Assembly (NCBI GenBank): GCA_020850775.1 | Contig: JADZEA010000181.1 | Location: forward strand, 1 to 43,040 | Direction of reading: 5' to 3' | Length of the DNA: 43,040 nucleotides | Source of the DNA: a bacterium | GTDB taxonomy: Bacteria; CLD3 | In this document: in pieces, positions 1 to 43,040 of the stretch | Position numbering within the stretch: position 1 is the first letter of the stretch | Layout: every line of letters starts with the position of its first letter | Notes under the pieces: model-generated | The model's input: the letters and a program-made list of their open reading frames with translations, nothing else | The model's database searches: none | Told to the model about the DNA's origin: nothing | Program-made: the position numbers and the translations under genes

Positions 1-852
1 GATACAGTAACTCCTTTAAAACTACTTGCAATCGTGATTTTGATTAACCTGGTTTTGGACCCTTTGTTGATTTTAGGTTACTTTGGTTTTCCAAAAATGG
101 GAATATTTGGAGCTGCTGTTGCGACTGTTTTTTCAAACATTGTTGGTGTTGTTTATGGTTTTTACCTTCTTGCCAAACGTGGTTTTTACTGGAAAATTCG
201 CGGCTTTTGGGATAAAATCCTTAGCTTTGAAATCATAAAAATCGGCGTCCCGATTGCTGTAAACGGTTTTTTATTTAGTTACGTTTACATTCGTCTGACT
301 AAAGAAATTACAAATTTTGGAACAACTCCTGTTGCTGCCTTGAATCTTGGACACAGAATCGAAGGTTTACTTTGGCCAATTTGCCTTGGTTTTATGGTTA
401 CCACAACTTCAATAATTGGGCAAAACCTTGGAGCTAAAAATTTTACAAGAGTTAAAAAAACTGCTTTTTTGAGTGCTTTTTACTCAAGTTCAATTTGTCT
501 TGTGTTCGGTTTGGTTTTTATTGTTTTTGGGGAAACAATTGCAAAACTTTTCACTGAAAATCCTGAACTGCTGAAAGTTACTGCAAGTTACCTTAGAATT
601 ATTGGCTACTTTGAGTTTTTTCTTGGTTTTGAGCTAACTTTTGAAGGTGCTTTTTCAGGAATTGGAAAAACATTTCCTACAGTTTTAATTTCAACTCCTT
701 TAAACCTTTTACGAATTCCTTTGGCAATTTACCTCGTTGATTTTTATGGAGTTGATGGAATTTGGTGGGCAATTGGAATCACGACTTTTTTAAAAGGGAT
801 TTTCCTCGCAATTTGGTTTGGTAAAACCAAAATTAATTTTTTAGCTCAGTGA
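1..852 (+). CDS. MATE family multidrug/Na+ antiporter, C-terminal part (5' end outside window)
   Basis: The frame is open from base 1, so the true start lies upstream; about 283 residues are visible. They hold six or seven strongly hydrophobic segments separated by short basic loops, with MATE-like features: a 'NLVLDPLLI' segment near the start, a 'GVPIAVNGFLFS' helix start, a 'GHRIEGLLWP' segment and 'TTTSIIGQNLGA' resembling the family's second-half signature. MATE proteins of the NorM/DinF type export cationic drugs or metabolites across the inner membrane using Na+ or H+ gradients; the substrate cannot be read from the sequence. The stop codon overlaps the 3' end of the convergent GNAT gene by 7 bases. 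The GTG at 34 is internal and should not be taken as a start. Confidence 0.88.
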   Translation, partial: DTVTPLKLLAIVILINLVLDPLLILGYFGFPKMGIFGAAVATVFSNIVGVVYGFYLLAKRGFYWKIRGFWDKILSFEIIKIGVPIAVNGFLFSYVYIRLTKEITNFGTTPVAALNLGHRIEGLLWPICLGFMVTTTSIIGQNLGAKNFTRVKKTAFLSAFYSSSICLVFGLVFIVFGETIAKLFTENPELLKVTASYLRIIGYFEFFLGFELTFEGAFSGIGKTFPTVLISTPLNLLRIPLAIYLVDFYGVDGIWWAIGITTFLKGIFLAIWFGKTKINFLAQ

Positions 853-1271
853 AAAACTAATTTTAAAGCAAAATGGTGAGCAACAATTTCCATTCTTTTT
901 CGCAAGTAAAAACGGTGAGCAAAAAACCGTTGAACCCCAGAATCAAGGTTAAAACTTTCGCAGTTGTTCTCTTTTGCAAAACTTACCAACCAATCAAAAA
1001 GCTCATCGCCAAAACCTTTGGAACGTTCTTTTTCGTCTGTTACGAGGTCGTCAACGTAAAGGCATTTTCCCCGTGAAAGCATCTGAAAAATTCTGAAACC
1101 TGCAACGGATTTTACTTTTCCGTTTTTTTGCAGAAAGACGAGTTTGTAACCTTCTGCGTTTTGCTTTCTAACTGTTTCAACAAAATTTTCTTCTGAAAGG
1201 TGAGGTCTTAGCTGAAAAATTATTGGGAAACAATTTTTTATTTCCTCTTCTGTTTCGGCAAATTTTATCAT
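846..1271 (-). CDS. GNAT family N-acetyltransferase
   Basis: A 141-residue single-domain protein, the usual size for a small GCN5-related acetyltransferase. The acetyl-CoA binding motif A is visible as 'VDDLVTDEKERSKGFG' (residues about 73-88, the R-x-x-G-x-G pyrophosphate loop), followed by the helix 'DELFDWLVSFAKENNC' and the C-terminal strand 'FNLDSG'. The family transfers acetyl from acetyl-CoA to an amine; the acceptor is unknown. It is the last gene of the minus-strand run that includes menG and the DUF1232 gene, 17 bases after the latter. It runs 7 bases into the convergent MATE gene. No transmembrane segment or signal peptide, so cytosolic. Confidence 0.85.
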   Translation of the reverse strand: MIKFAETEEEIKNCFPIIFQLRPHLSEENFVETVRKQNAEGYKLVFLQKNGKVKSVAGFRIFQMLSRGKCLYVDDLVTDEKERSKGFGDELFDWLVSFAKENNCESFNLDSGVQRFFAHRFYLRKRMEIVAHHFALKLVFH

Positions 1272-1288
1272 TTTTAATCCTTAAATTT

Positions 1289-1567
1289 TTAGGAATGAAC
1301 AACTTTCTCACGGCAATTTTCAATTACTTTTTCAGGTATTAATTTCAGAGCTAAAAAAATGAGCAAAGGAACAATTACAGCATCGTCAAGATGACCGATA
1401 AGTGGAATAAAATCAGGAATTAAATCAAACGGTAAAAGCACGTAACCCATCGCAATCCAAAGTAAAATTCTGGCAAAAAAAGGTGTTCTTTCATCTTTTA
1501 ACACAAGCTGGTAAACTTTGAGTTCAGTTTTTAGAAGTTTGGCAATTGCTTTGAGTTTTTCAAGCAT
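1289..1567 (-). CDS. YkvA-like DUF1232 small membrane protein
   Basis: 92 residues. The central segment 'GYVLLPFDLIPDFIPLIGHL' followed by 'DDAVIVPLLI' is the DUF1232 hallmark: a membrane helix, a D-L-I-P-D-F-I-P turn and a second helix. The N-terminus is basic and amphipathic ('KLKAIAKLLKTELKVYQLV'). The family is widespread and its function is not established; membrane association is the safe statement. It starts 3 bases after the menG stop, so the two are very probably cotranscribed and perhaps translationally coupled. Confidence 0.82.
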   Translation of the reverse strand: MLEKLKAIAKLLKTELKVYQLVLKDERTPFFARILLWIAMGYVLLPFDLIPDFIPLIGHLDDAVIVPLLIFLALKLIPEKVIENCREKVVHS

Positions 1568-1570
1568 TTT

Positions 1571-2272
1571 TTAAACCTTCATTGAGTAAACGCTGACGAT
1601 TCCAAAAGTAAGTGGTAAAACTTTAATTTCCGTGAAACCAACTTTCCCAAGTATTTTCAGAAAGTCTTCTTTTTCGGGAAATTTCATTACAGAAGCAGGG
1701 AGGTAAGAGTAAGCATTGTTGTGTTTTGAGAAAATTTTTCCAACCAAAGGTAAAATTGATTTGAAGTAAAAAAGGTAAAATTGCTTGAAAACTGCTTTTT
1801 CAGGTTTAGAAAACTCCAAAATTAGAACTTGAAATTTTGTAACTCTGTGCATTTCTGAGAGTGCTTTTTCAATGTTTTCGCAGTTACGAATTCCGAAAGC
1901 AATTGTTGAAGCGTCAAAAGTTTTGTTTTTGTAAGGCAAGTTTTCAGCGTCTCCACAAGCAAAAGCAATTTTTTTGCCTTGAATTTTTGCAAGCCCTGTT
2001 TTGAGCATTCCTGAAGCGATGTCAGTTCCAAAAACGTTTGCGTCAAATTGTTTGTTGATTTCAATTGCAAGGTCGCCGGTTCCCGTCGCAAGGTCAAGAA
2101 CTTTAGAGTTTAAATTTAAGTTTTTTAGTTGTTTAACAGCAATTTTTCGCCAATAAAAATCAATTCCAACACTCAAAAAATGATTTAAAAAATCGTAAGA
2201 GTGAGCAATTGAATTAAACATTCCTTTGACGTAGATTTTTTTGCCTTTTTCGGCGCCTAATTCGTAATCCAA
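1571..2272 (-). CDS. menG: Demethylmenaquinone methyltransferase (UbiE/MenG)
   Basis: Class I SAM-dependent C-methyltransferase catalysing the last step of menaquinone synthesis. With the proposed start it is 233 residues, the family's usual length. The family N-terminal signature is present as 'MFNSIAHSYDFLNHFLSVGI' (18-37), the SAM loop as 'VLDLATGTGDLA' (58-69), then 'GTDIASGML' (82-90) and the C-terminal 'PEKEDFLKILGKVGF' segment. The frame is open to an ATG at 2338, but the extra 22 residues are hydrophobic, unlike UbiE, and lie in a repeated segment. TTG at 2272, preceded by AAAGGAAAC, gives a product starting MDYELGAEKG that matches the family. The leader immediately upstream is the segment duplicated on the far side of the RM unit. 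No other quinone gene is nearby. Confidence 0.9.
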   Translation of the reverse strand: MDYELGAEKGKKIYVKGMFNSIAHSYDFLNHFLSVGIDFYWRKIAVKQLKNLNLNSKVLDLATGTGDLAIEINKQFDANVFGTDIASGMLKTGLAKIQGKKIAFACGDAENLPYKNKTFDASTIAFGIRNCENIEKALSEMHRVTKFQVLILEFSKPEKAVFKQFYLFYFKSILPLVGKIFSKHNNAYSYLPASVMKFPEKEDFLKILGKVGFTEIKVLPLTFGIVSVYSMKV

Positions 2273-2274
2273 AA

Positions 2275-2332
2275 TTTTAAAGTTTCCTTTTTTAGTTTCC
2301 CAAAAATAATCCAAAAAAACAAACAAACAAAC
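2275..2332. repeat. Direct repeat copy A (menG leader), flanks RM unit
   Basis: 58 bases in the same orientation as copy B at 4574-4629. Positions 2275-2290 match 4574-4589 exactly (16 bases), and 2297-2332 match 4594-4629 exactly (36 bases). Between them are 6 bases here and 4 in copy B. The repeat ends 2 bases from the proposed menG TTG start and carries its ribosome binding site, so copy A is the native menG leader or its restored copy. Confidence 0.93.
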
Positions 2333-2355
2333 GGGCAAAATTTGGAAAATTTTTC

Positions 2356-3900
2356 TTAAAAAAGTGATAAGGTTTCATTTTCAAAAGCTAAAAATTTTTT
2401 AATTTTTCCTGGTTGAGCCCAATTCATAGTTCCTTCCATTTTTAAGGAAAGCAAGTAGTTTTCAATTCTTTTATCTAAGAGTAATTCAAGGATTTTTTCA
2501 GCTTCGTTTAGGGATTTAAGTGGGATAAATGCTTGTAAAGATTGGTTAGCCTGCCAATCTTTTTGAAAAATTTGTGGACAAAATTTTGTTTTTCCGTATG
2601 CTTCCCAAATTATTTTGTAAGGATAAAAGTTGTAAGCACCTACACCGAGCAGAGACCACCAATTTCCTCTGCTAATCAAAGCATTTAACATCAATCCTTT
2701 TCTGTTTTGAAGAATAATTTTATGGTTAAATAAAAATTCAGCTAATTTTTGTTCTTTTAGAATTTGTGTAAGTTCAAGAACTTTACCGTTTGAATTGTAA
2801 GGGAGAAGTGCCCATTTTAGGGGATTTTTTTTTTCTTCCCTGAAATTTATGCTCGTTGCTAAAGGAAAAAGGTATTTTTTAGGCAAAGGTGTTTTTTTTA
2901 TTGTTTTGTTTGCAACTAAACAAGTTAGCTCGTCGATTTCTTCGTAAGTATCAAAAAAGAAAATATCGTTTGCACCACAAGTGTTTATTCCTTGTCTTGG
3001 AACAGAATCTTTTTTTAGAGTAATCGGTTCAAAACTTTCTAATGGATTAATTTCTAAATCTGAAAAAATACTCAATGGATCAGTAAAATGAAACATTGGT
3101 TTTGCAAAATAATTTATCCATTTTTTATTTTCACATCTTGAGTATGGAATTGGAAATGTTTGCTTTTTATCTCTTAAAAAATGAACTAATCCGTAACGGG
3201 TAGCAACACCGTCAAAAGCATTTGTATCATTAAAATCAAAAATTTTACTTATAAGATAAGGTGTAGAATTTACCTTGTAGGTTCTAAAATATTTGTTCGC
3301 TCCATCATTAAGCAGAAGGGAAAGTGGCATAAAAAAAATTGCTTCGCCATTTTTTTTGAGATTTTGTTCAATAGTTTTCTGAATTACTAAAGCAGCTAAA
3401 TCAATTCTTGAACCACCTAACAATAAATCTTGTGAATTACCAATTAAATCATACTTAAAAAATTGAGATTTAATTTTTTGTTTATATAAATCTGGCAGGT
3501 CAACAAAATTTTGCCAAGGCGGATTTCCAAAAATTATGTCAAAAGAGAACTCTTTGTGTAAGAAAAAAATATCTTTGTTAATAAAATTGTTTTGGGGCAA
3601 GATTAAATTATATTGTTTTTGTATTTTATTTAAAAAATTATTGTAATATTTTGAATTTAATTCAACGCCGTAGAGGTTTTGAATTGGAAGCTCTTTAGGA
3701 TTAATTCCTTTTCTAAATCCCAAATTAATAAAAGCTTCCAATAAATTTCCTTCGCCCATTGTTGGGTCAAAAATTGTTGCTCCATTAATCCATTTATCAA
3801 ACAAATTAAATTCTTTAATGGCAAAATTAGCTAAATTTTGTGGTGTAAAAATCGCACCTATTGAAAGTTCATTTGTTTTATTTAAATCTAAAGTGTTCAT
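2356..3900 (-). CDS. Type II N6-adenine DNA methyltransferase (TaqI/gamma class)
   Basis: 514 residues from the preferred ATG. The SAM motif I 'IFDPTMGEGNLLEAF' lies at residues 43-57, ahead of the catalytic motif IV 'DIIFGNPPW' (121-129). This order (motif I before NPPW, then a long C-terminal target-recognition region) is that of gamma-class N6-adenine methylases such as M.TaqI. It protects host DNA by methylating adenine in the site cut by the neighbouring nuclease. The frame is open to 3951, but that start would overlap the nuclease gene by 74 bases. The ATG at 3900 overlaps by 23 and gives a normal N-terminus with 'SIGAIFTPQNLANF', typical of these enzymes just before motif I. The site recognised cannot be read. 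Confidence 0.88.
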   Translation of the reverse strand: MNTLDLNKTNELSIGAIFTPQNLANFAIKEFNLFDKWINGATIFDPTMGEGNLLEAFINLGFRKGINPKELPIQNLYGVELNSKYYNNFLNKIQKQYNLILPQNNFINKDIFFLHKEFSFDIIFGNPPWQNFVDLPDLYKQKIKSQFFKYDLIGNSQDLLLGGSRIDLAALVIQKTIEQNLKKNGEAIFFMPLSLLLNDGANKYFRTYKVNSTPYLISKIFDFNDTNAFDGVATRYGLVHFLRDKKQTFPIPYSRCENKKWINYFAKPMFHFTDPLSIFSDLEINPLESFEPITLKKDSVPRQGINTCGANDIFFFDTYEEIDELTCLVANKTIKKTPLPKKYLFPLATSINFREEKKNPLKWALLPYNSNGKVLELTQILKEQKLAEFLFNHKIILQNRKGLMLNALISRGNWWSLLGVGAYNFYPYKIIWEAYGKTKFCPQIFQKDWQANQSLQAFIPLKSLNEAEKILELLLDKRIENYLLSLKMEGTMNWAQPGKIKKFLAFENETLSLF

Positions 3901-4543
3901 AATTATTTTTCTTAAATTCAATAATTGATTGGATTCTTTGGTCAGCGTCAACTTTTACTCTTTTGTAGTGTGTTAATGCTAAATCGCAAAAAATTTCAAA
4001 AAAATCTCTATAAGTTCGTTCCCATTTAATCTCATTCCAAACCTGGTTGATGGTGTAATTTAACCTCACTTGCCCTGTTCCCAAGTTTTCAATTCTGTAA
4101 GTATCATTTGGTAAGGTATGAAATGGTGCGATACGAATGTACTCAATGTCTCTGCTTTCATTTTTTACACCTGATTTGTTGTGCCCAAATTCGGCAATGA
4201 TGAAAATTCCTTTATCGTTTGCGAGGTACTTTAAAAAATTACCAACCGCACAAACTCCTCCGTCAGAATATTTTGTTGTGTCTAAATCTTTTGTTTTTAT
4301 ATCAAATCCAAAAAATTGATTATTAATTTTACACGCAAAATCAAAAATTGTTCGTTTACCAGGAATTTTTAATGGCTCGTAACCCAATTCATTACAAATT
4401 TTTTCCCAATTTTGGGTTATCCGCTTTTCAATCATCGCACCGAAAGCTCTTGAATCTTCACGTTCTGCAATACCTGAATGAATTTCCGCAAAAAGTTCTT
4501 TTATTTTATCTTCAATAGAAATTGAAATTTGCTTAAAATTCAT
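3878..4543 (-). CDS. Type II restriction endonuclease, PD-(D/E)XK fold, HincII-like
   Basis: 221 residues, upstream of and overlapping the methylase gene. A catalytic core is visible: D68 ('IFDF'), then D81 and K83 in 'GFDIKTKD', with a helix glutamate at E39 ('AMIEK'). The D-x12-D-x-K spacing equals that of HincII (D114, D127, K129 from memory), and the N-terminal 'SGIAERED..AFGAMIEK' and C-terminal 'QRIQSIIEFKK' segments also recall HincII. This supports a Mg2+-dependent nuclease in an R-M pair, but the family link is my reading, not a search result. ATG at 4543 has a good ribosome binding site (AAGGTGA, minus strand, 4550-4556). Another orphan PD-DxK subfamily remains possible. Confidence 0.75.
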   Translation of the reverse strand: MNFKQISISIEDKIKELFAEIHSGIAEREDSRAFGAMIEKRITQNWEKICNELGYEPLKIPGKRTIFDFACKINNQFFGFDIKTKDLDTTKYSDGGVCAVGNFLKYLANDKGIFIIAEFGHNKSGVKNESRDIEYIRIAPFHTLPNDTYRIENLGTGQVRLNYTINQVWNEIKWERTYRDFFEIFCDLALTHYKRVKVDADQRIQSIIEFKKNNYEHFRFK

Positions 4544-4554
4544 ATTTTTTCACC

Positions 4555-4572
4555 TTACAATATTTTATTCAT
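4555..4572 (-). other. Possible five-codon leader ORF before the nuclease gene
   Basis: Directly after the ribosome binding site carried by repeat copy B, the sequence reads ATG and four more codons (MNKIL) and then TAA. The stop overlaps the ribosome binding site of the nuclease gene (4550-4556). The arrangement would allow ribosomes loaded at the duplicated menG leader to terminate on the nuclease's binding site. It may be chance; no conservation data are available. Confidence 0.3.
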
Positions 4573-4573
4573 T

Positions 4574-4629
4574 TTTTAAAGTTTCCTTTCTTCTTCCCAA
4601 AAATAATCCAAAAAAACAAACAAACAAAC
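4574..4629. repeat. Direct repeat copy B (menG leader remnant)
   Basis: 56 bases matching copy A at 2275-2332, with identical blocks at 4574-4589 and 4594-4629. It lies between the HEAT carrier stop codon (gene ends at 4640) and the nuclease gene. A 2-base length difference and the loss of menG downstream show that it no longer leads menG; it probably serves as leader for the nuclease mRNA. Confidence 0.93.
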
Positions 4630-4639
4630 CCTAAAATCC

Positions 4640-7378
4640 TTACGCACTTTCTAATTTTCGCACCACAATTTCCGCTGTTTCTCTTACTTTTGGCGATTGG
4701 CTTTGAGCCGCAAAGTTCACTTCTTCAATTAATTCTCTAAATTTTAGCTCACCAACTACATCAAGTGCTAAAACTTTTAGCCAGTTGTCGTTGCCTTTCA
4801 GCAGCTTTGCAACAGCACTTTTTGGTGTTGAGTAATCATTCCCAAGTTTAAAATAGTTTGCTCCAATTCTCAACTTTGCCTGAACTGAAATTTCATCTCC
4901 ATTCACAATTGGCAAAATTATTTGCTTGATGTTTTCACCAGCCAAAAATGAATCAAGAAATTCCAAAGCATTTGCTCTGATAAGTTTGTTTGCACTTTTT
5001 AAACCGTTAAAAGTCAAAAACATGTCTCGTAAATTGTAACGCAAACCCAAAAGCCTGAAAATTTTTTCGTAAGTTAGTTCAAGTTTTTCACGAACTGCTT
5101 CACCAAAAAGTTTTTTTGCTCTGTAATTTTCTGAAAGTTTACCAACAGCTTTTTCCACCAAAAGCAATTTGTAGTAGTACTCTGCCTTGTCAACAATCTG
5201 TTTTTCAATGAGTTGTGAATTAAAAACCAAATTAGGATTTTTTTGCTTGATTGAGTTCAGTGCCTTGATAATTCTGTAATCAACCAAACTGTCGTCTTGC
5301 CAAACAACTTTTAGAAGTTCGTCAACAACTTTTTGGCTGCTGATTCTTCGCAAAACAAAAGGAATGTTCCTGCGCAAGTAAAGATTTTCAGATTGATTGG
5401 TAAGTGTTTTCAGCAAAGGCTCAACTACAAAATCTTCGTAATTTACAAGCGAATTTGCCGCAAAAATTCTTAGCTTGCTGTTCGTTAGCTTGCTGACAAG
5501 AATTGGGATAAAATCCTTGTTTTTCAGTTTTCCAGCACTCAAAATTGCTTCTTTGGAAACCGTAAAATTACTGCTTTCAATTAGTTTCACGAGGAATTTC
5601 GTTGAAGGCGAATTTTGTGGTAAATTGCCAAGTGCTTTTGCAATTTCAACTCTAACCCTTTCTTCCGTTTGGCTTTCAATGATTTTTTCAAAAGCTAAAT
5701 TCTGCAAATTTTCGTCGTCAAAATGTTTCAGACAATAAATTACAGAAGCAATTTTTAACGTTTCGTCGTTTTGTTCAAGTAAATTTTTCCAAAGATTTTT
5801 ATCCTTTTCAGAATTTTTAGACAAAAAACAAATCGCTTCTGCAACAATTCTTGGGTCTTTTTCCGTCAGCAAAGGTCGCACAAGTTCAACAATTTGTTCG
5901 TTTGTTTCTTCTGCTAACAAAGAAATTGCTGCAAAACGGATTTCAGGGTTTTCGCTTCTGAAAAGTTTTGCAATTGGCTCAACAAGGTTTGTTTTTTTGG
6001 CAGAACGAACTAAACCCAAAACAAAAATTATCTGTTTTTCAGTCCCGTTTTCAAGTGTTTCAGTAACAAGTTTCAGGCTCGCAGAATCGTCAAAATCAAG
6101 CTCAACAGAAGAATCAATTTCAGGTTTGTAAAAAGTTTTTCGTAAAGCCTTCAAATATTCAGTTTGAGTTAAAGCAAGTAAAAACAGCCAAATTCCTATA
6201 AAAAAAATAATTAAAAAAGCAATTTGTGAAAGTGAAAAACTTAGGTAAGTAACAAAAAATAAAAGTAAAAAACCTGCGATTCCCGTTGCAAATCTATCCA
6301 CAAACATTTCAATAAAAGTCTTGACTTTTTTCTTAATTCCTGTTGAAAGTGGCATAAAAAACAGTTCCATAACTGATTTATTTATTGAAGTTGTAAAAAC
6401 TCCTTCGCTTCCTTTTAAAAAAATTCCAATCCAAATTCCTGTTGAAAAAAGTATGAAAACTGAACTGACAAGCATCGTAAAAGGCAAAATTAACCCTGAA
6501 AATCCAACTCCAAAACGTTTCAAAACAGGGCTTGTGAAAAATAATTGAAAAACAAAAGCAACAATTCCAATTGCTGTGTAAAATTCACCAAAAAAATCCG
6601 TTAAAGTGTCTTGATTTTGGTAAGTTTCTTTTGCAATCACTTTGAACTGAAAATCAACAATTGTTGAAACAACAACCGAAACAAAAACAATCCCTGCAAT
6701 AAAAAACAAGTACCTTGATTTAAAAATCAGTTGAACTGGTAAGTCTTTGTTAGATTTTTCCTTTTGAGTTTTTGGCTGCAAAATAATTTTTTTGCTCGTA
6801 AAAAAAGTCAGGAAAGTTGAAACCAAAAGCAAAAAAGCACAAACTAACAAAAGGTTCTCAGTTCCAAAAAAATCTGCTCCCTGGTCAGCAATTTGTCCAC
6901 CAAAAATTCCACCTGTAATTGCTCCGGTTCCGATAAAACTAAACAACCGTTTTGCTTCACGGGGATTGTAGATTGAGTTTGCAAAAAGCCAAAACTGGGA
7001 AGTTGTAAGAATGCCTAAAACTCCTGAAAAAATGTAAAGAACAAAAGGTAAAGAAGGATTTTGAGTTAGCTTAAACAAGCCAAAAAGCAAAATCAAAATT
7101 GCACTCAAAATCAGGTTTGTAGCAAAAATCATCTTAAAAAGGTTGAATTTTTCGCTAATCTTTCCGTAAAAAGTTGAGACAAAACCGACCACAACGGCAA
7201 GCAAAATGTAAAGGTAAGGAATTTCACCAACACTAAAATTTGTGAGAAAAACTGCGTCTCTAACGGCTTTCAGGATTGTAAAAGCTGCAATCACTAAAAA
7301 AATTTGGAAAAACATCAAAAGTGCGACTTTGTGTTCGCCTTCTTTTAAGCCGAAAAATTTTTGTAAAAATAGTTTCAC
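4640..7378 (-). CDS. NTT (ATP/ADP translocase)-like carrier fused to C-terminal HEAT repeats
   Basis: 912 residues. Residues 1-410 form a 12-helix major-facilitator-type carrier of the NTT superfamily: 'KKFFGL'-type cytosolic start, 'TILKAVRDAVFLTNF' at the end of helix 1 (compare K-x-x-K/R-D in nucleotide transporters), 'FWLFANSIYNPREAKRLFSF' after helix 4 and 'GTGAITGGIFGG' in helix 5. From about residue 430 to the end are repeated paired helices such as 'NPEIRFAAISLLAEE' and 'DPRIVAEAICFLSK', typical of HEAT repeats. Free-living bacteria are known to carry NTT-HEAT fusions, but their substrate is not established; nucleotide exchange is family-based inference only. The gene starts 9 bases after the Omp85 gene, in one operon with the second NTT-like carrier. 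Confidence 0.82.
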   Translation of the reverse strand: MKLFLQKFFGLKEGEHKVALLMFFQIFLVIAAFTILKAVRDAVFLTNFSVGEIPYLYILLAVVVGFVSTFYGKISEKFNLFKMIFATNLILSAILILLFGLFKLTQNPSLPFVLYIFSGVLGILTTSQFWLFANSIYNPREAKRLFSFIGTGAITGGIFGGQIADQGADFFGTENLLLVCAFLLLVSTFLTFFTSKKIILQPKTQKEKSNKDLPVQLIFKSRYLFFIAGIVFVSVVVSTIVDFQFKVIAKETYQNQDTLTDFFGEFYTAIGIVAFVFQLFFTSPVLKRFGVGFSGLILPFTMLVSSVFILFSTGIWIGIFLKGSEGVFTTSINKSVMELFFMPLSTGIKKKVKTFIEMFVDRFATGIAGFLLLFFVTYLSFSLSQIAFLIIFFIGIWLFLLALTQTEYLKALRKTFYKPEIDSSVELDFDDSASLKLVTETLENGTEKQIIFVLGLVRSAKKTNLVEPIAKLFRSENPEIRFAAISLLAEETNEQIVELVRPLLTEKDPRIVAEAICFLSKNSEKDKNLWKNLLEQNDETLKIASVIYCLKHFDDENLQNLAFEKIIESQTEERVRVEIAKALGNLPQNSPSTKFLVKLIESSNFTVSKEAILSAGKLKNKDFIPILVSKLTNSKLRIFAANSLVNYEDFVVEPLLKTLTNQSENLYLRRNIPFVLRRISSQKVVDELLKVVWQDDSLVDYRIIKALNSIKQKNPNLVFNSQLIEKQIVDKAEYYYKLLLVEKAVGKLSENYRAKKLFGEAVREKLELTYEKIFRLLGLRYNLRDMFLTFNGLKSANKLIRANALEFLDSFLAGENIKQIILPIVNGDEISVQAKLRIGANYFKLGNDYSTPKSAVAKLLKGNDNWLKVLALDVVGELKFRELIEEVNFAAQSQSPKVRETAEIVVRKLESA

Positions 7379-7387
7379 TCTAAAAAT

Positions 7388-8737
7388 TTACCTGATTCTT
7401 GATTTTTGGGCAAAGGTTTTGTAAAAGGAAATCAAAATTGTTGGGTTAAAATCGCCGTTTTTGTTCCAGGCAAGTTCAATTCTTGAAACGTCAACCGAAG
7501 GCAACAAAAAGTTCAAACCAAACCCAAAACCTTGTCGCCAACTTTCTTTGCCATAATTTTTTAGCGAGTTTGAGGCAGTTCCAAAATCCGTAAAAGCAGT
7601 GATTGAAGCACCTAAACGATAGTTTAAACCAAAAAGAGAAATGTTTTGTTGTGGCACAAAGTTGTAGCGATACTCAAAAGTTCCGATGAACTGGTTTTTA
7701 CCGGAAAGCTGGTTTTCACTTGAAATGTCATAACCGCGGACAGAGTTCACACCGCCGATGTGGTAATCAAGGTTGTAAGGAATGTTTTTTCCCATTTTCC
7801 CGTTCCGCAGGTTTGAAAGCATTGCAATTTGGATTGTTTGCTTTTTTGTGATTGGAAAATATTTTTCAAGGTCAAGCCCGAAAGTCAGGAAATTCGCTTT
7901 TCCGCCTGAAAAACCACCTGTTTTTGAGATTTTCAGTTCGTTCCAGGAGCCGGAATTTGGATTGTTAAAAACATCTCTTGTGTCGTAAACAAATGAAATT
8001 CCAAAAGTTGGTAAGTTATCGGCATTTTTTCCTAAAGTTACTTTTTCAAAAGTTCCGTCGTTTTGTTTGTGAATCGTGCTTGAAGAGTCTAAAATTCCGT
8101 CATTTTTAATGTGTAAAAACTCAAACTCACCAAAAACACGGTAATTTTTTCCAAGGTAAGAGCCACTTTTCAAAAAAAATTCATCTAAAACTTCGTTGTA
8201 ATTATCAATCAGGTTTTCTCTAATGATGTGTCTTGCATAAAAATAAGCTGAAACGTGGTTTCCAAAAATCCAGGGCCAATTAAATTCCATTGCGTACGAG
8301 GTAAAACCGCCAAAAAGGAAAAAAGCATTTAAAGTAATGTCTCTGTGTAAAAAGTTTACGGAACGAACAGCCGGACCTAAAGCAAGCCCGTTTTCATCCG
8401 AAATTTGGTAGCTGACGTAAGGCAAAGCCCAAAGAACTTCCTTAAAATCAAAAACCAGTTCAACTCCGTTTTCATTTTGCACTCCACCAAGCACGATTTT
8501 GCTAAAAATATCTAAGTTTTCAAGCCGTTTAATGTCTGCTTCAAGCGTTTTAATTTCTAATGGTTTTCCAATTTTGGTTTCAAGTTCACGTTCAATAATT
8601 TCTTTTTTGGTTTTGTTTCCTTTGAAAATTATGCTTTGAACTGTTTCGCCTTCATAAATTTTCACAAAAGTAAGAGATTCGTTTGCAAAAACTTTCATTC
8701 CGAAAAGCAGGACTAAAACCAAACCGAAAATTTTCAA
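7388..8737 (-). CDS. Omp85/BamA-like outer-membrane barrel with one POTRA domain
   Basis: 449 residues with an N-terminal signal peptide (hydrophobic 3-17, cleavage probably after 'VFA'). One POTRA-like domain follows ('VQSIIFKGNKTKKEIIEREL' through 'ENGVELVFDFKE', 33-100), then a barrel of alternating strands. The Omp85 lid-loop motif is clear: 'GGVNSVRGYD' (328-337). Omp85 proteins insert or secrete proteins, or move lipids, at the outer membrane. One POTRA is far fewer than BamA's five, so this is a TamA-, patatin- or D15-like side branch rather than BamA. The C-terminus ends 'TFAQKSRIR', a basic tail instead of the usual terminal aromatic. It sits between two NTT-like carriers, 9 bases before the HEAT-fused one. 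Confidence 0.85.
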   Translation of the reverse strand: MKIFGLVLVLLFGMKVFANESLTFVKIYEGETVQSIIFKGNKTKKEIIERELETKIGKPLEIKTLEADIKRLENLDIFSKIVLGGVQNENGVELVFDFKEVLWALPYVSYQISDENGLALGPAVRSVNFLHRDITLNAFFLFGGFTSYAMEFNWPWIFGNHVSAYFYARHIIRENLIDNYNEVLDEFFLKSGSYLGKNYRVFGEFEFLHIKNDGILDSSSTIHKQNDGTFEKVTLGKNADNLPTFGISFVYDTRDVFNNPNSGSWNELKISKTGGFSGGKANFLTFGLDLEKYFPITKKQTIQIAMLSNLRNGKMGKNIPYNLDYHIGGVNSVRGYDISSENQLSGKNQFIGTFEYRYNFVPQQNISLFGLNYRLGASITAFTDFGTASNSLKNYGKESWRQGFGFGLNFLLPSVDVSRIELAWNKNGDFNPTILISFYKTFAQKSRIR

Positions 8738-8810
8738 CCGTTACTCCTTTGAGCCAAAAAACACTCAAGATTTATGGATTTTAACACGTTTGCAGACACA
8801 AGTTTCTATT

Positions 8811-9146
8811 TTAATTTTTAGGTTTTTTCGCCTTACTGATTTGCGATTCTAAATTTTTTTTGAAATCTTCAAATTCAATTTCTAAATCAGCCTCAAAATC
8901 TTTAATTCCATTTTTAAAATCGGAACTAAAACTGTTAAACTCAAACTCGTAGTCGTGTTTGGTTTCACTAACTTCTTTTTCAAAAAGTTGAAACTGAAAT
9001 TCAAGTATTTTTTTCAGGTTTGCGGCTTCAGTTTTATTTTCTAAACTTTCAATCTTTGTGAGCAATTCTTTTTTTATTTCCAAAGCATTTTTTTGCATTG
9101 CCAACTCAAGTTTTGTAAGCTTTTCAGTAGCTTGTTTTTTTTGCAT
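8811..9146 (-). CDS. Small coiled-coil protein, function unknown
   Basis: 111 residues, almost entirely charged heptad-like helix ('LTKLELAMQKNALEIKKELL', then several acidic 'DFEADLEIEFEDFKKNL' stretches). It has no signal peptide and no membrane segment, so it is probably cytosolic or a soluble partner. The ATG at 9146 has AAGGA at a normal distance and lies 10 bases after the NTT-like gene upstream, so the two are cotranscribed. The tight spacing with a carrier and an Omp85 gene suggests a shared task, perhaps a scaffold, but nothing identifies it. I do not recognise the family. Confidence 0.7.
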   Translation of the reverse strand: MQKKQATEKLTKLELAMQKNALEIKKELLTKIESLENKTEAANLKKILEFQFQLFEKEVSETKHDYEFEFNSFSSDFKNGIKDFEADLEIEFEDFKKNLESQISKAKKPKN

Positions 9147-9156
9147 TTGTCAATCC

Positions 9157-10458
9157 TTAATATTTTGTAAGTTCCTCAAATTTTCTACCTGCAAACCTTA
9201 CTGCCAAAATCCAAAGTAAAAGTAAGACCACACTCAAAACTGAAAGGTAAGGAATTGTTGAAAAATCTGTAAAAATTAACGTAATCAAAAGGCTGAATCC
9301 AACAGCCAAAGCCTTTGCAAAACGTTGTACAAACATATCAATGAAGGCTTTTGCCTTGTATTTTTCGTCCTGGCTTGTTGGAACGTAAAGAGTTTCTTTT
9401 GCTGATTGGTTGATTGAGTAGGAAAATCCGTTGTCGGCAGTGTTCAGTAAACTTCCCGTTAAAACTGAAGGAAAAAACAAAAACCCGACTGAACCACTTA
9501 AAGCACAAACGGGTAAAACCAAAAGTGCAATCCCAACTCCGAAACGGTTCATCACAAAACTTGTGAAAAACAGTTGTACAATCATTGCAACGATGTTTGT
9601 TGCAGCAAAAGCGGTTGCAAAAGCATCTCCAATTTTCTCTTTTGGAACAAGGTTCACGATTGCAGAGGAAAATTGAAAATCCATAATTGTTGAAACCATT
9701 TCGTAAAGCCCGACAATTGCAACGATTGAGAGAAGGTACTTTGAGCTAAAAACAAGTTTCCCACCTTCCAAAGCAGGATTCTCTTTCGTTTTTTTCTCAA
9801 TGGCTTCAGTAACAAGTTTCAAACTCACTTTTTTACTTGCAAAAAATGAAAACAAAATGATTAAAACCATCACTCCGGCTGAAGCTAACAAAAATCCTTC
9901 GCTTGAAAGGACTTCTGCTTTTTGTAAAGTTTTTAGAGTTGTTGTACTGAAAACTCCACCAAAAACTCCACCAAAACCAATCAAACCATAAAGTTTTTTA
10001 GCATTTTCAGGAGTTACGGAATCGTTTAGAAAAGCAAAAAAAGTTGCAACCATTAAAGTTGAAAAAAGGTCGCCGTAAAGGTAAAAAGTCCAAACTGTTA
10101 CGTCAGAAGGCAAAGAAATTAGCTGGCTGTACACAACCAAAGTAAGAATGAAAAATGCGGAAAAAATGTAAACGAGTTTTTCACGGCGAAATTTGTTTGC
10201 AAGCAAGGAAAAAGCCCAAACGGCAAAAAATGCCACAACCAAGTTTAGAATTTTTGCAAGCAACTCTGATTGTTCAGCATTAAAATTTATCCCCAAAAAC
10301 GTAAAGCCACTTTCTTTGTAAAACGAAAGGAAAAGGCTTTTTTTGATTGGTTTGAGTATCCAAAAAACAGTAATTACCAGAAAAAAAACAAAACTCATCA
10401 TCAAACTTCTTGGAAGTTCTGTCTTTGGAACTGAAAAAATATCTTTTAACGGGTTCAT
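9157..10458 (-). CDS. NTT (ATP/ADP translocase)-like membrane carrier
   Basis: 433 residues and about 12 hydrophobic segments. It shares family features with the HEAT-fused carrier downstream: 'WILKPIKKSLFLSFY' after helix 1, 'FFAFLNDSVTPENAKKLYGL' after helix 4 followed by 'GFGGVFGGVF', and 'NRFGVGIALLVLP' in the second half (compare 'KRFGVGFSGLILP' in the larger protein). The two are thus paralogues within one operon. Known NTT proteins exchange ATP/ADP or import nucleotides in intracellular bacteria and plastids; in free-living lineages the substrate is unsettled. It is the first gene of the minus-strand operon, divergent from the U32 gene across 117 bases that must hold both promoters. 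Confidence 0.8.
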   Translation of the reverse strand: MNPLKDIFSVPKTELPRSLMMSFVFFLVITVFWILKPIKKSLFLSFYKESGFTFLGINFNAEQSELLAKILNLVVAFFAVWAFSLLANKFRREKLVYIFSAFFILTLVVYSQLISLPSDVTVWTFYLYGDLFSTLMVATFFAFLNDSVTPENAKKLYGLIGFGGVFGGVFSTTTLKTLQKAEVLSSEGFLLASAGVMVLIILFSFFASKKVSLKLVTEAIEKKTKENPALEGGKLVFSSKYLLSIVAIVGLYEMVSTIMDFQFSSAIVNLVPKEKIGDAFATAFAATNIVAMIVQLFFTSFVMNRFGVGIALLVLPVCALSGSVGFLFFPSVLTGSLLNTADNGFSYSINQSAKETLYVPTSQDEKYKAKAFIDMFVQRFAKALAVGFSLLITLIFTDFSTIPYLSVLSVVLLLLWILAVRFAGRKFEELTKY

Positions 10459-10575
10459 TTTTGCATTCTTTTTAGTTTGAAAAGCTGGCAGGAAATTAAT
10501 ACAATTTTTACAAGATTAAAAAGTGATTAGTAAAAAAATATTCCTTAAATTATGCTTTAAAAAGAAAGTGGAAAA

Positions 10576-11796
10576 ATGTTAAAACCAGAAATTTTAGCTC
10601 CTGCAGGAAATCTTGAAAAACTAAAAGTTGCTTTTGCTTACGGTGCAGACGCAGTTTACGTTGGCGGAACGGAATTTGGGCTTCGTGCCGGAGCAGGAAA
10701 TTTTAATCTTTACCAACTTCAGGAAGCGGTTGACTACACAAACAAACTTAACAAAAAAATTTACCTTGTTTTAAACGTGATGGCTCACAACGAAGACATT
10801 GACAGGCTTGTTCCGTACTTAGAAAAACTGAACGAAATTCAACCTCACGCTTTTATTGTTGCAGACGCAGGAGTTTTGGAACTTGCACGAAAGCACACAA
10901 AAATTGAGCTTCATCTTTCAACTCAAGCGAGTTCAACGAATGCTTTTGCAATGGAATTTTGGAAAAAACAAGGGGTTACAAGAATCGTTGTTGCGCGTGA
11001 AGTTACGCTTGAAGAAGCAAAAGAAATTCGTAAAAACGTTGACGCAGAACTTGAAATGTTTATTCACGGCTCAATGTGTACTTCTTACTCCGGAAAGTGT
11101 ACAATTTCAAACTACACGGCAGAACGCGATGCAAACCGTGGAGGTTGTGTTCAATCTTGCCGTTTTGAGTACGATTTAATTGACGCAGAAACAAACGAAC
11201 CTGAAGACAACGCAAATTTGATGAACTCAAAAGATTTGATGGCACTTTCAGTAATTCCTGATTTTATCAGGTGTGAAATTGATTCGCTAAAAATTGAAGG
11301 ACGAATGAAATCAAACCTTTACGTTGCAAACACAGTTGCAATTTACAGAAAAGCTGTTGACCATTTTTACGAAAAAATTTCAAAAAATGAACCGTACGAT
11401 GATTTTGACTTAGTTTTTTGGCAAAACCAACTTTCTGAAGTTTCAAACAGAACTTTTGAAACAGGTTCACTTCTAAAAACTGCTCACGGAAACACAATCC
11501 GTTACGAAACAGCTTCCTACAATTCAGAAGTGGATTTTATTGGAACAGTGAAAGACGTTGTTGTTGGAAAATTTTTAGTCGTTGAGGTAAAAAGCCCTTT
11601 TTCTCCTTTTGAAAACTTACAAATCCAACTTTGCACAGGCGAAAAAATAAAGTTACAACCACAAAATGTTTTTTCAATCAGTGGCGAAAAACTTGGAAAA
11701 GCAAAACCAAACAGCCTTGTTTTGCTTGATTGGGTTGAAGGAGTAAACAAGTTTTGTGTTCTCAGCAAACTAAAAGTTGCTGCTTTAAAGGGATAA
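10576..11796 (+). CDS. trhP: U32 family protein, TrhP-like tRNA uridine hydroxylation protein
   Basis: 406 residues. The N-terminus 'PEILAPAGNLEKLKVAFAYG' and 'GADAVYVGG' are typical of U32 proteins. The U32 signature spans about 158-196: 'ELEMFIHGSMCTSYSGKCTI' then 'NRGGCVQSCR', with cysteines at 168, 175, 191 and 195. TrhP (YegQ) acts with a prephenate-dependent route to make 5-hydroxyuridine in tRNA wobble positions; although the family was first called peptidase U32, protease activity is doubtful for this branch. The C-terminal domain ('VDFIGTVKDVVVGKFLVVEV') is a small beta barrel seen in the YegQ type. It is a single gene, with a purine-rich site (AAAGAAAGTGG) before its ATG. Confidence 0.88.
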   Translation: MLKPEILAPAGNLEKLKVAFAYGADAVYVGGTEFGLRAGAGNFNLYQLQEAVDYTNKLNKKIYLVLNVMAHNEDIDRLVPYLEKLNEIQPHAFIVADAGVLELARKHTKIELHLSTQASSTNAFAMEFWKKQGVTRIVVAREVTLEEAKEIRKNVDAELEMFIHGSMCTSYSGKCTISNYTAERDANRGGCVQSCRFEYDLIDAETNEPEDNANLMNSKDLMALSVIPDFIRCEIDSLKIEGRMKSNLYVANTVAIYRKAVDHFYEKISKNEPYDDFDLVFWQNQLSEVSNRTFETGSLLKTAHGNTIRYETASYNSEVDFIGTVKDVVVGKFLVVEVKSPFSPFENLQIQLCTGEKIKLQPQNVFSISGEKLGKAKPNSLVLLDWVEGVNKFCVLSKLKVAALKG

Positions 11797-11902
11797 AACT
11801 TCTGCATTCGTTAGTAAAATCTTGTTTTTTAATTTGTTGGCTGAACCCGTGAACGTTGTAAACTTTAGTTGGGAAGGGATTTTGTTCTCATTTTTTTAGT
11901 AC

Positions 11903-11945
11903 AAAAAAAATGCCTTCTTACTTTGGAGAGAATGCAAGAAGGCAT
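11903..11945 (-). terminator. Rho-independent terminator of the perR-peroxiredoxin operon
   Basis: A perfect 10-bp stem pairs 11910-11919 (ATGCCTTCTT) with 11936-11945 (AAGAAGGCAT) around a 16-base loop. Read on the minus strand it is followed by a run of eight U (11903-11910). It lies 18 bases after the peroxiredoxin stop. It could also slow transcription arriving from the U32 gene, but has no U-run on that side. Confidence 0.88.
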
Positions 11946-11963
11946 AAAATGCTGAATTAACTT

Positions 11964-12551
11964 TTAATTGGCTTTAGAAAAGTATTCTTTAGAAGCATCA
12001 ACAGTTGGTTTAATTGTGTCTGAACCAGGTTTCCAGTTTGCAGGGCAGACCTCTCCGTGCATTTCAAAGTATTGAAGAGCATCAACCATTCTGATAGCTT
12101 CGTCAACGCTTCTTCCAAGTGGAAGGTCGTTCACTACTTGATGTCTTAAAACTCCATTTTTGTCAATCAAGAAAAGTCCCCTTAAAGCAATTCCTGCATT
12201 TTCAAGCAAAACTCCGTAATCTCTTGCGATTGATTTGTTAATGTCAGCAATCAAAGGATATTTGATGTCGCCAATTCCACCTTGTTTCCTTGGAGTGTTT
12301 TTCCAGGCTAAATGTGAAAAGTGAGAATCAACTGAAGCACCAAGAATTTGAACATCTCTTTTTTCAAATTCTGCAATTCTATCTGAAAAAGCAATAATTT
12401 CAGTTGGACAAACAAAAGTAAAATCAAGTGGATAGAAGAAAAGAATTACTGTTTTTCCTTTGTAGTCTGAAAGTTTAACATTTTTAAATTCGCTTCCAAC
12501 TACAGCTTGAGCTGAAAAGTCAGGAGCAGGTGAAGCAACTTGTATTGTCAT
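11964..12551 (-). CDS. Typical 2-Cys peroxiredoxin (AhpC/Prx1 type)
   Basis: 195 residues, cytosolic. The peroxidatic cysteine is C48 in '[12 protein letters not shown]', and the resolving cysteine is C169 in 'GEVCPANW'. The enzyme reduces H2O2, organic peroxides and peroxynitrite with thioredoxin or AhpF as electron donor. It carries both features linked with sensitivity to over-oxidation: 'GGIG' (91-94) and a C-terminal 'YF' (190-191). No ahpF or thioredoxin gene is adjacent. It starts 26 bases after perR on the same strand, with AAGGAAA before the ATG, so regulation from the perR operator is likely. A strong terminator follows. Confidence 0.95.
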
Positions 12552-12577
12552 TTTTTTTTCCTTTTTTAAGTTTAAAG

Positions 12578-13009
12578 TTAATTGTTTTTATTTTGGCAAT
12601 CAGGACAAATTCCGAAAAATTCGTGATTCTGGTCGTCAATCAGATAATTGGTTTGAGTTTCTACAAACTCTTGTAAAATTTGGTTGTAAGACAAAGAGAT
12701 GTCAACAATTTTGCCACAATCATTACAAATTACGTGGCTATGCAAATCTTCAACAAAACCATCAAAATGCCTTTGTTTCTCAAATGTTAATTCATTAATT
12801 AAGCCTTCAATCGTAAGCTGGCTTAAAACTCTGTAAACAGTTCCAAGACTAATATTCGGCAATTCTTTTCTTGATTGCTCGTAAACCCAATCTGCTGTTG
12901 GATGGCTTCTGGTTTGTTTAATAATCTCAAGAATTATTTTTTTTTGTTTTGTAAGACGTTTACCCTGGTTTTTCCAGCCTTCGTGAATTTCTTCAATTTG
13001 TTTAATCAT
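12578..13009 (-). CDS. perR: Fur family peroxide/metal repressor, PerR type
   Basis: 143 residues from ATG 13009, which has AGGAT five bases upstream; the frame is open to 13096, but that start lacks a site. The winged-helix region is '[14 protein letters not shown]' to '[14 protein letters not shown]' (18-65). Regulatory metal ligands match PerR: H36, D83 ('HFD'), H90 and H92 ('LHSH'), D103 ('GKIVD'); Fur has Glu at the last position. Structural zinc cysteines are C95, C98, C135 and C138. PerR senses H2O2 by metal-catalysed histidine oxidation and derepresses peroxide defence genes, in keeping with the peroxiredoxin gene 26 bases downstream. An operator-like palindrome overlaps the predicted transcription start, so autoregulation is likely. 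Confidence 0.88.
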
Positions 13010-13019
13010 TTTTATCCTA

Positions 13020-13036
13020 TTGATAATTGTTACTAA
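13020..13036 (-). promoter_or_regulatory. Fur/PerR-type operator candidate
   Basis: Imperfect 17-base palindrome of the form TTnnTAAnnnTTAnnAA (minus strand TTAGTAACAATTATCAA), 10 bases upstream of the perR ATG. It resembles the AT-rich PerR box and overlaps the predicted start of transcription, where a bound repressor would block initiation. Confidence 0.5.
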
Positions 13037-13037
13037 T

Positions 13038-13069
13038 AGAAGATAACAACAAAAAAAAGTGAAAGCAAA
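13038..13069 (-). promoter_or_regulatory. Bacteroidota-type promoter of perR-peroxiredoxin
   Basis: On the minus strand TTTG (13069-13066), a 20-base spacer, then TATCTTCT (13045-13038). This fits the -33 TTTG / -7 TAnnTTTG promoter of Bacteroidota sigma factors, with the last two -7 bases off consensus or partly so. Transcription would start near 13031, inside the operator. Confidence 0.5.
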
Positions 13070-13086
13070 TGTTTTTTTAAAAAAAT

Positions 13087-15573
13087 TTAACAGCAAGCTC
13101 CGTCAACACAACAACCACTCACAAATTCATCCGGCATTTTATTGCCTTCAACAATCAAAAATGCTCCTTTGTAAGGTTCATTTTGCAGTTTTTGTGCTGT
13201 GTCTGTGCAGATTTCAATTGCTTCACCTCTTGGGAAAAAATGTCCTTCTTCGTCCATAATTGATTTAAAAGGTCCTTGATAAATTGCTTTTTGTCCAATA
13301 AAAACACAACCTTCCTTTTTCTCAAACTTGAAGCCTGAAACCGTTACAGAGAAAAATTTGTAGCCTTCCACACTTTTCCAGTAAGTTTTTTTTAGAGTTG
13401 CGAGTCCGTAAAAACCTGCTTCTTCAAGCATCGAAACAAAATCCCTTTCAGTCAAAGCTCCTGACAAACATTCTCCCCAAAGGACAGGATTTACTTGTAA
13501 GTAAGCTGGAACTTCAACTTCCGAAACAATGTCAGAAATTACAATTCTTCCGTGGTCCTTAAGAATTCGCCACATTTCAGCAAAAACTGTTTTTTTATCC
13601 GGTGAAAGATTAATTACACAGTTTGAAGTAATTAAATCCACACTTTTTGTTTCAACAGGGACTTTTTCCATAAATCCTTCACGAAATTCACAAACATCAA
13701 AACCAAGATTTTTAGCTACAAGTTTATTGTGTTTTTGTGCTTGCTCCAAAGATTGAAAAGTCATGTCAACACCAATCACTTTTCCGTTTTTACCTACTTT
13801 TTTAGCAGCAATAAAACAATCAATTCCTGCTCCCGAACCAAGGTCAACAACTGTTTCGTTTTCTTTCACTTTTGCAATGCTCATCGGAGAACCACAACCG
13901 TAAAACCTTTCCAAAACCTCACCCGGAATGTGGTCAGTATCGGATTTGTCGTAACTTGCCGGACAGCAAAGCTCCGCTTGCGGAGTTTCCATTGCTTCGC
14001 CGTAAAATTCCTGCATTTTTTGGTGAGACTTTTCATAACTAAGGTCAAGCACACAATTTGAATGCAAAGTATTCACTCCAAACTCTCCCAAAAGATGAAC
14101 ATTTTCTTCCTCGTCGCCACAAGTTACACCAAGTTCTCCCATTGAGTAAAAAATTGTTGGAGCGTCAAAACCTGCTTTTGTGTTTAGTTTTCGCCTGTTT
14201 TCAACGTAAAATTTATTAATTGCTTCATCCATCAAAAAATCATAAACTTCATTGTAAGGGTCTGCCCCAAGAATGTTTCCTTTTCCCGTAATTGCTTTTG
14301 AGTAGTAAAAACTGTGTTCAACATCTCCACCACCACAAAGGAATTTCCGCGAATCCGAGTGTGAAACAGCTTTTTTTTGGACAGTTGCGTTCAAAAACTC
14401 CTGAACAACTTTTGAGTTTGCTAAAATTTCTTTGAGCGAATTTTCGTTCACGTTTCCACATTCAAGTTCTTCAACCTGAACAAAAGCTGCGGAAGGATAA
14501 ACTTTTCCGTCAGAATAAACACAAAGCGAAGAAACTCCGGCAACACTAAGGTCATTTTTCACATTTTTTTGCCCGTTAATTCTTAGCTCAAATTCTTCAA
14601 AATTATCAATTACCACTCCAAGTGAATTTGCAAGTGTTTTGATTTCTTTAAGTTTACCGATAATTTCATAATTTTCAACTTCGTAACCTGAACCAATTGC
14701 CCGACCTTTCCTGTGAAGCCAAAGCAAGTGAAACCTGTTCACTTTCAGTTCTGAAAGAAGCCGGACAACGTCGTCAAGATTTTCAATGTTTTGCTTTGTA
14801 ACCGTTGTTGTGATTGTTGGCTGGTAACCAATTTCAATTAAATTTTTTATCCCGTTAACAATGTTTTCAAAACTTCCCTTGCCACGAATTGCGTCGTTAA
14901 TTTTAGCGTTTGAGCCATCAAGCGAGATTTGTAACGTGAGTTTTGTTTTGTCGTAAGTTGCTAATTTTGAAAGAGTTTCTCCTTTAAAAAGTATTCCGTT
15001 TGAAAGGATTGTCAGCTCTGCTTTTGTTAGTGCGGTGTCAATTAGTTCAAAAATATCTTTGCGGAAAAAAGGTTCTCCACCCGTGAAGTACATTTTTTTT
15101 ACGCCAAGCGCTAAACCTTCACGAATGACACTCAAAACTTTTTCAGTTGGAAGCCCTTTGTGTTCTTGCGAAGAAGAATTTACAAGGCAATGTTCACAGG
15201 CAAGGTTACAGGAATTGTTCGTGTGAACCCACATTTCTTTGAGAATTGCGGTTTGTAAAAAATCTTTTCTGCCAAAGTAAGGAGCGTAATTTTTAGGTTT
15301 TTCAAAAATAAATTTGTGGTAAATCCCTCTTTTAATGAAGTGGTTCACGTGAAGCCAGGATTTTTGCAAGTCTAAACCAAAAGTTTTGCTGTACTCCCGT
15401 ACAATTTCTTCAGTTGTATTTTTACCGCTTAGAAGGTTTACAATTTTTGCTCCTTTTTCATCCGTCAAAATCCAGTTTGGAGCCTCGTAATCAAGGAAAA
15501 AATAGCCTGAGTCATATTTTTTTTGTTCGTAGTCTGGTGTGTAAAATATTGTTTTTGGTTCAAAAGAAATCAT
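13087..15573 (-). CDS. PqqD-like / radical SAM-SPASM / ArsM-like methyltransferase fusion
   Basis: 828 residues from ATG 15573, which has AGAAGGG seven bases upstream; the ATG at 15600 has none. Three domains are visible. Residues 20-88 resemble a PqqD-type peptide-binding winged helix ('APNWILTDEKGAKIVNLLSG'). Residues 112-420 are a radical SAM domain with C122/C126/C129 in 'CNLACEHC', 'TGGEP' (164-168), and later cysteines C351, C372 and C413 that could hold an auxiliary cluster. Residues 535-740 are an arsenite-methyltransferase-like domain: 'VVDLGSGAGID' (575-585) and cysteines at the three As(III)-binding positions of ArsM, C560 ('YGCGSP'), C652 ('SNCVINLSPDK') and C702 ('CLSGAL'). The protein ends in 'GCCVDGACC'. 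The reaction is unknown: arsenic or thiol-metal chemistry, or peptide modification, are both possible. Confidence 0.85.
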   Translation of the reverse strand: MISFEPKTIFYTPDYEQKKYDSGYFFLDYEAPNWILTDEKGAKIVNLLSGKNTTEEIVREYSKTFGLDLQKSWLHVNHFIKRGIYHKFIFEKPKNYAPYFGRKDFLQTAILKEMWVHTNNSCNLACEHCLVNSSSQEHKGLPTEKVLSVIREGLALGVKKMYFTGGEPFFRKDIFELIDTALTKAELTILSNGILFKGETLSKLATYDKTKLTLQISLDGSNAKINDAIRGKGSFENIVNGIKNLIEIGYQPTITTTVTKQNIENLDDVVRLLSELKVNRFHLLWLHRKGRAIGSGYEVENYEIIGKLKEIKTLANSLGVVIDNFEEFELRINGQKNVKNDLSVAGVSSLCVYSDGKVYPSAAFVQVEELECGNVNENSLKEILANSKVVQEFLNATVQKKAVSHSDSRKFLCGGGDVEHSFYYSKAITGKGNILGADPYNEVYDFLMDEAINKFYVENRRKLNTKAGFDAPTIFYSMGELGVTCGDEEENVHLLGEFGVNTLHSNCVLDLSYEKSHQKMQEFYGEAMETPQAELCCPASYDKSDTDHIPGEVLERFYGCGSPMSIAKVKENETVVDLGSGAGIDCFIAAKKVGKNGKVIGVDMTFQSLEQAQKHNKLVAKNLGFDVCEFREGFMEKVPVETKSVDLITSNCVINLSPDKKTVFAEMWRILKDHGRIVISDIVSEVEVPAYLQVNPVLWGECLSGALTERDFVSMLEEAGFYGLATLKKTYWKSVEGYKFFSVTVSGFKFEKKEGCVFIGQKAIYQGPFKSIMDEEGHFFPRGEAIEICTDTAQKLQNEPYKGAFLIVEGNKMPDEFVSGCCVDGACC

Positions 15574-15717
15574 TGTTACCCTTCTAAAATTAGTTTGCAT
15601 TTTGGAACGGAACTTAAAAACAGTTTTGGCTAAAAACTATTCCAAAAAATTAGCTTTTTCTTTTTAGCCTTTTCTAACTTAACTTTTCACGTCCAAAATT
15701 AACTTTAAAATTATCCG

Positions 15718-16794
15718 ATGAAAAAAATTACGCTTTACACTTCAAAAAGATTTTTACTTTACTCTCTTTTTTCACTCGTTGGTTTCATCGTCATTTTTTT
15801 GACTGTGAATTTAATTGAAACGGGCAAAAAATTTATCCTCAATGAAACGCCAAAAGACGTGATTTTAAATTACTATTTTTACTTTTTACCACAAATAGTT
15901 TCGCTTTCTGTTCCTGTTGCCTGTTTGCTTGGTTCTTTGTTTACGATGAGCGGGCTTTCAAAAAGTAACGAAATTACTGCAATGAAAGCTTCTGGAATTA
16001 GTGTCGCAAAAATCGTTAATCCAATGCTTTTTCTCTCACTTTTAATTGCGGTCGGCTTGTTTTTTTTCACTGAAACGATTGTTCCTGACTACTCACGCAA
16101 AAAAGATGAAATCAAAGAAGTTTACATCAAAGGTGGAAGAGCCTTTGCAGAAGTGCGGGAAAGGAACCTGACAATTCGTGCAGGTGAAAACAAAAATTTG
16201 TTCGTTGCAGGATTTGATTTCAAAAAAAATGAAGGTTACCAGGCATCTTTTCAAGAATTTGAAGATGGAAAAATTGTCAGAAGGTTTGATGCACAAAAAA
16301 TTAGTTTCCAAGATTCAACCTGGGTTTTTGAAACAGGAAAGTTCCGCGAAATTTCAGACCATAAAATCAAAGTCATTGATTTTGAAAAAATTGACACAAT
16401 CAAAATTAACATTAGTCCGTACGACTTAGTTTTGAGCCGTTACAAACCTGAAACTCTTGGTTATTTTGAACTTACAAATTTTATTGGAAGGCTGAAAAGC
16501 ATTGGTGCAGACTACAAAAAATGGGAAATTGAGAAGTTTCACAAAATTTCCTTCCCGTTTGCAGCTTTTATCGTTACGCTTGTTGGAGTTTCGCTTGGAA
16601 GTGAAAGAAACAAAAGCGGAGCAGCTAAAAATTTCATTTTTGCGTTCTTTTTTCTGTTTGCTTACTACGGAATTTTTAAGTTTACAAAAATTGCAGGCGT
16701 CACCGGTGATTTGTCTGAAATGGTTTCAGCGTGGATTGCAAACGTGATTTTTACGGCTGCCGGAATGGTTTTGTATTTTAGAGCTAACAGATAA
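15718..16794 (+). CDS. lptF: LptF/LptG family LPS export permease
   Basis: 358 residues with the YjgP/YjgQ architecture: helices at about 10-35, 55-80 and 100-122, a periplasmic beta-jellyroll (about 140-265), and three helices at the C-terminus. 'PKDVILNYYFYFLPQIVSLSVPVA' (partly 41-64) is the conserved first-loop region. With LptG and the LptB ATPase it extracts LPS from the inner membrane and passes it to LptC/LptA. Only one such permease gene is here; the partner must lie elsewhere. It is the first gene of a plus-strand run and diverges from the radical SAM fusion gene. LptF and LptG are hard to tell apart from motifs alone. Confidence 0.88.
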   Translation: MKKITLYTSKRFLLYSLFSLVGFIVIFLTVNLIETGKKFILNETPKDVILNYYFYFLPQIVSLSVPVACLLGSLFTMSGLSKSNEITAMKASGISVAKIVNPMLFLSLLIAVGLFFFTETIVPDYSRKKDEIKEVYIKGGRAFAEVRERNLTIRAGENKNLFVAGFDFKKNEGYQASFQEFEDGKIVRRFDAQKISFQDSTWVFETGKFREISDHKIKVIDFEKIDTIKINISPYDLVLSRYKPETLGYFELTNFIGRLKSIGADYKKWEIEKFHKISFPFAAFIVTLVGVSLGSERNKSGAAKNFIFAFFFLFAYYGIFKFTKIAGVTGDLSEMVSAWIANVIFTAAGMVLYFRANR

Positions 16795-16798
16795 AACC

Positions 16799-17716
16799 AT
16801 GAAAAACAAAATTTTACAGCAGGAAAAAGTGCCATCGGCAAACAAACTTTTTTTTGCACTAAAAATTTTGGTAGCGGTTTTTCTGTTAACTACCATTTTT
16901 TATTTGATAAACCCACAAAAAATCTTTGAAGTAATTTCTAAAAAAAATGGTTTTTACTTTAACATTGCTTTGCTTTTACTCATCCCAAACATTTTTTTTC
17001 AGGTTTTGAAGTGGAAATTGCTTTTAGAAACCTCACAACAAATCAGTTTTTTTAATGCGACGAAATCCTTGCTTTTTGGAAAAACCTTAGCTTCACTAAC
17101 TCCAGGTGGCTTTGGTGAACTTGGAAGAGGATTTTTTTTAGACGGTTTTCCAAAAACTGAACTTGTTAAATTAGCATTTTTTGATAAACTACAAAACACA
17201 AGTTTGATTTTAGTTTTCGGTTTTTATGCCTACTTTGTCATTGTTTTGAGTTTCGCCGTCAATTTTTTATTATTTTTTTTGTGTTTACTCTTGTCTTTTG
17301 CTTGTATTTTTATATTTTTGAAAGCATCGGTTTTGAGCAAAAAGTTCAAGAATGTTTTTGATTTCGGCATTAAATTTCAACTTGAAACTTTTGCTTTAAG
17401 TTTATTGTTTTACTTGACTTACATTTTGCAGTTTGCTTTTTTGGTCAGGTCTTTTTCGCAAAAGCAGGAAATTTCAGAACTTTCTTTTGCGTCTTCACTT
17501 GCAGTTTTGGGTAAAATTCTTTTACCGGTTAGTTTTGGAGACATCGGAATTCGTGAAATTACAGCAATTTTTTCTTTTACAAAAATTGGGGTTTCACCTG
17601 AAGAAGCAACTTGTGGAGGCTTGGTTTTATTTTTTTTGAACATTCTTTTACCCGCATTGTTTGGGTTTTTGCTAACTGTTCCACATTTTTTGAAAAGTAA
17701 AAATTTGAAAGGATAA
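16799..17716 (+). CDS. UPF0104/YbhN-like integral membrane protein (flippase-like fold)
   Basis: 305 residues, seven or eight hydrophobic helices. The family hallmark is 'GKTLASLTPGGFGELGRGFF' near residues 91-110 and, in the second half, 'LPVSFGDIGIREITAIFSF' (about 240-258), corresponding to the repeated P-x-x-x-G-x-G-x-R motif of UPF0104 proteins. Relatives include the membrane part of lysyl-phosphatidylglycerol synthase (MprF) and the archaeal AglD; no synthase domain is attached here. A role in lipid or lipid-linked glycan handling is likely but unproven. It starts 4 bases after lptF, so both probably act in envelope biogenesis. Confidence 0.8.
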   Translation: MKNKILQQEKVPSANKLFFALKILVAVFLLTTIFYLINPQKIFEVISKKNGFYFNIALLLLIPNIFFQVLKWKLLLETSQQISFFNATKSLLFGKTLASLTPGGFGELGRGFFLDGFPKTELVKLAFFDKLQNTSLILVFGFYAYFVIVLSFAVNFLLFFLCLLLSFACIFIFLKASVLSKKFKNVFDFGIKFQLETFALSLLFYLTYILQFAFLVRSFSQKQEISELSFASSLAVLGKILLPVSFGDIGIREITAIFSFTKIGVSPEEATCGGLVLFFLNILLPALFGFLLTVPHFLKSKNLKG

Positions 17717-17719
17717 AAA

Positions 17720-18256
17720 ATGAAAAACACGTTTTTAATTGTGTTTTTTGTGGTTTTGGCAGGCTTTGTTTGGTTTAAAAAAGAAACTACAACTGCAAAA
17801 TTACCACAAGACCTTGGAGTAACTTTACCAATTGACCAAAATTTCCAAATCTTAGAAACTGACGAAAGTAAAAATCTTGTCAAAGCAAAACTTGAGTTAA
17901 TTCCAAAAATCGCTTCCGAAAACATTAATTTCAGGTTTTTGGAATTTCCACAAGGAGTCAGGTTGCTTTCAGGAACAAAAAACTGGCAAGGAAAAATTGA
18001 AAAAGGAAGCTCACAAACTTTTGATTTTACTTTTTTAGTTACGACTAAAAAGGCATTGTTTTTACACCTTCGCACAACGCTTCAAACCACTGAAACACAA
18101 TTTTCAAAAGGTTCAGCAATCCAAATCGATTTTGGTGAAAAACAATCTTCAAAACCTGTTGTTGAAAAAATTGAAGGTTACGAAGGTGGAAACGAACTTT
18201 CTGTAATCAAAAAATCAGAAAGAAAAAGGTCAAAGGAGGCTGAAAATGAAAATTAA
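17720..18256 (+). CDS. Membrane-anchored beta-sandwich protein, unknown
   Basis: 178 residues. An N-terminal hydrophobic helix (3-19) acts as signal or anchor, followed by a domain with alternating strands. 'LEFPQGVRLLSGTKNWQGKI' (about 74-93) and 'GSSQTFDFTFLVTTKKALFL' resemble the 'LP-x-G-x-x-L-x-SG ... W-x-G-x-L' pattern of bacterial Ig-like beta sandwiches. The last 30 residues are charged and low-complexity ('KKSERKRSKEAENEN'). I considered LptC because lptF is nearby and LptC is also a short anchored beta protein, but the LptC sequence pattern is not visible. It starts 3 bases after the UPF0104 gene and overlaps the next gene by 11 bases, so the three are cotranscribed. Confidence 0.7.
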   Translation: MKNTFLIVFFVVLAGFVWFKKETTTAKLPQDLGVTLPIDQNFQILETDESKNLVKAKLELIPKIASENINFRFLEFPQGVRLLSGTKNWQGKIEKGSSQTFDFTFLVTTKKALFLHLRTTLQTTETQFSKGSAIQIDFGEKQSSKPVVEKIEGYEGGNELSVIKKSERKRSKEAENEN

Positions 18257-20483
18257 AATTTTGTTGGCAATGTTTTTTAGTTTTTCTCAAACGGTTTTTG
18301 CAAACTACACAGTCAGCGGAACTTTTCAGTACCGAGACTTAACGATTAGCATTAATGGTTTCACAAATCCAAAACCTTTTCGTCCGGTTCGTTTTGTTGA
18401 CGTGGCGATTAAAGACGCAAACTCAAACCAAACTTTAGCAACAACTTACACAAATGCAGACGGCTTTTTTTCCGTGAACGTCGTTGACTCACAGACTCGT
18501 AACCTTTCGGTTCTTGCGGTTGCAAACACGACAGCAGGACAACCTTACAACATTAAAGTTGTTGAGTACGCAAGTTTTGGAAACGGTCCGGTTCACGCTT
18601 TTGAGCTTGACGCAATTCCAAATCACTCACCAACTCAAAACATAAATCTTGGAACTGTTAACGCTGATTACCACAACGGAGGCGAAACTTTTAATCTTTT
18701 TGACTGTGCAGTTGACGGAATCAATTTTTTAGCGTCGCTTGGAGAAACAAATCCGTGGTCTTCGCTGACGATTAAGTTTACTTTGGACAACAGCAACTTT
18801 GCGTTTGCGAGTGGCGGAAGTGTCAACATTGGCGGACTTTACGGTTACGACGACACGATTTTACTTCACGAAATGGGGCACTGGTGTCAGTTTAATTTTG
18901 GCGGTTTTTCCGATAATCCCGGCGGAACGCATTTTATCGGAGATTCAAATCAAGACCCAAGACTTTCGTTTGGAGAAGGTTGGCCAACTTTTTGGGGAAC
19001 AAACGTGAGAAATTACTACAACTTACAAGGAATTGCAGGCTACTCCAAACCAAACATTTACTTTAATTCCAACGGCGACTCAACTTCAGGAGTTTACAAT
19101 TTTTCTTACGACCTTGAAACTTCTGCCGACGCAAACAACTCTCAACAGGGAAACGGCGGTGCTTCAAACGAAGTCTCTGTTCAGGCAGCGCTTTGGGATT
19201 TGACGGACAACGCAAACACAGACGACTACTCGCAAGGAGTTGAAGACGAAACAGGTTTTGAGCTTAGCCAATCTTTTCAAAGCCATTGGAATTTTATAAA
19301 AACTTACCTTGCTCAACCACCTTTCAGCGGACAAATTGCTTTTGACGATTATTTTATGCTTTGGAACGCAAACGCCACAAATCCGGAAACCATAAAATTT
19401 CAACAAATGATTATCACAAACCACAATTTTGAGTACTACTCGGATAGTTTTGAAAACGATAACAACGCAAACGAAGCCTTACCTTTGAGCGTCGTTGAAG
19501 TTGGCGAAGGAAAGATGTTTTACCAAACAATTTATCCGCTTGGTGACAGTGACTGGAAAACTTTTAACGCAATCGCAGGAATCACTTACCAGGTTTCAAC
19601 CTCAAACCTGAACAACGGGCTTGACACTTACCTTTACCTGAAAGACACAAGCGGAACTGCTTTGGTGCAAAACAACAACTCAACAAGCACAACTTACGCT
19701 TCAACAGTCAGCTACACTCCAACAACAAATCAAATTCTCTACTCACACGTTACAATTCCAACTTCTCCCGAACCTTACGCAAAACTTGGAGGCTACACTT
19801 TTGCAGTTTCAATCACAAACGTTCCGTCAACTTTTCCAAACATTGTTTTAAACCCGAGCGGCGTCGTTTTTCAGGTCGCAAACACAACCACAGGTTACTT
19901 GCCAATCAAAAAAATAACAATCCAAAACAGCGGAACTTCTCAAAACCTGACTTACACAATGGAAACTTTGGATTACTACACTTTACAACCTGCGACTTTT
20001 AACTGGTTTAGTGTCAGTAGCCCTTCAGGAACTTTGAACGCAAACCAGCTTGACACACTTTCAATTAATTTTAATGCAAACTTTGCAGTTAGTGGAATTA
20101 ACAGAGCAAAATTAAGAATTAACACAAACGACCCTGACAATCCTCAACACGATTTATCAGTTAATTTGAACAACCTTTTGCCTTCTGGTGTTTTAGAAAG
20201 TGAAAGTCTCACAAGAGATTTCAAACTTAGTCAAAATTTTCCAAATCCTTTTAACCCAACGACAAAAATTGCTTACGAACTGAAAGCTAAAGGGAAAGCA
20301 AAACTAACAATTTTTAATGTTGTTGGTGAAGTTGTGAGAGAGTTTGAACTTGAAAATCAAAACGGTTTTGTTGAGTGGAATGGGAAAAACAGCTTTGGAA
20401 AGCAGGTTTCAAGCGGAATTTATTTTTACAGACTTGAGGCAGGAAATTTTAGCGAAGTGAAGAAAATGCTTTTACTCAAGTAA
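18246..20483 (+). CDS. Secreted zinc metalloprotease with T9SS sorting domain
   Basis: 745 residues. A signal peptide (1-19, 'TVFA' then N) is followed by a transthyretin-like carboxypeptidase regulatory domain (21-95, 'TLATTYTNADGFFSVNV'). The catalytic region has 'LLHEMGHW' (206-213; H208, E209, H212) and 'FGEGWPTFWG' (242-251), where E244 is the probable third zinc ligand, making it a gluzincin. Then come a pre-peptidase C-terminal domain (about 405-525, 'DSDWKTFNAIAGITYQV'), an ASH/BACON-like beta domain (about 530-645), and a T9SS type A sorting domain with 'NFPNPFNPTTKIAYEL' and 'VSSGIYFYRL'. It is exported through Sec and T9SS and released or surface-anchored. The substrate is unknown. 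A strong site (AAAGGAGG) for this gene lies inside the end of the previous one. Confidence 0.85.
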   Translation: MKIKILLAMFFSFSQTVFANYTVSGTFQYRDLTISINGFTNPKPFRPVRFVDVAIKDANSNQTLATTYTNADGFFSVNVVDSQTRNLSVLAVANTTAGQPYNIKVVEYASFGNGPVHAFELDAIPNHSPTQNINLGTVNADYHNGGETFNLFDCAVDGINFLASLGETNPWSSLTIKFTLDNSNFAFASGGSVNIGGLYGYDDTILLHEMGHWCQFNFGGFSDNPGGTHFIGDSNQDPRLSFGEGWPTFWGTNVRNYYNLQGIAGYSKPNIYFNSNGDSTSGVYNFSYDLETSADANNSQQGNGGASNEVSVQAALWDLTDNANTDDYSQGVEDETGFELSQSFQSHWNFIKTYLAQPPFSGQIAFDDYFMLWNANATNPETIKFQQMIITNHNFEYYSDSFENDNNANEALPLSVVEVGEGKMFYQTIYPLGDSDWKTFNAIAGITYQVSTSNLNNGLDTYLYLKDTSGTALVQNNNSTSTTYASTVSYTPTTNQILYSHVTIPTSPEPYAKLGGYTFAVSITNVPSTFPNIVLNPSGVVFQVANTTTGYLPIKKITIQNSGTSQNLTYTMETLDYYTLQPATFNWFSVSSPSGTLNANQLDTLSINFNANFAVSGINRAKLRINTNDPDNPQHDLSVNLNNLLPSGVLESESLTRDFKLSQNFPNPFNPTTKIAYELKAKGKAKLTIFNVVGEVVREFELENQNGFVEWNGKNSFGKQVSSGIYFYRLEAGNFSEVKKMLLLK

Positions 20484-20584
20484 AATTTTACAAAGAAAAA
20501 ATTTGATATTTTTTTTACTGACAATTTTTTTTTACCTTTAGCCGATAAGTTTAGTTTTTGCAAACACAAACAAATTAGGTTTCA

Positions 20585-21844
20585 ATGAAAATTTTCTCAA
20601 TTTCTCTTTTAGTTTTTATCATTTTAAGTCAAAATGCTTTTTGTGGTTCTTTGATTAGCCAAAATGGAATTGGCGAAATTGTTTACTCTGCGAATGTTCG
20701 TTCAGCAGGAATGGGCGGAACGGGAATTTCTTTTTACGATTCTTACACACTTAACACTTTTAACCCGGCTTCCTGGACAAGCGTAAACAACGTAAGGTTT
20801 TCGGCTGAATTTTTAGGTCAAACAAACAAAGTTTCAGGTTCAAGCTCTGGAAGTATCAAAACAGGAACTTTTAACGGAATTACCTTTGGAGTTCCAATCA
20901 AAAACAAAGTTTTTTTAGGTTTAGCTTTAGTCCCTTACTCGGATTACGGATTTAATGCAAAAAACTCGGGAACAAAAACACTCACAACAAGCGACACAAC
21001 CACAACTTACGATTTTCAAGAAACAATCAAGGAAACAGGTGGACTTAGCCAAATTCTTTTAGGAGCGGCGGTAAAGTTTAGTCATTTTTCTGTTGGAGCA
21101 AAGGCAGATTTCCTTTTTGGAAAACTTCGTGAAGAAAGGACAGTAGTTTACGACAGCATTAACGGTCTTGGAGGACTTGACAACTATTCTAAAGAGACGG
21201 AAGGAAAAATGCAAGGTGTAGCTTTTACTTTTGGAATTGTTGCTTCGCCAGTGAAAAATTTGACTTTGGGAGCGACTTACACTTTACCAAAAACGATTGA
21301 TTACGAAGTAGAAAGTTTTTACGATTATGATTCGTACTACAACGAAGACACAAAACCAGTTCACATTGACTCCTTAAAAATGAAACTTCCAATTTCATTT
21401 TCAGGTGGAATAGCCTACAAATTTTATAGCCGTTACCTTGTTTCAGTTGAATATTTTCAGCAAAATTTTAAAAGTTTTGAAATTGTCGGCGGAACACAAC
21501 ACAATTACAAAAATAGTTCAAGGGTTAAATTTGGAACTGAATTTGACTTAAAGGAAAAAGGTAAAAACCAATTTTGGAGAATGTTTAAGTACAGGGCAGG
21601 ATTTAATTTTGCGACTCTTTACCAAACAGACAAGAAAAACAACAGTATCAATGAGTACTTAATTTCATTTGGTTTAGGATTTCCTTTTGCTTACAGAAGT
21701 TACGGAGCAAGCCAGATTGACTTAGCTTTTGAGTTTGGACAAAGAGGAAGTGAAACAAAAAATGGAATTAGTGAAACAATTTACAAAATGACTTTAGGAA
21801 TTACGGGTTTAGAAACCTGGTTTGTTAAACAAAGAAGAAGATAA
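20585..21844 (+). CDS. Outer-membrane beta-barrel protein (FadL/PorV-like family)
   Basis: 419 residues. The signal peptide is 'ISLLVFIILSQNAFCG'. The mature start 'GIGEIVYSANVRSAGMGGTG' and 'TLNTFNPASW' match the N-terminal pattern of FadL/UPF0164/PorV-like barrels of Bacteroidota, and the rest alternates amphipathic strands with Gly/Tyr-rich turns. These proteins sit in the outer membrane as channels or T9SS shuttle partners; which applies here cannot be decided. The C-terminus ends in 'ETWFVKQRRR', so a basic tail follows the last strand. A TPR gene starts 16 bases downstream; an OMP plus TPR pair of this type is, as I recall, common in Bacteroidota genomes. Confidence 0.75.
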   Translation: MKIFSISLLVFIILSQNAFCGSLISQNGIGEIVYSANVRSAGMGGTGISFYDSYTLNTFNPASWTSVNNVRFSAEFLGQTNKVSGSSSGSIKTGTFNGITFGVPIKNKVFLGLALVPYSDYGFNAKNSGTKTLTTSDTTTTYDFQETIKETGGLSQILLGAAVKFSHFSVGAKADFLFGKLREERTVVYDSINGLGGLDNYSKETEGKMQGVAFTFGIVASPVKNLTLGATYTLPKTIDYEVESFYDYDSYYNEDTKPVHIDSLKMKLPISFSGGIAYKFYSRYLVSVEYFQQNFKSFEIVGGTQHNYKNSSRVKFGTEFDLKEKGKNQFWRMFKYRAGFNFATLYQTDKKNNSINEYLISFGLGFPFAYRSYGASQIDLAFEFGQRGSETKNGISETIYKMTLGITGLETWFVKQRRR

Positions 21845-21860
21845 ATTTTGAGGTGATAAA

Positions 21861-23150
21861 ATGTTAAGAATAAAAATTCAAAATTTCGTAAAAACTCTGA
21901 CTGTCGGAAGTTTGTTTTTTGCAGGTTCGGTTTTTGCTCAACCTTGCGAATTAGACGTCGCACAAAGCTACGCAAATCAATACGTGAACAACAAAAATTA
22001 CGAACAGGCAAAAGAAAAAATTTATGAAATGCTTGCGATTTCACGAAAAGGAAACTGCCCGGACACTGAAGGTAAAAAACTTGCCTGGGCAATTAAAAAA
22101 ATGATTTTGATTTACGGAACGATTGAGCAAAACGCCGACAGTACAATCCATTACTGCCAAATGGGAATTGACAAAGCTAACTCAACAAGCTCTAATTCTT
22201 ACTACTACTCACAAATTGGCTACTACCTTGAACTAAAAGAACAAAAAAAAGAAGCACTGCTTGCTTACGAAAAAGCAATTCAAAACACTCCTGCTGACCA
22301 GATTGAATCAATTGTTGACAACAGAAGAAGAATTGCAAATATTTACTACGTTTTCTTTCAGCAAAGCCAAAACCAGGAAGAACTGATTAAAGCAATTGAA
22401 CAAATTGAAAAAGCACTTGAAATCAAATCTGACGACGAAGTTCTGATTGCTCAAAAAAATGGCTGGCAAAACCTGCTTGACCCAACAGAGCTTGTAAAAA
22501 AACTTGAAGAACAATTAGTAAAAGAACCCGATAACCTTCAAATCAAAAAAGAACTTGTTAATTTTTACCGCCAACAAAACGAAGACAAAAAAGCAAGAAC
22601 TTTGCTAAACGATATTTTAATTGCTGAGCCTTCAAACATTCCATTTCTTGAGTACAGAGCAAGAATGAGCTTAAACGATTCACGTTACCAGGAGGCTTTG
22701 AGAGATTTTAAGGCAATAAATTCAGCTGCTCCTGAAAATGGTAACGCACCTTTTGAAATTGCAAGAATTTACCAGGATTTTTTACAGGACAAAAGTCAGG
22801 CAAGAACCTGGGCTTGGAAAGTAATTAACTCAAACAATCAAGCAGACAGAGGTTATTTTTTACTTGGACAAATTTTTGAGTCTTTAGCTCAAGAGTGTGT
22901 GAACTCAAAAGGTGGTTTTTCAAAATTAGACCTTAGCGACAGACTTGCTTACCACATTGCTTACGCTTGTTACCAAAAAGCAGGACGAAGCGGAAGCGGA
23001 AAAGCAAAATCACTTACAGAAGTAATTGTTACCAAAAGCGAAAAATTTATGGACGCAAAAACTAACTTCCCAAAAGCAGCTTGTTACAGTTGGATTGATT
23101 CAAGCTGGCCAGAAATTAAGTGGATGCAGGAAGACTGGGAAAAAATCTAA
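21861..23150 (+). CDS. Periplasmic TPR-repeat protein
   Basis: 429 residues with a signal peptide ending 'GSVFA' then QPCEL. The mature part is a chain of tetratricopeptide-like helical hairpins, for example 'SYANQYVNNKNYEQAKEKIY', 'YYLELKEQKKEALLAYEKAI' and 'ALRDFKAINSAAPENGNAPF'. No catalytic motif is visible, so it is probably an adaptor in the periplasm. It has the best ribosome binding site of the region (GAGGTGA, 7 bases before the ATG) and sits 16 bases after the outer-membrane barrel gene. The pair ends at a strong terminator. Confidence 0.82.
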   Translation: MLRIKIQNFVKTLTVGSLFFAGSVFAQPCELDVAQSYANQYVNNKNYEQAKEKIYEMLAISRKGNCPDTEGKKLAWAIKKMILIYGTIEQNADSTIHYCQMGIDKANSTSSNSYYYSQIGYYLELKEQKKEALLAYEKAIQNTPADQIESIVDNRRRIANIYYVFFQQSQNQEELIKAIEQIEKALEIKSDDEVLIAQKNGWQNLLDPTELVKKLEEQLVKEPDNLQIKKELVNFYRQQNEDKKARTLLNDILIAEPSNIPFLEYRARMSLNDSRYQEALRDFKAINSAAPENGNAPFEIARIYQDFLQDKSQARTWAWKVINSNNQADRGYFLLGQIFESLAQECVNSKGGFSKLDLSDRLAYHIAYACYQKAGRSGSGKAKSLTEVIVTKSEKFMDAKTNFPKAACYSWIDSSWPEIKWMQEDWEKI

Positions 23151-23167
23151 AAAAAAATTTTAAAACT

Positions 23168-23206
23168 AAAAAATCCCTTTTCTAATTCGCAGGAAAGGGA
23201 TTTTTT
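23168..23206 (+). terminator. Rho-independent terminator after the OMP-TPR pair
   Basis: Stem AAAAAATCCCTTT (23168-23180) pairs perfectly with AAAGGGATTTTTT (23194-23206) around a 13-base loop; the U-run is part of the 3' arm. It lies 17 bases after the TPR stop codon and 15 bases before the next gene's ATG, which therefore needs its own promoter or read-through. Confidence 0.9.
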
Positions 23207-23221
23207 GTAAGAGTTAAATAA

Positions 23222-24169
23222 ATGGCAGAAGAACAAACGTTAAACTTTCGCATTGGAAACTTAAACCAACCTCAAAAACTTTACGATTTTCTGATTTCAA
23301 AGTACAAAGCCTTCAACCTGCTTCCCGTTAAGCAAATTTTAAACGAGCAAAGAATTTTGGTTAACGGAGAAATTTCCGATGAGAACTCACTTGTAAGACC
23401 AAATGATTTAATCACTTACAAGCACTCTAAAAAATACGAAACCACTCCCGAACCACAGTTTAAAATTCTTTTTGAAGATGAAAATTTATTAGTTGTTTCC
23501 AAAGACAATTGTGTTCCTGTAACTCCAATTTCTTTTACTTACTTCAACTGTCTGACAATTTTTTTACGTGAAGAACTCAAACAAAATGAACTTTCGCCAG
23601 CAAACAGGCTTGACATCGAAACAACAGGAATAATTCTTTTTTCAAAAGACAAAAGCTTCACTTCATTGCTTCACAAGGAACTTTTTTTAAAAAATAAAAT
23701 TTTGAAAGAGTATTTTTGTGTGTGTTTTGGAAAAGCAGGTTTTGATGAAATTACGGTTAAAGGCAATATTTTTAATGCTGGAAAAAGTAAGATTTTCACG
23801 AAACTAAGTTTTGAAGCAAATGAAAACGGAAACTCTGAAACAAAATTTAAAGTTTTGCAAGGGAGTGAAATTTTGAAGGTCAGAGAAATTTTGGGTTTTG
23901 AAAAAGAAGGTAATTTTGAATTTTTAAAAGCAATTCCAATTACGGGAAAAACAAACCAAATTCGTGTTCACGCGAGTTTTTGCGGGCTTCCAATTGTTGG
24001 TGATAAAAAATATTTTCCTGATGAAAACATTTACCTTGAGTGGTTTAAAGAAGGTTTTACGGAAAAAGTAGCCGAAAAACTTGTGAGCAAAAGACAACTT
24101 TTACATTGTTTTAAAACAGAGTTTGTTCATCCTTTAACAAAGGAAAAGCTTTGTTTTGTAAGTAATTAA
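23222..24169 (+). CDS. RluA/RluD family pseudouridine synthase
   Basis: 315 residues. An N-terminal S4-like RNA-binding domain ('VKQILNEQRILVNGEISDEN', 36-55) is joined to the catalytic domain. The catalytic aspartate is D131 in 'ANRLDIETTGIILF' (motif II; the usual form is H-R-L-D-x-x-T-S-G, here N-R-L-D-x-x-T-T-G). Motif III is 'ITGKTNQIRVHASFCGLPIV' (about 240-259). It isomerises uridine to pseudouridine in rRNA or tRNA; the target position is unknown. It is one of two RluA-type enzymes in the window, the other at 34097. It is a single gene, convergent with a small gene across a shared hairpin. Confidence 0.88.
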   Translation: MAEEQTLNFRIGNLNQPQKLYDFLISKYKAFNLLPVKQILNEQRILVNGEISDENSLVRPNDLITYKHSKKYETTPEPQFKILFEDENLLVVSKDNCVPVTPISFTYFNCLTIFLREELKQNELSPANRLDIETTGIILFSKDKSFTSLLHKELFLKNKILKEYFCVCFGKAGFDEITVKGNIFNAGKSKIFTKLSFEANENGNSETKFKVLQGSEILKVREILGFEKEGNFEFLKAIPITGKTNQIRVHASFCGLPIVGDKKYFPDENIYLEWFKEGFTEKVAEKLVSKRQLLHCFKTEFVHPLTKEKLCFVSN

Positions 24170-24200
24170 AACCTTCAAGATTTTAAGCATTGAAGGTTTT
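24168..24200. terminator. Bidirectional hairpin between convergent genes
   Basis: Perfect 11-bp stem AAAACCTTCAA (24168-24178) with TTGAAGGTTTT (24190-24200), 11-base loop, overlapping the stop codon of the pseudouridine synthase gene. Each strand ends in four U, so it can end both this gene and the convergent small gene at 24208. Confidence 0.78.
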
Positions 24201-24207
24201 AATAAAA

Positions 24208-24429
24208 TTAGTTTGTGATGATGTAAAGAATTCTTGAGAAAGGAATGATGTGAGAAAGATTTGATTTATCTTTTGCGATTATGCAGTCGTCATCAACTTT
24301 TTTAAGAATAAATTGTTTTGCAGGTGATTCGGAGCCGATACAAAAATTCATTGCCGCACTGTCTTTTTCCTCAAGTTCAAAAACAAAAGGACGACCTTCA
24401 AAAGTTTTCAGATGTTCAATAAAAGTCAT
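24208..24429 (-). CDS. Small protein of unknown function (73 aa)
   Basis: 73 residues, no signal peptide, no membrane helix. The very good ribosome binding site GGGAGGT six bases before the ATG supports a real gene, as does the shared terminator at its 3' end. Alternating strands ('RPFVFELEEK', 'KQFILKKVDDDCIIAKDK') ending in 'HIIPFSRILYII' recall the small-barrel shape of Sm/Hfq-like proteins, where the last strand often carries I-P-x-x-x-I, but the Hfq signatures themselves are absent. No function is assigned. It may be cotranscribed with the OMP-like gene 31 bases upstream. Confidence 0.65.
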   Translation of the reverse strand: MTFIEHLKTFEGRPFVFELEEKDSAAMNFCIGSESPAKQFILKKVDDDCIIAKDKSNLSHIIPFSRILYIITN

Positions 24430-24460
24430 TTTTACCTCCCAAAGTTTAGTTGTTTTTATT

Positions 24461-25198
24461 TTAGTAAGCGTTCAAAAAAGTCAAACGAAGTTCTCTAACC
24501 ATGTTATCACTTTTGTTTTTCAGAACGTCTTTAAGCAAGAATTCGAATTCAAAAGTTTCACTAATTTTCCACCTGACGCCTAAATTTAAATAATTTCCAT
24601 CCACTTTAATACTTTTTTTATTGTCGTTCAAGCCAAAATCATACTCTGCCAAAACTATCAATTCTTCATTTATGTTTTTATCTATCCCGCAAAAAAGGTT
24701 GATTGTTTTGTCGTCGTCTTTGTCTTCAAGGCTTTTGTTAATTCCTGCGTGTAAGCCCAAATTCCCAAGTAAATAATAATTTTTACTTGCGACAGCATAA
24801 AAACCTGTTGATTTTACGTAAAAACGATTTTTGTTGTTATCGTAAGTTCCGTAACCTTGGCTGTTAAAACCAAGTGAAAGTGCAGGAAAAGCCTCATTTT
24901 CATCAAAAACTCTGTAGGAAATAAATGCTCCCGGATAATCGTACCAATCAACTTTTGAAGAGCCAATTATTCCACTTGCTCCGTAACCAAGACCAATCAT
25001 CAATCGGTCAGAAATTCCAACTTTGATTTCATTTTGCAAACCTCCTCCTTCAAAAAGTCTTGCATTTACAGAATAACTCCCTTTTGAAAGTGTTCCGGCT
25101 GTTGGTTTATCAACCAAAGAAATTGGTGCTTCTTGTGCGAATAAAAAATTAAAACTCAAAAAAGTTGTAAAAACAAAACTTACAATTAATTTTTTCAC
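24461..25198 (-). CDS. Secreted outer-membrane beta-barrel-like protein, unknown
   Basis: 245 residues starting at GTG (25198) with AAGGAG upstream. The signal peptide is 'LIVSFVFTTFLSFNFLFA' then QEAPI. The mature protein begins 'PTAGTLSKGSYSVNARLFEG' and then alternates strands with Gly/Tyr/Asn turns ('SDRLMIGLGYGASGIIG', 'GNYLNLGVRWKI'), as in small barrels of 10-12 strands. It ends in 'ELRLTFLNAY', with a terminal aromatic residue as expected of a barrel recognised by the Bam machinery. The family is unknown to me; transport is not shown. It diverges from the TPR/AAA+ gene at 25395 across about 195 bases. Confidence 0.72.
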   Translation of the reverse strand: MKKLIVSFVFTTFLSFNFLFAQEAPISLVDKPTAGTLSKGSYSVNARLFEGGGLQNEIKVGISDRLMIGLGYGASGIIGSSKVDWYDYPGAFISYRVFDENEAFPALSLGFNSQGYGTYDNNKNRFYVKSTGFYAVASKNYYLLGNLGLHAGINKSLEDKDDDKTINLFCGIDKNINEELIVLAEYDFGLNDNKKSIKVDGNYLNLGVRWKISETFEFEFLLKDVLKNKSDNMVRELRLTFLNAY

Positions 25199-25394
25199 TA
25201 TTTTCTCCTTAAAAAAATTTAATTTAAGACTAAAAAAATTTATTAGCCCATGCTTTTAAACATTGGCTAATTTAGTAAATTCTTAAAATTTAATTTGTTT
25301 AATTTTATTTTCTAAGGTAAAAGTTTTTTTAGTTATCTTTTAATGGGAAGTAAATTTGTTGCTAACCAAAACCTAAAGATTAAAATTGAATTTA

Positions 25395-27497
25395 ATGAGT
25401 ACGCCAAACCAAAAATTACAACTTGCAAGAATTGCCTTTGAGATAGAAGACTACGAGAAAGCAAAACTACTTTTCCAGCAAGCACTTGAAGAAATTGAGG
25501 AAAAAGAACTCCGTTCCGAAATTTACATTGAATTGGCTCATTGTGAATTTGAAAGCAGCTTCCAAAAGTGCTCAAAACTTTTCCAAAAAGCAAAATTAGA
25601 AAATCCAAACTCACCAAATCCAAACCTTCAAAAAGGACTTTTTTTTCAGTACTTAAAAAATAATCTTCAAAGAGCTCAAAATGAATTTGAAATTGGGCTT
25701 GAAAAAGATGCCGGCAACTCTGCTCTAAAAGAAAAATTATTAAAAGTTTACATTGAAAAAGCAGTTGAAAACCGCTACTTCCGTTTTTGTGAAAAAATAA
25801 ATTCTGAACTGAACAGCCTTGTTTTCAGAAACCAAATTAGTTCTGCCGAAAATGATTTTATAAAATTTTTTAGAAATCTTGCTTTTAGTGAGCTTGAAAG
25901 CGAAAAACAGGCTTTACAAGAAGAGTTTGCAATTCTTTCCATTCAAGGAGATACAGATTTTAACGAACAAGAACTTGAAATAAAAAAAATTCTTGAAGAA
26001 ATTGCAAACGAACCAAAAAAATGGGAACTAAAACTTAAACTTGGTAAAATTTACTTTGAGACCTGCAATCTTGAGTTTGCTTGTGCAGTTTTGGAAGAAG
26101 CTCACCTTTTAGCTCCACAAAATGAAGAAATTAATTCTTACCTGATTGAGCTTTACCTTCCACCACCGGAAAAAAGAATTGGAATTATCCGCAACTTGCC
26201 AATTCCAACCAAAAAAGAAGGGATTTTACGTTTTGAAAAAATCCTGAAAATGCCAAACTGCCCCGAAAATTTGCACCTTCGTTTTGGACTTTATTTTGTG
26301 AGAAAAAATTGGCTTTCGCTTGCACAAAAAACTTACGAATCAATTCCTGAAGAAAAAAAAGATGCTGAAATTTATTACGCACTTGGAAACCTCTACCTAA
26401 AACTTTACCAAAGACACGGAAAAGACACTCTTGAAAATGCAATTCAAAACTACGAGAAGGCAAAAAAACATAATTACTCAAATTTTGATGACATTGAAAT
26501 GCACCTTTCAGAGTGTTTTCACCTAAAACGAATGAAGGAAGAACTTGCATTTTCAAGACTCCAAATGATGAATTTGCCGGGAATTTTGGTCGGAAAATCC
26601 AAAGGAATTAGTTTGCTAAAAAATAAAATCGCAAACCTGACTCACTCAAACAAAGCAATTTTACTTGTTGGTGAACTTGGAAGCGGAAAACGGCTCGTAA
26701 GCCAGTTAATTCACGATTCATCAATCAGACACGATAAACAACTCATTGAAATTGATGCTTTAAAATTCACTTTTGCACTTGTTGAAACAAACACGGCTGA
26801 AAATAACGAACCTAATTTTTCTGTTTCAATCAGGAACCAAACAGAATTTATTAAACTTCTTGAAAAAGCAAACAAAACTACTTTGCTAATCCGAAACATT
26901 AACAGACTTCCCCGTGAACTTCAGGAAATTCTCGTCAGCATAATTGAAAATGGCAAAATTTCACACGCAACGGGAATTAAAAAATTAGACATTAACCTGA
27001 TTGCAACAACTTACACTTACCAAACACTTTTAAGTGATAAAAATTTTAGTGAAGACTTGTTAGACTTGTTTTCAGACTCAATCCTTGAAGTTCCAAGCCT
27101 TAAAGACCGAAAAGAAGATTTAGGTGTTTTGGTAGATTATTTTCTTGCATTTTATTCCGAAAAGCACAAAAAAAACAGGCTTGAAATTTCAGACACTGCT
27201 TTTAAATACCTTGAAAAATATAATTTTAAAGAAAATATCAGAGAACTTTCAGCCCTCATTGAAAATACCATTTCTCAGACACAGGGAAGAATTATCAAAA
27301 CTTTTGAGGATGAAACACAACACTTTGAACCTGCCCGCAAGGTTTTACGAAGTAGCCAAAAAATTATTGAAGCTTTAGAACAAGCTGACGGAAATATTTC
27401 AAAAGCAGCTGAAATTCTCGGTTGTGACAGGTCTGGTTTGCACAGAAAACTGAAAAAATTTAACATCGACCCTAAAAATTTTAAGAAAGTAGTTTAG
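25395..27497 (+). CDS. TPR protein fused to a degenerate sigma-54-type AAA+ domain and Fis HTH
   Basis: 700 residues from ATG 25395 (a TTG lies 9 bases upstream). Residues 1-390 are TPR-like helical pairs ('FEIEDYEKAKLLFQQALEEI', 'IYYALGNLYLKLYQRHG'). Residues 396-640 align with NtrC-type AAA+ domains: 'ILVGKSKGISLLKNKI', Walker A 'GELGSGK' (426-432), but the sigma-54-contacting GAFTGA loop is missing, Walker B is 'TTLLIRNI' (495-502, D-E replaced by R-N), and the arginine-finger region is 'FSEDLLDLF' for 'FREDLYYRL'. It should therefore bind but hardly hydrolyse ATP and cannot open sigma-54 promoters alone. A Fis-type helix-turn-helix ends it ('GNISKAAEILGCDRSGLHRK', 666-685). It is 27 bases upstream of an intact sigma-54 activator gene. 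Confidence 0.85.
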   Translation: MSTPNQKLQLARIAFEIEDYEKAKLLFQQALEEIEEKELRSEIYIELAHCEFESSFQKCSKLFQKAKLENPNSPNPNLQKGLFFQYLKNNLQRAQNEFEIGLEKDAGNSALKEKLLKVYIEKAVENRYFRFCEKINSELNSLVFRNQISSAENDFIKFFRNLAFSELESEKQALQEEFAILSIQGDTDFNEQELEIKKILEEIANEPKKWELKLKLGKIYFETCNLEFACAVLEEAHLLAPQNEEINSYLIELYLPPPEKRIGIIRNLPIPTKKEGILRFEKILKMPNCPENLHLRFGLYFVRKNWLSLAQKTYESIPEEKKDAEIYYALGNLYLKLYQRHGKDTLENAIQNYEKAKKHNYSNFDDIEMHLSECFHLKRMKEELAFSRLQMMNLPGILVGKSKGISLLKNKIANLTHSNKAILLVGELGSGKRLVSQLIHDSSIRHDKQLIEIDALKFTFALVETNTAENNEPNFSVSIRNQTEFIKLLEKANKTTLLIRNINRLPRELQEILVSIIENGKISHATGIKKLDINLIATTYTYQTLLSDKNFSEDLLDLFSDSILEVPSLKDRKEDLGVLVDYFLAFYSEKHKKNRLEISDTAFKYLEKYNFKENIRELSALIENTISQTQGRIIKTFEDETQHFEPARKVLRSSQKIIEALEQADGNISKAAEILGCDRSGLHRKLKKFNIDPKNFKKVV

Positions 27498-27524
27498 CAG
27501 CAGCTCAATGCAAAACAAAAAATT

Positions 27525-28841
27525 ATGACAGAAAAAAATGTGTTACTTTTGTTTCCAACAGAAAAAATAAGAATGAAAATCAAGTTTTTTCTTTCGGAAA
27601 CATCTTATAAACTTTTGATTGCAAAAACGATTAAAGATGCTTTAAAAGAGTTTAAAGAACAAAAAATAGCTTTGGTGATTTTTTGCGTTACGGAGTTTTC
27701 GCAAGAAACAATCACACAAATTTCAGAAGCAAAAACAGACACAAAAATCCTTTTTATCACAACCTTTCAAACTGCAGGTGAAGTAACTGCTTACACCTGC
27801 AAAAATTCTTCTAACTTGCTTGTAGAACCTTTTTCTGACGATGAACTTAGCGAAAAAATCAACAGCCTTTTAGGTCCGGATAGTTTTTCAGAACAGGAAA
27901 ACACTTCGCAAACCATTGATTTTTTAGAAGAAGTGGTAACTTTTCAAGGAATAATTGGCTCGTCGCAAAAAATGAAAGAAGTTTTTTCACTCATTGAAAA
28001 AGTATCCAAAACAGACACAACTGTTTTAATCCGTGGTGAAAGCGGAACCGGAAAAGAACTTATCGCAAAAGCAATTCACAACCTCAGCTCACGAAAAAAT
28101 AACCTCTTTTTAGCAGTAAACTGTGGAGCTTTGACAGAAACTTTGCTCGAAAGCGAACTTTTTGGTTACGAAAAAGGTTCTTTTACAGGAGCTTTAAACA
28201 GAAAAATCGGGAAGTTTGAGGAAGCACAGAACGGAACAATTTTTCTTGACGAAATTGGAGACGTCAGCCAAGCAATGCAGGTTAAACTTTTGAGAGTTTT
28301 ACAACAAAAAGAAATCACAAGAGTTGGTGGAAATGGCGTAATTCCTGTGAATGCAAGAGTAATTACTGCGACAAACATTAACCTTGAAAAAGCAATAATT
28401 GACGGAACTTTTCGTGAAGACCTTTACTACAGGCTAAACGTTTTTCCAATTATGCTTTCGCCACTCAGAGAACGTAAAAAAGACATCGAACCTTTGGTAG
28501 AACATTTTGCTAAAAAGTTTTCAAACGGAAAAATCATTTTTACGAAAAAAGCACTTGAATCCCTGCAAAACTATACTTTTGCAGGAAACATTCGTGAGCT
28601 TGAAAACATTGTTGAAAGGAGCCTGATTTTGTGTGACGGAAAGGAAGTCAAGTTTGAAAACTTGCCTGAAAATGTGCAAAACTCTGCAAAAACAGAAAAC
28701 GCTGAAAACTCAATCAATGGTTTTGAGCGTAGTTTAGTCCTGAAAGCACTTGAAAAAGCTAACGGAAACAAGGCAGAAGCCGCAAAGCTGCTTGGGATTT
28801 CCAAAAAAACATTTTACGAACTGCTTGAAAAACTTTCCTGA
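27525..28841 (+). CDS. Sigma-54-dependent activator with a pseudo-receiver domain
   Basis: 438 residues, NtrC architecture. The AAA+ core is complete: Walker A 'GESGTGKE' (171-178), the sigma-54 loop 'GSFTGA' (218-223, a natural GAFTGA variant), Walker B 'GTIFLDEI' (237-244) and the arginine-finger segment 'FREDLYYRL' (296-304). A Fis-type HTH follows ('GNKAEAAKLLGISKKTFYEL'). The N-terminal 120 residues fold like a receiver but lack the phosphorylation site: 'NVLLLFPTEK' has no acidic pair, 'ALVIFCVTEF' has Cys54 where the acceptor Asp belongs, and the conserved Lys is replaced in 'VEPF'. It should activate RpoN promoters without phosphotransfer, probably under control of the preceding TPR protein. 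Confidence 0.92.
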   Translation: MTEKNVLLLFPTEKIRMKIKFFLSETSYKLLIAKTIKDALKEFKEQKIALVIFCVTEFSQETITQISEAKTDTKILFITTFQTAGEVTAYTCKNSSNLLVEPFSDDELSEKINSLLGPDSFSEQENTSQTIDFLEEVVTFQGIIGSSQKMKEVFSLIEKVSKTDTTVLIRGESGTGKELIAKAIHNLSSRKNNLFLAVNCGALTETLLESELFGYEKGSFTGALNRKIGKFEEAQNGTIFLDEIGDVSQAMQVKLLRVLQQKEITRVGGNGVIPVNARVITATNINLEKAIIDGTFREDLYYRLNVFPIMLSPLRERKKDIEPLVEHFAKKFSNGKIIFTKKALESLQNYTFAGNIRELENIVERSLILCDGKEVKFENLPENVQNSAKTENAENSINGFERSLVLKALEKANGNKAEAAKLLGISKKTFYELLEKLS

Positions 28842-28938
28842 AAAAATAAATCCCTACCAGACTAAGAATTTTGCTAAATTTTACCTGCTTTTTTAAAATT
28901 AAATTCTGTTAAAACAAAATTTTAGGATTAAACTTCAG

Positions 28939-29832
28939 ATGAAATACTTACCAATTTTTCTTTTACTTTTTGTCTTTGCCTGTAGTGAGGACGCAAAACG
29001 ACTTTCCCAACTTGAGGAAGAAAACGCACAATTAAAAACTGAAAACGAAGGTTTAAAACAGTTTTCGGAATCTAAAAAACAGTACGACGAGTACATCGCA
29101 GAAGTAACCCAAACAATTCAGGAAGTCCAGGACAGCCTTGAGACAATCCGCAGCAAGGAAACAAGCATAAAAATCATCTCTGAAAACGTAGAAAGTGGAA
29201 AAATGCCACCAACTCAAAGAGAAAAAATAATTTCTGCAATTTCAGAAATTGGTTCAAATTTGCGGGCAAACAAGGATAAAATTGCACAGTTGCAGAACAA
29301 ACTTAAATCTTATGATTTTAAAATCAAAGGTTTGAACACTCTTGTAGAAAACCTGAACAAAACAATCATTGAAAAAGAAGAAAACATCGCAAAACTACAA
29401 GACGAAATCGGCATTTTAAACGAAGAAATCAAAGGTTTGCAGACAAAAGTTTCCGAAAAAGAAGTTACAATTTCTGAAAAAGAAAAAGTGATTGCCGACC
29501 AAACCAAAGAAATGAACACCTGCTACTACGTCATCGGAACACAAAAAGAACTGGAAGCCAAAAAAATTATTGGTGAGTCCGGTGGTTTTTTGGGAATCAA
29601 CAAAAAAGTTTCTGTCAAAGAACTTGAGCGGGATAATTTTAATCCAATTGACATCACTCAACAAACAGAAATCCAAATTGGGCACGAACCTGACAAAGTA
29701 AAAATTCTTTCCCAACAACCAAAAACCTACTACGAACTGGTTAAAAACGGGAAAAAGGCTTCAACTATCAAAATTAACAACGTGCAGAAATTTTGGGAAT
29801 CCTCAAAGTATCTCGTGATTTTGATTGATTAG
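28939..29832 (+). CDS. Coiled-coil lipoprotein, Cbp1-like
   Basis: 297 residues. The lipobox 'FVFAC' puts the lipid-modified cysteine at 15. Residues 20-195 are a long coiled coil ('SQLEEENAQLKTENEGLKQF', 'KGLNTLVENLNKTIIEKEEN'). A compact C-terminal domain follows ('NTCYYVIGTQKELEAKKII', ending 'KFWESSKYLVILID'). That C-terminal pattern recalls Bacteroidota lipoproteins annotated as Cbp1-family adhesins; I rely on memory for this, and adhesion is not shown. The protein is anchored in the inner or outer membrane and faces the periplasm or outside. It follows the sigma-54 activator by 97 bases and may be its target; a terminator follows. Confidence 0.75.
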   Translation: MKYLPIFLLLFVFACSEDAKRLSQLEEENAQLKTENEGLKQFSESKKQYDEYIAEVTQTIQEVQDSLETIRSKETSIKIISENVESGKMPPTQREKIISAISEIGSNLRANKDKIAQLQNKLKSYDFKIKGLNTLVENLNKTIIEKEENIAKLQDEIGILNEEIKGLQTKVSEKEVTISEKEKVIADQTKEMNTCYYVIGTQKELEAKKIIGESGGFLGINKKVSVKELERDNFNPIDITQQTEIQIGHEPDKVKILSQQPKTYYELVKNGKKASTIKINNVQKFWESSKYLVILID

Positions 29833-29867
29833 CTTTCAAAGAAAATCGTTAAAACATTAATTTTACC

Positions 29868-29897
29868 AAAACCTTCAGGAAAAACCCGAAGGTTTTT
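29868..29897 (+). terminator. Terminator after the coiled-coil lipoprotein gene
   Basis: Stem AAAACCTTC (29868-29876) pairs with GAAGGTTTT (29888-29896), 11-base loop, five U at the end. It lies 35 bases after the stop codon. The remaining bases to the ileS promoter (29898-29977) show no other clear element. Confidence 0.75.
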
Positions 29898-29977
29898 CAG
29901 CCAACCAAACTGATTAAGTTGGTACTTTGTTTTTAAACAGTTTAATTTCATTCTCACTTTCATCTTTTTAAAATTTC

Positions 29978-30008
29978 TTTCATCTCAGAGTTTTTAATAT
30001 TATCTTTG
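29978..30008 (+). promoter_or_regulatory. Bacteroidota-type promoter candidate for ileS
   Basis: TATCTTTG at 30001-30008 matches the -7 consensus TAnnTTTG in full. TTTC (one mismatch to the -33 TTTG) lies 19 bases upstream at 29978-29981. It would start transcription some 25-30 bases before the ileS ATG. Confidence 0.45.
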
Positions 30009-30042
30009 CCACTTATTTTTAATGCTAAAAAGGTCTTGACTA

Positions 30043-33000
30043 ATGTTTAAGCAAGTTGACAAAAATTTTGATTTCGCAAAAAAAGAAAAAGAAGTGCTTG
30101 ATTTTTGGAAAAATGACAACACTTTTCAAAAAACAATTGACACCAAAAAAGAAAAGCCGACTTTCACTTTTTACGAAGGACCGCCAACTGCCAACGGAAA
30201 ACCAGGAATTCACCACCTTGTAGCCCGTGCTGTGAAGGATTTGGTTTGCCGCTACAAAACAATGCAAGGTTTTCAAGTTTTCAGAAAAGCAGGTTGGGAT
30301 ACTCACGGACTTCCGGTTGAACTTGAAGTTGAAAGGCTTCTGAAACTTGACGGAAAAACCGAAGTTGTCAGGTTTGGACTTGAAAAATTTAATGAAGAAT
30401 GCAGAAATTCAGTTTTTAAATACCTTGACCACTGGCAAAAATTCACTGACCAAATGGGTTACTGGGTCGATTTAAACAATGCCTACATCACTTTGGACAA
30501 CAACTACATTGAATCGGTTTGGTGGGTTTTGAACTCCTTCTACGAAAAAGGAATGATTTACAAAGGCTTTAAAATTATGCCTTACTGTCCTCACGATGAA
30601 ACTCCACTTTCTTCTCACGAGGTTTCGCAAGGTTACAAAGACGTAAAAGACCCTTCAGTTTACGTGAAAATAAAACTGAAAAACGAAGAAAACACTTACT
30701 TTTTGGTTTGGACAACAACTCCCTGGACACTGATTTCAAACGTTGGTTTAGCAGTTGGAAAAAATATTGATTACGTAAAAGTCAAAACTAACGATTACTT
30801 TTTGATTTTAGCAAAAGAACGGCTTTCAGTTTTAAAAGACGCTTACGAAATTATTGAAGAGTTTAAAGGCTCGCAGTTTCTCGGGCAAGAGTACGAAAGA
30901 ATTTTTGATTATTTTGAGGCTGACAAAAAAGGCTGGTTTGTTGTTTCCGCTGATTTTGTAACAACAACTGATGGTTCTGGAATTGTTCACTTAGCTCCGG
31001 CTTACGGCGAAGAAGATTACAAAACTTGTAAAAATAATGATTTACCTTTTCTTCACCCCGTAAACGCACAAGGTAAATTTCCTGTTGAAGTTACAGATTT
31101 TGCGGGAATGTTTGTCAAAGATGCCGACGAAAAAATAATTATGAACCTGAAAAAACGGCAAATCCTTTACCGTTCTGAAAAGTTTGAACATTCTTACCCT
31201 CACTGCTGGCGATGCAGAACTCCTTTGCTTTACTACGCAAGAGAAGCCTGGTTCATTGAAATGACCAAAATCAAAGAACAAATGCTCGAAGCAAACCGCG
31301 AAACAAACTGGTTCCCGAAAGAAGTCGGTACAGGACGTTTTGGTTCCTGGCTTGACAACCTCGTTGACTGGTCTTTGTCAAGAGACAGATTTTGGGCAAC
31401 TCCGCTAAACATCTGGATTTGTGAGGCTTGTGAACACAGAAAAAGCATCGGCTCAATTGCTGAACTCCGCAAACACGGAAAAAATGTTCCCGAAAAACTT
31501 GACCTTCACAGACCTTACATTGACGAAGTTAAACTGACTTGTGAAAAATGTAACGGCGAAATGGCAAGAGTTCCTGAAGTTATCGATTGCTGGTTTGATT
31601 CAGGTTCAATGCCTTACGCACAACTTCACTACCCTTTTGAAAACAAAGAGCTTTTTGAAAAGTCTTTTCCGGCGGATTTTATCTGCGAAGGAATTGACCA
31701 AACACGAGGCTGGTTTTATTCTTTGATGGCAATTTCAACCTTTCTTTTCGGAAAATCTGCCTACAAGAATGTCGTTGTAAACGAGCTTGTGCTTGACAAA
31801 GAAGGGCAAAAAATGTCAAAATCACGCGGAAACGTTGTTGACCCTTTCAAACTGATGGATGAGTACGGAGCCGATATTTTACGTTGGTACCTTGTAACTG
31901 TAAACCCGATTTGGATTCCGATAAAATTTGATTTAGGTGGTGTTGAAGAAGTAAAACGTAAATTTTTTGGAACGCTTTTTAACACTTACTCTTTCTTTGT
32001 TCTTTACGCAAACATTGATAATTTTGACCCGAAAACTCAAAACATTCCTTTGGAAAAACGACCTGAAACAGACCGTTGGATACTTTCAAGGCTAAACACG
32101 GTTGTCAGCGAAGCTACCAAACATCTTGATGGTTACGATTTGACAAGGGCTTACAAGGAAGTTTCTTACTTTGTTGTTGAGGAAGTTTCAAACTGGTACG
32201 TTCGGTTAAACAGAAGGCGTTTTTGGAAAACTGAAAACAACGACGACAAACTTGCCGCTTACCAAACTTTGCACGAAGTTCTTGTAAAAATCAGCCAATT
32301 AATCGCTCCTGTTGCTCCATTTTTTGCGGAAGAGATTTTCCAAAATCTAACTCAAAACCAAAACAGTGTTCACCTTAGCAATTTTCCGAAACCTGAAAAG
32401 GAAAAAATCAACTTTGTTTTGGAAGAAAAAATGGAATTAACACGAAGAATTGTTGAGCTTGGGCGTTCTTTGCGAACAACCAACAGCTTGAAAGTTCGCC
32501 AACCGCTTTCAAAAATTTTCATTGAAAGCGAAGGAAAAGATGTTTACCAGGACTTAATTAAAACCGAACTTAACGTTAAAGAAATTGGTTTTATTGATAA
32601 AGATTCGGAACTTGTGCAAAAATCTTCAAAAGCAAACTTCAGACTTTTAGGCAAACGTTTTGGAAACAAAATGAAAGACGTCGCAAACTTAATCTCTAAC
32701 CTTTCACGAAAGCAAATCATTGAGTTTGAAAATTCGGGAAGCCTGAAAATTGAGTTTAAGGGTGAAGAAATTGAGTTTAGCGGTGAAGAAATTGAAGTTG
32801 TTAACACTCAAACAGAAGGAATGGTTGCCGAATCAGACGGAAAAATTATGGTAGTTCTTGACACAAAACTAACGACAGAACTTGTTGAAGAAGGTTTTGC
32901 AAGAGAGCTTGTAAACAAAATCCAAAACTTGCGTAAGAGTTCCGGTTTTGAAGTTACGGACAAAATTAAAATTAAAATTGTTTGTGATGAAATTTACAAA

Positions 33001-33141
33001 AAGGCTTTTGAAAAATTCTTTAATTACGTGCTTAACGAAGTGTTAGCTACTGAATTAAAATTTGGAAATTCTACTTTTGTAAATTCAGAAGAATTTGAAC
33101 TTCAAGGTAAAACAATTAAAATTTTCATCGGAAAAAATTAA
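30043..33141 (+). CDS. ileS: Isoleucyl-tRNA synthetase, type 2 (IleRS2)
   Basis: 1032 residues, the length of type 2 (eukaryote-like) IleRS. It charges tRNA-Ile in the cytosol and edits valine. The HIGH region reads 'GPPTANGKPGIHHLVARAVK', so the signature itself is GIHH (55-58) rather than H-x-G-H. KMSKS is canonical at 590-594 ('GQKMSKSRGNVVD'). The editing domain holds 'VWTTTPWTLISN' (T-rich peptide), and zinc-type Cys pairs occur in 'HCWRCRTP' and 'LTCEKCNGEM'. The anticodon-binding and C-terminal regions are complete. The GxHH form of IleRS2 has been tied to very high mupirocin resistance. No second ileS is in the window, so this may be the only one. The dksA-like gene follows by 16 bases. 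Confidence 0.97.
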   Translation: MFKQVDKNFDFAKKEKEVLDFWKNDNTFQKTIDTKKEKPTFTFYEGPPTANGKPGIHHLVARAVKDLVCRYKTMQGFQVFRKAGWDTHGLPVELEVERLLKLDGKTEVVRFGLEKFNEECRNSVFKYLDHWQKFTDQMGYWVDLNNAYITLDNNYIESVWWVLNSFYEKGMIYKGFKIMPYCPHDETPLSSHEVSQGYKDVKDPSVYVKIKLKNEENTYFLVWTTTPWTLISNVGLAVGKNIDYVKVKTNDYFLILAKERLSVLKDAYEIIEEFKGSQFLGQEYERIFDYFEADKKGWFVVSADFVTTTDGSGIVHLAPAYGEEDYKTCKNNDLPFLHPVNAQGKFPVEVTDFAGMFVKDADEKIIMNLKKRQILYRSEKFEHSYPHCWRCRTPLLYYAREAWFIEMTKIKEQMLEANRETNWFPKEVGTGRFGSWLDNLVDWSLSRDRFWATPLNIWICEACEHRKSIGSIAELRKHGKNVPEKLDLHRPYIDEVKLTCEKCNGEMARVPEVIDCWFDSGSMPYAQLHYPFENKELFEKSFPADFICEGIDQTRGWFYSLMAISTFLFGKSAYKNVVVNELVLDKEGQKMSKSRGNVVDPFKLMDEYGADILRWYLVTVNPIWIPIKFDLGGVEEVKRKFFGTLFNTYSFFVLYANIDNFDPKTQNIPLEKRPETDRWILSRLNTVVSEATKHLDGYDLTRAYKEVSYFVVEEVSNWYVRLNRRRFWKTENNDDKLAAYQTLHEVLVKISQLIAPVAPFFAEEIFQNLTQNQNSVHLSNFPKPEKEKINFVLEEKMELTRRIVELGRSLRTTNSLKVRQPLSKIFIESEGKDVYQDLIKTELNVKEIGFIDKDSELVQKSSKANFRLLGKRFGNKMKDVANLISNLSRKQIIEFENSGSLKIEFKGEEIEFSGEEIEVVNTQTEGMVAESDGKIMVVLDTKLTTELVEEGFARELVNKIQNLRKSSGFEVTDKIKIKIVCDEIYKKAFEKFFNYVLNEVLATELKFGNSTFVNSEEFELQGKTIKIFIGKN

Positions 33142-33157
33142 AAAACAGGAGATAAAA

Positions 33158-33565
33158 ATGCTGACAAAAGAACAACTTAATCACTTTAAGCAACTAATCA
33201 TTGAAGAGAGGGATAACTTGCTTAAAGAACTTGGTTACCTTAACGAACCAAGTTTGGCGGATGCTTTAAATGAATCCAGCCAAGGAAGCAATGCTTACGC
33301 TTACCACATTGCAGACCAGGGAACAGATTCGCAGGAACGGGAAAAGGCTTACATTTTTGCGGCAAGAGACAACCGTTACCTGAACCAGCTTGCAGAAGCA
33401 CTTGAAAGAATTGATGAAGGAAGTTATGGAATCTGCACAACTTGTAACAATGATATTGAAATTCCAAGACTTGAAGCGGTTTTAGTTGCCAAACAACACA
33501 TTCAATGTAAAAACAGAAAAATTAAATCTTCTGACGATTCTACTTTTACAAAAGAAGAACAATAA
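33158..33565 (+). CDS. DksA/TraR family zinc-finger protein
   Basis: 135 residues from ATG 33158, with AGGAG six bases upstream; the frame is open to 33095 inside ileS, which is not a start. The N-terminal helices form the coiled coil that enters the RNA polymerase channel, with the acidic tip region 'HIADQGTDSQEREKAY' (about 49-64). The zinc finger is 'YGICTTCNNDIEIPRLEAVL' then 'HIQCKN': the first two ligands are Cys, the third position is His where the family has Cys, the fourth is Cys. The protein probably tunes transcription in the stringent response. Genes of this type next to ileS and lspA are common in Bacteroidota and Chlorobiota as far as I recall. Confidence 0.88.
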   Translation: MLTKEQLNHFKQLIIEERDNLLKELGYLNEPSLADALNESSQGSNAYAYHIADQGTDSQEREKAYIFAARDNRYLNQLAEALERIDEGSYGICTTCNNDIEIPRLEAVLVAKQHIQCKNRKIKSSDDSTFTKEEQ

Positions 33566-33570
33566 AAAAT

Positions 33571-34119
33571 ATGAATTCAAAAGGCATTGCTAAATTTTTA
33601 AGCATTTCACTAATTGTTTTTGTCCTTGACCAAATCACAAAATTCATCGCCATAAATTCGCTCAAGGGGAATCCACCAATCGAAATTTTTGGTGAATACT
33701 TTCGCTTAACTTACGTTGAAAATCCTGGAATTGCTTTCGGCATTACAATTAATGGTGGTTCTGTAATTTTTACTGTTTTGGCAGTTTTTATAGCTTTTGC
33801 AATACTTTACTATCTTTTTCAACTTTCAAAACACGAAAATTTTATTCTTCCTAAAATTGCTTACTCGTTGATTTTAGGTGGAGCATTTGGAAATATTTTA
33901 GACAGAATGCTTTACGGAAAAGTCGTTGATTTTTTTGACAGTGAATTCCCGGACATCGTAATTCCTGCTTTTTCGCTTTTAGGTTTTGATTTTAATGGCT
34001 ACGACCTTTACAGATGGCCTGTTTTTAACATTGCAGATTCGGCAGTTTGTGTTGGAATTGTAATCTTATTTTTTGCAATTTCAAAGGAAGACCCAAGTGA
34101 ACTCTCCACAAAACCATAA
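33571..34119 (+). CDS. lspA: Lipoprotein signal peptidase (signal peptidase II)
   Basis: 182 residues, four membrane helices. It removes the signal peptide from diacylglyceryl-modified prolipoproteins in the inner membrane. Family motifs: 'DQITKFIA' (20-27), 'NPGIAFGI' (51-58), 'GNILDRMLYGKVVDFFD' (107-123) and 'FNIADSAV' (152-159). The two catalytic aspartates are D120 and D156. The loop between 123 and 150 is longer than in E. coli LspA, as is usual in Bacteroidota. It starts 5 bases after the dksA-like gene and overlaps rluD by 23 bases, the well-known lspA-rluD pairing. Confidence 0.96.
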   Translation: MNSKGIAKFLSISLIVFVLDQITKFIAINSLKGNPPIEIFGEYFRLTYVENPGIAFGITINGGSVIFTVLAVFIAFAILYYLFQLSKHENFILPKIAYSLILGGAFGNILDRMLYGKVVDFFDSEFPDIVIPAFSLLGFDFNGYDLYRWPVFNIADSAVCVGIVILFFAISKEDPSELSTKP

Positions 34120-35098
34120 AATTTCTGTTACCGAAGAAGGCTTAAGATTAGACAAATTTTTAACTGAAAAGTTTTCTGAACTTTCCCGCTCAAAAATCCA
34201 GAAAATCATTGACGAAGGATTAGTCAAAGTAAACGGAAAAACTAAAAAAAGTAGTTACTCAATTGAACTGAACGATGAAATTGAGTTTTTACTTGCGGAT
34301 TTTTCACCAAAAGAAATTTCAACTGAGCCTCAAGACATTCCTTTGGAAATCCTTTACGAAGACGACCAAATTCTTGTGATTAACAAAAATGAAGGGATTT
34401 CAGTACACGCAGGAGCAGGAAATTTTGATAAAACGCTTGTGAATGCAATTCTTTTTCATTGCAAAGAAAGTTTTAAGTTTGAACAAAATTTCCGACCCGG
34501 AATTGTCCAAAGGCTTGACAAAAATACAACAGGAGCAATGGTTATCGCCAAAAATGACTTTTCGCAAAACAACCTTTCGCAGCAATTTGCACAGCGAAAA
34601 ATCTACAAAGAATATTTTGCAATTTGTTTCGGACACTTCAGCGAAAAAGAAATTTCCATTGAAACCAAAATCTCAAGGCATTCAAAAGACAGAACAAAAA
34701 TGGCTGTAAACCAAAACGGAAGGCTTGCTTCAACAAAAATTACAGTTCTTCAGAAATTCCCGCTTTTTTCATCACTGAAAATCACAATCCAAACGGGAAG
34801 AACTCACCAGATTCGTGTTCACTTGGCACACTTAAAACATCCAATTTTAGGTGATGAAACTTACGGTGGAAGGAACCCGAAATTTGGCGGGCTTGAAGGA
34901 GTTAAAGTGCAGTTTACAAATAAGTTGCTGAAATTTATGCCTTACCAGGCACTTCACTCAAAAACTCTTGGTTTTTTTCACCCAACAACAAAACAATGGG
35001 TTGAGTTTGAAGCACCTTTCAAAAAAAATATGGTTGAAACTTTAGATTTTTTACAAAAGGCTTCTGAAAACCCGACTTACGATGAAACAGTTTTTTAA
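34097..35098 (+). CDS. rluD: 23S rRNA pseudouridine synthase RluD-like
   Basis: 333 residues from GTG 34097, which has AAGGAAG upstream; the frame is open to a TTG at 34073 without a site. The N-terminal S4 domain is 'RLDKFLTEKFSELSRSKIQK' with 'GLVKVNGK'. The catalytic motif is 'GIVQRLDKNTTGAMVIAKN' (Asp in R-L-D), and 'TGRTHQIRVHLAHLKHPILG' is motif III. RluD makes pseudouridines 1911/1915/1917 in helix 69 of 23S rRNA in E. coli; the exact positions here are inferred. The overlap with lspA implies translational coupling. The common S in T-S-G is T here, as in the other synthase at 23222. Confidence 0.93.
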   Translation: MNSPQNHKISVTEEGLRLDKFLTEKFSELSRSKIQKIIDEGLVKVNGKTKKSSYSIELNDEIEFLLADFSPKEISTEPQDIPLEILYEDDQILVINKNEGISVHAGAGNFDKTLVNAILFHCKESFKFEQNFRPGIVQRLDKNTTGAMVIAKNDFSQNNLSQQFAQRKIYKEYFAICFGHFSEKEISIETKISRHSKDRTKMAVNQNGRLASTKITVLQKFPLFSSLKITIQTGRTHQIRVHLAHLKHPILGDETYGGRNPKFGGLEGVKVQFTNKLLKFMPYQALHSKTLGFFHPTTKQWVEFEAPFKKNMVETLDFLQKASENPTYDETVF

Positions 35099-35148
35099 AT
35101 CACCAAATTTCGGTTAACTTTAATTAAAATTAAAGAAGAAAGTTTTTA

Positions 35149-35817
35149 ATGTTAAATTTTCAAGAAGTAATTATTGGGCTTGTAGTTCTTGCTTTTAGTG
35201 TAATTATTCATGAAGTTGCTCACGGTTTTGTTGCCTTCAAACTTGGCGACCCAACTGCAAAAATTAATGGAAGGCTTACTCTAAATCCAATTCCTCACGT
35301 AGATATTTTTGGAACGATTGTTTTTCCGATTGTTTGTTTTTTACTTCCGGGTGGTTTTATGCTTGGCTGGGCAAAACCTGTTCCGATTAATCCAAGCTTT
35401 TTCAAAAAAATAAAACGGGACGAAATTTTAGTTTCCGTTGCCGGACCATTTTCAAATTTGATTTTAGCACTTTTTTTCACGACCTGGCTTGGTTTTCTTT
35501 ACCTTCTTTTGCCAGAATCTTTCCTTTCCAGGTATCCGGGTTTTGAGCTTCTTTGTTGGCTCGGAATAAAATGGAACATCGTTTTAGCAGTTTTTAATTT
35601 GCTTCCGATTCCACCTTTAGACGGTGCACACGTTCTAAGAAACACTCTGCCGGAAAAATTAGGAAATAATTTTGCCAAACTTTGGCCGTTTGGTTTTTTG
35701 ATACTAATTTTACTGATGAATTTTGGTGTGCTCAGCAAATTAATACTTCCGTTAATTGACATTTTTTTGGATAATCCTAACGGAATTATTTTCAAAATTC
35801 TAAATTTATTTGTCTGA
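35149..35817 (+). CDS. Site-2 protease family (M50) membrane metalloprotease
   Basis: 222 residues, about five membrane helices. The zinc motif 'IIHEVAHGFVA' (HEVAH, 21-25) lies in the first helix, 'RLTLNPIPHVDIFGTI' follows, and the third ligand is D158 in 'LLPIPPLDGAHVL'. This is the short, PDZ-less branch of the S2P family that resembles SpoIVFB/YwhC. It cuts substrates within the membrane, often to release regulators; the substrate is unknown. It lies 50 bases after rluD. A small one-helix membrane protein is encoded 12 bases downstream. Confidence 0.9.
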   Translation: MLNFQEVIIGLVVLAFSVIIHEVAHGFVAFKLGDPTAKINGRLTLNPIPHVDIFGTIVFPIVCFLLPGGFMLGWAKPVPINPSFFKKIKRDEILVSVAGPFSNLILALFFTTWLGFLYLLLPESFLSRYPGFELLCWLGIKWNIVLAVFNLLPIPPLDGAHVLRNTLPEKLGNNFAKLWPFGFLILILLMNFGVLSKLILPLIDIFLDNPNGIIFKILNLFV

Positions 35818-35829
35818 AAAGGTAAGTTT

Positions 35830-36063
35830 ATGTTTTTGAAACAATCAAAAATCAGAAAGTTTAACGTTTCTCCAAGGTCGTACAGCAAACTTGAGGAAGA
35901 AAAACAAGCTAATGGAAAACGTTTTAATTTTCAAGCCACGCGAAGATTTCAGTTTCACGAAAAAGGCGAAAATAACTACAAAGAACAAGCAAAACGCAAA
36001 CTAAAACTTTACTTTGCAGGGATTTTGATTTGCTCGTTTTTACTTTATTATTTTAGACACTAA
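35830..36063 (+). CDS. Small basic protein with C-terminal membrane helix
   Basis: 77 residues: a basic, aromatic-rich cytosolic part ('KIRKFNVSPRSYSKLEEEKQ', 'FNFQATRRFQFHEKG') and one hydrophobic helix at about 61-75, so a tail-anchored protein. ATG 35830 has AAGG nearby (AAAAGGTAAGTTT). It sits 12 bases after the site-2 protease gene, so they are cotranscribed. Similar small Arg/Phe-rich proteins are frequent in this phylum from memory, but no function is known. It could be a partner or substrate of the protease; that is speculation from position. Confidence 0.65.
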   Translation: MFLKQSKIRKFNVSPRSYSKLEEEKQANGKRFNFQATRRFQFHEKGENNYKEQAKRKLKLYFAGILICSFLLYYFRH

Positions 36064-36073
36064 AGTTTAGTGT
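36057..36073. terminator. Short palindrome between convergent genes, possible terminator
   Basis: ACACTAAAGTTTAGTGT is a perfect inverted repeat (8 bp around one base, 7 bp with a 3-base loop), overlapping the stop codon of the small membrane protein. It lies between this gene and the convergent hprK. The stem is AT-rich and the U-run short, so it is weak at best. Confidence 0.35.
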
Positions 36074-36092
36074 TTCAATGATTTACAATTTT

Positions 36093-37082
36093 TTACTCCA
36101 CGTCGCCTCTAAGGTAGGAAGCAAGTTCATTTTTTGTGAATGTTTCTACAAGTCCTTTTTGCAGGTATTTTTCTTTAATTTCTTTTGTGTACTGTGTTGC
36201 CGGGTCGTAACCGTAATATTTTACGAGATGATTCATTGCGATTACTTCTGCAATCACTGTGATATTTTTTCCCGGAAAAATAGGAAGTTCAATGGTTGGA
36301 ATTTTTACGTCAAGAATTGTAGTTACTTTTTCATCAAGTCCAAGTCTGTCAAAATTCGCTTTTGGATCCCATTCTTTTAGTTCAACAATTACTTCAATCC
36401 TTTTTTGATACCTGACTGCCCGCACTCCAAAAATACAACGTAAGTTTATTAATCCAACACCTCTGAACTCCATCATATTTTTTGTTCGTTCAGTTGCACT
36501 ACCAATCAGAATGTTTCGCTTGATTTTTTTTGTTGTAACGATGTCGTCAGCAACGAGACGATGACCGCGTTCAACTAAATCAAGTGCAACTTCGCTTTTA
36601 CCAATTCCACTTCTGCCTTTCAACAAAAGCCCAACTCCGTAAACGTCAACAAGGCTTCCGTGCAAAATTTCTACCGGAGCAAAAACTTCGTTTAAGTGTT
36701 CCGAAATTAAATTCATAAAATTAGTTGTGCTTAGTGGAGTTACAAAAAGTGGAATTTCATTTTCCTTGCAAAGTTCCAAAAGCCTTTCAGGTGCTTTGTT
36801 GTTATGGGTTAAAATGAAACAAGGAACGTTAAATTCAAAAATTTTTTCCAAACATTTTTGTTTTTGTTCTAAAGCCATAGAAGCAAGGTAACGAATTTCA
36901 GTGTTACCTAAAACCTGGATTCTGTGGTAAGTGAAAAGCTCCACAAACCCGGCTAAAGCTAAGCCAGGTCTGTGTAAATCACTTTCAATAATTTGATTTT
37001 CTAACCCTTCTTCACCTGCAAGAAGAGTCAGACTGAGGTCCTTTTTAAGCTCAGTAAAAATTTGTCTAATTGTTATTTTCAT
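36093..37082 (-). CDS. hprK: HPr kinase/phosphorylase
   Basis: 329 residues from ATG 37082, family length 310-330; the frame continues to 37169 but that is inside hpf. The enzyme phosphorylates and dephosphorylates Ser46 of HPr (or an Npr-type homologue). Walker A is 'GRSGIGKSEVALDL' (156-169), followed by 'ERGHRLVADDIV', and the HPrK signature is 'MEFRGVGLINLRCIFG' (204-219). The N-terminal domain is complete ('HRPGLALAGFVELF'). In proteobacteria and Chlorobi it often works without a sugar PTS as a carbon/nitrogen regulator. It overlaps hpf by 17 bases and stands last in the glpX-hpf-hprK run. Confidence 0.95.
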   Translation of the reverse strand: MKITIRQIFTELKKDLSLTLLAGEEGLENQIIESDLHRPGLALAGFVELFTYHRIQVLGNTEIRYLASMALEQKQKCLEKIFEFNVPCFILTHNNKAPERLLELCKENEIPLFVTPLSTTNFMNLISEHLNEVFAPVEILHGSLVDVYGVGLLLKGRSGIGKSEVALDLVERGHRLVADDIVTTKKIKRNILIGSATERTKNMMEFRGVGLINLRCIFGVRAVRYQKRIEVIVELKEWDPKANFDRLGLDEKVTTILDVKIPTIELPIFPGKNITVIAEVIAMNHLVKYYGYDPATQYTKEIKEKYLQKGLVETFTKNELASYLRGDVE

Positions 37083-37410
37083 CATCGAGTGTTTCTTTAA
37101 CTGTTGAAAAAACATTAACCGACTTTGTTGGGTCGTGTTTTTGTTTTGCTTTTTTAAGCTGTCGCTCAAGTTTTATGACACAATCAGAAACAGTTTTGTA
37201 AAGATTAGTTCCACTGCATTGTGCTACAAGGATTTTAGGCTTGACGTGAACAGTAATCTGCACTGCAAAATTTTGTTTTTCTTCAGTAACATGAATTTCA
37301 GCATCTAAAATTCCATCGTGATACTTTTTTAATTTTTTAATTTCGTTTTCAATGTCAATTTTTGAACCATCAGAAATTTTGTGGTTTTTAACAAAAAAAT
37401 TCAGTTTCAT
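37066..37410 (-). CDS. hpf: Ribosome hibernation promoting factor (short HPF/YfiA type)
   Basis: 114 residues, the short form. 'KNHKISDGSKIDIENEIKKL' and 'YHDGILDAEIHVTEEKQNFA' are the beta-alpha-beta-beta core, followed by 'SGTNLYKTVSDCVIKLERQL' as the second helix. It lacks the long-HPF C-terminal dimer domain, so by family rules it would need RMF to make 100S dimers or would act like YfiA on 70S; RMF is absent in this phylum, so monosome silencing is the likelier result. A good site (AAGGAG, minus strand, just before the ATG at 37410) precedes it. The link to hprK mirrors the rpoN-hpf-ptsN-hprK grouping of proteobacteria. Confidence 0.92.
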   Translation of the reverse strand: MKLNFFVKNHKISDGSKIDIENEIKKLKKYHDGILDAEIHVTEEKQNFAVQITVHVKPKILVAQCSGTNLYKTVSDCVIKLERQLKKAKQKHDPTKSVNVFSTVKETLDDENNN

Positions 37411-37463
37411 AGCAAACTCCTTGGTTTTTTAATTTTCATTCAATGGGAAAAATTCCCAATTAT

Positions 37464-38417
37464 TTACAAAAGTTTGTCAAGGTGATGAGTTGCGTCAATG
37501 TAGCGGATAGTTCCTGTTTTTGAACGCATAACAATTGAGCTTGTTTGCAAAGTTTTTCCGTAAATTCTTACGCCTTTAAGCATGTCTCCGCTTGTAACTC
37601 CTGTCGCTGCAAACATTACATCACCTTGAGCAAGTTCTTCAAGAGTATAAATTTTATTTAAATCTGTAATTCCCATCTTTAATGCACGTTCTTTTTCATC
37701 TTCTCTTCTGAAAATCAAACGTCCTCTGAAATCTCCACCCGTACAACGAAGCGCGGCAGCAGCTAAAACACCTTCCGGAGCTCCTCCACTTCCCATCATC
37801 ACGTGAATTCCTGTTCCGTCAACAGCAGTTGAAATTGCTCCCGAAACGTCTCCGTCTGAAATTAACCTTACTTTTGCTCCTGCTGAACGGACTTTATCAA
37901 TTAAATCTTTGTGCCTTTCACGCTCAAGGATTACGACCATTAGTTCAGAAATTTCGCATTTGTGGGCTTTTGCAATTTCCTTTAAATTTTCTTTTGGTGT
38001 TGCTTCCAAATCAATTACTCCTCTCGCTTGTGGTCCAACTGCAATTTTTTCCATGTAAGTATCCGGTGCGTGCAAAAAACAACCTTCCTGTGCAATTGCA
38101 ATCACCGCAAGAGCATTGTTTTTTCCAAAAGCTGTGCTGTCCGTACACTCCAAAGGGTCTAAAGCAATGTCAACTCTTGGTGAATTTTCATCTCCACAAC
38201 CGACTTTTTCCCCAATGTAAAGCATTGGTGCTTCGTCCCTTTCGCCTTCTCCAATCACAACTGTTCCGTTAATTCTTAAAGAATTAAAAGCTCTTCGCAT
38301 TGCATCAACAGCTGCTTTGTCTGCTGATTTTCCATCGCCTCGCCCAATCCATTTTGAACAAGCAATCGCTGCTGCTTCTGTTACGCGAGTGCATTCTAAA
38401 GCTAAATTTCTATCCAT
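37464..38417 (-). CDS. glpX: Fructose-1,6-bisphosphatase class II (GlpX)
   Basis: 317 residues, cytosolic. It hydrolyses fructose 1,6-bisphosphate in gluconeogenesis. Motifs: 'AAIACSKWIGRGDGKSADKA' near the N-terminus, 'GEGERDEAPMLYIGEKVG' (57-74), the metal site 'DPLECTDSTAFGKNNALAV' (about 87-105) and 'MGSGGAPEGVLAAAALRC' (about 208-225). In most GlpX the metal site reads D-P-L-E-G-T; here it is E-C-T. The acidic ligands remain, so activity is expected. Some cyanobacterial relatives also act on sedoheptulose bisphosphate. It is 22 bases downstream of xerD and 53 bases upstream of hpf, with a short hairpin (37444-37458) in that gap. Confidence 0.94.
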   Translation of the reverse strand: MDRNLALECTRVTEAAAIACSKWIGRGDGKSADKAAVDAMRRAFNSLRINGTVVIGEGERDEAPMLYIGEKVGCGDENSPRVDIALDPLECTDSTAFGKNNALAVIAIAQEGCFLHAPDTYMEKIAVGPQARGVIDLEATPKENLKEIAKAHKCEISELMVVILERERHKDLIDKVRSAGAKVRLISDGDVSGAISTAVDGTGIHVMMGSGGAPEGVLAAAALRCTGGDFRGRLIFRREDEKERALKMGITDLNKIYTLEELAQGDVMFAATGVTSGDMLKGVRIYGKTLQTSSIVMRSKTGTIRYIDATHHLDKLL

Positions 38418-38439
38418 TTTTTTCTTCCCCTTTAAAAAA

Positions 38440-39357
38440 TTAAATTATTGTTTCTCTTTTTCCTGCTCGTGGGTGAGCTTGTTTGTACGATTTTTTTAGT
38501 TTTTCAATTGAAGTGTGTGTATAAATTTGTGTGGTTGAAAGGCTTTCGTGCCCTAAAAATTCACGAATGTATTTTAAATCTGCTCCTGCGTCAAGCAAGT
38601 GTGTCGCAAAACTGTGCCGTAAAGTGTGTGGTGAAATCCCTTTTCTGTCCGTAATTGTTTTCACATAATTTTTTAAAATTGTGTAAACTTTTACCCTGCT
38701 AATCGGTTTACCTTTTTCGTTTGTAAAAATCTTTTCGGGTTTTGTTTCAAGAATGCCATCTCTGATTTTCAGGAAATTTCTCAGTGCTTCTTCAGATTTT
38801 TTACTGAAAGGAACAATTCTCTCCTTTGAACCCTTACCAAAAATTTTCACCGTCTCATTCGCAAAATTAATTGAACCTAAAGTCAAATTTACCAACTCGC
38901 TAACACGCATTCCGGTTCCGTAAAAAATTTCAAAAATCGCTTTGTCCCTGAGACCTTCAAATGTTTCAGTGTTCGGCAAATCCAAAAGTGTTTCAATTTC
39001 TTCCTGAGAAAGAAGCTTCGGTAAATTTTTTTCAACTTTGGGTAAAGTGAGCGAAGAAGTTGGATTTTTTTCAATTGACCTGTTAACTTGTAAAAACTTG
39101 TAAAACATTCTCAAAGCAGATAATTTTCTTGAAATTGATTTTGCTTTTAAGTCTTTTTCACTCAAAAAGCCTAAAAAATGGCGAATTGAGTTTCGGTCTG
39201 CTTGCTCAACACTTAAAGAAGAATCGTAGCTTTCCATAAATTCTAAAAACTGCTCAACATCTTTTTTGTAAGACAGAATCGTGTTTTGAGAGTATTTTTT
39301 ATCAACTTCTAAAGTTAAAATGAATTTTTCTAAGTTTTTATCCAATTTTTCGTCCAA
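38440..39357 (-). CDS. xerD: Tyrosine recombinase XerD/XerC
   Basis: 305 residues. The SAM-like core-binding domain covers about 1-100 and the catalytic domain 110-298. The six catalytic residues are all visible: R151 ('GTGMRVSEL'), K175 ('FGKGSKER'), H244 and R247 ('HTLRHSFATHLL'), H270 ('LGHESL') and Y279 ('TTQIYTHTS'). It resolves chromosome dimers at dif with its partner. Chromosomal housekeeping context (topA just upstream, 11 bases) favours Xer over a phage or integron integrase. XerC and XerD cannot be separated safely; 'RAGKRE' at the end is closer to XerD. No dif site was found in the window. Confidence 0.92.
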   Translation of the reverse strand: MDEKLDKNLEKFILTLEVDKKYSQNTILSYKKDVEQFLEFMESYDSSLSVEQADRNSIRHFLGFLSEKDLKAKSISRKLSALRMFYKFLQVNRSIEKNPTSSLTLPKVEKNLPKLLSQEEIETLLDLPNTETFEGLRDKAIFEIFYGTGMRVSELVNLTLGSINFANETVKIFGKGSKERIVPFSKKSEEALRNFLKIRDGILETKPEKIFTNEKGKPISRVKVYTILKNYVKTITDRKGISPHTLRHSFATHLLDAGADLKYIREFLGHESLSTTQIYTHTSIEKLKKSYKQAHPRAGKRETII

Positions 39358-39368
39358 TCTCTAAAAAA

Positions 39369-41624
39369 CTAAGTATTTTTAGTTTTGCACTGCGGACACT
39401 CAACAAACGTTCCATCCTTAGTAACCTTTTCTGTAAGGTAAGAATTTCCACAATTTTTACAAGTTTCATTAATTACTTTATCCCAGGAAACAAAATCACA
39501 TTCCGGATAATTTTCACAGCCATAAAAATTTTTACCTCGTTTGCTTCTTTTGGAAACAACTTTCCTGCCACACTTCGGGCAATCCGTTTCAGAAGGCAGT
39601 TGAGCCGTAAAATTGCATTTCGGATAGTTTGAACAGCCGATAAACCTACCATTTTTGCCACTACGAAAGACTAAATCCTTACCACACTTTTCGCATATTT
39701 TTCCAACAAGTTCAGCTTCCTTTTTCTCTGTTTTTTTGTCTTCAAATTCTTTCGCACTCGTTCCCAAAGGTCTTGCGTAACGGCATTTAGGGAAGTTTGA
39801 ACAAGCGATAAATTTTCCGTTTCTGCTCATTTTGTAAAGCAACTCACTTCCACAATCCGGACACTTTTCGCCAACTGCTTCGTGAACTTTTTCTTTTTTA
39901 AGCTCTTTTGGGTTTGCTTTTTCAAGCGACGCACTAAAAGGTTTGTAAAAGTTTTCAAGTATTTTTACCCAATTGCTTCCATTTTCAATTTTATCAAGTT
40001 CGGTTTCCATCTCAGCTGTAAATTTCACATTGAAAACATCATTCAAAGTCTCAACTAAAATTGAAGTTACAAGTTTTCCAAGTTCAGTTGAAACCAATTT
40101 CTTTTCTTGCTTTTCAATGTAACCTCGCTCAAGGATTGTAGAAATAATGCTTGCGTAAGTGCTTGGTCTTCCAATTCCCAAAGCGTCAAGTTCCTTGATT
40201 AAACTGCTTTCAGAGAAAAAAGCAGGTGGTTTTGTAAAGTGTTGAGAAGTTACAAGCTCTTTTAAATTAAGCAAATTGCCTTCTTTCAGCGAAGGCGGAA
40301 GTTTAGGATTTTGGTTTTCAGTTTGTTCGTCTTCTTCAAAATCCTCAAAAGCAGCAAGAAATCCCTTAAATCTTAAAACTGAACCAACAGTTCTAAAAAG
40401 ATAATTTTCGCTTGCGTTAATGTTTACAGTTGTTCTGTCTTCAATTGCAGAAGCCATTTGTGAAGCTACAAAACGATTCCAAACCATTTCGTAAAGTCTG
40501 AATTGTTCTTTTGTCAGGTAGCTTTTAATTTTTTCAGGGGCTAAATCCATTGAAGTTGGTCTGATTGCTTCGTGAGCTTCTTGTGCACTTGAAGAAGATT
40601 TGTAGTAATTTGGTTTTTCCGGTAAAAAATCTTTTCCATACTTTGCTAAAATTGTATCCCTCACGGCTGAAATTGCTTCCTGTGAAATTCTTAGCGAGTC
40701 TGTTCGCATGTAAGTTATTAATCCTGTTGGAGTTCCGGTTCCAACTTCAAAACCTTCGTAAAGTTGTTGGGCAATTGCCATTGTTTGTTTTGACGAAAAG
40801 CGAAGCCTTTTTGCACCTTCCTGTTGCAAAGTGCTTGTGATAAAAGGTGGATTTGGATTGCGTTTTACGGCTTTTTTTTCAATGCCTGAAACAATAAAAT
40901 CGTGTTTTAGAATCTCATTTTTATGGAATTCAGCACCTTTTCCGTCCTCAATTCTGTTTTTATCCGTGTCAAGAGTTTGAGAATTAATTTTTACAAGTTT
41001 TGCCTCAAAAGGAAATTTATCTGTTTGAGTCAGAAGTTTTGCCGTGATTGACCAGTACTCAACCGGCTTAAATTTTTCTATTTCCAAATCTCGTTCAACA
41101 ATAATTCTCAGTGCAACTGACTGAACTCTTCCCGCACTCAAACCTTTGGAGATTGTTTTCCACAAAAAAGGTGAAACCTGGTAGCCAACAATCCTGTCAA
41201 GAATTCTTCGTGCTTGTTGAGCATTGACGCGGTTTTCATCAATTTTTGTTGGTTTCAGGATTGCTGAGTTAATTGCATTTTTGGTGATTTCGTTAAAAAG
41301 CACTCTAAAAATGTTTCCATTGACTTTTTCAACAACGTGGGCAACGTGCCAACCAATTGCTTCTCCTTCGCGGTCGTTATCAGTTGCGATGAATATTTTA
41401 TCGCATTTTTCAGCAAGTTCTTTGATTTGTGAGATGACTTTTGTTTTCCCGACAGAAGTTACGTACTTGGGTTTGAAACCATTTTCAATATCAACACCAA
41501 GTTCCTTCTGAGGCAAATCACGAATGTGTCCAACGGAGGAAGTTACAACGTAATCGTTTCCAAGATACTTGTTAATGGTTTTTGCTTTTGAAGGCGATTC
41601 TACAATGACTAAAGATTTTTTCAT
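39369..41624 (-). CDS. topA: DNA topoisomerase I
   Basis: 751 residues. It relaxes negative supercoils by single-strand passage. The TOPRIM domain shows 'LVIVESPSKAKTINKYLG' (5-22) and the acidic triad in 'ATDNDREGEAIGWH' (80-93). The active-site tyrosine is Y305 in 'GLITYMRTDS'. Four C4 zinc ribbons close the protein: C588-C614, C644-C670, C682-C709 and C722-C746; the first three have the topA form C-x2-C-x(16-18)-C-x(5)-C, the last is shorter (C-x2-C ... C-x2-C). The start at 41624 is followed by the standard 'KKSLVIVESP', so no extension is needed. It heads the topA-xerD pair. Confidence 0.97.
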   Translation of the reverse strand: MKKSLVIVESPSKAKTINKYLGNDYVVTSSVGHIRDLPQKELGVDIENGFKPKYVTSVGKTKVISQIKELAEKCDKIFIATDNDREGEAIGWHVAHVVEKVNGNIFRVLFNEITKNAINSAILKPTKIDENRVNAQQARRILDRIVGYQVSPFLWKTISKGLSAGRVQSVALRIIVERDLEIEKFKPVEYWSITAKLLTQTDKFPFEAKLVKINSQTLDTDKNRIEDGKGAEFHKNEILKHDFIVSGIEKKAVKRNPNPPFITSTLQQEGAKRLRFSSKQTMAIAQQLYEGFEVGTGTPTGLITYMRTDSLRISQEAISAVRDTILAKYGKDFLPEKPNYYKSSSSAQEAHEAIRPTSMDLAPEKIKSYLTKEQFRLYEMVWNRFVASQMASAIEDRTTVNINASENYLFRTVGSVLRFKGFLAAFEDFEEDEQTENQNPKLPPSLKEGNLLNLKELVTSQHFTKPPAFFSESSLIKELDALGIGRPSTYASIISTILERGYIEKQEKKLVSTELGKLVTSILVETLNDVFNVKFTAEMETELDKIENGSNWVKILENFYKPFSASLEKANPKELKKEKVHEAVGEKCPDCGSELLYKMSRNGKFIACSNFPKCRYARPLGTSAKEFEDKKTEKKEAELVGKICEKCGKDLVFRSGKNGRFIGCSNYPKCNFTAQLPSETDCPKCGRKVVSKRSKRGKNFYGCENYPECDFVSWDKVINETCKNCGNSYLTEKVTKDGTFVECPQCKTKNT

Positions 41625-41810
41625 AAATTCAATTTCAAATTAATGTTTTTCATTAGTAAGTTAATTAGAAATTGAAAATTAAGGAAAAAGATTTAGCAGA
41701 TTTTTTAATTTAACCAACTACTTGTTGGGAAAATTTAGTCGGAAACCTCACAATTTTTACGAGAGAACCTGTTTTTCTCTTTCTTTTTTGTGAACGTCTC
41801 ACTAAAGATT

Positions 41811-43040
41811 TTATTTAATCAGCACCATTTTTTTTGTTTCGCTGAAATTTTCGCTTTCAAGCCTGTAAAAATAAATTCCTGACGAAACTTTGTTGTAATT
41901 TTGGTCTTCACCGTGCCAGTTAATTTTGTAAACTCCTTTTTCCAAGTCTCCAAGTTGCCAGTTTTTTACTTCCTGACCTAAAACGTTGAAAATCCTGATT
42001 ACTGCTTTTTTGCTTGAAAAAGGAACGTAAAAACTAATCGTTGTTTTCGGGTTAAATGGATTCGGGTAATTTTGAAAAAGCTCGTAATCTTTTGTCAAAA
42101 CCTGATTTCGCGGGTCGGTTACTTCATTTTGAAGTGCGTCAAGAATGACCGCGTTGTAATTATTGCTTCCGTCGGTGTTTGTAATCCACAATCTGTTTTG
42201 AGAATCTTTAAAAGCATTTTGCACACTTTGCATTATTGCTTGTCCGTTTGCGAGTGTGTCGTAGCAACAAATAAAATTATTTCCATCAAATTTCATCAAA
42301 CCCAATGAATTTTGAATGAAACCAAACCAAATATTTCCTGCATTGTCTTCGCCAAGTACTACGGGCAAAGTTGTTAAAGGAACTTGAGTGGGTCCAAAAT
42401 CTGCATTGTAGTAGTAAGTCCAGGTTGTATCCTGGTCCCAATAAACTATTGGAAAAGTTGAATTTGGGTCGCTTGAACTTTTAGTTCCCCAAATCCCGTT
42501 TTGGTTATCAACAAGCATTGAGTAGTTCATTTGTGAGTTCCAGCCCCCATTTGGTAACGGAACCCACTTGATAAAGAGGCTTCCATCAGGGTTTATCCTG
42601 ACAAAAGAAATTCCCTGAGTAAACCAAATTTCGCCTTGCGGGCTGATTTGTAAGGAACGTGGGCCGTAAGTAGCATTTCCAAAAAGTAAAGTTGTATCAA
42701 TCGTACTCCAGTATGTTCCATCAAAAAATTGAAGCCGAAATTTTCCACTTGCAGTTTTACCGTGTGTTATCCAAACACCTCTTTGTGGCTCGTAAAAATA
42801 GGCTGATGCTGAATCAGTTGTTGCCAAACTTGAATTTGTTGAATCGTAATAAATAAAAGTTCCCGTTGTATCGTAGCGAAGAAGCCCGTTGAGAGTTGAA
42901 AACGGATAACCTCCCGTGATGTAAACTTCACCTTCGTTTGTTCCAACAAGTTCGCAAAGTATTCCAGGCATTAATGGAAGGTTTGAAGGTTTGAATTGTT
43001 GCAAAGAATCACTTCCATTCCAACGCATCGCTCCGCAAGC
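41811..43040 (-). CDS. Secreted beta-propeller protein with T9SS sorting domain (5' end outside window)
   Basis: 409 residues are visible; the frame stays open to the window's right edge, and the ATG at 43028 is internal. Repeats of the two-component-regulator propeller type are present: 'DNQNGIWGTKSS', 'EDNAGNIWFGFI', 'DSQNRLWITN', plus earlier 'TNEGEVYITGG' and 'SPQGEIWFTQG'. After the propeller comes the sorting domain: 'NYPNPFNPKTTISFYVP' to 'VSSGIYFYRLESENFSETKK'. It is very like the sorting domain of the protease at 18246, so both use the same T9SS. No enzymatic motif is seen; it may be a surface ligand-binding protein. The gap to topA (41625-41810) holds a small hairpin at 41714-41728 and nothing else recognised. 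Confidence 0.82.
   Translation of the reverse strand, partial: ACGAMRWNGSDSLQQFKPSNLPLMPGILCELVGTNEGEVYITGGYPFSTLNGLLRYDTTGTFIYYDSTNSSLATTDSASAYFYEPQRGVWITHGKTASGKFRLQFFDGTYWSTIDTTLLFGNATYGPRSLQISPQGEIWFTQGISFVRINPDGSLFIKWVPLPNGGWNSQMNYSMLVDNQNGIWGTKSSSDPNSTFPIVYWDQDTTWTYYYNADFGPTQVPLTTLPVVLGEDNAGNIWFGFIQNSLGLMKFDGNNFICCYDTLANGQAIMQSVQNAFKDSQNRLWITNTDGSNNYNAVILDALQNEVTDPRNQVLTKDYELFQNYPNPFNPKTTISFYVPFSSKKAVIRIFNVLGQEVKNWQLGDLEKGVYKINWHGEDQNYNKVSSGIYFYRLESENFSETKKMVLIK

Follow-up and report, generated by a model that had tools for sequence, protein, structure and literature searches.

How did a pair of restriction-modification (RM) genes come to stand between two copies of the leader of menG? 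The window, that is, the whole stretch of DNA analyzed, is an entire contig (C181; 43,040 nt) of a genome of 3.09 Mb in 265 contigs. We favor, at a probability of roughly 0.78, the reading that the RM pair was inserted in the menG start region and that 56 to 72 bp of target were duplicated, the direction of this change being one that we infer. RM and toxin-antitoxin (TA) genes are mobile anyway, and the status of the pair as an insert is thus unsurprising by itself.

The repeat pair and the start of menG

The features of the locus are as follows.

1571..2272, minus strand: menG/ubiE menaquinone methyltransferase gene (TIGR01934, PF01209), whose leader is duplicated; probable start TTG 2272, frame open to 2338
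2275..2332, minus strand: copy A of the duplicated target, 58 nt, in front of menG; promoter-like TTTG-N19-TATTTTTG, then ribosome binding site AAAGGA
2356..3900, minus strand: DNA adenine methylase gene (Eco57I-like), 514 aa from ATG 3900, frame opening at TTG 3951; motifs DPTMGEG and GNPPW
3878..4543, minus strand: putative restriction endonuclease gene, 221 aa; PD-(D/E)xK-type motif (E52, D68-x12-D81-x-K83); own ribosome binding site AAGGTG at 4551-4556
4555..4572, minus strand: mini-ORF MNKIL-stop (ATG-AAT-AAA-ATA-TTG-TAA), 3' of copy B; probable remnant of the original menG start
4574..4629, minus strand: copy B of the duplicated target, 56 nt, between the carrier and nuclease genes
4640..7378, minus strand: carrier gene (TLC ATP/ADP transporter with HEAT repeats), on the opposite side of the insertion from menG and not part of the duplicated target

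Copies A and B share an exact block of 36 nt (2297-2332 and 4594-4629, 36/36 identical) and a second one of 16 nt (16/16), and the joint between these blocks comprises 6 bases in copy A and 4 in copy B. Exactly two genes, the nuclease and the methylase, both on the minus strand, lie between the copies. An initial annotation of this DNA had described just such a pair of direct copies, of 56 to 58 bases, with the same blocks and unequal joint and with the menG ribosome binding site in both; comparison within the window upheld this description, the candidate site AAAGGA being present in A and in B. The annotation's statement that there is no transposase is also correct for the unit, which has no terminal inverted repeats either. 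Chance is excluded as the origin of the repeat, because the 36-mer had no match in 100 dinucleotide shuffles of the window and occupies only two sites in the whole 3.09-Mb genome (up to 3 mismatches allowed), and because the A/B pair is the sole exact direct repeat of at least 20 nt in the window.

The original start of menG probably lies at copy B. In the only same-family genome, G001, the menG product begins M-S-Q-N-L-N-Y-E-L-G, and window menG after copy A reads ...I-L-D-Y-E-L-G. Judging from this one comparison, the ATG and first five codons with which menG originally began (MNKIL) probably survive at copy B, and copy A has probably lost about 11 nt. The same comparison indicates that TTG 2272 may be the present start of menG and that the duplication may extend to about 4558. 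The insertion had been called recent, which the identical leader blocks favor and the apparently diverged menG start region speaks against.

On the minus strand, the 36-nt block consists of the TTTG-N19-TATTTTTG arrangement followed by AAAGGA. Such an arrangement is the pattern of Bacteroidota promoters, and the closest named matches of menG are from Bacteroidota. Upstream of this genome's genes, TTG-N18-22-TAnnTTTG occurred 24 times in sense and 11 times in antisense orientation versus 7.9 times in shuffles (about 3-fold enriched), which makes it plausible that the copied block contains a promoter; a TTGAC-type pattern is enriched there too. The idea that the RM genes received a ready-made leader from menG is limited to transcription, since the nuclease gene has its own ribosome binding site, AAGGTG, 7 nt before ATG 4543.

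The further proposal that excision of the insert plus one copy rebuilds a carrier-menG operon found no support. In G001, which is the nearest genome compared (same family, other genus; menG 65% identical), menG and the carrier gene lie in separate neighborhoods, gene order differs on both sides, and an unrelated gene follows the carrier orthologue; carrier-menG adjacency is therefore not conserved, and the leader is itself promoter-like. Neither the nuclease nor the methylase was found in G001, and a scan of the genome-contig collection gave no relative closer than this genome; no relative showed an empty site.

A nuclease and methylase of possibly different histories

The methylase matches the Pfam profiles Eco57I (PF07669) and N6_Mtase (PF02384) and the PADLOC type II/IIG MTase. 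Its full-length homologues, at 40 to 56% identity, keep DPT-x-G-x-G and GNPPW, the latter being conserved in four proteins, and the locus thus has the DNA methylase gene with catalytic motifs that is expected of a type II RM system. The nuclease had no match in Pfam, NCBIfam, or PADLOC. Across five aligned nuclease proteins, however, E52, D68, D81, and K83 are invariant and have PD-(D/E)xK spacing, and four distant homologues (19 to 21% identity, from four other genomes) each directly adjoin a DNA methylase gene of another type. Because these residues are shared and the homologues adjoin methylase genes, the 221-aa protein is a probable restriction enzyme. The locus resembles type II RM systems with an Eco57I/N6-type methylase in that a DPTMGEG/GNPPW methylase gene adjoins a gene for a PD-(D/E)xK-motif nuclease, but differs from them in that the nuclease lacks a profile match and has homologues paired with a different methylase type. 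The latter difference suggests exchange of RM parts in the past.

The homologues (L082, L083, L084, and L086) represent an unnamed nuclease family found in four unrelated genomes, in each case paired with a DNA methylase of the HPTQKP type. The closest relative of the methylase (about 56% identity) is encoded at L048 4992-7718, on an IMG/VR contig classed as viral, and is followed there by a Dam-like methylase gene; no relative of the nuclease was found in the IMG/VR collection. A plasmid or phage source of the RM region was rejected, as the region had no match at the DNA level in plasmid and phage records and the nuclease was not found in them. The same records bear on a Campbell-type integration, in which a circle that bore the RM genes together with a menG leader copy integrated here and homologous recombination spread the unit from strain to strain. 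Such an event gives exactly direct repeats of host sequence, and recombination between the repeats would release such circles. However, it accounts for spread and not for the first arrival of the RM genes beside this leader, and it finds no DNA-level relative among the plasmid and phage records; we consider it very improbable.

The same scar at six further loci

We searched 1.32 Mb (43%) of the genome for direct repeats of 30 to 260 bp lying 300 bp to 15 kb apart, and excluded from the count those confined to a single ORF, those formed by conserved C-terminal tails, and those belonging to dispersed or tandem families. Seven two-copy direct repeats (39 to 129 bp) flank complete genes in this sample, the window unit included, and the cargo at all seven is an RM system, a TA system, an NYN RNase, or an ABC-3C defence system. 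Inverted pairs were absent from the sample at the same thresholds. The six loci outside the window are the following.

C187, L158 3207-3288/4009-4090: 82 bp, 81/82 identical; MntA-like antitoxin and HepT toxin; between the gamma-glutamyltranspeptidase and PNP genes, which diverge
C53, L150 2112-2168/2896-2954: 57/59 bp; PIN toxin and partner; after the formate-THF ligase gene, whose last codon and stop are inside the repeat
C66, L227 6852-6905/7879-7932: 54/54 bp identical; ParE-like toxin and 208-aa partner; between convergent glycosyltransferase and methylase genes
C34, L128 5284-5331/6159-6206: 48 bp; NYN RNase gene (PADLOC HEC-09); after an M1 peptidase gene that contributes its 3' end to the repeat
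C170, L214 3941-3979/4649-4687: at least 39 bp, cut by the contig end; VapB15-like antitoxin and PIN_3 toxin; after the adenosine deaminase gene
C4, L096 4820-4948/12758-12884: 129 bp, 88%; ABC-3C system (SMEK-CTD10, MC6, DUF2326) plus two further genes; ahead of an aminotransferase gene that contributes its leader and start to the repeat

The initial annotation had read the window locus as an RM insertion with a long target duplication, and these six loci of the same anatomy, with RM-, TA-, or defence-type cargo, support that reading well. The repeats of the seven loci are mutually unrelated; each is local host sequence (a gene end, a leader, or intergenic DNA) and is present in just two significant full-length copies within the 1.32 Mb searched. 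At six of the seven loci, namely those with compact inserts, the G+C content of the insert is 27 to 30% versus 34 to 39% in the flanks. When the insert and one repeat copy were removed in silico, the neighboring ORFs remained open. At C66, the two flanking genes converge and their stop codons overlap within the repeat, so that each gene now uses its own copy. The cargo is co-directional with the gene that supplied the copied end or leader at all loci except C4 (6/7), and the identity of the copies ranges from 88 to 100%, in keeping with graded age.

The anatomy of these loci weighs against other accounts of the window. An old local tandem duplication of the menG leader, between whose copies ordinary recombination later placed the RM genes, would also yield two leader copies, but it would call for seven independent events, each around RM, TA, or defence cargo at a gene boundary, and the 1.32-Mb sample holds no two-copy direct pair around other complete cargo genes; we regard this order of events as unlikely. 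Integrated islands have flanking direct repeats of 15 to 100 bp that are often made from gene ends, and the repeats described here could on this ground be the att sites of a site-specific integration whose integrase was lost or acted in trans. Such an origin is very improbable given that no relationship links the repeats of one locus to those of another, that the inserts carry no integrase genes and in six cases are only one or two genes long, and that the targets are a variety of protein genes, with no single tRNA or core site in common. A classical DNA transposon was rejected, since the longest inverted matches at the insert ends are only 6 to 9 bp, with none above 9 bp, and the duplications are 39 to 129 bp and variable.

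Individual loci differ in appearance. The unit at C66 (L227 6852-7932) is the youngest-looking case. At C170, the second repeat copy ends at the contig end, which may result from a branch in the assembly or from a mixed population in which only some cells carry the unit. C4 is an older, larger case that includes two non-defence genes; patchy similarity there reaches about 500 bp upstream of the 129-bp repeat (L096 4298-4948 and 12552-12884), which suggests a larger, older, and partly decayed duplication. The flanking genes of the six loci are scattered in G001, as judged with a chimeric multi-gene query, and no empty sites were found there.

Repeats of this kind were present at three of the six clear PIN/HepT loci in the genome, and among 20 random genes of the same sample at most one was RM/TA-like (a YhcG-type nuclease). 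A 350-kb sample of E. coli K-12, selected so as to contain the EcoKI/Mcr region as well as several TA pairs, yielded no unit of this kind but is too small for a rate difference; the repeats in it were limited to a pair of tRNAs, pieces of IS30, and multi-copy sequences. A further 517 kb of loci from other genomes gave three direct pairs, namely an AT-rich match, a pair within one ORF, and a pair at a type IIG RM gene end. In this last pair (L053 2892-2959/4173-4240; genome G355, of another phylum), a second copy of the 3' end of the RM gene (87%) follows one unidentified gene, and the pair may represent a similar event.

Several repeats in the source genome were discarded: those of L094 and C34 50821 because they lie inside one ORF, those of L117 and L132 as conserved C-terminal sorting tails, those of L093, L102, L115, L156, and L176 as dispersed repeat families, and those of L105, L136, L141, L159, L164, L188, and L216 as paralogous or tandem coding repeats, some of them by copy number alone. 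The dispersed repeats include AAGCGTGGATTCCGCAACTTTT- and AACACGGATTTTGGGG-like pieces and occur in several contigs.

Entry, retention, and relation to known insertions

A model of the insertion can be proposed from these features. The type II-like RM pair (about 2.24 kb, including short flanks) would have entered the menG start, after which menG kept one copy of the target and the RM pair followed the other. Entry may have occurred by capture of DNA at a long-stagger break, with two nicks 40 to 130 bp apart, or by an equivalent template switch; fill-in of the single strands would then copy the target onto both sides. Copying of the target would allow insertion at or over gene boundaries while leaving both neighbors intact. 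Classical Ku-dependent end joining was rejected as the route, because no Ku was found in the source genome (G000); none was found in G001.

Direct repeats would also make each unit easy to lose by recombination, as a precise deletion. Post-segregational killing by RM and TA units, on the other hand, would remove cells that lose the unit, and the dominance of RM and TA cargo may have arisen because of this removal. That addiction also applies to the NYN and ABC-3C cargos is a guess. A chromosomal RM system has been found to resist replacement by an empty site (PMC10273834). Whether these elements add up to a general route is an evenly balanced matter in our estimation: a transposase-free route, still active in this lineage, would insert small addiction or defence units at gene boundaries with target duplications of 40 to 130 bp, the duplication keeping the neighbors working and giving the cargo a transcription context, and addiction preventing deletion. 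The units of this proposed route are RM, MntA-HepT, VapBC-type, ParE-type, NYN RNase, and ABC-3C.

The means by which RM and TA genes become mobile in the absence of transposases have long been debated. For RM insertion with long target duplication in Helicobacter pylori, Nobusato et al. (2000) and Furuta et al. (2010) are cited in PMC3874152, PMC1643837, and PMC3031569. Insertion of RM genes with long and variable target duplications (about 100 bp) is described first for Helicobacter (PMC3874152, PMC1643837, PMC3031569, PMC4978471, PMC2749054). As presented there, the H. pylori insertions resemble the window in having no linked transposase and in having host-derived direct repeats of variable length, of the order of 100 bp; they differ in that the empty site was seen there by strain comparison, whereas we infer the window insertion from one genome. 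The window locus fits this described type of insertion in its anatomy, and what differs is the wider cargo across the genome: relative to the H. pylori cases as presented in those sources, the same scar is found here also around TA pairs, an NYN RNase gene, and an ABC-3C system, and in a non-Helicobacter genome. No report of long target duplications around TA or ABC-3C units was found in the open literature searched, a scope that excluded subscription papers. RM units that carry inverted repeats and duplicate only a short target are also on record (Furuta et al. 2010, as described in PMC3874152). These are, like the window unit, compact and behave as if mobile, but the window unit differs from that description in having no terminal inverted repeats and a duplication of 56 to 72 bp rather than of a few bases. 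With at least seven scars of graded age in one genome, cargo retention, the rate of repeat-mediated deletion, and harmless insertion at gene ends become testable questions.

Elsewhere in the window, an 837-aa ORF (13087-15600) looks by eye like a fusion of a radical SAM protein with an arsenite-methyltransferase-like domain, and it adjoins genes for a Fur-like regulator and a peroxiredoxin.

Follow-up and report, generated by a model that had tools for sequence, protein, structure and literature searches.

Arsenosugars are a main form of arsenic in many aquatic food chains, and the organisms that make them, beyond cyanobacteria and algae, are to our knowledge poorly known. ArsM carries out up to three methylations of As(III). 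In Synechocystis, the first steps of arsenosugar biosynthesis are performed by ArsM together with ArsS (PMC8552651), and the passage of PMC12159101 that cites Cheng 2021 describes ArsS as the radical SAM enzyme by which arsenic is adenosylated in this pathway. In arsinothricin biosynthesis, a radical SAM enzyme, ArsL, and an ArsM likewise act on arsenic in sequence, but the order is the opposite, with the carbon group added first and the methyl group second (PMC8552651). Non-canonical cleavage of SAM is established for this arsenic radical SAM enzyme, and a single iron-sulphur cluster has been proposed for it (PMC8552651). Fusions of ArsM to a second domain have also been described: in ArsRM the partner is a regulator (PMC10190100), and in the ArsM-AhpD (NF041537) and ArsM-DUF2284 (NF041536) selenoproteins it is AhpD or DUF2284.

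The protein described here resembles these fusions in carrying a second domain joined to ArsM, but its partner is a radical SAM enzyme. Its gene lies in the window, that is, the whole stretch of 43,040 nucleotides of bacterial DNA that was analysed. We consider it probable that the protein is a single-chain bifunctional organoarsenical synthase, acting in place of the ArsM and ArsS of arsenosugar biosynthesis. A literature search, conducted mostly outside subscription journals, did not find a published description of such a fusion. The gene and its immediate surroundings are as follows:

13087..15573, minus strand: fusion gene (PqqD/RRE-like, radical SAM, degenerate SPASM and ArsM parts), intact, 828 aa
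15579..15585, minus strand: AGAAGGG, likely ribosome-binding site, 5 nt upstream of the ATG at 15573, read directly
12578..13096, minus strand: Fur/PerR-type regulator directly downstream (PF01475, 8e-26), overlapping the end of the fusion gene, start codon uncertain
11964..12551, minus strand: typical 2-Cys peroxiredoxin further downstream (PF00578, 1.7e-40)

The reading frame is free of stops across 13087-15600 on the minus strand, and among its starts the ATG at 15573 appears the better choice because AGAAGGG lies 5 nt upstream and the alignment with the homologue in the nearest relative (L001) begins there; residues are numbered from this codon, as in the first-pass annotation. Co-transcription of the Fur/PerR-type regulator with the fusion gene is possible. 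The closest relative of the gene (86% identity) comes from a Calditrichaeota bacterium, and by this relative the genome of the window would belong to Calditrichota. The same genome carries a second, standalone ArsM (G000:C172:2513-3298, L125) adjoining an ArsR-like regulator gene. Elsewhere in the window, two TLC-type ATP/ADP transporter-like proteins, one of them joined to HEAT repeats, are encoded close together (4640-7378 and 9157-10458, both minus strand) near an Omp85-family gene, and the product of 28939-29832 (plus strand) matches the Cbp1 family adhesin model NF052320 at 185 bits (cut-off 90), in this presumed Calditrichota genome.

Whole-genome searches recovered homologues where an earlier scan of contigs with short exact peptides had given two relatives. 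As judged from the sequences gathered, the fusion is not a one-off but an unnamed family, with members in Calditrichota and Nitrospirota as well as several further lineages; a plasmid search with the window protein gave zero full-length matches. A-type fusions, the kind found in the window, are mostly 820-890 aa long and have a full ArsM C-terminal domain; the search for the same domain order and cysteine tail, suggested in the first-pass annotation, found them in several lineages, with the terminal CC present in all 24. B-type fusions, found in Nitrospirota (L062-L067, L069-L071, L081), are about 803 aa long, with an N-terminal CC, intact SPASM cysteines and no ArsM C-terminal domain, and in nearly all loci examined they are followed by a gene of about 494 aa for a B12-binding radical SAM protein. 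About half of the B-type genomes also contain ArsS, so B-type fusions are not claimed here as arsenosugar enzymes, a role that was considered and dropped; their product may be another organoarsenical. C-type fusions are about 1020 aa long and carry a DUF5714 domain at their C-terminus (L114:6318-9365, L115:15-3101). In a split form, the radical SAM part is a gene of its own in four Nitrospirota genomes (G083, G064, G074 and G092, the last copy being cut by a contig end), and a separate matching ArsM gene is present in the first three. Cysteine conservation was tabulated for 41 sequences, of which 38 bear the radical SAM part.

The C-terminal half of the window protein comprises the following features:

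13126..14037, minus strand: ArsM module, methyltransferase fold and ArsM C-terminal domain, residues 513-816 (NCBIfam, PDB sequence and Foldseek matches)
13963..13968, minus strand: C536-C537, a CC pair close to the N-terminus of the ArsM part, around CmArsM C44, present in 24/24 A-type
13894..13896, minus strand: C560, CmArsM C72 position by alignment to solved ArsMs
13618..13620, minus strand: C652, CmArsM C174 position by the same alignment
13468..13470, minus strand: C702, CmArsM C224 position by the same alignment

The module matches Methyltransf_31 of Pfam (2.7e-31), aligns with solved ArsM structures in a PDB sequence search (E about 1e-38) and, in a Foldseek search with the back half of the model, matches ArsM 4kw7 (E=1.8e-20, TMt 0.62) as well as human AS3MT. 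Its scores against the NCBIfam models NF008823 (231 bits, cut-off 263), NF040538 (220, cut-off 500) and NF038099 (154, cut-off 400) are all below cut-off, and we therefore name it ArsM-like by its ligands and fold, not as a member of a curated subfamily. The As(III)-binding cysteines, which we take to be C72, C174 and C224 in CmArsM numbering, had been reported as kept, with their loss in close homologues named as an outcome that would speak against the proposal; C560, C652 and C702 are in fact invariant in 24/24 A-type, 9/9 B-type and 2/2 C-type fusions and in 3/3 split ArsM proteins. Aligned over its whole length, the fused ArsM shows about 50% identity to standalone ArsMs from Nitrospirota that have ArsS, and it clusters with these. 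In the ArsM tree, the 24 A-type modules form a group (99/98) beside the split ArsMs and these standalone ArsMs, and the B-type modules lie close to the group that holds the arsinothricin and S. aureus ArsMs.

The features of the N-terminal half are:

15289..15573, minus strand: PqqD/RRE-like winged-helix domain, residues 1-95, degenerate (PF05402, E=0.011 in the window protein, below the Pfam cut-off)
14755..15216, minus strand: radical SAM core, residues 120-273 (PF04055, E=2.7e-23)
15187..15210, minus strand: CX3CX2C [4Fe-4S] motif, C122/C126/C129, invariant in all 38 members bearing the radical SAM part
14251..14532, minus strand: SPASM-like region, residues about 348-441, with most of the auxiliary-cluster cysteines gone (PF13186, 1.7e-5)
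14053..14055, minus strand: C507 in an HSNCVL motif at the end of the radical SAM half, invariant in 38/38, candidate arsenic-handling thiol

The statement that known arsenosugar enzymes use another radical SAM family is borne out, as the window protein gives a weak match to an ArsS (26% across a 155-aa stretch of the core). ArsS itself, searched for as TIGR04167 (cut-off 300 bits), was not found at E 1e-20 in the window's genome or in any A-type genome. Structure was predicted with AlphaFold from an alignment of 24 homologues (mean pLDDT 83.7, pTM 0.82). In Foldseek, the best structural matches of the front half of this model are the RiPP maturases CteB (5wgg), TigE (8vpo) and SuiB, with which it shares the order RRE, radical SAM, SPASM. 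These alignments span about 470-500 columns, with a TMt of 0.71-0.73 in the case of CteB and TigE; unlike the maturases, the window protein has ArsM fused behind this half. The radical SAM half is closer to peptide and heme maturases than to ArsS, which counts against the reading of the fusion as an ArsS replacement. In the radical SAM tree, B-type and split forms stand together, and the A-type lineages are not resolved among themselves. The SPASM positions 361 and 417 are cysteines in B-type and split forms and are gone from all A-type and C-type proteins, and in the window lineage the SPASM CxxC pair is lost too; since these ligands are lost, A-type proteins probably keep a single iron-sulphur cluster, in line with the proposal for ArsL. 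The "extra cysteines" that the first-pass annotation saw in the radical SAM domain thus hold for C507, which lies outside the cluster motif, but the SPASM ligands are mostly lost. A motif of the HSxCVL kind containing C507 occurs in all A-, B- and C-type fusions and in the split radical SAM proteins, whose C-terminal end reads YHCSCVL[TS]V.

The PqqD-like domain appears to be real but degenerate in the window protein: PF05402 is matched by 30/33 homologous N-termini (best 2e-13), and AlphaFold predicts residues 1-95 as beta3-alpha3 with pLDDT about 90. Such a fold, together with the structural likeness to CteB, TigE and SuiB, which are sactipeptide and other RiPP maturases, might suggest a peptide system in which the PqqD-like domain binds a ribosomal peptide, the radical SAM domain modifies it and ArsM loads arsenic or methylates. 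We find this very improbable, given the degeneracy of the domain in the window, the lost SPASM ligands of A-type proteins and neighbours that are genes of arsenosugar type. The search for a precursor was negative as well: no intergenic small ORF is conserved beyond sister pairs near 24 A-type fusions, and a wider pass over the surroundings of A- and B-type fusions gave antisense shadows of the B12-binding radical SAM gene behind B-type fusions and nothing else. The suggestion that the PqqD domain delivers a peptide therefore finds no support, and consistent linkage to a precursor gene, which had been named as evidence against the arsenic reading, was not found near the 24 fusions.

TIGR04282 and TIGR04283 are arsenosugar biosynthesis glycosyltransferases by NCBI annotation, and they are shared between the cyanobacterial ArsM and ArsS system (NF038099, TIGR04167) and the fusions. 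In both, ArsM would be followed by a radical SAM enzyme acting on arsenic; the fusion differs in being one chain, in the radical half from another family with its PqqD/RRE-like domain, and in an ArsM half far below the NF038099 cut-off. In several genomes, the fusion adjoins TIGR04283 or TIGR04282, the place that ArsS occupies in others. The gene order is MerA-like, TIGR04283, fusion, TIGR04282 at one locus (L111) and fusion, TIGR04282, TIGR04283 at another (L112), while a C-type fusion stands at one end of a run on one strand comprising fusion, TIGR04283, TIGR04282, rhodanese and VTT genes (L115). The split radical SAM gene overlaps a TIGR04282 gene, and behind the split ArsM gene come a gene with a VTT domain (TVP38-type) and then TIGR04283, both glycosyltransferases scoring above cut-off. 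In L001, whose fusion is the closest relative of the window gene, a gene resembling TIGR04282 (at 54 bits, under the cut-off) lies directly upstream on the same strand. In the window's genome, TIGR04283 is on another contig (C127) and a TIGR04282 gene runs off the end of a third (C117), so the link there is one of co-occurrence, not of an operon. Overall, TIGR04283 lies within 6 kb on the same contig in 7 of the 31 fusion or split places checked, and ArsS lies less than 6 kb from TIGR04283 in 8 genomes of a sample centred on Nitrospirota and Calditrichota. PiT and DUF547 genes stand beside some fusions and also beside the ArsM of ArsS-bearing Calditrichota (family f2).

The genomic case for ArsS replacement is strong. 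In the first sample, centred on Nitrospirota and Calditrichota, ArsS is present in 0/25 genomes with an A-type fusion or the split form, although TIGR04283 is present in 24 of them; among the 27 genomes with neither form, TIGR04283 occurs in 14, and ArsS accompanies it in 14/14. Within Calditrichota, TIGR04283 is accompanied by ArsS in family f2 and by the fusion in f1, the family of the window. In a set of 386 mixed genomes, the fusion (11 genomes) and ArsS (71) do not overlap, which with so few fusions is not significant alone (p=0.23). TIGR04283 is present in 9/11 of these fusion genomes (Fisher p=6e-5), and among the TIGR04283-positive genomes ArsS occurs in 0/9 with the fusion versus 52/82 without it (p=3e-4), counts that span related, not independent, genomes and incomplete MAGs. 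TIGR04282 was present in 6/7 further fusion genomes. On the other side, 30 of the 91 TIGR04283 genomes of the 386 set have neither ArsS nor the fusion (e.g., G013, G478 and G503); these may use another arsenic radical enzyme, or the glycosyltransferase may serve otherwise.

This pattern supports arsenic as the substrate, which had been called plausible from the ligands, and the suggestion that one chain may methylate arsenic and then attach an organic group, since ArsS is excluded and the arsenosugar glycosyltransferase genes co-occur and sometimes adjoin. A different group could nevertheless be transferred, either another part of SAM, e.g., 3-amino-3-carboxypropyl as with ArsL, or another carbon radical, so that the end product would not be a classical arsenosugar. 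In favour of this, the ArsM half has a match to NF040538, the model for the arsinothricin ArsM, and the ArsM halves of the two systems are related, the B-type modules fall near the arsinothricin group, the radical half does not resemble ArsS in its sequence, and ArsL offers the precedent for non-canonical SAM cleavage (PMC8552651). Nonetheless, we regard this alternative as unlikely: A-type fusions, which exclude ArsS, occur in genomes with the arsenosugar glycosyltransferases, and no ArsL, ArsQ or ArsN was recognised among the fusion neighbours examined. The arsinothricin pair is unfused, ArsL belongs to another radical SAM group, and the export or resistance genes of arsinothricin were not recognised beside the fusion.

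The C-terminal end of the protein had been proposed as a built-in substrate:

13090..13113, minus strand: C-terminal tail CCVDGACC, residues 821-828, terminal CC in 24/24 A-type

The comparison does not support the tail as a unique built-in substrate. Only the terminal CC pair is invariant, the upstream pair not being conserved among fusions, and the tail is predicted to be disordered (AlphaFold pLDDT <50 at 816-828). Similar cysteine-rich ends are found on standalone ArsMs, including one on an S. aureus plasmid (...ECCDTSCGC), that of P. amygdali (...KSCCS) and that of ArsS-bearing Calditrichota (...GGGCC). As a unique feature, the tail is ruled out, and by these comparisons a tail of the CCVDGACC type is ordinary for the ArsM group. 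These likenesses also bear on a further alternative, in which the protein is a detoxifying ArsM with the radical SAM domain as an accessory, e.g., for tail self-modification or enzyme regeneration, and the products are plain methylated arsenicals. The conserved terminal CC and the PerR-type and peroxiredoxin genes downstream in the window would agree with such a role, yet those redox genes are not conserved as neighbours of other fusions, standalone ArsMs with no fused radical partner carry the same kind of tail, and both the exclusion of ArsS and the retention of TIGR04283 and TIGR04282 would be left unexplained. It is accordingly a highly unlikely account.

In the preferred reading, that of a synthase replacing ArsM and ArsS, the C-terminal half would bind As(III) on C560, C652 and C702 and use SAM to methylate it, the product presumably being a dimethyl-As(III) species. 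The radical SAM half would then cleave SAM at its [4Fe-4S] cluster and attach a carbon group derived from SAM to the methylated arsenic, with 5'-deoxyadenosyl, the group that ArsS transfers, as the most likely one. The As(III) intermediate may be held, or handed on through thiol exchange, by C507 and the flexible CC tail, and the TIGR04282 and TIGR04283 glycosyltransferases, encoded elsewhere in the genome, would complete the arsenosugar. The radical SAM half may descend from an enzyme like the RRE-radical SAM-SPASM peptide maturases, and its RRE-like domain could be a remnant of that origin or serve for docking. That such a maturase lineage independently became a C-As bond-forming enzyme, fused to ArsM and displaced ArsS in several phyla is a more tentative proposal, to which we give slightly less than an even chance.

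If true, this would add a third family of radical SAM enzymes that form arsenic-carbon bonds, and an example of a peptide-modifying radical enzyme redirected to a metalloid. It would also be the first case of one chain performing two successive C-As steps, in which arsenic is handed between sites on thiols (C507 and the tail), and the transfer of arsenic from one active site to another could then be studied within one protein. Surveys based on ArsS, the natural marker of arsenosugar makers, would overlook producers in Nitrospirota, Calditrichota and other lineages if a second radical enzyme, unrelated to ArsS, serves there.
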